34,509 nucleotides of DNA from Eubacterium sp. (GTDB lineage: Bacteria; Bacillota; Clostridia; Peptostreptococcales; Anaerovoracaceae): positions 1-34,509 of the forward strand of contig JAETRU010000029.1 in NCBI GenBank assembly GCA_021769965.1. Reading direction: 5' to 3'. The position numbers and the translations under genes are program-made. The stretch's first letter is position 1; each line of letters starts with the position of its first letter. The notes under the pieces are model-generated. The model searched no databases and was not told the DNA's origin. It worked only from the letters and a program-made list of their open reading frames with translations. Below are positions 1-34,509 of this stretch, piece by piece.

Positions 1-182
1 AGGCTGCATGGGGGAATCGCAGAAAAAAAGTGATCTGCGGTCAAGTCCAGTCAAATCCTTGTAAAACATGGATAGTTCTATTTTACATGGCAGCTGTAGA
101 GTAGAAAACTGCCATTGCTGTGAATAGCAACACTAAATCGGGAAAAAGTCGGCAAAACTCAAAGACAGCTTCAAAAAACGCT
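1..182. other. Left-edge stretch without a supported gene
   Basis: I see no supported gene here. Short open frames run off the left edge on both strands (for example a minus-strand frame starting near 69), but none has a ribosome binding site or recognisable residues. A 7-bp inverted repeat (TGTAAAA near 60, TTTTACA near 81) is the only structure. The stretch lies downstream of the 3' end of a tRNA gene, a common integration point for mobile elements, but no integrase or att repeat is visible. Confidence 0.4.
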
Positions 183-222
183 AAAAGAAACCCCTTGAAA
201 TCATTGCAATTTCAAGGGGTTT
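183..222 (-). terminator. Intrinsic terminator of tRNA-Arg
   Basis: A 10-bp perfect stem (191-200 with 210-219, extended by three A-T pairs) with a 9-nt loop directly abuts the CCA end of the tRNA. On the minus strand the stem is followed by TTTCTTTT. It ends the tRNA transcript. Confidence 0.85.
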
Positions 223-297
223 TGGTACACCCGGCGGGAATCGAACCCACAACTACGCTTTAGGAGAGCACTGTTATATCCATTTAACTACGGATGC
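223..297 (-). tRNA. tRNA-Arg (anticodon CCT)
   Basis: The minus strand folds into a full cloverleaf of 75 nt including an encoded CCA end. The acceptor arm is GCATCCG/CGGGTGT with two G-U type pairs, the D stem is GTTA/TAAC, the anticodon stem is GTGCT/AGCGT with the loop CTCCTAA, and the T arm is GTGGG/CCCGC around TTCGATT. The anticodon CCT reads the rare arginine codon AGG. It stands alone, with its own promoter upstream and a terminator immediately after CCA. Confidence 0.96.
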
Positions 298-312
298 GTA
301 TCGTCATTACTT

Positions 313-341
313 ATCATAACACGGTTTTGAAGAAATTTCAA
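313..341 (-). promoter_or_regulatory. Promoter of tRNA-Arg
   Basis: On the minus strand TTGAAA (336-341) and TATGAT (313-318) are separated by 17 bp. The predicted start of transcription, near 306, lies about 9 nt before the tRNA 5' end at 297. Confidence 0.7.
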
Positions 342-416
342 CACCAACCTTCCGCCAAATTTCCACGCCATCCCGGAGGCAGTAAGATATTTTTTTAATA
401 GTTTCCAAGTTTTTGG

Positions 417-445
417 TTGAATACTCCACTCTAATGTAGTAAAAT
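417..445 (+). promoter_or_regulatory. Promoter of the CoA-transferase gene
   Basis: TTGAAT (417-422) and TAAAAT (440-445) are spaced by 17 bp, a near-consensus sigma-A promoter. Transcription would start near 452, giving a leader of about 120 nt before the ATG at 574. A Rex-type operator overlaps the start of the transcript. Confidence 0.75.
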
Positions 446-456
446 ATAGTGAACAA

Positions 457-474
457 TTGTTAAAAAGTAAACAA
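457..474 (+). promoter_or_regulatory. Predicted Rex (NADH/NAD+ sensor) operator
   Basis: TTGTTAA (457-463), a 4-bp spacer, then TAAACAA (468-474) match the clostridial Rex consensus TTGTTAA-N4-TTAACAA at 13 of 14 informative positions. The site covers about +6 to +23 of the predicted transcript, where a bound repressor would block polymerase. Rex is a known repressor of fermentation and butyrate genes in Clostridia, which suits the gene downstream. A 10-bp palindrome AACAATTGTT (452-461) partly overlaps it. Confidence 0.7.
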
Positions 475-573
475 ACCGAGCACAGTAGCAGATTCAATAA
501 GTGTAGGTAATTTATCAGTTTGCTGCTTTCTCAAAAAAATCACGTCTTTTGTGATACATAACAGGAGGAGATC

Positions 574-1932
574 ATGTATAAAGTTTCTAACCTTGCGGAG
601 GAATACAAGAAAAAATTGATCACGGCGGATCAGGCTGCCGCTATGGTAGAACCAAACAGCCGTATTCACTTCGGGCTGGGATGCGGCTCCGTCGTAGATA
701 TCGACGAAGCCCTGGCAAAACGCGCAGATGAATTGAAAGGCGTAGAGATTCTCAGCACTGTCACCATCAGAAAAGAACCGTTCAAGGTCTACCAGGCCAC
801 TACATCCAATGATCAGGTACGGTTCGCGTCCGCGCACTTCAGCGGTTTTGACCGCCAGATGTGCAAAGACGGCCGCTGCTGGTACATCCCGATGCTGTTC
901 AACGAACTGCCGTATTACTGGTACAACAACCAGAACGACATCGATATCGCATTCTTCCAGGTTGCCCCGATGGACAGCCACGGCAACTTCAATCTGGGCC
1001 CGCAGGTCGCGGATATGTGGGGCGTCATCAAAGCGGCAAAGAAGGTCATCGTAGAGGTGAACGAAAACATGCCGATCGCCCACGGTCATCAGACGCAGCT
1101 GAACCTGTACGGAATCGACTACATCGTGGAGGGCAGCAACCCTTCGATGCCGGAGCTGGCCACAAAACCTGCCACCGATATCGACAGGCAGATCGCGAAA
1201 CACGTAGTAGAGCAGATCGACAGCCACAGCACCCTGCAGCTGGGAATCGGAAGTCTTCCGAACTGCATCGGACAGATGCTGGCTGATTCTGACGTCAGAA
1301 ACATCAACGCCCACACCGAGATGTTCGTAGACGCTTACGTCGACCTGTTTGAGGCAGGCAAGCTGACCGGCAACAAACCGGTAGACAAGGGCAAAGCCCT
1401 CTATACCTTCGCAGGCGGCACCCAGAAGCTGTACGATTTCATCGATGACAACCCGATCTGCTGCACAGCGCCGGTAAACTACGTAAATAACGTAAACATC
1501 GTTGCCAGCATTGACAACTTCGTATCCGTCAACAGCTGTATCCAGGTCGACCTGTACGGCCAGGTATGTTCTGAGTCCGCAGGCCACCAGCAGATCAGCG
1601 GTACCGGCGGTCAGCTGGACTTCGTCATGGGCGCTTTCCTGTCAAAGGGTGGCAAAAGCTTTATCTGCACGCCGTCCACCAGAACCCTGAAAGATGGAAC
1701 AAAGGAGTCTCTGATCGCGCCGATCCTGACTCCGGGCGCTATCGTCACTACGCCTAGAACAGCCACCAACTTCATCGTAACCGAATACGGCGCTGCCAAC
1801 CTGAAGGGCAAGTCCACATGGGAAAGAGCGGAGCTTCTGATCAACATCGCGCATCCTGATTTCCGCGAAGATCTGATCAAAGCCGCTGAGAAAAACGGCA
1901 TCTGGAAATACACCAGCAAATGCACGTTCTAA
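574..1932 (+). CDS. Acetyl-CoA hydrolase/transferase family protein, probable butyryl-CoA:acetate CoA-transferase
   Basis: This 452-residue protein belongs to the class I CoA-transferase family of butyryl-CoA:acetate and 4-hydroxybutyrate CoA-transferases. It would move CoA from butyryl-CoA to acetate in the cytosol, the last step of butyrate formation. The catalytic glutamate that forms the glutamyl-CoA thioester is expected at Glu249 in NAHTEMF; the C-terminal part carries GTGGQLDFVMGA and KGGKSFI, closer to the butyryl than to the 4-hydroxybutyrate enzymes as I recall them. Length is normal. The start follows AGGAGGAG with 4 nt spacing. It is a single-gene unit between its own promoter, with a Rex-like operator, and a strong terminator. 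Exact acyl preference cannot be read from sequence alone. Confidence 0.85.
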   Translation: MYKVSNLAEEYKKKLITADQAAAMVEPNSRIHFGLGCGSVVDIDEALAKRADELKGVEILSTVTIRKEPFKVYQATTSNDQVRFASAHFSGFDRQMCKDGRCWYIPMLFNELPYYWYNNQNDIDIAFFQVAPMDSHGNFNLGPQVADMWGVIKAAKKVIVEVNENMPIAHGHQTQLNLYGIDYIVEGSNPSMPELATKPATDIDRQIAKHVVEQIDSHSTLQLGIGSLPNCIGQMLADSDVRNINAHTEMFVDAYVDLFEAGKLTGNKPVDKGKALYTFAGGTQKLYDFIDDNPICCTAPVNYVNNVNIVASIDNFVSVNSCIQVDLYGQVCSESAGHQQISGTGGQLDFVMGAFLSKGGKSFICTPSTRTLKDGTKESLIAPILTPGAIVTTPRTATNFIVTEYGAANLKGKSTWERAELLINIAHPDFREDLIKAAEKNGIWKYTSKCTF

Positions 1933-1964
1933 ACAGGCACATTCTAATCCATACTATATATCAC

Positions 1965-2006
1965 AAAAGAGCCGGGAGCCGGAATACATCCAGCCCCGGC
2001 TCTTTT
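1965..2006 (+). terminator. Bidirectional intrinsic terminator
   Basis: GAGCCGGG (1969-1976) pairs with CCCGGCTC (1995-2002), flanked by AAAA and TTTT. It ends the CoA-transferase gene and, read on the minus strand, also the ABC exporter operon whose last stop is at 2037. Confidence 0.88.
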
Positions 2007-2036
2007 GCCGCATCATAACAAGGGAATTCCTCTATT

Positions 2037-4463
2037 CTAGTTCACATCATTTCTGCTCAGGATCTCAGCCGGCGTCTTGCGCATAGTCCCTGCCACCGGC
2101 AGCAGACCGGCCAGCATATTAAACGCGAAGATCATCCCCAGACTGACCAGAAATACAGCCGGATTCATCAGATACTGCCCTCCGATCACAGGGATCTTAG
2201 ATATACCGTTCAGGATATAGGCCATGACAGCCATGCCCGGCAAAGTTGTCAGGGTGGTCAGCGCTATGATCTCGCCCATAAACATCTTGTAGATATCTCT
2301 CTTCTTCAGACCGATGGCCCGCAGCACGCCAACCTCTTTGACCCTTGACAGGAAGGAAGACCGCAACATCAGGTACATCTCGATGAGAGAGATCAGCAGG
2401 ATGATGCCGGATACCAGGATCGTCGCCATGATCTGCTTCATGATGCTGTCGATATAATTCTGTCTGCTGTCCTCGTAACAGTCCGTCACCTTTACGTTCT
2501 TCGCGGACAGTTTCTCGTAGACTGCCCCCTTGTCAGACGGCGACAGAATCAGACTGCTGCTCTTTTCCAGATAAGCTTTTTCCGCCGTCTTCCTGCTGAC
2601 AAAGATCCGGTCCCGCTGCCGGCTGTCGCTGTAATAGCCGCAGACTGTCAGCTTTTTGCCGCCGACACGCGCGTCGATCTGAGTGCCTACCGGCGCTTCG
2701 TACCTGTAAGCCTCATTGATCAGAGCCTCTCCGTCCGCCTCTGGCGCGCTGCCGCCGGTAACAGTGATATCGCTGTCATCCTTTACAAGCTCATAGTTCA
2801 TCGGTTCTTCCGCGGAAGCAGCGCTGTCAGGCTCCTCCTGATCCGGCTGGTTCATCAGCACATCCATCATCAGTTCCCGTTTCACGTAGATAGACGGGCT
2901 TCCCTGATCTGTGATGCCGGTAATAGTAAACGTGCCCAGATTCGGCAGTTCTGCCCTTCGCCCGATCAGGTCAGCAGGCTCTGACAGCCCGATCATTTTG
3001 GTCCGGTCATCAGACAGCAGCGCCTGCGCCGCGATCCTGTCTATGATTATATCCCGGTCTTCTTTCGCGGGTCTTCCGGCGATCAAAGCGTCTTCCGCCG
3101 CCATGTCACGAGCCGCCAGAGAACCCTCCAGGCTGGACACGACGCCTGCCGTCTGATAATAGTCATCCAGAGGGAACAGGAAAGACACACGGGAATCTCC
3201 CGGCAGCACATAATCCACACCATTCATCTTCTCATATTTTTCAAAGACCGCCGGCGTCAGCTTCACGCCTTCTATACTCAGATAGTTCTGATGCACCTGA
3301 ACGAACTTTTCATCGGTGATGTTGGTGATCCCGGCAATATTGCTGACAGCGTAGATAGAAAACATAGACGCCAGCACAAAGCCCAGCAGCAGTATCTTTT
3401 TGATCAGGGAATAAGAAAATATCTTCTTATATCCTCCCGCCAGCATGGAAGGCAGAGAGTATATGGAGGTGTATTTCGGCCTGAGATCCTGATCCGCCTG
3501 CCCGTCATAACCAAATTCATAGCTCTCGTAGATGTCTCTGGACAGCTTCTGATAATGGCCGTCTACCAGTTCTACCGCGTCGGAGCCCTGGTTTATCCCT
3601 TCCGGAAGCTGAATGTACAGATTGTTTCCGCGAAGTACCACCTTGATCTCAGGGATCTCTGTCTCCTCTTCCCTGTCACTGTAAAATCTCACCCGCAGTC
3701 CGTCACTGGAAAGCTCCTGTTGTACCGGCAGATCCTGAATATAGATCTTGTTTTCCATCCGGTAATCCAGATCATCACTGTGAGAGTTTTCCTTGTCGCT
3801 GACGATCTTTCCGTCGACGATCTCCACGATACGGGAAGCGTAGAACTCCGCGATCTCTCTTTCATGGGTAACCAGGATCACCAGTTTTTCCCGGGAAATC
3901 GCCTTGATGATATTCATGATCTCAATGGTGTTGCGGCTGTCCAGATTTCCCGTCGGCTCGTCGGCAATGATGATCTTCGGGTTCTTTACCAGCGCTCTGG
4001 CGATGCCTACCCTCTGACGTTCTCCGCCGGAAAGCATCTTGGCAGGGCGGTTCCTGTAACGGTCGATGCCTACCCGTTTCAGGATATACATGACCCGCTT
4101 CTCTATCTCCGCCTTGTCCCGGATGCCCATCATCCGCAGCACCAGCGCCACATTGTCAAATACCGTTTCGTCTTCGATCAAATTGTAATTCTGAAAGATA
4201 TACCCTACGCAGCTGTTGCGCAGCTCATCTTTTTTATTGTTGGAGCGGGTAGTCATCCGCTGCCCGTCGATGAGGATCTCTCCGCTGTCCACCTTATCCA
4301 GTCCGCCGATGGCGTTGAGCAGGGTGGTCTTTCCGCATCCGGAGTGGCCGAGGAAGGTCACCAGACCTTTATCAGCCAGTTCGATGGAGGTATCGTTGAT
4401 GACGTGGATCTCATTGCTCTTTTTTCTGTTGTAGTATTTGTTTACGCCTGTTAATCTGATCAT
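2037..4463 (-). CDS. ABC exporter, fused ATPase and FtsX/MacB-like permease (second gene of pair)
   Basis: The 808-residue protein joins an N-terminal ABC ATPase to an FtsX-like permease. Walker A is at 39-47 (GHSGCGKTT), the signature LSGGERQ at 144-150, Walker B IIIADEP at 164-170 and the switch His at 200. After a linker, one membrane helix lies near 355-377, then a roughly 290-residue external domain, then three helices near 675-698, 730-750 and 770-795: the MacB topology. Such proteins work by mechanotransmission, often on antimicrobial peptides, lipoproteins or signals. The gene starts 3 nt after its upstream partner, with GGAGGAGG overlapping the partner's stop. No membrane-fusion protein or two-component genes are next to it. 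Substrate unknown. Confidence 0.88.
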   Translation of the reverse strand: MIRLTGVNKYYNRKKSNEIHVINDTSIELADKGLVTFLGHSGCGKTTLLNAIGGLDKVDSGEILIDGQRMTTRSNNKKDELRNSCVGYIFQNYNLIEDETVFDNVALVLRMMGIRDKAEIEKRVMYILKRVGIDRYRNRPAKMLSGGERQRVGIARALVKNPKIIIADEPTGNLDSRNTIEIMNIIKAISREKLVILVTHEREIAEFYASRIVEIVDGKIVSDKENSHSDDLDYRMENKIYIQDLPVQQELSSDGLRVRFYSDREEETEIPEIKVVLRGNNLYIQLPEGINQGSDAVELVDGHYQKLSRDIYESYEFGYDGQADQDLRPKYTSIYSLPSMLAGGYKKIFSYSLIKKILLLGFVLASMFSIYAVSNIAGITNITDEKFVQVHQNYLSIEGVKLTPAVFEKYEKMNGVDYVLPGDSRVSFLFPLDDYYQTAGVVSSLEGSLAARDMAAEDALIAGRPAKEDRDIIIDRIAAQALLSDDRTKMIGLSEPADLIGRRAELPNLGTFTITGITDQGSPSIYVKRELMMDVLMNQPDQEEPDSAASAEEPMNYELVKDDSDITVTGGSAPEADGEALINEAYRYEAPVGTQIDARVGGKKLTVCGYYSDSRQRDRIFVSRKTAEKAYLEKSSSLILSPSDKGAVYEKLSAKNVKVTDCYEDSRQNYIDSIMKQIMATILVSGIILLISLIEMYLMLRSSFLSRVKEVGVLRAIGLKKRDIYKMFMGEIIALTTLTTLPGMAVMAYILNGISKIPVIGGQYLMNPAVFLVSLGMIFAFNMLAGLLPVAGTMRKTPAEILSRNDVN

Positions 4464-4466
4464 CCC

Positions 4467-6728
4467 TTACACCTCCTCCTTGTACGCGTTCATAGCCGTC
4501 TTCTTAAACAGCTGCCGGGCGTATCTGGCCGCCAGCAGAATGGACATGAGGCACAGCACTGCGTACAGCAGCACCAGATCTCCTGCGGACAGGTATCCGA
4601 TCAGATTCTGCAGCGCAGAGACACGGACCGCGCCTGACTTTACCAGTCCAAGAACCGCCAGCCATAGGAAAAAGGCGATATTGAACACGGTGAACAGCTC
4701 TACCTTCAGCAGACTGCTGCAGTTGCCCTTCGTAGCTCCCAGCATCCTGATGGTAGAAAAGTATGTGTTTCTGGATTTCAGGATCAGCTTCACGATAAAG
4801 TAGGTGATGAAGAACAGCACCAGCAGGATCCCGGCCAGCATAACGGCATACAGTGTATGGAGGATCACGATAAATCCGCCGCTGGAATCAGCCAGTCCGT
4901 CCTCCATACAGAAAGCGTCATAGCCCGCCTCTTCGATGGCTCCGGCAATTTCTTCTGCGTTTCTGTGGTCAGAGACTATAACGCTGGACTGAAAGCTTCC
5001 CTTATCAAAGATCTTCGCGTAATCCTTTTCATTGACAAAGAGGCTGCCCGCCACCATATCAAAATCGCTGCGCGAAAGAAGCTGCTGCAGATTCTCTTTG
5101 TTATATACCGCTCCTACCGTAAAGCTGTACTGATCGGTAAAATACAGGCTTTTGTTCGTCAGTTTCAGAGTCTCGCCGTAGGCGCTGCCTGAAGTCATGG
5201 ACGCCAGATCCTCTGACACGTAGATCTGTCCCGACGGAACCTCCTTTGACGGTATCAGGCCCGTACCGCCGCTTTCCCCGCCGATCGTCTGTATCTTCCC
5301 GGCGAATGTTATCTCCTGGCTGCAGTATTTCTCCAGCGCGGCAGAGCGAATATGGTTCAGCGCGCCGTCTGTCAGTTTCAGCCACGCCTCGCAGTAAACG
5401 TCGGACTCGTCTACGATTTTCTCCTCGGCCTCTGTCATATAGCCCCAGCCGACGATACGTAGTTTTTCTTTAAGCAGCGCGGCCGCGCTGTTGTTATCCT
5501 GCATATCCACTTTGCTTCCCATGGCCAGGTCCATCACTCCGTCGGCATAGCCGTTCTTTGGGATCAGCAGGAACACTTCGTTATCCTTCTCCGGCAGGCG
5601 GCCCTCGCGAACCCGGCTTTCGTCTGCCGCGCCTTCCTGTATGCTGCCGATGATATAGAAGTTTCCGTTCTCCGGATCGTCGGTCAGGTCTACCATCAGG
5701 TCCAGCATCAGGTCGTTTTGAACCACCTGTTTCACGCCGCCGAGCCCTGCCAGCGTCTTGTAATCCGCCTCGGTCAGAGGGTTTCCGTCAGGACGCGTCA
5801 CGATGATGCGGTCCCGCGCCGTGTTGTTGAAAAAGTTATTATATCCGCCGGTCTGCATGTCGGTCATGTTCATAAAAGAAGTATACTGAGCGATAACTCC
5901 GCCGCACAGAAAGATGAACACGGCCAGCAGAAGCAGAAACTTTGCCGGCAGGTTAAAGGTGTTCCGCAGTCCCAGCCGCACCATGCTGCCGGTCTGCAGG
6001 CCGTCAGCCCGGGCCGTCTGTATACTCTCCTCTGAGCAAAGGTCTGACCGCCGGGCTATCTGTTTATCTTCCGCCACTCTTCCGTCGTGCATGGTGATCT
6101 TTCTGGTCACATAGGGCTCTACCTGATCGTAGTTATGGGTGACGATGATGATCAGCTTATCCTTAGACAACTCCGACAGCAGTTTAATGATATCCGCTGC
6201 CGACTGACTGTCCAGATTGCCTGTCGGCTCGTCAGCCACGATGATCGGCGTCTCCTTTGCCAGCGCTCTGGCTATGGCCACCCTCTGCTTCTGTCCGCCG
6301 GAAAGCTTAGAAGCCTTGGTCTTCGCGTAAGCGGACAGGCCTACCTTTTCGATGATACCGTCTACTTTAGCCGGGATCTCCTCCTTGCTGTAGCCGCTGG
6401 TCAGAAGTACCAGTTCCACATTCTGATAGACCGTATAACTGTTGATCAGATTAAACGTCTGAAAGATATTTCCGATATATTTTTTTCTGTAGTCTTCCAG
6501 GTCTTCTTTGGAAAATCCGCTGGTCGGTCTGCCGCCTACGTACATTTCGCCTTCTTCGTAACTGTCCAGGCCGGAAATGACATTGAGCAGCGTGGACTTG
6601 CCGCTGCCGCTCTCGCCGGTGATGGCGACGAACTCGCCGATCCGGAATTCCAAATCCACCTTTGAAAACCCGGTGGATACCAGCCCGCCCGCGGAATAGA
6701 ATTTTGATACCCGTTCTAGTCTTAACAT
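4467..6728 (-). CDS. ABC exporter, fused ATPase and FtsX/MacB-like permease (first gene of pair)
   Basis: This 753-residue protein has the same plan as the next gene in its operon. The ATPase domain has Walker A at 38-46 (GESGSGKST), an LSGGQKQR signature and VADEPTGNLD. One membrane helix lies near 261-283, followed by an external domain of about 330 residues and three C-terminal helices near 620-648, 675-697 and 713-736. The two proteins are clearly different in their external domains, so a heterodimeric exporter is more likely than two copies of one pump. A weak promoter with phased TTAAGA repeats lies upstream. Substrate and regulator are not visible in the window. Confidence 0.88.
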   Translation of the reverse strand: MLRLERVSKFYSAGGLVSTGFSKVDLEFRIGEFVAITGESGSGKSTLLNVISGLDSYEEGEMYVGGRPTSGFSKEDLEDYRKKYIGNIFQTFNLINSYTVYQNVELVLLTSGYSKEEIPAKVDGIIEKVGLSAYAKTKASKLSGGQKQRVAIARALAKETPIIVADEPTGNLDSQSAADIIKLLSELSKDKLIIIVTHNYDQVEPYVTRKITMHDGRVAEDKQIARRSDLCSEESIQTARADGLQTGSMVRLGLRNTFNLPAKFLLLLAVFIFLCGGVIAQYTSFMNMTDMQTGGYNNFFNNTARDRIIVTRPDGNPLTEADYKTLAGLGGVKQVVQNDLMLDLMVDLTDDPENGNFYIIGSIQEGAADESRVREGRLPEKDNEVFLLIPKNGYADGVMDLAMGSKVDMQDNNSAAALLKEKLRIVGWGYMTEAEEKIVDESDVYCEAWLKLTDGALNHIRSAALEKYCSQEITFAGKIQTIGGESGGTGLIPSKEVPSGQIYVSEDLASMTSGSAYGETLKLTNKSLYFTDQYSFTVGAVYNKENLQQLLSRSDFDMVAGSLFVNEKDYAKIFDKGSFQSSVIVSDHRNAEEIAGAIEEAGYDAFCMEDGLADSSGGFIVILHTLYAVMLAGILLVLFFITYFIVKLILKSRNTYFSTIRMLGATKGNCSSLLKVELFTVFNIAFFLWLAVLGLVKSGAVRVSALQNLIGYLSAGDLVLLYAVLCLMSILLAARYARQLFKKTAMNAYKEEV

Positions 6729-6757
6729 GGTGTTCCCCTTTCGCTTATGATGACTGT

Positions 6758-6763
6758 ACTATA
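6758..6763 (-). promoter_or_regulatory. -10 element of the ABC exporter operon
   Basis: TATAGT on the minus strand, about 30 nt before the ATG. The region 17 bp upstream reads GGATTT, a poor -35, which suggests the promoter needs an activator; phased repeats at 6804-6830 are placed suitably. Confidence 0.5.
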
Positions 6764-6803
6764 CCATAAAAAGGAAGGGAAAATCCATAGATTCCGGGCA
6801 TTC

Positions 6804-6833
6804 TTAAGAAACGTAAGGAAATATTAAGAAACA
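6804..6833 (-). promoter_or_regulatory. Three 10-bp direct repeats upstream of the ABC exporter pair
   Basis: Plus-strand cores TTAAGAA (6804-6810), TAAGGAA (6814-6820) and TTAAGAA (6824-6830) recur with an exact 10-bp period, about 50 to 80 bp upstream of the predicted start of transcription. Helically phased direct repeats before a weak -35 are typical of OmpR/PhoB-type response regulator sites. A related set occurs upstream of the YfhO operon. Confidence 0.6.
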
Positions 6834-6852
6834 TAGGATGACAGCAAAAGTC

Positions 6853-8520
6853 CTACATCCCCGCCGCGGCGATGATCTTCGGTATCAGCTGCTTTTTTCG
6901 GGAAACCATGCCCGGCAGGCGGATGATCTCGCCGTTATCATAGGTCTCATCCCACTCTCCCTGAAAGGCTTCTTCGATCAGCTCTCTGGCGCCGTTTCCC
7001 ACGCAGATCAGGCCCGTGGTCCGGGTCAGAAAGTTGGTCAGCATGAAGAACAGCATATCCATGTGCTGGCGGGCGCGGACCTCCTCCATAAAAGGCAGCA
7101 GCTCCTGCTGCAGCGATTCCAGCTCGCTCCGGTTAGGGGATGTCAGCTGCCCCACGCCAAAGGAAAGCTGATCCGTCGTAAAAGTCTTGAAATCCCGAAA
7201 GAAAATCTCCTCTACTGTTTTGCCTCTCAGATTGCTGCCCGCGGCAAACATCCTCTCTGCAAAGACTTCCATATCCAGCTCGGCGGCAGCTGCCAGTTCT
7301 TCTGCCGCCATCCGGTCGGTCTCCGTACAGGTGGGCGAGCGAAATAAAAGGGTATCGGAAATAATGGCGCTGCACAGCAGTCCTGCCGTCGTTCTGTCTA
7401 CAGGCTGCCCCTGCTCCTTATACATCTGATAGATGATCGTCGCCGTGCATCCCAGAGGCTGGTTGCGGAATACCACCGGAGACATGGTCTCTACAGAGCC
7501 GATGCGGTGATGGTCGATGATCTCTTTGATCTCAGCCTGCTCTATGCCGGATACGGTCTGATTTCTCTCATTGTGATCCACCAGAATCACCGGCTTGCCC
7601 TTTGCCCCCAGCAGGTTCCGCCGAGAGATCATACCCAGATAACGGCGGTTCTCTCCCAGTACGGGGAAGTCCCGATGGCGTTTGCTGGCCATGACCTCTC
7701 TGACTTCGTTGATACCGTCGCCCTCTTCAAAGGTGATCAGTTTTTCCGTCCGCATGAAAAAGCCGACGGGAATACTTTGATGGATCAGTCTTGCCGTGGT
7801 AAAAGCATCGTAAGGCGTGCTGATGACCACACAGCCCCGCTCCTGCGCCAGCTTTCTAATGGTAAAGGCCACCGCCGCCCCCTCGCAGACCACGATGCAG
7901 CCTGCTTCCATCTCAATGGCGCACAGCTGGGACTCATAGCGGTTTCCCAGGATCACCAGATCACCCTTCTCGATGTAGCTTTCCAGCACGTCGGGATTCG
8001 CCGCCGCTACCAGAACCTTTCCCCTTGAAAAAAGAGCGGCGCAGTCGCCCGCTGCTGCGGTTCCCTGCAGAGTTTCCACGATGTTGGCATACGGGGTATC
8101 TGCCTGTGACAGGATATGACTGTCATAGACGTTCATATAGGACTTGGCAATGTCCCCGATGGTGATCAGCCCCTCCAGCATCCCCTTTGATGAGACCACG
8201 GGCACCGTATAGATATCATTCTCCTGCATCATCTGCCACGCCCGCTTGATCGAAAGCCCCCGCCTGACGCCTTTTGTCCGGCGGATCTGAATATCGCGCA
8301 CCTGCGTTTCCACGGTCTCCATCAGCTCCGGCACAGGCACGTCAAAGTATTCCAGAACGAACCGGGTCTCGTCGTTGATCTGGCCGGCCCGCGCAGGGAT
8401 ATAACTGCCGCCGGTCCGCGCCTTCAGCGCCGCGTAGCAGATAGCCGAACAAATGGAATCCGTATCCGGGTTTTTGTGCCCGATGACATATGTTATCTCT
8501 TGTGACTGCTTTTGCTGCAT
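6853..8520 (-). CDS. Family II manganese-dependent inorganic pyrophosphatase with CBS and DRTGG domains
   Basis: The 555-residue enzyme hydrolyses pyrophosphate to phosphate in the cytosol and pulls biosynthetic reactions forward. The DHH-family metal site is visible in two parts: GHKNPDTDSI with His15, Asp19 and Asp21, and DHHRIGS at 336-342, followed by the conserved SDTLLF and SPTCTETD segments. Between them, about residues 65-300, lie two CBS motifs flanking a DRTGG-like domain. In characterised clostridial CBS pyrophosphatases this insert binds adenine nucleotides and tunes activity. The DHHA2 domain closes the protein. The start follows AAAGGGG, and a strong promoter lies upstream. No terminator separates it from the ABC operon, so some read-through is possible. 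Confidence 0.93.
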   Translation of the reverse strand: MQQKQSQEITYVIGHKNPDTDSICSAICYAALKARTGGSYIPARAGQINDETRFVLEYFDVPVPELMETVETQVRDIQIRRTKGVRRGLSIKRAWQMMQENDIYTVPVVSSKGMLEGLITIGDIAKSYMNVYDSHILSQADTPYANIVETLQGTAAAGDCAALFSRGKVLVAAANPDVLESYIEKGDLVILGNRYESQLCAIEMEAGCIVVCEGAAVAFTIRKLAQERGCVVISTPYDAFTTARLIHQSIPVGFFMRTEKLITFEEGDGINEVREVMASKRHRDFPVLGENRRYLGMISRRNLLGAKGKPVILVDHNERNQTVSGIEQAEIKEIIDHHRIGSVETMSPVVFRNQPLGCTATIIYQMYKEQGQPVDRTTAGLLCSAIISDTLLFRSPTCTETDRMAAEELAAAAELDMEVFAERMFAAGSNLRGKTVEEIFFRDFKTFTTDQLSFGVGQLTSPNRSELESLQQELLPFMEEVRARQHMDMLFFMLTNFLTRTTGLICVGNGARELIEEAFQGEWDETYDNGEIIRLPGMVSRKKQLIPKIIAAAGM

Positions 8521-8555
8521 AATATGAAAAACCCCTTTCCCTTCATAAGGCTTTC

Positions 8556-8585
8556 ATTATATACATCCTGCCGCCCGGCCGTCAA
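8556..8585 (-). promoter_or_regulatory. Promoter of the pyrophosphatase gene
   Basis: On the minus strand TTGACG (8580-8585) and TATAAT (8556-8561) are separated by 18 bp, close to the sigma-A consensus. Confidence 0.8.
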
Positions 8586-8636
8586 TTGGAGAAAAGTCCT
8601 AGATTCAGTCTTTTCCGCGATGGATACCGCTGCAAG

Positions 8637-8662
8637 CAAAAAGACCGGCGTGCTGCCGGTCC
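8637..8662 (-). terminator. Terminator of the dehydrogenase-like gene
   Basis: GACCGGC (8643-8649) pairs with GCCGGTC (8655-8661) around a 5-nt loop, followed on the minus strand by TTTTT. It lies 22 nt after the stop of the 2-hydroxyacid dehydrogenase homologue. Confidence 0.85.
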
Positions 8663-8683
8663 TCTGCTATTACTTTCATACTG

Positions 8684-9583
8684 TTATTCCGCATCAAGGA
8701 ATTCTCTGATATTATTCATGACCTTCATGCTGAGCAGCTCAAAGGCCTGCTTTGTCGTACCGGAGGATGATTTCGGACAGATCACGTTCTCCTGCCGGAT
8801 CAGCTCTCCGCTCGGATCTCCCAGTGCTCCTTCTGAATCGCAGCAGAAGAGATTATCCTTGCACTGCAGCCATTTTTTCAGGGCATCCATATCGGAAGCG
8901 GTTCCAATGGAAGTATTCATGAGGATCTTTTTGTTCCCCAGCTGGGCAAACTGTTCCTCTTTCAAAAGGATCACGTTCTTATTAAGACATGTGATCACTA
9001 CCTGATTTTCCCCAAGGAGCTGATCCAAAGGCAGATAGCGCATTCCCTTCGCCTCCTGCTCCGGCTTTCTGGTCCGGCTGTAATAAGATATCTCAGCGCC
9101 CATGGACAGCAAAGCTTCCGCGATCATGCTGCCGGAGGTTCCCAGACCGACCATACCTACCTTCAAACGAGTCAGTTCCAATGGCTGTCCTGCCCACATC
9201 GGATAATCAAAGCCGTGCAGAATCCGAATCAGCTGATACAGCACGTACTCTACCACACCTCTGTCACCGTAGTCGCGAACTCCCTTCACCTGAATGCCGC
9301 GTTCTCTGGCATAGGCAATATCTACATTAGCGCTTTCCTCTGAATACAGACTGCAGCACATGCCGATATAGCGGACATTTTCGCATTTTTCCAGAGCCGC
9401 TTTTCCTACCTGAGACGTATAGCTGACCAGCACCGCGTCGGCGTCTCCGATCCTCGCGGCGATCATTTCATCATCCGCGGGTACATCGTCATACAGCACT
9501 ACCTGCTTCGCGTACTGCTTCAATTCCTCTTTTGCTTCCGCCGTCAGATTGACCGGCTCAATGACCACTAACTTCTCAAACAT
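8684..9583 (-). CDS. D-2-hydroxyacid dehydrogenase family protein with an altered active site
   Basis: The 299-residue protein has the two-lobed fold of NAD-dependent D-2-hydroxyacid dehydrogenases. The dinucleotide-binding motif GMVGLGTSGS lies near 164-173. The family's catalytic Arg, normally in NT-x-RG, is replaced by Ile226 (NTSIG), and the catalytic His, normally in P-H-x-G, is replaced by Lys271 (PKSSSG). It therefore may not reduce 2-keto acids in the usual way and could be a redox sensor or act on another substrate. It is transcribed away from a LysR regulator with 189 bp between them, the classic arrangement for regulator and target. The start follows AAGGAGG; a terminator follows the gene. 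Confidence 0.75.
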   Translation of the reverse strand: MFEKLVVIEPVNLTAEAKEELKQYAKQVVLYDDVPADDEMIAARIGDADAVLVSYTSQVGKAALEKCENVRYIGMCCSLYSEESANVDIAYARERGIQVKGVRDYGDRGVVEYVLYQLIRILHGFDYPMWAGQPLELTRLKVGMVGLGTSGSMIAEALLSMGAEISYYSRTRKPEQEAKGMRYLPLDQLLGENQVVITCLNKNVILLKEEQFAQLGNKKILMNTSIGTASDMDALKKWLQCKDNLFCCDSEGALGDPSGELIRQENVICPKSSSGTTKQAFELLSMKVMNNIREFLDAE

Positions 9584-9710
9584 TTTACAGCCTCCTTATT
9601 TCCTACATGATAAAAACAGTTTACCACGTTTTTGTCTTCCGCAGGGATGAAAATTTTTCACCATCAGTTCGCCAAAATGTCCATACAGCCATTAACGCCG
9701 CTGTTTTCAT

Positions 9711-9739
9711 TTGCTTCTATGAACAATCTGCGGTATACT
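9711..9739 (+). promoter_or_regulatory. Promoter of the LysR gene
   Basis: TTGCTT (9711-9716) and TATACT (9734-9739) with a 17-bp spacer. The transcript would start about 27 nt before the ATG. No clear T-N11-A palindrome for LysR binding could be assigned in the divergent region. Confidence 0.65.
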
Positions 9740-9772
9740 ATTAAAAAAATCGATGAAAAGAGCACATAAATC

Positions 9773-10660
9773 ATGGAATTAAAGAATCTGAAAACCTTTC
9801 AGACTGTGGTCGATCAGGGCAGCTATCAGAAGGCTGCCGATTTTCTGGGCTATACCCAGTCCACCATCACCGTACAGATACAGCAGCTGGAGCAGGAACT
9901 GGGCGTTCCTCTCTTCGAACGGGTAGGACGCCGCATGGTGCTGACCCAGATCGGCGAGCAGGTGCTTGCCAAAAGCCGGCAGCTGCTGCGAGATGCTGAC
10001 GAGCTGTCCGCCATCGGCCGCAGCAGGCAGGCCATGAAAGGGACGCTCCGCGTGGACATGGCGGAATCGCTGCTCTGCTATCAGATGCAGCCTGTCATCT
10101 CCGCCTTTCGAAAGGCCGCGCCTCAGGTACGGCTGATCCTGAGAAACCGTACATCTTTGAAAATCGCTGAAAACCTTCGGGACGGCAGCTGTGATCTGGG
10201 CGTCACCTATGTCATGGAATGGCATCGGGACTGTCTCCACGTAGAAGCTCTGGACAATGCCTCTGAGGTGATCCTGGTGGCTGCCCCCGACTTTGCATTC
10301 CCGGACTTTACTACGCCTCATCAATCCAAACCTGTCTCTCTGATCATCGACGAAGCAGACAGCACCTTCCGCCGCCAGCTGGAAGAATACCTGCGATCCC
10401 GGGATATACAGCTGGACGAGACCATCGAGCTTTGGAGCACGGAAGCCATCAAGCGCTGCGCCATGGCAAACCTGGGCTTTACATATCTCCCCCGCTTTGC
10501 CGTCAAAGAGGATCTGGCGGCAGGACGTCTGGTAGAGCTGCCGGCACCCATCTCCGGCGTCAGAAACCCGATTCTGTGTGGGCGTCATAAAAACCGCTGG
10601 ATGACGCCTGCCATGGAGCTTTTCTGTCAGCTGCTGCAGGAAAAGCTGCCGCGGGAGTAA
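9773..10660 (+). CDS. LysR-family transcriptional regulator
   Basis: The 295-residue protein has the LysR winged helix-turn-helix at about 1-60 (MELKNLKTF, then the recognition region GYTQSTITVQIQQLEQELG and LFERVGRR) and a periplasmic-binding-protein-like sensor domain from about 90. Length is standard. Such proteins bind DNA as tetramers and usually control the divergent neighbour, here the dehydrogenase homologue. The ribosome binding site is weak, which suits low expression of a regulator. The effector is unknown. The stop at 10660 is followed after 35 bp by the alternating repeat array. Confidence 0.92.
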   Translation: MELKNLKTFQTVVDQGSYQKAADFLGYTQSTITVQIQQLEQELGVPLFERVGRRMVLTQIGEQVLAKSRQLLRDADELSAIGRSRQAMKGTLRVDMAESLLCYQMQPVISAFRKAAPQVRLILRNRTSLKIAENLRDGSCDLGVTYVMEWHRDCLHVEALDNASEVILVAAPDFAFPDFTTPHQSKPVSLIIDEADSTFRRQLEEYLRSRDIQLDETIELWSTEAIKRCAMANLGFTYLPRFAVKEDLAAGRLVELPAPISGVRNPILCGRHKNRWMTPAMELFCQLLQEKLPRE

Positions 10661-10695
10661 GCCCAAATGGCTCCACTTCTTCAGCAGGCAGCCTC

Positions 10696-10926
10696 TGTTT
10701 CGCATTTCTGCCGATTCATCGGTAGTTTACGAAACTTTTTTTCGAAAAAAATCTAGGAAGTTTCGTAAACCAAAGAAATTCAAACAATTTTACGAAACTC
10801 GCTTGGCTTTTCTCAGCTCTAAAGTTTCGTATTTTAAAAAGATATAGCTTGTTTTACGAAACTCTGACCGGCCTTCCCTTAAAAAAGTTTCGTATTTTTA
10901 CCTCTTTTACGGTAATTCACGAAACG
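10696..10926. repeat. Array of eight 9-bp motifs in alternating orientation every 31-32 bp
   Basis: The motif TACGAAACT and its complement AGTTTCGTA alternate: complement at 10696 (7/9 match), forward 10728, complement 10759, forward 10791, complement 10823, forward 10855, complement 10886, forward 10918 (7/9 match). The steps are 32, 31, 32, 32, 32, 31 and 32 bp. The six inner copies are perfect; the 22-23 bp between copies are unrelated to each other. Neighbouring copies can pair; the best hairpin is a 13-bp perfect stem (10725-10737 with 10758-10770). The array sits between two convergent genes, so it is not a promoter region for either. It is unlike CRISPR (inverted neighbours, very short repeat) and resembles a phased protein-binding array or a BIME/REP-like series of hairpins. 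Confidence 0.9.
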
Positions 10927-10969
10927 CACTCCTTCGGACAGCCGATATCTCCCGCCGGACACCCTTTGA

Positions 10970-11563
10970 TCAATGGGGCCAGATCAGACTGACAGCGCAC
11001 AGCGCCAGAGACGCTGCCATGACGATGTCTACGGTTTTTCTATGATTCACAAAAAGCTTCTGCATGGACGCTCCGGCAAAAAGCCAGACCAGATTCGCAA
11101 CAGGCCCTGTAAAAGGCAGGAACAATCCCACCGCCAGCAGCGCCCAGAAGGAGTCTGTATATGGCAGAACAAAGGACGCCAGCGCCGTCAGGCAGTAGAC
11201 CATGATCTTCACGTTGGTCAGCTGAACAAATAAACCCTTTCGGAAACACGGCTCGTCCGCCTTGTCTTCGGTATCACTCAGAGACGACCGCAGCATATGC
11301 CATGCCAGCCACAGAATATAGGCCGCGCCGATCCACGCCAGGATCCTAACGTATTCGTTGAGCACTGTCCCCAGCAGATAGGTGATCAGCACTGACGCCA
11401 TGGATACGATAAAGAAACCGATGAAGATGCCTCTCCACTGGCGCAGAGCCGGGCCGCGCCCGTACCGCAGGGCCGCCGCCAGAGAACAAAGGTTGGCAGG
11501 CCCCGGCGTAATAGACGTCACATAACAGTAAAGCAAAAAAGTAGGAATCATCGTGCTTGGCAT
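10970..11563 (-). CDS. LysE/RhtB family amino-acid exporter
   Basis: The 197-residue membrane protein has the LysE family hallmark ITPGPAN in the first helix region, followed by GRGPALRQWRGIFIGF and about five or six membrane helices. Members export basic or other amino acids and derivatives; substrate cannot be told from sequence. The start at 11563 is chosen because GGGAGGTGG lies 5 nt before this ATG, while an in-frame start 18 codons upstream has no ribosome binding site. The gene is convergent with the LysR gene, so that regulator is not an obvious partner. No ordinary T-rich terminator follows it; the alternating repeat array does. Confidence 0.87.
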   Translation of the reverse strand: MPSTMIPTFLLYCYVTSITPGPANLCSLAAALRYGRGPALRQWRGIFIGFFIVSMASVLITYLLGTVLNEYVRILAWIGAAYILWLAWHMLRSSLSDTEDKADEPCFRKGLFVQLTNVKIMVYCLTALASFVLPYTDSFWALLAVGLFLPFTGPVANLVWLFAGASMQKLFVNHRKTVDIVMAASLALCAVSLIWPH

Positions 11564-11595
11564 AGAAGCCACCTCCCTTTTCATAAGATGTCCTA

Positions 11596-11624
11596 ATTTT
11601 ACCACAGCACAACTCATTTGAAAA
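11596..11624 (-). promoter_or_regulatory. Possible promoter of the LysE-type gene
   Basis: On the minus strand TTTTCA (11619-11624) and TAAAAT (11596-11601) are 17 bp apart. It lies just after the stop of the hipA remnant. Confidence 0.45.
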
Positions 11625-11655
11625 ATAAATATTTTAGAAGGTTTAGTTTGATATT

Positions 11656-11817
11656 TTAAATGTTTTCGGGCCGCAGATATCTGTCAAGGTGATCGTGAAC
11701 ACAGTCTCTGATCCATTGCTGATCATACTCAAAGGCGGCCAGCCGACCTTTATACAGCGCCAGCCTGCCAACAGGCCGGTCATGATACAGAACCCGCAGA
11801 TCTTTAATCTCTTTCAT
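11656..11817 (-). pseudogene. Truncated hipA: N-terminal fragment only
   Basis: A 53-codon frame overlaps the end of the hipB-like gene by 14 nt. Its first 36 residues, including YHDRPVGRLAL and GRLAAFEYDQQWI, match the start of HipA proteins, where this segment is the small N-terminal subdomain. A complete HipA kinase is about 400 or more residues; here the frame ends after an unrelated tail and no kinase motifs follow before the LysE-type gene. It is most likely a deletion remnant. A separate HipS-like small protein is an alternative, but HipS proteins as I know them are about twice this length. Confidence 0.7.
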
Positions 11818-12088
11818 TGATGATCTCCTCTATCGACAAAAAAGGGACTTCACAAAACAGCTGTTCCAACTGATCGTCCACCTCCAGAGCAATAGCCAGT
11901 TTGGTCAGCGATTTCAGGGATATTTCTCCGGTCTGCTCAAATCTCTTCAGTGAACCCAGACTGACCCCTGACTTCTCGCTGAGATGCTGCTGCGATATGC
12001 TGCGCCTTTTTCGAATCCTGCGAAGGCGCTCCGCTATGAGACGATTGATCTCTCCTGGTGTTTTTCGTTCAAAATTAAATCTATTCAT
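11804..12088 (-). CDS. HipB-like XRE-family DNA-binding protein
   Basis: The 94-residue protein is essentially one XRE helix-turn-helix domain (about 17-72), with SISQQHLSEKSGVSLGSLKRFEQTG as the scanning and recognition helices, split here by position: the recognition helix follows GVSLGS. Together with the overlapping hipA fragment downstream, this marks it as the antitoxin and autorepressor of a former HipBA module. The promoter's -10 element lies inside one of two direct repeats just upstream, and transcription is predicted to start at or within about 2 nt of the ATG, so the mRNA may be leaderless. There is no Shine-Dalgarno sequence at normal spacing. Confidence 0.82.
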   Translation of the reverse strand: MNRFNFERKTPGEINRLIAERLRRIRKRRSISQQHLSEKSGVSLGSLKRFEQTGEISLKSLTKLAIALEVDDQLEQLFCEVPFLSIEEIINERD

Positions 12089-12091
12089 AGA

Positions 12092-12145
12092 TAATATTTT
12101 ATCCTATTTTGCTCAAAATATCAAGTATTGGCTAATATTTTATCC
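12092..12145 (-). promoter_or_regulatory. Promoter and paired operator of the hipB-like gene
   Basis: On the minus strand TTGATA (12119-12124) and TAAAAT (12096-12101) are 17 bp apart. Two identical 13-bp direct repeats GGATAAAATATTA lie at 12092-12104, covering the -10, and 12133-12145, upstream of the -35, with a 41-bp offset (about four helical turns). E. coli HipB also uses sites built on TATCC/GGATA, so autorepression by the encoded protein is the simplest reading. Confidence 0.7.
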
Positions 12146-12175
12146 ATCTTTAATATAGAGACTTCGTAAAGACCG

Positions 12176-12221
12176 CAAAAAGGCCGCAGTCCCTTCCTTC
12201 TCCGCCCGGGACTGCGGCCTT
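12176..12221 (-). terminator. Terminator of the ABC-F/DUF362 operon
   Basis: A 14-bp perfect stem (12180-12193 with 12208-12221) closes a 14-nt loop and is followed on the minus strand by TTTTT. Confidence 0.92.
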
Positions 12222-12242
12222 CCATACTTCTATCTATCTGCT

Positions 12243-13373
12243 CTATTTCACCTCGACCAGCTCATATTCTCTGGTCCCTATTCCCAGCTTCTCACCGTGG
12301 ATCAGTCCGGCTTCCCAGTCGGTATCAGGATGCATGATCCTGAACACGTCATGGCCGCAGCCGCAGTCATGATCATGTTCATGACAGCTCTCTTTATCCG
12401 CCTCACTGCCGCTGATCACAGGCTGCCTGTTGGCCGCGTCCACACATGCCTGATCGATAGCCACCGGATCGAAGGACGCGAACATGCCTACGTCAGGAAT
12501 GACCGGAATATCGTTGCCGCCTTCGCAGTCGCAGTCAGGAGACACATCTACCAGCAGACTGATATGAAAAGACGGTTTCCCTGCCAGAGCGGCTTTGGTA
12601 TACTCTGCGATCTTCCTGTTCATGACCGGTTTGGCCTCATCCCACTTTGTCGCAATAGCCCCCTTCGGACAGTAAGCGATGCAGTAGCCGCAGCCTACGC
12701 ATTTGTCTTCATCGATAACCGCTTTTCCGTCTGTCACATGAACGCCGTCGTTGGCGCAGTTCTTTACGCACATGCCGCAGCCTACGCACTTTTCTTCCGC
12801 GATCAAAGGAGTCCCGCTGCTGTGCATTTCCATCTTGCCTTTCTTTGATCCCGCGCCCATGCCGATATTCTTGAGGGTACCGCCAAAGCCCGCGCCTACA
12901 TGGCCCTTAAAGTGTGTCAGGGAAATCAGAACGTCAGCCTCGGCGATAGCCGCGCCGATCTTTGCCTCTTTCACATATTCTCCGCCTTCTACCGGGATCT
13001 CCCGCTCGTCTGTACCGCGAAGTCCGTCGGCGATAATGGTATGTACTCCCGTTGTAAGAGGATTATACCCGTTCATATACGCTGCCTCCAGATGATTCAA
13101 CGCATTGTTGCGGTAACCCACATACAGGGTGTTGCAGTCGGTCAGGAACGGCTTTCCGCCCCGGGATTTGATATAGTCGCAGAGCACTTTGGCGTACTGG
13201 TGGCGCAGAAAAGCCATGTTGCCGTACTCGCCGAAATGCAGCTTGACCGCTACAAATTTATCCTCAAAATCAATCTGATCAATGCCCGCTTTTACGATCA
13301 GGCGTTTGAACTTGTCCAGCAGGCTGTCGCCCATCCCCACGTGCATATCCGTGAAATAAACCTTTGCACTCAT
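12243..13373 (-). CDS. DUF362 domain protein with two 4Fe-4S clusters
   Basis: The 376-residue protein has a DUF362 domain in its first half and C-terminal part, with a bacterial ferredoxin-like insert in the middle: CVGCGMCVKNC and CVGCGYCIAYC, each able to hold a 4Fe-4S cluster. An unusual short stretch near the C-terminus is rich in His and Cys (CHEHDHDCGCGHD) and looks like an extra metal-binding loop. DUF362 proteins are thought to act in electron transfer or metal handling, but no reaction is established. The gene starts 12 nt after the ABC-F gene, with AAGGAGG that includes that gene's stop codon, so the two are co-translated. A strong terminator follows. Confidence 0.85.
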   Translation of the reverse strand: MSAKVYFTDMHVGMGDSLLDKFKRLIVKAGIDQIDFEDKFVAVKLHFGEYGNMAFLRHQYAKVLCDYIKSRGGKPFLTDCNTLYVGYRNNALNHLEAAYMNGYNPLTTGVHTIIADGLRGTDEREIPVEGGEYVKEAKIGAAIAEADVLISLTHFKGHVGAGFGGTLKNIGMGAGSKKGKMEMHSSGTPLIAEEKCVGCGMCVKNCANDGVHVTDGKAVIDEDKCVGCGYCIAYCPKGAIATKWDEAKPVMNRKIAEYTKAALAGKPSFHISLLVDVSPDCDCEGGNDIPVIPDVGMFASFDPVAIDQACVDAANRQPVISGSEADKESCHEHDHDCGCGHDVFRIMHPDTDWEAGLIHGEKLGIGTREYELVEVK

Positions 13374-13385
13374 TTTTTGTCCTCC

Positions 13386-14990
13386 TTAATATGATCTATA
13401 GTTTTTCGCTTCCCCAATATATTCATCGTAGGTGCACAGTCTGTCGGTCAGTCTGCCCTCCGGTGAAAACTCCATGATCCGGTTTGCAATCGTCTGGATG
13501 AACTCGTGGTCATGGGAAGCAAAGAGTACGTTGCCTTTGAAGTTCTTCAATCCTTCGTTGACGGCCGTGATGGATTCCAGATCCAGATGGTTGGTCGGCT
13601 GATCCAGCACCAGCACGTTAGATCCGTACAGCATCATACGGGACAGCATGCAGCGGACCTTTTCCCCGCCAGACAGCACCTGCACTTCCTTGTACACATC
13701 GTCGCCGGAAAAGAGCATCCGGCCCAGGAAGCTGCGCATAAATGTCTCCGTAGTCTCGCTGGTATACTGACTGAGCCAGTCTACAAGATTCAGGCTGCAG
13801 TCGTTGAAATATGCCGAATTGTCCATGGGAAAATAGGAAGTGGAGATGGTCACGCCCCATTTGCAGGACCCTTCATCCGGCTCCATTTCGCCCATGATGA
13901 TCTTAAACAGTGTGGTATTGGCGATCTCGTTTTCTCCGACAAAGGCGATCTTGTCACCTTTGTTCACCCGGAAAGACACGTTGTCCAGTATCTTTACCCC
14001 GTCGATGGTCTTCGACAATCCCTCGACGATAAGGATGTCCTTGCCCGGTTCCCGATCCATGGTAAATCCTACAAAAGGATATCTGCGGGATGAGGCCGGC
14101 ATCTCCTCTACCGCCAGCTTATCCAGCAGCTTACGCCGCGAGGTCGCCTGTTTTGATTTCGATTTATTAGCCGAGAACCGCTGGATAAACGCCTGCAGCT
14201 CTTTGATCTTCTCCGCGTTTTTCTTATTCTGATCCCGTATCATCTTCTGGACCAGCTGACTGGATTCGTACCAGAATTCATAGTTGCCCACGTACATTTT
14301 GATCTTGCCGTAATCCACGTCTACAATATTGGTGCAGACCGCGTTGAGGAAATGACGGTCATGAGATACGACGATTACCGTTCCCTCGTACTCCATCAAA
14401 AAGTCTTCCAGCCAGTCGATGGCCTTCACGTCCAGATGATTGGTCGGTTCATCCAGCAGGATAATGCCCGGATTCCCGAACAAAGCCTGCGCCAGCAGAA
14501 CTTTGACCTTCTCCTTACCGGTCAGCGCGCTCATCTGGCTGTACAGAATATCGCCGGAAAGACCCAGTCCCTGAATCAGGCGGCTCACATCGGATTCTGC
14601 TTCCCAGCCGTCCATCTCCGCAAATTCTGCCTCCAGTTCAGCCGCTCTGATACCATCCGCATCGGTAAAATCATCCTTCATATATATGGCGTCTTTTTCC
14701 TTCATCACCTCATAAAGCCGGGGATTGCCCTGGATGACTGTATCCAGCACAGTAAATTCATCATAGGCAAAATGGTCCTGCTTCAGCACAGACATGCGAA
14801 TGCCCGGCTTAATGGACACGCTGCCTGTGGTCGGTTCCAGATCACCGGACAGGATCCGCAGGAAGGTGGATTTTCCCGCTCCGTTGGCGCCGATGATACC
14901 GTAGCAGTTGCCCGGCGTAAATTTCAGATCTACATCTTTAAAGAGAGTCTGGCCGCTGAAGTTCAGACTCACATTCGTCACATTGATCAT
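13386..14990 (-). CDS. ABC-F family ATPase (YkpA/YbiT-like) with altered second nucleotide site
   Basis: The 534-residue protein has two ABC ATPase domains joined by a charged linker and no membrane segment, as in ABC-F ribosome-associated factors. The first domain is intact: GANGAGKST, LTGKEKV and LLDEPTNHLD. In the second, the Walker A lysine is Asn358 (GENEIANTT) and the catalytic Glu is Gln464 (LDQPTNHLD), while the signature LSGGEKVR remains. The start at 14990 is chosen because GGGG precedes it at normal spacing; a start 15 codons upstream lacks a ribosome site and would overlap the predicted start of transcription. It is first in an operon with the DUF362 gene. Family members rescue or regulate ribosomes, and some give antibiotic resistance; this subgroup is not usually a resistance factor. 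Confidence 0.9.
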   Translation of the reverse strand: MINVTNVSLNFSGQTLFKDVDLKFTPGNCYGIIGANGAGKSTFLRILSGDLEPTTGSVSIKPGIRMSVLKQDHFAYDEFTVLDTVIQGNPRLYEVMKEKDAIYMKDDFTDADGIRAAELEAEFAEMDGWEAESDVSRLIQGLGLSGDILYSQMSALTGKEKVKVLLAQALFGNPGIILLDEPTNHLDVKAIDWLEDFLMEYEGTVIVVSHDRHFLNAVCTNIVDVDYGKIKMYVGNYEFWYESSQLVQKMIRDQNKKNAEKIKELQAFIQRFSANKSKSKQATSRRKLLDKLAVEEMPASSRRYPFVGFTMDREPGKDILIVEGLSKTIDGVKILDNVSFRVNKGDKIAFVGENEIANTTLFKIIMGEMEPDEGSCKWGVTISTSYFPMDNSAYFNDCSLNLVDWLSQYTSETTETFMRSFLGRMLFSGDDVYKEVQVLSGGEKVRCMLSRMMLYGSNVLVLDQPTNHLDLESITAVNEGLKNFKGNVLFASHDHEFIQTIANRIMEFSPEGRLTDRLCTYDEYIGEAKNYRSY

Positions 14991-15032
14991 TGCAGTTTCC
15001 CCTTTTTCTGTTCTGTTTTTCTCATCATTTTT

Positions 15033-15081
15033 CACTGTTCATACAGTGTTTATCTTACCATAGGGACCGGCCCCGCGTCAA
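15033..15081 (-). promoter_or_regulatory. Promoter and inverted repeat of the ABC-F operon
   Basis: On the minus strand TTGACG (15076-15081) and TAAGAT (15052-15057) are 18 bp apart. A perfect inverted repeat CACTGT-N4-ACAGTG (15033-15048) lies at the predicted start of transcription, where it could be an operator or a short 5' hairpin. Confidence 0.65.
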
Positions 15082-15232
15082 TATTTCCAGCGGTTTTGGT
15101 TTCCCTCCCGCGAGTCCTGCCGCCGGCCCTGAGGAAATTAAGATCCCGATGCTCTACCTCTTTCCTTCAAAATATGATATACTAATTTTAATAGTTTAAC
15201 TACATTTTATCTCAAGGAAAAAAGGAGCCGAC

Positions 15233-15778
15233 ATGACAGCTAGATTCGAAACGGAAAACCTCATCATCCGCCCAACGGTCTTTGATGATCTGGATCAGTT
15301 TTACCTCTGGGAACAGAAACCGGAGGTCACTGAGTTTTTCAGCATCAGAGACGGTCAGACCAGAGAAGAGGTCTATCACAAATTCTTTACTGATGAAGAC
15401 GATCCCTCGGCAGAGCAGTTTACCATCCTTTTAAAGGATGGCACCCTTATCGGACGCATCGTTCTGGCCGATATCATTGCCGGATGGAAAGCAGAGCTCT
15501 GGCGCATCTATATCGGAGATACCGCTCTGCGGGGCAGGGGCTACGGCCGGCAGGCCATGGAAGCCATGATGCGTTACTGCTTTGAGACACTGCAGCTTAA
15601 GCGGCTGTATCTGGATCATTATACCGGCAATCCCGCGGGCTATCTCTATGAAAACCTGGGCTTTCAGCGGGAAGGCGTCCTGCGTAAAAACTGCAGAAAA
15701 AACGGCGTCTTATATGACGTCCATCTGATGTCCATGCTGCGCGAAGAGTACTTCGCAAAGTCAGGATCCGCAAAATAG
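15233..15778 (+). CDS. GNAT family N-acetyltransferase
   Basis: The 181-residue protein has the GNAT fold: the acetyl-CoA pyrophosphate-binding motif RGRGYGRQA near 99-107, a preceding beta strand (ELWRIYIGD), and the typical C-terminal region NPAGYLYENLGF followed by an EGVLRK strand. The pattern resembles RimJ/RimL-type transferases, which acetylate protein N-termini or small amines; the substrate is unknown. AAGGAG precedes the ATG at normal spacing. A weak -10 (TATACT, 15178-15183) lies upstream. It is a single-gene unit ended by a strong terminator shared with the convergent gene. Confidence 0.88.
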   Translation: MTARFETENLIIRPTVFDDLDQFYLWEQKPEVTEFFSIRDGQTREEVYHKFFTDEDDPSAEQFTILLKDGTLIGRIVLADIIAGWKAELWRIYIGDTALRGRGYGRQAMEAMMRYCFETLQLKRLYLDHYTGNPAGYLYENLGFQREGVLRKNCRKNGVLYDVHLMSMLREEYFAKSGSAK

Positions 15779-15787
15779 CGGTATATG

Positions 15788-15840
15788 AAAAACTGTCCCG
15801 AAACGGCTCAGCCTACAGCCGATTCGGAGACAGTTTTTTT
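15788..15840 (+). terminator. Strong bidirectional terminator
   Basis: A long interrupted stem (AAACTGTC, CCGAA and CGGCT on the left arm, complementary segments on the right) is followed by seven T on the plus strand and TTTTT on the minus strand. It separates the GNAT gene from the convergent flavoprotein gene. Confidence 0.92.
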
Positions 15841-15856
15841 GCATGGGTCATTTCTT

Positions 15857-16312
15857 TTATTTCTTGCATTTACCGGTGATCTCTTCGATATCGATCTGCC
15901 AGATAGCCGTTCTGCCCAGACTCCTTCTGATAGCGTCGTCAAATCCGTCCATGCCGGCCGCCGCATGCCGCTCGCAGATCAGCCGGAGAGCATGGATCTT
16001 CGTTTCATCATCGGTGACTTCGCTGGCCCGGCCCCGGATCACCGCAGACTCGAATTTAGTCGTAAACTCCTCCGCGACTCTCTGGGTATCACCTATGCAG
16101 GTCATGCAGACCCGCGGGTTTTCCCGCATCATGTCGATCTTGGTTCCCGCCTTGGCGCAGTGGAAGTAGATCTTCTCCCCGTCCCGGGCGATGGTGACCG
16201 GAACGCAGTACGGCTCACCCGTCACAGCCGCCATAGCCAGCACGGCATATTCACATTTATCTGCCACATCCAGAGCAAACGCCCTGTCCATTTCACGATC
16301 TTTTCTGCGCAT
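15857..16312 (-). CDS. Pyridoxamine 5'-phosphate oxidase-like flavoprotein (NimA/NimB type)
   Basis: The 151-residue protein has the FMN-binding split-barrel fold. MRRKDREM at the start, followed by YAVLAM, PYCVPV and IYFHCAKAG, is the pattern of the Nim subgroup, whose name-giving members reduce 5-nitroimidazoles; most chromosomal relatives have unknown substrates. The start at 16312 is chosen because GAGGAGG precedes it; longer frames would include the promoter. The promoter is near consensus and a perfect 16-bp palindrome lies upstream of it, so the gene is probably controlled by a dedicated regulator that is not in the window. Confidence 0.87.
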   Translation of the reverse strand: MRRKDREMDRAFALDVADKCEYAVLAMAAVTGEPYCVPVTIARDGEKIYFHCAKAGTKIDMMRENPRVCMTCIGDTQRVAEEFTTKFESAVIRGRASEVTDDETKIHALRLICERHAAAGMDGFDDAIRRSLGRTAIWQIDIEEITGKCKK

Positions 16313-16340
16313 AATCAAAACCTCCTCTTTTTCTGCTTTG

Positions 16341-16391
16341 ATTATATGCCACGCGTTACGGCTGGTCAACGTTTTTTTGACCGCGGTCAAA
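16341..16391 (-). promoter_or_regulatory. Promoter with perfect 16-bp palindromic operator
   Basis: On the minus strand TTGACC (16364-16369) and TATAAT (16341-16346) are spaced by 17 bp. The perfect palindrome TTTGACCGCGGTCAAA (16376-16391) lies just upstream, and its half-site TTGACC recurs as the -35 itself, so one protein could occupy both. Confidence 0.75.
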
Positions 16392-16772
16392 GGGTGTCCG
16401 CCGCGGGTCTTTCGACACGTCCCGGTCTGCGGCTGGCACTACGGAGCAAAGAATTCAGGCCGAATAGCCGTGATTCGTCGCAAAGAAGCATTTTTGAGGT
16501 TCGATAGTGCGGATTTTTTCGTTGAAAACTATAATGCCGTCTCATTCTACTCATATAATGGCACATTAGGGCGCATCTGCTCCGAAGTGCTTCCATATAT
16601 TAAGGAAGATGTGCCCATATATTTCCACAATATATTATAATATCTATAAATTCACTGTAATCTGTTCTATCTTTAAGCTCATTCACTGCTCTGGCTCGAA
16701 AACGCTATGCTCTCCGCGCACTAATGACCCTGTTTTAACCTCAATTGCGACGGATTTGAAAATTGTATACAA
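16392..16772. other. Intergenic stretch without a supported gene
   Basis: Open frames here overlap the flavoprotein gene or lack ribosome sites and I do not accept them. The stretch is AT-rich from about 16500. It holds an imperfect nested hairpin at 16552-16618 (GGCACAT 16560-16566 with ATGTGCC 16609-16615; inner stem CTTCC 16590-16594 with GGAAG 16604-16608) and a 10-bp palindrome TTGTATACAA at 16763-16772. Function unknown. Confidence 0.5.
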
Positions 16773-16818
16773 ATAAAACGCACTATCTTAGTGGTTTTTA
16801 ACTGAAATAGTGCGTTTA
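16773..16818 (-). terminator. Terminator of the sigma/DUF4179 operon
   Basis: An 11-bp stem (16776-16786 with 16807-16817) is followed on the minus strand by TTTTATTT. Confidence 0.75.
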
Positions 16819-16858
16819 ATAACTTCTGACGTATAAACCTGATAAACCAGCGGCGAGG

Positions 16859-17896
16859 CTATTTTACGCGAACAGTAAATTCGTCGCTGATGGCAGCCTC
16901 ATCGCTCCACAGGGTCCCCTGCGGCATCAGATCATCATCGTATAACCGCAAAGTATAGGACTCTACATCTTTATCCAGCTGATAGGTGACTGCGTCCTCA
17001 TTATCTCTGCACCCCTGAAAATCAGCGTAGCCGCCGGTATAAAAGGTCACGGGATCTCCGCTCTGATCGCAGCCGTGAATATGCAGGCCCCACAGTTCCT
17101 GCTGCTTTATGCCGTCAGGATTTTCAAGGGTTATCCACTGGTCGATAGGCGTAATGACAAGCTGCTTCAAAGTGAGCCTCTTTCCATGATACATGATGGT
17201 CTTATCAATGTTTATTTCCTTTGTCGCTGCCTTAAAGGCCTGGTTCTCCAAAGTAAAGGTAAATGTGAACTCCTCGCCGCAGACGGCGATCTTTACGCGG
17301 ATCGTCGGATTTAACGGCATCTCATAATCCTCAAAAGTCTTACTCCAGTAATGCATGCCCGGATCTCTTTTCTCCTTCGGCAGATCTGTCCCGAACGGAC
17401 CTGTACCTGTACTCTTCAGTCCGTTCTGCCAGTCATAACCATTGATACTGGATTCCATCAAATCTATTTTGCTGTCGCCTATATTCTCTCCATCTCTGGT
17501 CGCGCGGAAGGAGATCCGAAGCTCATGATCGCTGCCGATGGCTTCGCACAGGGTCGTGGTGACACCGTTTTTCGTCTGGGTCTGGTCTATGACCGTCGCG
17601 TAATCATCCTGCTGATCCATGCCCAGATACTGGCCGATCCCTATAAAAGCCTGCTTTACAGCCGCCCAGGTCTTATCACCCAGCGGCGTTGCGGCCAGAC
17701 ACAGAATCAGACATGCTGCTGCCAGAGCGCCTGCCAGACTGCCCCGCCTGCCGCCGCCTTTGACGTCTGATCGTCCCCTGCCGGACGCCCTTTGATCAAA
17801 AGGTCTCATGAGACGCTGTTTCTCCTCGCAGCTTACCGGTACCTCCGGCACGTCGGAAAACACTTCAAAATTGATATGTTCATAATTGTTATTCAT
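16859..17896 (-). CDS. DUF4179 domain protein, probable membrane anti-sigma factor
   Basis: This 345-residue protein has a short cytoplasmic N-terminus (about 1-50), one membrane helix near 52-70 (AGALAAACLILCLAATPLG) and a large external beta-rich domain typical of DUF4179. Proteins of this type are encoded after an ECF sigma factor and are thought to hold it at the membrane until a signal arrives. The start at 17896 is chosen because GGGGGTG precedes it; it lies 1 nt after the sigma stop. A start 8 codons upstream would overlap the sigma gene. The external domain presumably senses the signal. Confidence 0.85.
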   Translation of the reverse strand: MNNNYEHINFEVFSDVPEVPVSCEEKQRLMRPFDQRASGRGRSDVKGGGRRGSLAGALAAACLILCLAATPLGDKTWAAVKQAFIGIGQYLGMDQQDDYATVIDQTQTKNGVTTTLCEAIGSDHELRISFRATRDGENIGDSKIDLMESSINGYDWQNGLKSTGTGPFGTDLPKEKRDPGMHYWSKTFEDYEMPLNPTIRVKIAVCGEEFTFTFTLENQAFKAATKEINIDKTIMYHGKRLTLKQLVITPIDQWITLENPDGIKQQELWGLHIHGCDQSGDPVTFYTGGYADFQGCRDNEDAVTYQLDKDVESYTLRLYDDDLMPQGTLWSDEAAISDEFTVRVK

Positions 17897-17897
17897 T

Positions 17898-18458
17898 CTA
17901 TTCACCCCCGTGATTTTCATAAACGCTGCGGAGCTTTTTCTTTCCCCGGGAGATCCGCGTGTAGATCAGGTCCCGGTGCATGCCGGTCTCGGCGCTGATC
18001 TCCGCTACGGTCTGCTCCATGCCGTAACGGCGCGCGAACAGTTCCTGGTCCGCGGGACTGAGACAGTGCAGCAGCTTCTGCAGTTCCTCCAGGGAGTCGT
18101 CGATGGCGCTCCCTTCGCTGATGCTCTCATCAGCGATAGCCGCCCACTGGGAATCGTCCAGCGCGACTCTGCCCCGCGCGGCACGGCGCTCCCGGCGCAG
18201 AAGGTCAATGGCCTTGTACTTGGCGATGGCGCAGAGCCAGTTTTTCAGCTGGCTTTTCTTTGATTCAAACCGCTCCGGATAGTTCCAGAGGGCCATCAGC
18301 ACGTCGTTGAAGCACTCCTCCCACCGCTCGCTGTACTCGCAGAGATTGCGCAGCAGAACGGCTTTGAGCAGCGGTCCGTAGCGGTCAATGATGTACTCGA
18401 TAGCCGCGGGATCCTTCTGACAAAGCGCCCGGATCAGATTGTCGTCGTTTATTTTCAA
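17898..18458 (-). CDS. ECF-type RNA polymerase sigma factor
   Basis: The 186-residue protein has region 2 at about 15-90 (ECFNDVLMALWNYPERF, then KNWLCAIAKYKAIDLLRRE) and region 4 at about 125-180 (LSPADQELFARRYGMEQTVAEIS, then the helix-turn-helix HRDLIYTRISRGKKKLR). It would direct polymerase to an envelope- or stress-related set. The start is a TTG at 18458, 8 nt after AGGAG; no ATG is near a ribosome site. It is translationally coupled to its DUF4179 partner. Confidence 0.92.
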   Translation of the reverse strand: MKINDDNLIRALCQKDPAAIEYIIDRYGPLLKAVLLRNLCEYSERWEECFNDVLMALWNYPERFESKKSQLKNWLCAIAKYKAIDLLRRERRAARGRVALDDSQWAAIADESISEGSAIDDSLEELQKLLHCLSPADQELFARRYGMEQTVAEISAETGMHRDLIYTRISRGKKKLRSVYENHGGE

Positions 18459-18513
18459 AGGTTTTCTCCTTTCGTCTCAAGACCTGAAATTGATGCATCA
18501 CTTATTACTTCGT

Positions 18514-18542
18514 ATGATACCCGCCGGATCTGACAGTGTAAA
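18514..18542 (-). promoter_or_regulatory. Promoter of the sigma/DUF4179 operon
   Basis: On the minus strand TTTACA (18537-18542) and TATCAT (18514-18519) are 17 bp apart, a sigma-A-like promoter. I see no obvious ECF-type AAC motif, so autoregulation is not evident. Confidence 0.6.
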
Positions 18543-18597
18543 GAAAAAAATATTCTTATCTCCAGACCCGCAACTTTCTCATCTTTCAACAGAAACC

Positions 18598-18626
18598 TTG
18601 AAATCCTGCATACAAAATGCTATAAT
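18598..18626 (+). promoter_or_regulatory. Promoter of purB
   Basis: TTGAAA (18598-18603) and TATAAT (18621-18626) with a 17-bp spacer. A GTTCG-containing sequence just after the -10 (18630-18640) faintly resembles a PurBox half. No purine riboswitch fold is visible in the leader. Confidence 0.8.
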
Positions 18627-18700
18627 AATATGTTCGTTTTTTTAGAGCGTAAACGGCTTCGCGCCGCTTCCCATATATTTGAAAACAGGAGGTTCTCACT

Positions 18701-20134
18701 ATGACCACAAACAACTACACCAGCCCGCTTTCCGAAAGATACCCGAGCAAGGAAATGCAGTTTCTCTTTTCCCCGGACATGAAGTTCCGGACCTGGAGAA
18801 AGCTGTGGATCGCGCTGGCTGAAGCCGAGCATGAACTGGGACTGGATATTACCCAGGCGCAGATCGACCAGCTGAAGGAACATCAGGACGACATCAACTA
18901 CGATGTTGCCAAAGCCAGAGAAAAGGAAGTCAGACATGACGTCATGAGCCACGTCTACGCATACGGACAGCAGTGTCCTGACGCCAAGGGCATCATCCAT
19001 CTGGGCGCTACCTCCTGTTATGTAGGCGACAATACCGACATCATCATCATGCGTCAGGCTCTGCAGCTGATCAGAAAGAAGCTGATCAACGCCATCGCGG
19101 GACTGGCAAAATTCGCAGAAGAATATAAGGATATGCCGACGCTGGCATATACCCACTATCAGGCCGCGCAGCCGACTACTGTAGGCAAGAGAGCCACCCT
19201 GTGGCTCAACGATCTGGTCATGGACCTTGAGGATCTGGATTACGTCCTCGGCTCCCTGAAGCTGCTGGGTTCCAAAGGAACCACCGGCTCTCAGGCCTCC
19301 TTCCTGGAGCTCTTTGAGGGGGATCACGAAAAGTGCAGGGCGCTGGATAAGAAGATCGCGGAGAAGATGGGCTTTGACGGATGCTATCCTGTATCCGGCC
19401 AGACCTATTCCAGAAAAGTGGACAGCCGGGTGCTGAATGTTCTGGCAGGTATCGCCCAGTCCGCCCACAAATTCTCCAACGACATCCGTCTGCTGCAGCA
19501 CATGAAGGAAGTGGAAGAGCCTTTCGAAAAACACCAGATCGGTTCCTCCGCCATGGCCTACAAGCGCAACCCGATGCGCTGCGAGCGCATGGCTTCTCTG
19601 GCAAACTACGTCATGAGCGACGCCATGAACCCGCAGATCACAGCCGCGACCCAGTGGTTTGAGAGGACCCTGGACGATTCCGCGAACAAAAGGATCTCCA
19701 TCAGCGAAGCATTCCTCGCGACTGACGGTATCCTAGAACTATATATCAACGTCACCGGCGGACTGGTGGTCTATCCGAAGGTCATCGAAGCCCATCTGAT
19801 GGCAGAGCTGCCTTTCATGGCGACAGAAAACATCATGATGGACGCCGTCAAAGCCGGCGGCGACAGACAGGAGCTCCATGAGCGGATCCGCGTCCACTCC
19901 ATGGAAGCCGGCAAAGCAGTGAAAGAGCAGGGCAGACCAAACGATCTCTTAGACCGTATCGCGGCCGACCCGGCATTTCATATATCAAAAGAGGCTTTAC
20001 AGAAGGTTTTGAAGCCAGAGAACTACGTTGGCAGAGCACCAGAGCAGACAACTGAGTTTCTTAACGGGGTCATAAAGCCTATTCTATCGGCAAACGAGGA
20101 CGCGCTTGGCCTCACTGCCGAAATCAATGTATAA
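18701..20134 (+). CDS. purB: Adenylosuccinate lyase
   Basis: This 477-residue enzyme of the fumarase/aspartase superfamily cleaves SAICAR to AICAR in IMP synthesis and adenylosuccinate to AMP, releasing fumarate both times. The superfamily signature GSSAMAYKRNP is at 281-291 and includes the flexible-loop catalytic Ser. HLGATSCYVGDN and the TTVGKRA region supply other active-site residues of the tetramer. AGGAGG precedes the start. It is the first gene of a purB-purA unit, 20 nt before purA. The last 50 codons use more TTA, TTG, CTT and CTA than the rest of the gene, an oddity that may be chance. Confidence 0.96.
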   Translation: MTTNNYTSPLSERYPSKEMQFLFSPDMKFRTWRKLWIALAEAEHELGLDITQAQIDQLKEHQDDINYDVAKAREKEVRHDVMSHVYAYGQQCPDAKGIIHLGATSCYVGDNTDIIIMRQALQLIRKKLINAIAGLAKFAEEYKDMPTLAYTHYQAAQPTTVGKRATLWLNDLVMDLEDLDYVLGSLKLLGSKGTTGSQASFLELFEGDHEKCRALDKKIAEKMGFDGCYPVSGQTYSRKVDSRVLNVLAGIAQSAHKFSNDIRLLQHMKEVEEPFEKHQIGSSAMAYKRNPMRCERMASLANYVMSDAMNPQITAATQWFERTLDDSANKRISISEAFLATDGILELYINVTGGLVVYPKVIEAHLMAELPFMATENIMMDAVKAGGDRQELHERIRVHSMEAGKAVKEQGRPNDLLDRIAADPAFHISKEALQKVLKPENYVGRAPEQTTEFLNGVIKPILSANEDALGLTAEINV

Positions 20135-20154
20135 AGAATAGGGAGGATCTAACT

Positions 20155-21444
20155 ATGGTTAAAGCTATCGTCGGCGCCAACTGGGGCGACGAAGGAAAAG
20201 GCAAAATCACGGACACATTGGCAGAGAACTGCGACATCATCGTCCGGTTCCAGGGGGGCAGCAACGCCGGTCATACCATCAAAAATGACTACGGCAAGTT
20301 CTCTCTTCACATGCTGCCTTCGGGCGTATTCTACGGCCACACCACCAGCGTGCTGGGCAACGGTGTCGCTCTGAATATCCCGAAGCTCATCGAAGAGCTC
20401 AAATCGCTGACCGAGCAGGGCGTGCCTATGCCGAAGCTGCTGGTCTCCGACCGGGCTCACATCGTGATGCCGTATCACATTCTGCTGGATGAGTACGAAG
20501 AAGAGCGCCTCGCGGGCAAGTCCTTCGGCTCCACCAAAAGCGGCATCGCGCCGTGCTACTCTGATAAATACGCGAAGATCGGTTTTCAGGTCAACGAACT
20601 GTTCATGCCGGAAGATCAGCTTCGCGAAAAGCTGGAAAACGTCTGCACACTGAAGAACGTCGTGATCGAAAATCTCTATCACAAACCGGCCTTAAACGCA
20701 GACGAGCTTCTGGCCACCATGAAAGAATACAAGGAAATGATCAAACCTTACGTGGCAAACACCTCAGTATTTTTGGACAAAGCCATCAATGAGGGTAAAA
20801 ACATCCTGCTGGAAGGCCAGCTGGGCGCGCTGAAGGATACAGACCACGGCATCTACCCGATGGTAACTTCTTCCTCCACCCTGGCCGCTTTCGGGGCTGT
20901 GGGCGCAGGCATCCCGCCATATGAGATCAAAGATGTCGTCACCGTTGTCAAAGCATATTCCTCCGCAGTGGGCGCGGGCGCCTTTGTCAGCGAACTCTTC
21001 GGCGACGAGGCAGAAGAGCTGAGAAGACGGGGCGGCGACGGCGGAGAGTACGGCGCTACCACAGGCAGACCTCGGAGAGTCGGCTGGTTCGACGCAGTTG
21101 CGACCCGCTACGGCTGCAGAATGCAGGGTACCACGGAAGTTGCTCTGACCGTCATCGACCCGCTGGGATATCTGGATGAGATCCCGATCTGCGTAGGCTA
21201 CGACGTGAACGGCGAAGAGCATCAGGACTTCCCTAACACCACCTACCTATATCAGGCAAAGCCGATCCTGAAGACTCTGCCGGGCTGGAAATGCGACGTC
21301 ACCGGCATCCGTAAGTGGGAAGACCTTCCGAAGGAATGTCAGGAATATGTCAACGAGATCGAACGGCAGATCGGCTTCCCGATCACCATGGTCTCAAACG
21401 GCCCGGGCCGCGAAGACATCATTCCTCGTAAACCTTTGATCTGA
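20155..21444 (+). CDS. purA: Adenylosuccinate synthetase
   Basis: The 429-residue enzyme joins IMP and aspartate using GTP to give adenylosuccinate, the substrate of the PurB product encoded just upstream. The N-terminal motif GANWGDEGKGK (7-17) contains the catalytic Asp and the GTP-binding loop, NAGHT supplies the catalytic His, and GATTGRPRRVGWFD is the IMP-binding segment. Length is normal. GGGAGG precedes the ATG. The pairing of purB and purA makes AMP formation from IMP a single transcription unit. Confidence 0.97.
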   Translation: MVKAIVGANWGDEGKGKITDTLAENCDIIVRFQGGSNAGHTIKNDYGKFSLHMLPSGVFYGHTTSVLGNGVALNIPKLIEELKSLTEQGVPMPKLLVSDRAHIVMPYHILLDEYEEERLAGKSFGSTKSGIAPCYSDKYAKIGFQVNELFMPEDQLREKLENVCTLKNVVIENLYHKPALNADELLATMKEYKEMIKPYVANTSVFLDKAINEGKNILLEGQLGALKDTDHGIYPMVTSSSTLAAFGAVGAGIPPYEIKDVVTVVKAYSSAVGAGAFVSELFGDEAEELRRRGGDGGEYGATTGRPRRVGWFDAVATRYGCRMQGTTEVALTVIDPLGYLDEIPICVGYDVNGEEHQDFPNTTYLYQAKPILKTLPGWKCDVTGIRKWEDLPKECQEYVNEIERQIGFPITMVSNGPGREDIIPRKPLI

Positions 21445-21477
21445 CATCCCGAGCCGCAGAAATTATCACGCGGATCC

Positions 21478-21511
21478 CGGCTGCCCGACGGCTGACAGGC
21501 CGCGGCAGCCG
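21478..21511 (+). repeat. Inverted repeat between purA and alr
   Basis: CGGCTGCC (21478-21485) pairs with GGCAGCCG (21504-21511). No T-tract follows, so it is not a standard terminator; it may stabilise or partly separate the purA and alr messages. Confidence 0.55.
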
Positions 21512-21540
21512 AATATATAGAAAAGAAAGGACTTAATCAA

Positions 21541-22680
21541 GTGTACAAAGAAGCAATCAGACCCGCTTGGGCCGAAATCAATCTAAGTAATCTGGATTAC
21601 AACATCAAAAGCATCAAAGCCAAAGTTGGCGCAGGCAAAGAGCTGATCGGCGTCATCAAAGCCGACGCTTATGGTCACGGCAGCGTTATGTGCGCCGAAG
21701 TTCTGAGACAGAACGGCGTGAAAACTTTCGCCATCGCGACCCTGCAGGAAGCCATCACTCTGCGCGAAGCCGGCGCGAAGGAAGAGATCATCATGCTGGG
21801 TCTCACTCCGGACATGTATGCCGACACGATCGTGGAATACGACATCACACCTGTCGTCTGCGATTCCGTTAACGCAAAGGCTTTCAGCGACGCCGCCGCG
21901 AAGAAGGGTAAAACCGTTTCCGGCCTCATCGCGGTAGATACCGGCATGGGCAGGATCGGTTATCTGGCTGACGAGATCGAAAACGCCATCTTCGACATCA
22001 AGAAGATCGCAATGCTTTCGAATTTCAAGATCAAGGGCATGTTCTCTCATATGTCCACGGCCGACGCCTACGACAAGACCTACTCTCATCAGCAGGAAGC
22101 CAAGTACAATGCCTTCTACGAAGCACTGGTCAAAGCCGGAATCAAGATCCCGTTCAGGACCCTGGCAAACAGCGCTTCCATCATGGAGCTGCCGACGATC
22201 CACTTTGACGCAGTTCGTCCGGGCATCATCCTCTACGGATGCTATCCGTCTGACGAAGTGGACAAAAATCAGCTGTCCATCAAACCGGTCATGAGCGTCA
22301 AGGCCAATATCGTTCATCTAAAGGATGTACCGGAAAACTTCTCCGTAGGCTACGGCAGAAAATATATCTCCAAAAAGCCTGCAAGGATCGCCACTATCGC
22401 CCTGGGCTATGCCGACGGCTATCCGCGTCCGTATTCCGCGCAGGCAAAGGTTATCGTGAACGGCGTAGTCTGCCCGATCGCGGGAAATATCTGTATGGAC
22501 CAGTGCATGATCGACGTATCCGCCGTACCAAATGTAAAAGTCGGCGATGAAGTCATCATCATGGGAACTGACGGCGTCAACACTATTCTGGCAGACGATA
22601 TCGCAAACGCGACAGGTACGATCAACTACGAGATCTGCTGCGCTTTCGGCCAGAGACTGCCAAAAGTATATGTAAAATAA
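21541..22680 (+). CDS. alr: Alanine racemase
   Basis: The 379-residue PLP enzyme interconverts L- and D-alanine for peptidoglycan. The PLP lysine is Lys40 in VIKADAYGHG; the substrate-side region includes GYGRKY, GYADGYPR and GNICMDQCMIDV, all normal for the fold-type III family. The start is GTG at 21541, preceded by AAAGGA. It lies 96 nt after purA with no T-rich terminator between, so it may be partly co-transcribed with the purine genes. A strong terminator follows. Confidence 0.95.
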   Translation: MYKEAIRPAWAEINLSNLDYNIKSIKAKVGAGKELIGVIKADAYGHGSVMCAEVLRQNGVKTFAIATLQEAITLREAGAKEEIIMLGLTPDMYADTIVEYDITPVVCDSVNAKAFSDAAAKKGKTVSGLIAVDTGMGRIGYLADEIENAIFDIKKIAMLSNFKIKGMFSHMSTADAYDKTYSHQQEAKYNAFYEALVKAGIKIPFRTLANSASIMELPTIHFDAVRPGIILYGCYPSDEVDKNQLSIKPVMSVKANIVHLKDVPENFSVGYGRKYISKKPARIATIALGYADGYPRPYSAQAKVIVNGVVCPIAGNICMDQCMIDVSAVPNVKVGDEVIIMGTDGVNTILADDIANATGTINYEICCAFGQRLPKVYVK

Positions 22681-22710
22681 ATATCATATCGCGGCATAGC
22701 CGCATATAGA

Positions 22711-22741
22711 AAGAAGATCGCGTTTTCGCGATCTTCTTTTC
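22711..22741 (+). terminator. Terminator between alr and the convergent hisD-like gene
   Basis: A 12-bp perfect stem (22711-22722 with 22727-22738) closes a TTTT loop and is followed by T residues. The minus-strand side is less T-rich but the hairpin may serve both genes. Confidence 0.88.
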
Positions 22742-22750
22742 ATTCTCTCT

Positions 22751-24013
22751 CTATTCTTTTCTCGCGTCGGCCGCTTTCGCGTGTCCTTCCAGCCCCTCGC
22801 CTCTGGCCATTCTGGCGACCAGCGGCGCGATAGCCCTTGATGCCGCGACGGTCATGGACTGGTGGGTGCAGGTCTTCAGGAAAGTGCCGACCCAGACACC
22901 GCCGGTATACCGGGCCGCCTTCACCGTAGGCAGCGTATGATTGGTTCCGGATGCGTAATCGCCGAAGACCTCTGCCGTATTGCCGCCGATAAACAGGGAG
23001 CCATAATTGTACAGTCGTTCTATGACAGCGTCGCTGTCAGCCAGATTGATCTCCAGATGTTCCGGCGCATAGGCGTTGGCCATATCCACCGCCTCATCAA
23101 TAGAGTCCACCAGAACTACCTCGCCGTAATCATCCCATGAGCGTCTGGCGATCCCTGCCGTGGACAGAGCCGCAAGTTCCTCTTCAACATCCCGTATCAC
23201 GTCCATGGCCAAAGTCTCATCAGTGGTGACCAGAATGCCCTTGGCGTTCGGATCATGCTCAGCCTGGGCCAGCAGATCCGCTGCCAGAACTCTGCTGTCA
23301 GCCTGACCGTCGGCGATGATCAAAACCTCGCTCGGCCCTGCGATAAAATCGATGCCGATCTGCCCGTAGCACTGGCGCTTGGCTTCCGCCACGTACTGGT
23401 TGCCCGGCCCGACGATCATGTCCACAGGTCTGATCTCCTGCGTACCGTAGGAAAACGCGGCGATAGCCTGTGCGCCGCCGACCGCATAGATCTCATCAGC
23501 GCCGGCCAGATCCATGGCCACCAGTGTCTTATAGTGGATCCTGGAAGTTCCTTTTACCGTAGGAGAGCAGGCCGCGATGCGCCTGACTCCGGCCACCTTT
23601 GCCGGGATGATCAGCATCAGCGCTGAAGAATACAGCGGATATCCGCCGCCCGGCACGTAGCAGCAGCAGGAGGAGACCGGAATGATCCGGTGTCCCAGAT
23701 AGATACCCGGCTGCGGGCTGAAGTTATCCAGTTCGGTCATGGTGCTTCTCTGCGCTTTCGCAAAGCTTTCGATATTTGCTTTGGCGGCCTTCAAATCTTC
23801 CAGCTCCTGAGGCTCGATCCGCGCGTAAGCCTCCTCGATCTCTGCGCGGCTGACACGCAGACTGTCTCTGACGCACTGGTCGAATTTTTCGTTATATTGT
23901 GCCAGCGCCCTGTCGCCGCCTGCGCAGACGTCATCTATAATGGCTGTGACGGCGTCCCTGAGAGCGCGATTGTCTTCCGCCGTCCTCTCTTTTGCTTTTT
24001 TAATAATCTTCAT
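22751..24013 (-). CDS. Histidinol dehydrogenase family protein, isolated from other his genes
   Basis: The 420-residue protein has all landmarks of HisD, which oxidises L-histidinol to histidine with NAD and zinc. The Gln and His zinc ligands are in LLAQAEHD, the catalytic Glu-His pair in APEHLE, the Asp ligand in FGDYASGTNHTLPT, and the last His ligand in GEGLEGH. The nucleotide-side loop reads SSCCCYVPGGGYP, with three consecutive cysteines where classical enzymes have none that I recall. No other histidine gene is near, so a related role on another amino alcohol is possible. The start at 24013 is chosen for the AAAGGG ribosome site; a GTG 7 codons upstream is less likely. Confidence 0.85.
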   Translation of the reverse strand: MKIIKKAKERTAEDNRALRDAVTAIIDDVCAGGDRALAQYNEKFDQCVRDSLRVSRAEIEEAYARIEPQELEDLKAAKANIESFAKAQRSTMTELDNFSPQPGIYLGHRIIPVSSCCCYVPGGGYPLYSSALMLIIPAKVAGVRRIAACSPTVKGTSRIHYKTLVAMDLAGADEIYAVGGAQAIAAFSYGTQEIRPVDMIVGPGNQYVAEAKRQCYGQIGIDFIAGPSEVLIIADGQADSRVLAADLLAQAEHDPNAKGILVTTDETLAMDVIRDVEEELAALSTAGIARRSWDDYGEVVLVDSIDEAVDMANAYAPEHLEINLADSDAVIERLYNYGSLFIGGNTAEVFGDYASGTNHTLPTVKAARYTGGVWVGTFLKTCTHQSMTVAASRAIAPLVARMARGEGLEGHAKAADARKE

Positions 24014-24050
24014 ATTATCCCTTTCTATTTTCACACTTTATCACGATACT

Positions 24051-24080
24051 ATAATAAACCAAAGAAGTGTCCAGCGTCAA
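24051..24080 (-). promoter_or_regulatory. Promoter of the hisD-like gene
   Basis: On the minus strand TTGACG (24075-24080) and TATTAT (24051-24056) are 18 bp apart. Confidence 0.6.
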
Positions 24081-24119
24081 GGCAAGATTTCATAAACTTC
24101 GTCTTTTTGCCCGCTCTGA

Positions 24120-24842
24120 TCAGACTGACCTTCCGGTCCGGCTGCCTGACAAGCCGCTCTTCTGGCGGAGCATCACGAAGATACTGACTCCCAGCAGCAC
24201 CGCCATGCAGACGCCGAATACTGCCGCGCACCAGAAGGCTGTATCGATAAAGAAGCCCTGAGGCACGATGTTGATCAGCCTGTCCGTACCCGGATCTAGG
24301 ATCCACAGGTCGTTGTCGAAGAAGATATGATGAAACAGGGTAAAGTACTTATTGAAATCAGAAGAAATCAAAACCGCGGCAACAGCGGCTGCGCCAAAGA
24401 CGATGCCGGTCCCCGCGCAGATGGCCCGGGGCAGCAGGCACAGACCGCCAAGCTTCCAGATCACGAGAAGCAAAACTGCCGTCAGGCAGAGGCAGACACG
24501 CCGCAGCGCCATGCCCCCAAGAAACAGATGCTTTACATCCTCCATATGCGAGATCTCCCGCTGATTGAAGAAGGGCTGCGTCCGGCCGCCGATATCCGCG
24601 GTGATCTGCAGTTCTTCACAGTTTCCCTTCAGATAACCCATCATATGATCTGTCACCAGCAGCAAGTCTTCCATCTCCATGTCCACATCTTCGAGGACCT
24701 GATGCTTCTCGTATTCATGGGGAAAGTATCCCGGTATCCAGTAGCAGACTGCCTCCACAGAAGTGATGAGAATGCCGGCGGTCAAACACCAGGCAGCCAG
24801 TATTCCCGCCGCGCGGGAAATATATCTATGTGTTTTCTTCAT
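24120..24842 (-). CDS. TIGR01906/DUF1461 family integral membrane protein
   Basis: The 240-residue protein has membrane helices near 10-34, 112-132, 142-162 and 200-228. Between the first two, an outside segment carries FFNQREISHMEDVK, and before the last, FTLFHHIFFDNDLWILDP; both are the conserved blocks of the TIGR01906 family found widely in Firmicutes. Function is unknown. The gene has a near-perfect promoter and AAGAGGTG before the ATG. It lies upstream of the hisD-like gene on the same strand with 106 nt between and a separate promoter, so no functional link is implied. Confidence 0.82.
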   Translation of the reverse strand: MKKTHRYISRAAGILAAWCLTAGILITSVEAVCYWIPGYFPHEYEKHQVLEDVDMEMEDLLLVTDHMMGYLKGNCEELQITADIGGRTQPFFNQREISHMEDVKHLFLGGMALRRVCLCLTAVLLLVIWKLGGLCLLPRAICAGTGIVFGAAAVAAVLISSDFNKYFTLFHHIFFDNDLWILDPGTDRLINIVPQGFFIDTAFWCAAVFGVCMAVLLGVSIFVMLRQKSGLSGSRTGRSV

Positions 24843-24865
24843 ATACTTACACCTCTTATTTGTTT

Positions 24866-24894
24866 AGTATATCTGTACTTCTTTTTCTTGTCAA
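24866..24894 (-). promoter_or_regulatory. Promoter of the TIGR01906 gene
   Basis: On the minus strand TGTCAA on the plus strand reads TTGACA (24889-24894), followed after 17 bp by TATACT (24866-24871). This matches consensus at 11 of 12 positions. Confidence 0.82.
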
Positions 24895-25056
24895 TGGCAG
24901 GAAAACACTTCGATACGGCCCTCCTCAATCCCGCTCGCCACACCGGATTCCGAATATTATCACATTCTAAAACGCATATTGTTCGTCTTTCTCGTTTCAT
25001 TGTATTTCGCTTTCTTTTTTTCCGACATCATTTTAACGATTTCACGAAATAAAGTC

Positions 25057-25090
25057 TTTTGTTTTGACCTGTAAACCGATATAATATAAG
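25057..25090 (+). promoter_or_regulatory. Promoter region of the purine permease gene
   Basis: TATAAT (25080-25085) has TTTTGT (25057-25062) 17 bp upstream; alternatively TTGACC (25064-25069) and TATAAG (25085-25090) pair at a short 15 bp. Between 24895 and 25056 I see no gene and no purine riboswitch fold; ATTGTTCGTCTTT (24978-24990) is reminiscent of a PurBox. Confidence 0.5.
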
Positions 25091-25138
25091 ATGTAATTCT
25101 ATTTCATTGTGTTAATTTTTAAAAGGAGAATCGTAGAA

Positions 25139-26497
25139 ATGGAGAAATTTTTCAAACTGAAGGAGCACGGCACGGATGTCAAGACTGAGATCATCGCCGG
25201 CGCTACCACTTTCCTGTCTATGGTCTATATCCTGGCGGTCAACCCGGGCATGCTGGCAGCCGCAGGTATGGACAGCGCCGGCGTATTTACGGCAACAGCA
25301 GTATCCGCCGCCGTCGCGACTTTGTTCATGGCTTTCTTCGCGAACTACCCGGTAGCTCTGGCCTCCGGCATGGGACTCAACGCCTACTTCGCGTTTACCG
25401 TTTGCGGTGATCTTGCGGCGAACGGCGTTACCGACCCGTGGAAGATCGCGCTGGCAGCCGTCCTGGTAGAAGGTATCGTGTTCGTACTGCTGTCTCTGTG
25501 CAACTTCAGAGAAAAGCTGGTCAACGACGTTCCAGCCAACCTGAAGTATGCCATCACAGCCGGTATCGGACTTTTCATTACACTGATCGGCCTTAAAGGC
25601 GCGGGTATCGTCATCGGTGACGCCTCCACCCTCGTAAATCTGGGCTCTTTCGGCTCCCCGCAGGTGGTTCTGGCTCTGATCGGTCTGATCCTGACCGCTG
25701 TTCTGTTCCACTTCAATGTAAAGGGATACATCCTCATCGGCATCCTGGCGACCTGGGTTCTGGGCATGATCGCAGAAGCCACCGGCTGGTATGTGGTAGA
25801 TGTGGAAGCAGGCGTCTACTCCCTGTTCCCTGACTTCAGCGGAAACAGCTTTATCCCTGCGGCACCTGCTGTCTTCGCCTTTGACTTCGGCTGGATCGCG
25901 GACAACATCATCCAGTTCATCGTCATCGTGTTCTCATTCCTGTACGTCGATCTCTTTGATACCGTAGGTACTCTCATCGGCGTCGCGGCAAAGGGCAACC
26001 TGCTGGACGAAAAAGGCAACCTGCCGAACGCAAAAGGCGCTCTCATGGCTGACGCGTGCGGAACGATCGTAGGCGCATGTCTGGGTACCTCCACTGTAAC
26101 GAGCTACGTGGAATCCAGCGCAGGCGTTGCCAACGGCGGAAGAACCGGTCTGACTGCAGTGACCACTGCCGTTCTGTTCATCATTGCCCTGTTCTTCTCC
26201 CCGATCTTCCTGGCGATCCCGTCCTTCGCGACTACTCCAGCGCTGGTATGGGTCGGCCTGCTGATGATCGGCGCAGTAAAGAACATGCACTTTGACGGAG
26301 ATATCGCGGATGTGGTCGGCGGCTTCCTGGCACTGATCATCATGCCGTTCACCTACTCCATCGCTAACGGTATCATGTTCGGTATCCTGGCATGGGTCAT
26401 CCTGAAAGTGCTCACCGGCAAAGCCAAGGATGTTCCTCCAGTTATGTGGATCGCGGCCGTGCTGTTTGCCATCAGAGTTTACACCCTGGTCGCATAA
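25139..26497 (+). CDS. NCS2/AzgA-like purine permease (guanine/hypoxanthine type)
   Basis: The 452-residue membrane protein belongs to the AzgA/PbuG branch of the nucleobase transporters and would import purine bases with protons. Family landmarks are the N-terminal KTEIIAGATTFLSMVYILAVNP, the substrate-site region ALASGMGLNAYFAFTV, and DLFDTVGTLIGVA with GTSTVTSYVESSAG near the middle. About 12 to 14 helices are expected. The start at 25139 is chosen for AAAGGAG; a GTG 10 codons upstream would include this site. It fits the nearby purB-purA genes by providing salvage substrates, though it is a separate transcription unit. Confidence 0.92.
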   Translation: MEKFFKLKEHGTDVKTEIIAGATTFLSMVYILAVNPGMLAAAGMDSAGVFTATAVSAAVATLFMAFFANYPVALASGMGLNAYFAFTVCGDLAANGVTDPWKIALAAVLVEGIVFVLLSLCNFREKLVNDVPANLKYAITAGIGLFITLIGLKGAGIVIGDASTLVNLGSFGSPQVVLALIGLILTAVLFHFNVKGYILIGILATWVLGMIAEATGWYVVDVEAGVYSLFPDFSGNSFIPAAPAVFAFDFGWIADNIIQFIVIVFSFLYVDLFDTVGTLIGVAAKGNLLDEKGNLPNAKGALMADACGTIVGACLGTSTVTSYVESSAGVANGGRTGLTAVTTAVLFIIALFFSPIFLAIPSFATTPALVWVGLLMIGAVKNMHFDGDIADVVGGFLALIIMPFTYSIANGIMFGILAWVILKVLTGKAKDVPPVMWIAAVLFAIRVYTLVA

Positions 26498-26518
26498 AAA
26501 CCGGTATCGTATCATACG

Positions 26519-26553
26519 AAGAGCAGTCTCAAAAAAAGAGGCTGCTCTTTTTC
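26519..26553 (+). terminator. Terminator of the purine permease gene
   Basis: A 12-bp stem with one G-T pair (26519-26530 with 26538-26549) around seven A residues, followed by a T-tract. Confidence 0.9.
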
Positions 26554-26614
26554 ATTCCGGTTAAAATACACACTCCGGGGCACACTAACAGCAGAATATG
26601 TCAAGGAGGCAACC

Positions 26615-28588
26615 ATGAACCATCTGAAAAGCGAAAGATCCCCCTATCTCCTGCAGCACGCGGAGAATCCCGTAGACTGGTACCCGTGGCGCGAGGAAGC
26701 CTTTGATGAGGCCCGCCGCCGCGATGTGCCTGTCTTTCTCAGCATCGGCTACTCCGTCTGCCACTGGTGCCACGTCATGGCCCGTGAATCCTTCGAAGAC
26801 GCGGAGGTGTCCCGGATCCTGCGTCAGGGTTTTGTTTCCGTTAAAGTCGATCGTGAAGAACGTCCGGACGTGGACAGCGTCTATATGTCCGCCTGCCATG
26901 CCATGACCGGCGCGGGCGGCTGGCCCCTGACCATCATCATGACCCCGGACAAAGAACCCTTCTTTGCCGCCACCTATCTGCCCAGACCCCGTCTCATCGC
27001 CCTGCTGCAGGCCGTCAGCCACAAGTGGCGTCACGACCGAGGGCAGCTTCTGGACCAGAGCGTCCTCGTCACCGATTTTCTAAAAAGTCAGGAGGATCTG
27101 TCAAAGGGTGTCAGTCAGAACGCTGATCCTGACGCCGCTGTCCGCGCGGCTGTCTCCGGGTTTATCCGGACTTTTGACCGACGGTACGGCGGATTCGGTC
27201 AGGCGCCGAAATTCCCATCAGCGCATAATCTCCTGTTCCTTCTGTCACAGGGGCAGTACGCGCCGGTAGAAAAGACCCTGCTGCAGATGTATCGGGGCGG
27301 TATCTTCGATCATATCGGCGGCGGATTCTGCCGCTATTCCACCGACGAAAAGTGGCTGATCCCGCACTTTGAAAAGATGCTCTACGACAACGCTCTGCTC
27401 CTCGCAGCCTGTGCCGAAGCCGCGGCCTCCGGCGGAAACCCTTTGCTCATAGAAATAGCTGATCGGATCTTCCTATGGCTGCGGTGCGAGATGACCTGCG
27501 CCGGCGGCGGATTTTACTGCAGTCAGGACGCGGACGCCGAAGGGCGTGAAGGCAGCTTCTACGTGTTCAGACCGGAAGAGATCGAAGAAGCGCTGGGCAG
27601 ACAGCAGGGCAGAGAATTCTGCAGGAAGTACGACATCACGGCCGCCGGAAATTTTGAGGGACGCTCTGTTTTAAATCTGCTGCACACAGAGGATACTGCC
27701 ATGGCAGAGGCATCTGTTCTGCAAAAGCTGTACCGGTACAGAGCCTCCCGCATGGCGCTTCACAAGGATGACAAGGTACTGACCAGCTGGAACGGTCTGA
27801 TGATCGCGGCCCTGGCCCGGTCCGGCAGGCTGCTCGGCAGGCAGGAATGGCGGAACGCCGCCTGCGCGGCTGCTGATTTTCTGTGGGAGACCATGGCTGA
27901 TCCCCATGGCCGCCTGCTGGCACGCTGGCGGGGCGGCGAAGGAGGCATTGCAGGTACTCTGGACGACTATGCCTTTTACAGCTGGGGCCTTCTGGAATGC
28001 TACCGGTCCGACTTTGACGTGAAATGGCTGCAGCGTGCAGTCCTGACGGGAGAGCAGCTGCGAAAGCAATTCCTGGATGAAAAGAACGGCGGCTGTTATC
28101 TCTACGCCGCTGACGGAGAGCAGCTCTTCCTGCGGCCCAAAGACACCTACGACGGCGCTATGCCGTCGGGAAACGCCGCAGCTGCCTTCGTGTTCGCGCA
28201 GCTGGACGCTTTGACGGCGCGGCAGGAATTCCGGGAAGCGTCAGAAAAGCAGAACCGTTTCATGACGGCCGCTGCCCTTCAGTCCCCCATGGGAAGCAGC
28301 TTCTTCCTGTGGCAGCTTTCAGAAACCGCGGCCCGGCGGGGACAGCTGGTCATAACGGCAGGAGATAGCGGTCTGTCGGAGCTGCCGCCGGAGGAAGAAC
28401 TCTGGCCGCTGCGTCTGGACGTGCTGGTCAAAACGCAGAAAAACGGCGCCCAGCTAGCCGCTGCAGCGCCGTTTACAGTCGATTATCCTCTTCCGGAAAC
28501 CGGTGCGAAATATTATCTTTGTCAGGACCGCCGCTGCTATCCGGCGGCAGACGATCTGAAATCGGTGAAAAAGCAGATGACCCTATAG
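26615..28588 (+). CDS. YyaL/SPATA20-like DUF255 protein with thioredoxin-fold domain
   Basis: The 657-residue protein has an N-terminal thioredoxin-like domain (about 1-165) with CHWC at 49-52 and the family opening [24 protein letters not shown], then an alpha/alpha toroid domain like that of N-acylglucosamine epimerases (including FGQAPKFPS and [10 protein letters not shown], and [11 protein letters not shown] further on). The family is widespread and conserved from bacteria to animals, but its reaction is not established. AAGGAGG precedes the ATG. The last 6 nt overlap the end of the convergent MATE gene and no terminator lies between them. Confidence 0.92.
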
Positions 28589-29938
28589 CTTGTTTCTGTA
28601 TTCCCGACAGAACATCGTCACAGTCATGGACACCGCGATGAAATCCGCCACCGGCTCCGCCAGAAATACAGCGAAGACCTTATCCTGCAAAAACAGCGGC
28701 AGGATATAGATCAGCGGGATCAGAACCAGTATCTTTCGGAAAATGGCAAGAAAACCGCTGGTCCTGGCGTTTCCAAAAGCGATGAAGGTCTGCTGGCAGG
28801 ATGTCTGCAGCCCCATGAGCACCGCGCTTCCCATATAGATGCGCAGCGCCCAGCGGGAAAGCTCCGCAAGCCCGGGATCGCTGGTAAAGATCCCGACAAA
28901 GATAGAAGGCAGACACTCGGCCAGGATCCAGATCGTCCCTGTATAGACCAGACAGCATACGGTCTGCAGCTTAAACGCCGCTTTGACCCGGTCCATATTC
29001 TGAGCACCGAAATTATAGCTGATGATAGGCTGTCCTCCCTGGGTCAGTCCCTGCAGAGGCAGCATGGCAACCTGCATAACGCTGGACAGAATGGTCATGG
29101 CGCCGACCGCCATATCTCCGCCGTATTTTAAAAGTGACGAATTGAAACACAGCACCAGCACGCTCTCCGTGGACATCATGATAAAGGGAGCTGTGCCCAG
29201 CGCTATGCACGGCAGCAGCACCGACGGCTGGATCCTCATATTCTCCTTCGCGAGCCGCAGCACCGTATGCTTTCCCCGCAGAAACCGCAAAGCCCATACC
29301 GCACTGACCGCCTGAGAGATCACCGTAGCCGCGGCCGCGCCGCTGACCCCCATACGCAGCGCGAAAATAAAGATGGGATCCAGTATGATATTGATCACAG
29401 CGCCGATGACCACCGTCATCATGCTGATCTTGGAAAATCCCTGCGCGGAAATAAAGGCGTTAAGCCCCAGAGTCAGCTGCACAAAGATGGTTCCGGCAGC
29501 ATATATCGCGATATACCTCTGCGCAAAACCGATGGTAGCCTCACTGGCGCCGAAGAGATAAAGGAGCGGCCGGCGGAAAGCCAGGACCGCCGCCGTCAGC
29601 AGAACTGCCGTAATGACCAGAGCGCTGAAACAGTTCCCCAATATCTTCTCTGCCGCTTTTTTGTCCTGTTTTCCCATAAAGATACTGGCCCGGGGCGCGC
29701 CGCCCATACCTACCAGACTGGCAAAGGCAGATACCAGCATGATAATGGGAAAGCAGACGCCGACGCCGGTCAGAGCCGCCGCGCCGTCCCCGGGAATGTG
29801 GCCGATGTACATCCGGTCCACCATGTTATACAGCGCGTTTACGACCTGAGACGCGATGGCCGGCGCCGCCAGCGTCAGCAGCAGTTTTTTCACCGGCTCA
29901 CGGCCCAGGTCCACCTCTCGTGAAATCGCTAAATTCAT
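28583..29938 (-). CDS. MATE family multidrug/sodium antiporter (MepA-like)
   Basis: The 451-residue protein has about 12 membrane helices in two pseudo-symmetrical halves. The N-terminal half contains [23 protein letters not shown], typical of the MepA/DinF-type branch, and the second half [19 protein letters not shown], the repeated block of that branch. Such proteins export cationic drugs or metabolites using sodium or proton gradients. The start follows GAAAGGATG. A possible -10 (TACAAT) lies upstream, close to the stop of the GT2 gene, so the gene may also receive read-through from the YfhO operon. It ends inside the convergent gene. Confidence 0.92.
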
Positions 29939-29997
29939 CGTCTCATCATCCTTTCAGAAAAACGTATGAGACTATTGTATCACAAAACCCCTGCCTT

Positions 29998-30963
29998 TTA
30001 CAGGTTAAACTTGCTGCAGGACCGCTCTCTGACGATATACAGCGGTCTCTTTTTATTCTCCAGATAATCCTTTGACAGATAGGCCCCGATGATATACAGA
30101 AACAGCATCTGCAGACCGGACAGGATCAGGATCAGCGTCACTACCAGATCCATAGCCGTCAGAGTTCCCCCTGCCGCGGCGCAGCCGATCAGACTGACCA
30201 GCAGAAACAGAATGCCTGCAGCCATGAGCAGGATCCCCGCCCCTCCGGCCAGCTTCAGCGGCGCTGTAGAAAAGGCCAGGATCCCTTCAAAAGCATAGGT
30301 AAAAAGGCTTTTGAAGTTCCACTTGGTCTTCCCGCAGACTCTCTCCACATTTTCATAAGGGATCCACTTGGTGCTGAAACCTACAAAGGAGAACAGCCCC
30401 TTCATATATCTGTTGTACTCCTTCATGTCCAAAATCGCCTCCACCACGGGGCGGCTCATCATGCGGAAATCGCCGTGGCCGTCGGTCATATCCAGTCTGG
30501 TCAGTCTCTGACTGATTTTGTAAAAACCCCGTGAAAGCAGGCTCCTCACCCGCCCGTCGCCTTCCCGGCCGACGCGGAGTCCTCCGCAGCAGTCATAGCC
30601 TTCCCCGCTGACCACCCGATACATCTGCGGCAGCAGCGCAGGCGGGTGCTGCAGATCGGCGTCCATGAGGACGCAGTAATCTCCTTCTGCCTCCGAAAGT
30701 CCGGCATACATGGCAGCCTCCTTACCGAAGTTGCGTGAAAAAGAGGCAAAGCGGCAGCGGCTGTCCCGCTCTGACAGGCCGCGCAGTACTTTCAGCGTAG
30801 CGTCCCGGCTCCCGTCATCCACAAATACGAATTCAAAATCCACATGATCCATGGCGTCCGCCACCTGGCTGACCGCCTCATAAAACAATGGCAGCGATTC
30901 CTCTTCATTGAAGCATGGCACCACCACGCTGATCAGATCCTTTTCTCTTCTTCCGCTATTCAC
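29998..30963 (-). CDS. GT2 family glycosyltransferase, undecaprenyl-phosphate type (GtrB/CsbB-like)
   Basis: The 321-residue protein has a GT-A catalytic domain with VVVPCFNEEESLPLFYEA at the start, VDDGSRDAT, and the metal-binding DADLQHPP, followed by two C-terminal membrane helices (about 235-260 and 270-295). Such enzymes load a sugar from a nucleotide sugar onto undecaprenyl phosphate at the inner face of the membrane. The start is GTG at 30963, overlapping the GtrA gene by 8 nt, with AAAGGGG at good spacing. Together with GtrA and YfhO it completes a three-part envelope glycosylation system. Confidence 0.92.
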   Translation of the reverse strand: MNSGRREKDLISVVVPCFNEEESLPLFYEAVSQVADAMDHVDFEFVFVDDGSRDATLKVLRGLSERDSRCRFASFSRNFGKEAAMYAGLSEAEGDYCVLMDADLQHPPALLPQMYRVVSGEGYDCCGGLRVGREGDGRVRSLLSRGFYKISQRLTRLDMTDGHGDFRMMSRPVVEAILDMKEYNRYMKGLFSFVGFSTKWIPYENVERVCGKTKWNFKSLFTYAFEGILAFSTAPLKLAGGAGILLMAAGILFLLVSLIGCAAAGGTLTAMDLVVTLILILSGLQMLFLYIIGAYLSKDYLENKKRPLYIVRERSCSKFNL

Positions 30964-31366
30964 CTGCTACACCCCTTTCTCTGAAAACACCATACTTGCA
31001 CGCTCCGTAGTTGAGGACCACCGTGATCACGCTGACCAGCACCTTTGATACCGCCGACCCGATACCTATACCGGAAACCAGTGTCAATAGAAGCAGATTT
31101 TCCGCCGCCAGCGTTGCCAGGCGCAGAAGGAAAAACTCTCTGAACTCCTGCCACCGGTCGCCTGACGAGTGAAATACCATATGCCGGTTGGCGAAAAACG
31201 CGAAAATCACCGCGCCCAGCCATGCCAGGCTGTTGGCCGCCAGATAATGAAGTCCGGCCTCCATCAGGAAAAAATACAGGATATAATTGACAAGCGTGGT
31301 CATGCCGCCGGTAAAGACGTACCGGACCAGCTGCGCGCTGCAGATCATCTGAAAATATTGCTTCAT
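30956..31366 (-). CDS. GtrA-like membrane protein (putative lipid-sugar flippase)
   Basis: The 136-residue protein has four membrane helices and the GtrA family pattern: RYVFTGGMTTLVNYILYFFL at the start and ANRHMVF after the second helix. GtrA proteins are thought to move undecaprenyl-phosphate-linked sugars across the membrane. Its ATG overlaps the stop of the YfhO gene as ATGA, and its own end overlaps the GT2 start, so all three are translated in a coupled way. Confidence 0.92.
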   Translation of the reverse strand: MKQYFQMICSAQLVRYVFTGGMTTLVNYILYFFLMEAGLHYLAANSLAWLGAVIFAFFANRHMVFHSSGDRWQEFREFFLLRLATLAAENLLLLTLVSGIGIGSAVSKVLVSVITVVLNYGACKYGVFRERGVAGE

Positions 31367-33855
31367 CTCTTTCCCTTCCTTCTAAACAAAATTACTTCAC
31401 CTATATACATGAGCGCCAGTCCCGCAGCTCCCGCCGCGCTCAGCAGCTTCCCTGCCGCAGATCCGGGCGGGCTGTAGCAGATCGTCACATAATGGGATCC
31501 CTTTGCAAGGCCTGTCCCCAGAAAAGCCGTATTGATCTTCTCCGGCGGCGCGGGCTTTCCATCTACACAGATCGTGTATCCCTCTTTCCACGGCAGACTG
31601 GTCGCAAGAAATCCGTCCCGCTCCATCTGCAGCTCTCCGGCAAAGACCACGCCTCCTGCCCGGTCCAGAGTCCCGTCCATCTCAGGCTCCGCAATATCCT
31701 CATCTCCCAGATAAGCCATGTCCATGGTGTACACCTCCAGATCGCGGATCCCATACCTTTGCTCCGGAAGATCCAGATCCAGAGATTTCAGCCTTTCCGC
31801 CGGGATCACAAAGGTAAACCGCCGGTTCTCATTGGGATACGGCGCGCTTCGTCCCGACAGGCAGTTCCGTACCCCGCAGATATCTATGTACAGGTCCTTC
31901 CATCCGTCGTATTCTACATCAAAGGCAATGATAAGCACCTGATCCTCCAGAGTCTCCGGCAGTCTGACTTTTCCTGATGTCCCTCCCATCAAAGGGGTTT
32001 CCAGCCAGGCCGTATCTTCCATGCGGACCATGTGGCTGTAGAAGCTTTCCGTCGTACTGCCGCTGACCACTGTCCTGCTGCAGAGGGCTTCCAACCGCTG
32101 CATCTCATCCAGATTGTCATAATCCTCTTCCGAAAGCAGATCATAGCTGCCGTAGACCATAGGCCGCACATCCGGGTTTTCCGCAAGTACGCAGCCGTCC
32201 CTTTCAAAGACCGGCTCATAGCCGAAGGGCAGCCGGTCAGCGTGGGCCTCCATATAGCGGATGCCCATAAAGTAGCTCCAGAAACAGTTGACACTCGGCA
32301 TCAGCACCACCCGGTTCCGCAGACTGATGGGATTCTTCATCGTGTCATAATAAAACCGGTTGTAGCTTTTGTTATTGATGGACGAATACATCGCTGTCTT
32401 ATTCAGGCTGCCGTCCGCAAGCAGATTGCTGTTCACGTAGTTATTAGCCAGTACGTCGTACCGGTACCGCAGGTCGGAAGCGAACATGGTGATATCTCCG
32501 GCGCTGAAGTGATCCTGCCTGTTGTCATCTGCCCGCAGATACTCCTCACTGATACGGCTGACCCCCATGCTGACACAGACCGGCACCAGCAGGAGCATAG
32601 CGCATAAGCCGCTGCGCCAGCGGCGGGGCAGTTTTTTTACCTGCATGGCCAATGACCAGAGCAGGAGGATCCCGCCGTCCATCAGGATCAGCGGCCGCCA
32701 CTGGGAAAACAGAGCCGGGACCAGGCACAGCGCCGCCGCCCAGACCGCGGGCTTCCTGCGGCTTTCCAGTATGTCCTCCATAACGCAGGCGCAGACCATA
32801 GCCAGAAGAGGCAGAAACGGGATCAATATCTTGGCCCTGGCGTAGAGGAAGACGTTGAACACATAGGCGGCCGCCGGCAGGGCCATGACCGCCAATAAGA
32901 CAATAGACAGAGGGCGCAGCTCCTTTTTCCCAAGAGCTGTAATCAGGCAGAACAGAGCCAGAAGGGTCATACCGCAGCCATAGGGCTGGTATAAAAGACC
33001 CGACAACGACAGATCCAGCGGTTGTGGACCCGCGCTCATATATCCGCCTATCTCTTTTCCTGTCGACAAAATATCCAGCGCCGTTGGCAGAAGCAGCGCC
33101 CCTGCCATGGCAATGGAGAGGATCACCGCGAGCGCCGCATGAGGCAGCCTGCGCAGCCACAGCTTTTTTTCTCCTTCCAGCCCGCATCGGTGCAGATAAT
33201 ACAGAAGGCAGACCGTCAGACACGCGAAAGCGTAAAAGAAACTGTGCAGATACATAAGACACAGGCTGACTGTAAGAAGCCCTCCCCGTTTTCTTCTGAT
33301 CAGTCTGTCAATGCCCATCAGCGCCAGGATCAGAAACGGCATATAATTGACGAAGATGATCTGATGGTGCGCGTGGAAAAAGCCGGTACCTGCGGCAAAG
33401 AGAACAGCCCCTGTCAGACACCCTTTGACGGAAAGACCCGCAAGAGACAGCCACCGGTAGAAGAGACACACGCCGGCCACTACGCCAGCGGCGGCATAGG
33501 CGCTGATGATGTACCGCATGCCTACATTCGGCAGCAGGCAGGCGATGATCAGATCGGGGCGCAGCAGGCCGTAGTAAGCCAGATCGTAGATATTGCTGCC
33601 GCCGCCGACGCCGATCCAGGAGGGAAGCAGGCTTTTCGTCTCCAGCATGGTCTGGCGCAGAGCCTCCGCCGCGCCTACGTGCTGGCTGTACCAGTCGCCC
33701 TCGGAACCGAAGATGCATCCCTCTTCCACAGGCAGAAACATCAGGGCGCAGGTCAGGGCTGTGAGAAACGCGTACGGCCAGACCGCATTCGCCAGATACC
33801 GGATGCGGTCCCCCTGCTGCAAAATTTTACTGTGTTGTAATTGCTTATCTTCCAT
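31363..33855 (-). CDS. YfhO family membrane protein (GT-C-like glycosyltransferase)
   Basis: The 830-residue protein has a first helix near 25-45, an external loop with GSEGDWYSQHV that carries the acidic residue expected for a GT-C catalytic site, about ten further helices to near 430, a roughly 360-residue external domain, and a final helix (about 800-822) followed by RRKGKR. In Bacillus, YfhO works with the GT2 protein CsbB to add GlcNAc to lipoteichoic acid outside the cell; this gene sits in the same company plus GtrA. It is the first gene of the operon. GAAAGGAAAG precedes the ATG. The promoter is weak and preceded by phased repeats. The polymer modified here is not known. Confidence 0.9.
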   Translation of the reverse strand: MEDKQLQHSKILQQGDRIRYLANAVWPYAFLTALTCALMFLPVEEGCIFGSEGDWYSQHVGAAEALRQTMLETKSLLPSWIGVGGGSNIYDLAYYGLLRPDLIIACLLPNVGMRYIISAYAAAGVVAGVCLFYRWLSLAGLSVKGCLTGAVLFAAGTGFFHAHHQIIFVNYMPFLILALMGIDRLIRRKRGGLLTVSLCLMYLHSFFYAFACLTVCLLYYLHRCGLEGEKKLWLRRLPHAALAVILSIAMAGALLLPTALDILSTGKEIGGYMSAGPQPLDLSLSGLLYQPYGCGMTLLALFCLITALGKKELRPLSIVLLAVMALPAAAYVFNVFLYARAKILIPFLPLLAMVCACVMEDILESRRKPAVWAAALCLVPALFSQWRPLILMDGGILLLWSLAMQVKKLPRRWRSGLCAMLLLVPVCVSMGVSRISEEYLRADDNRQDHFSAGDITMFASDLRYRYDVLANNYVNSNLLADGSLNKTAMYSSINNKSYNRFYYDTMKNPISLRNRVVLMPSVNCFWSYFMGIRYMEAHADRLPFGYEPVFERDGCVLAENPDVRPMVYGSYDLLSEEDYDNLDEMQRLEALCSRTVVSGSTTESFYSHMVRMEDTAWLETPLMGGTSGKVRLPETLEDQVLIIAFDVEYDGWKDLYIDICGVRNCLSGRSAPYPNENRRFTFVIPAERLKSLDLDLPEQRYGIRDLEVYTMDMAYLGDEDIAEPEMDGTLDRAGGVVFAGELQMERDGFLATSLPWKEGYTICVDGKPAPPEKINTAFLGTGLAKGSHYVTICYSPPGSAAGKLLSAAGAAGLALMYIGEVILFRRKGKR

Positions 33856-33883
33856 ATCCGTCTTTCCTTTCGTTGATAGCTTT

Positions 33884-33948
33884 ATGATAGTCTGACCGTC
33901 TTAAAGAAACCCTGCGCTAAATCTTAACTTTTCTTAAATAATTCTTAA
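33884..33948 (-). promoter_or_regulatory. Weak promoter and phased TTAAGA repeats before the YfhO operon
   Basis: TATCAT on the minus strand (33884-33889) has only GGGTTT 17 bp upstream. Plus-strand cores TCTTAA at 33922, 33932 and 33943 (steps 10 and 11 bp; TTAAGA on the minus strand) lie about 45 to 71 bp before the predicted start of transcription. This resembles the repeats before the ABC exporter pair in sequence, period and distance, but they point the other way relative to the gene. Confidence 0.6.
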
Positions 33949-34394
33949 GACAGGAATCTGCTTTACCGCGGCGGAAATCGTCAGAAAGCGGTGGAAATGC
34001 CGGGCAGTATCCAGCCGGATGGCCCCTGCCTGCGCGCCGCCCTCTGTCCATATATCGTCAAATAGCGGATTTTGTTACAGAAAAAAAGGCAACGCTCTCC
34101 AGCATTGCCAAATTGGATCAAAAACCGCTTTTTGTCGCGGTCCACAGTTTAATTTGATAGACGCTATATGGACGCCATTTTTTTCTGTTTTTTGCACCGG
34201 TACGGCGGCCTCATTCCAATGCATGCCGCATTTTTGCATCATTTTGCTGTTATATGGCGCGTAAAGACTGATGTACGCCGCCGTTAACTGTTTTTTTGCA
34301 GTCATGAGGAACACTCAAACTGAAAATGCCTATACGGCAGGGGGCAACACGCCATATGAATGGGATTTTTATCAAAATATAGCGCACGTTGGAC
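33949..34394. other. Intergenic stretch without a supported gene
   Basis: Short overlapping open frames exist on both strands between 34019 and 34314, but none has a ribosome site or recognisable residues. Visible structure: an 11-bp direct repeat GCGGYGGAAAT at 33968 and 33988, the nested inverted repeat at 34046-34173, and several copies of a TATATGG-like sequence. Confidence 0.5.
34046..34173. repeat. 128-bp nested inverted repeat, MITE-like or structured RNA
   Basis: Three nested pairs are visible. Outer: GTCCATATA (34046-34054) with TATATGGAC (34165-34173), extended past a mismatch by four more pairs and after a 4-nt bulge by AAAT/ATTT. Middle: AGCGGATTTTG (34064-34074) with CAAAAACCGCT (34119-34129), one mismatch. 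Inner: GGCAACGCT (34088-34096) with AGCATTGCC (34101-34109), one mismatch, loop CTCC. No transposase or promoter is evident in it. Confidence 0.65.
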
Positions 34395-34441
34395 TGAACT
34401 GCTACCCGTCAAGTAGACAATTGAAAAAATAAATTTTTTGG

Positions 34442-34466
34442 CCAGTCGGAAGTGTTCTCCGACTGG
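34442..34466 (-). terminator. Hairpin terminator inside the IS-like end
   Basis: A perfect 9-bp stem CCAGTCGGA (34442-34450) with TCCGACTGG (34458-34466), loop 7 nt, with T-tracts on both sides. It lies 7 nt after the stop of the partial frame at 34473. Confidence 0.75.
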
Positions 34467-34472
34467 TATTTT

Positions 34473-34509
34473 TTATGCTGCCTGCAGATATGACAGATGT
34501 TTTTCCATT
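34473..34509 (-). CDS. Partial CDS, C-terminal end of a putative IS3-family transposase
   Basis: The minus-strand frame entering from the right edge reads MEKHLSYLQAA and stops with TAA at 34473-34475. The Met is probably internal. A TAA followed by a terminator and then an IS-type inverted repeat is the usual order at the right end of an IS3 element. The fragment is too short for family assignment by itself. Confidence 0.4.
   Translation of the reverse strand, partial: MEKHLSYLQAA

Follow-up and report, generated by a model that had tools for sequence, protein, structure and literature searches.

The REP/BIME elements with their TnpA-REP (RAYT) proteins are dispersed intergenic palindromes of lineage-specific sequence, which occur in arrays with alternating orientation, one of which lies next to a gene dedicated to the system. 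In a different type of system, exemplified by the Lrp arrays and the paired NrdR boxes, sites about three helical turns apart lie on one face of the DNA at the promoters of defined regulons. A further precedent is an orphan intergenic spaced motif of no assigned function, GAATCCAT(N)23ATGGATTC, from Bradyrhizobium japonicum USDA 110 (Tong, Schliekelman and Mrazek 2017; PMC5217627), with 52 copies, 47 of them intergenic and almost all about 50 bp from the 3' end of a gene. The elements presented here resemble this motif, as characterized in the accessible text of that paper, in their inverted, palindromic 8-bp arms around a variable 23-bp middle and in their preference for intergenic positions near 3' ends; they differ in word and phylum, and the same text carries no mention of arrays, helical spacing or a linked gene (PMC5217627). 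We do not claim a common origin for the two. The initial annotation of the locus had held that no described element has this layout; this is nearly right, the Bradyrhizobium motif being, by the accessible text, the one exception of identical geometry (PMC5217627). A literature search with the word GAATCCAT and the genus name returned Tong et al. 2017 as its sole match (PMC5217627), and in a body of literature that covers subscription journals thinly, neither arrays with helical spacing nor an array-linked nuclease of such a kind turned up.

The window, i.e. the entire stretch of 34,509 nucleotides analysed here (contig JAETRU010000029.1 of the Eubacterium sp. assembly GCA_021769965.1), contains an array between two convergent genes, as had been noted: one codes for a LysR-type regulator (9773..10660, plus strand) and stops 36 bp before the array, and the other codes for a LysE-type exporter (10970..11617, minus strand), with its 3' end at 10970, 44 bp past the array. 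Eight copies of a 9-bp motif indeed alternate strictly in orientation. Six are perfect copies of TACGAAACT (10728, 10759, 10791, 10823, 10855 and 10886), and these are all the perfect copies in the window, where a 9-mer, counted on the two strands of 34.5 kb, would by simple arithmetic be expected about 0.26 times; the two outer copies, at 10696 and 10918, match at 7/9 positions. The start-to-start distances are 31 or 32 bp throughout, and the stretches between the half-sites are unrelated (mean identity 0.33), both in agreement with the earlier description. Two of its elements require revision. The periodic array stands, but the conserved half-site is the 8-bp TACGAAAC rather than a 9-bp motif, the ninth base carrying only 0.26 bits across 74 half-sites of the genome. 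Likewise, the alternation stands, but the copies are not equivalent sites in a series of eight: the building block is a 39-bp pair, GTTTCGTA-N23-TACGAAAC, of which the segment 10697-10925 holds four, with starts at 10697, 10760, 10824 and 10887. The first, a 39-bp spaced palindrome (10697..10735), has the left arm GTTTCGCA with one mismatch; the second (10760..10798) and third (10824..10862) are perfect in both arms; and the fourth (10887..10925) has the right arm CACGAAAC with one mismatch. The intervening linkers, without common sequence, measure 24 bp (10736..10759), 25 bp (10799..10823) and 24 bp (10863..10886). The window also contains a tRNA gene (Rfam RF00005) at 226-297 on the minus strand; an Rfam scan of the window and seven array loci at the gathering threshold recovered two tRNAs only and no structured-RNA family on the arrays.

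In the source genome of the window (hereafter G000), we found a total of 39 units at 14 intergenic loci, with one to five units per locus. All are exactly 39 bp long except for two, of 38 and 40 bp, at C42:2206 and C71:38823. The 39-bp pairs are set apart from background by a gap in their mismatch distribution, with 37 pairs at zero or one mismatch, none at two and four at three; a control with the pattern read backwards gave 12 matches at up to three mismatches. One of the three-mismatch pairs, C80:17210 (L040), is perhaps the remnant of a decayed unit; the only good unit of its locus follows at a distance of exactly 64 bp. In every run of well-matched half-sites, at each of the 14 loci, the first half-site reads GTTTCGT and the last ACGAAAC, which identifies the 39-bp pair as the building block; departures from this are solitary half-sites with one mismatch, found at C29 and C80 at a distance of 62-67 bp. 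Isolated half-sites show no excess over the control in this genome, as only 6 of the 57 matches to the half-site pattern GTTTCGTAWWNY lie outside arrays, against 19 for the control pattern. The statistics on information, polarity and hairpins were computed on the 37 units of 39 bp, i.e. on 74 half-sites. Among these, positions 3-6 of the arm are invariant and the arm as a whole is nearly so; an A/T-rich triplet comes next, beyond which there is little information, with 0.01-0.36 bits from position 13 inward, and the unit middles are mostly unrelated across the genome. Selection on the arms is clear among units within one genome. These elements share with REP/BIME their alternating orientation and intergenic location; in place of a 20-40 bp palindrome conserved throughout, they display just 8-bp arms with an A/T-rich flank. 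Nor do they have the repeats of CRISPR, which are direct, identical and about 30 bp long.

As an explanation for such arrays, chance or recent tandem duplication has a negligible probability, and for the array in the window it is refuted. Duplication has a role in places, with the C24 array and some arrays of relatives being partly recent duplications; the mismatch gap, the unrelated middles and a first-order Markov control of 1.68 Mb, in which the de novo scan described below recovered no array at all, are inconsistent with either process as the general source. The initial annotation had named a chance frequency in the genome, or the lack of any trace in relatives, as grounds for refutation; the searches found neither. 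A second word is present in the source genome at C82:7076-7238 (L042:7076), where three TTGAGCAA-N21-TTGCTCAA units recur at 63 bp; this array is probably young, its middles being similar (0.84).

The spacings between unit starts in G000 are nearly all 62-66 bp, with one of 74 bp; hence, a test of spacing over multiple helical turns rests on the relatives. Sister species possess arrays built of another word, GTTGTGCA-N23-TGCACAAC, which retains the 8-N23-8 geometry and differs from the G000 word at 3/8 positions. With up to two mismatches, GTTGTGCA(N)23TGCACAAC is found 51 times in G011, 100 times in G004 (a program count) and four times in G007; the remaining 10 of the 13 genomes of the genus have 0-1 matches, as does the control. 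In 21 arrays of these three genomes the arms of a unit are 31-32 bp apart in 87 of 96 pairings and 30-33 bp apart in 90, the other six (4 or 14 bp) being taken as chance half-sites. The distances between units, from which 19 same-direction neighbour pairs were left out, deviate from a multiple of 10.5 by at most 1.5 bp in 76 of 79 cases, in classes of 11, 21-22, 31-32, 40-43, 52-54, 63 and 73-74 bp; of the remainder, two (40 bp) are within 2 bp of a multiple and one (27 bp) is off. For the phasing of these distances, R is 0.91 overall and 0.84 for the 42 distances outside the common 30-34 class. When the distances between unit starts were counted once per locus, leaving out the orthologue L235, the single-unit L239 and the 62-64 class, R was 0.87 at 10.5 bp (n = 30, Rayleigh p about 1.7e-10), with the best periods at 10.35-10.5 bp and one distance, 165, lying 3 bp off; for the 11 distance classes, the value from a simulation with any period between 9 and 13 permitted was 0.0003. 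The sister-species units are thus spaced by whole multiples of the helical repeat, which puts all neighbouring sites of an array on the same helix face. The earlier suggestions of a spacing under constraint and of copies sharing one helix face are borne out by this clustering at whole turns, and more strongly than by the window alone. Together, the fixed distance within units and the whole-turn distances between them point to double-stranded DNA read on one face by a rigid dimer, i.e. to the arrays as docking sites.

The half-site geometry is also that of operators, and the location of many G011 arrays upstream of a gene, along with several neighbours coding for regulators (two LysR, two GntR, two TetR and one MarR), could be taken to suggest that the arrays are operators of a global transcription regulator. 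The units resemble the Lrp arrays and NrdR boxes in their one-face, three-turn spacing; they are unlike them in lacking a location at the promoters of defined regulons. Of the 14 loci in G000, seven lie between convergent and five between co-directional genes, two are ambiguous and none is divergent. The 19 sister-species arrays analysed in this regard comprise 14 co-directional, three convergent, one divergent and one ambiguous. An operator function is, hence, very improbable indeed, as none of the 12 assignable G000 loci is divergent and seven are convergent, single half-sites are not in excess and the genes neighbouring the arrays have no functional grouping, with no sign of a series of promoters of functionally related genes.

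An exact three-half-site pattern of the G000 word had no match in a collection of 84,980 species, from which records near the genome of the window may be missing, or in viral contigs. A looser alternating pattern, searched in 349 genomes of the family, gave 32 matches in G000 and one or two in five others. In the control column of this search, G019 stood out with a different word of like design, AAAGCAACGGAA-N18-TTCCGTTGCTTT, which an exact scan found in one named genome, MAG UR.bin2. Eleven of the 13 G019 loci have four units and the others six and two; eight are co-directional and five divergent. The four-unit composite element of the G019 loci (L107-L130) has unit starts 72, 52 and 72 bp apart, and in it the arms facing the short central linker carry a matching change (TTGCCTT/AAGGCAA). 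A de novo scan for any 8-mer alternating with its complement at least four times, applied to 1.68 Mb of stretches from 15 genomes, recovered arrays in G000, G007, G011, G275 and G312 and none in nine other genomes; as the stretches of G000, G275 and G312 had been picked for earlier matches, these results are not frequencies. An alternating word in G005 was rejected as a plain tandem repeat (middle identity 0.96). The scan also gave two matches with four half-sites, L140 (AAAATATG) and L150 (ATATGCAC). A covariance-model search of 296 family genomes, with at most 22 candidates scored in each, yielded weak matches in eight genomes beyond G000; two of these led to G312 and G275, and the remaining matches looked by eye like chance or unrelated sequence. 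We also considered a link to phages: the G000 and G019 array patterns had no match in viral contigs, and the one viral match to the sister word, L241:2609-2669 (IMGVR_UViG_2593339183_000001), is a repressor-operator-like region with GTTGTGCA half-sites at another spacing and was taken as unrelated.

The relatives carry further words. In G312, units of the form TTTTCGACGT-N23-ACGTCGAAAA with unrelated middles and starts 74, 95 and 73 bp apart occupy L167:6490-6773. The same genome has an approximately 250-bp repeat at L167:14766, L169:11378 and L170:7960, with three TTACGAAA-N20-TTTCGTAA units; examined by eye for the terminal inverted repeats and target duplication of a MITE, its copies have outward inverted ends and no clear duplication. 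A second word, TTGACAAA-N19/20-TTTGTCAA, forms 35-36 bp units at several places in G011 (L140, L141) and G007 (L148). In G275, tandem arrays of period 93 at L163:6810, L166:1725 and L164:14367 bear inverted arms GTAGAAAAA or AGCCAACC around conserved middles. The unit-start spacings of G312 (73, 74, 95 and 125 bp) are consistent with helical phasing, and those of G019 (52 and 71-73 bp at 10/13 loci) agree with it with a shift of 1.5 bp. As the spacing of half-sites varies with the word from 27 to 35 bp, three turns within a unit are not universal; this variation, the offset of the 72-bp G019 spacing and the reliance on relatives of G000 for the multi-turn test count against the docking-site reading.

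Arrays also turn over between relatives at the same genomic places. The junction between radA and a histidine kinase gene holds a five-unit array in G000, and the same convergent junction in G003, G005, G007, G008, G010 and G012 contains no 8-base word that occurs three times, counting its complement. Both G011 and G007 have arrays at the citF-citC place with different unit numbers and spacing, and at another place common to the two there are four units in G011 and a single unit in G007. A hand count over four alignable orthologous units finds the arms differing at 4/64 and the middles at 11/92 positions. Between recent orthologues the arms thus appear hardly more conserved than the middles, and, with four units, short-term selection on the arms is not evident, which is another point against docking sites.

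The units have a tendency to fold. Their inner parts form more stable structures than shuffled sequences do (z -5 to -7, leaving out two C24 tandem copies), and the 23 linkers pooled genome-wide show no excess folding. Against half-swapped units, with one C24 tandem copy left out, the z-scores are -3.3 and -4.9, or -1.7 and -3.8 once the five units of highest stability are removed; the median unit folds no better than swapped ones (percentile 0.44). Four other word sets show a weaker excess in the same direction (z -3.6 to -0.7). Some single units at C29, C80 and C82 are strong hairpins near stop codons, and the polarity of the units (p = 0.013) agrees by eye with the direction of transcription at four co-directional loci, which hints at a role at the level of transcripts. 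One might, hence, interpret the units as hairpins in RNA or single-stranded DNA (BIME/REP-like elements, terminators or mRNA protectors), with the arms as stem and the middle as loop; the prevalence of convergent loci in G000 (7/12 assignable, none divergent) would fit this. The initial annotation had listed such hairpins among its possibilities; as the main explanation, we consider them quite improbable in spite of the excess hairpin potential. The whole-turn spacing has no reason in RNA, the middle is fixed at 23 nt, the median unit has no folding advantage, five of the 13 G019 loci are divergent and complementarity at the pairs adjacent to the arm is below expectation (11 vs 16.9 and 9 vs 17.7, of 37). 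Moreover, most units, as 8-bp arms around 23 nt, lack the GC-rich, short-loop hairpin and T run of intrinsic terminators, with possible exceptions at C29, C80 and C82; radA has, by eye, a separate GC-rich hairpin before its array. Hairpins may matter for some single units and leave the spacing rule unexplained. Conversely, the folding of the inner parts, which a plain double-stranded site does not need, and the hint from unit polarity weigh against the docking-site reading. Arm variants form G-U pairs on one strand and A-C pairs on the other; by eye, the identity of the G-U strand showed no association with unit polarity (6 to 5).

Among 114 array-side proteins from seven genomes, one family is found in five genomes and no other in more than two, with several of the latter representing orthologous loci. 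Its members adjoin arrays with five different words in G000 (C42), G011 (L141), G019 (L113), G312 (L167) and G275 (L166), at distances of 23, -13, 233, 121 and 70 bp, respectively; the G312 member adjoins the TTTTCGACGT-N23-ACGTCGAAAA array, and the G275 member adjoins one of the period-93 tandem arrays. As stretches not picked for arrays, totalling 1.33 Mb, hold three members, one of which is the G011 array neighbour, this recurrence is not expected from the abundance of the family. The family proteins have about 260-300 residues. On its right, the C42 array has the gene for a 258-aa protein without any convincing match in Pfam, NCBIfam or the PDB; this protein shares 45% identity with its counterpart on the right of the G011 array, which has the other word. 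RadA is 87% identical between these genomes. Members without a nearby array occur in G000 (C51, about 4 kb from its array, and a fragment on C81), G005 and G009, and the gene was not found beside the G004 (5) and G007 (3) arrays examined; both facts count against a docking system with a linked gene. A second branch of the family, with no arrays nearby, is represented at L037:6932-7750 and L041:259-702 (G000), L134:5956-6819 (G005) and L158:14856-15653 (G009).

Nine aligned members have in common the residues and motifs G, RSKSE, PDF, EH, G, Y, K, G and T. The acidic and lysine signature of the PD-(D/E)XK enzymes is present as the invariant E156, D186, E201 and K218, which we take to be the catalytic set. 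The C-terminal part matches the end of the PADLOC model PDC-S68 in all six proteins scanned (E 1e-32 to 1.6e-18), and a PD-(D/E)XK model matches it weakly in four of the six. The C-terminal part of about 120 residues is thus related to that of the candidate defence proteins PDC-S68 and HEAT_CxxC_PD-DEXK (PADLOC-DB); PDC-S68 models exceed 1200 positions, whereas here this part follows a short N-terminal part in a gene beside arrays. On plasmids and phages just the C-terminal part is found, in genes for AAA ATPases or helicases where annotated. The structure model of the linked protein (mean pLDDT 83.6, pTM 0.54) shows a helix, a three-stranded sheet and a long helix followed by an alpha/beta part; a structure search with it gave no match at E <= 0.001, with the restriction-endonuclease-like protein 3ijm at ranks 2 and 3 (E 0.14 and 0.17). 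This result and the scant Pfam and NCBIfam matches stand against the role proposed for the protein. By sequence, its C-terminal part resembles PD-(D/E)XK nucleases. The G000 and G011 proteins are 41% identical in the N-terminal and 49% in the C-terminal part, and other array-linked pairs 11-24% and 29-35%, respectively; the lower conservation of the N-terminal part is as expected if it reads the word. The proposal of a landing array for a DNA-binding protein is supported by the one-face spacing along with a recurrent array-side protein as the candidate reader.

The likeness to REP/BIME extends to dispersed intergenic inverted sites, a lineage-specific word and an adjoining gene, the counterpart of the dedicated gene of the REPIN/RAYT systems being supplied in 5/7 genomes by another protein family. 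The differences are that the linked protein probably has a restriction-endonuclease-like part and is not a Y1 transposase, that the arms alone are conserved and that the spacing is fixed and helically phased. A direct link to RAYT was rejected: the one Y1_Tnp protein of G000 (assembly 96.9% complete), a 156-aa frame, is IS200-like by length and score, and its locus has no units. A Pfam scan of 69 proteins beside or near arrays found none named transposase or recombinase; given the nuclease-like candidate protein, the arrays may have a role in recombination or mobility, the initial annotation having suggested a recombination substrate.

We posit that the arrays and the linked gene probably form a two-part system, in which arrays dispersed through the genome are docking sites on double-stranded DNA. 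The comparisons presented above indicate that the site is an inverted pair of 8-bp half-sites at a fixed 31-32 bp with a free middle, one to six sites occurring together; that the word differs between sister species with the 39-bp geometry kept; and that, in each of five genomes with five words, a member of a single gene family lies next to one array. The arms would be bound by a rigid dimer, or some larger assembly, of the linked protein, which would co-evolve with the word. The nuclease-like protein might copy or maintain the units, making this a mobile or selfish system akin to REP/RAYT. Alternatively, the arrays could be structural elements of the chromosome, at which another host protein bends, bridges or anchors DNA, the linked gene being incidental or a selfish passenger. 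Such a role would be compatible with the one-face spacing, the array size of 229-427 bp (median 301, in 19 sister-species arrays), the absence of any other common theme among neighbouring genes and the units having intact arms around randomised middles. We regard this alternative as rather unlikely, as one protein family recurs beside arrays with five different words, and turnover of the word between sister species would be unusual for a core structural protein. As to the purpose of the docking-site system, we lean slightly towards a mobile or selfish, REP/RAYT-like one over a purely structural one in the chromosome.

More broadly, we tentatively raise the possibility of a bacterial repeat system of a new kind, in which a nuclease-like protein, its gene lying next to one array, reads dozens of dispersed, helically phased dimer sites, whose arms turn over between sister species (GTTTCGTA to GTTGTGCA) as the geometry remains fixed. 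It would be a counterpart of REP/RAYT with a restriction-endonuclease-like protein, either spreading its sites or organising the chromosome, and the Bradyrhizobium motif could be a distant instance of it. The spacing rule, fixed within a site and in whole turns between sites, offers a word-independent physical signature that can be searched for by geometry in any genome, and the linked protein is a concrete candidate for the reader. With sister species that differ in word and agree in geometry, the co-evolution of protein and site is directly testable. The arrays with their linked gene would constitute a second, unrelated case beside REP/RAYT.
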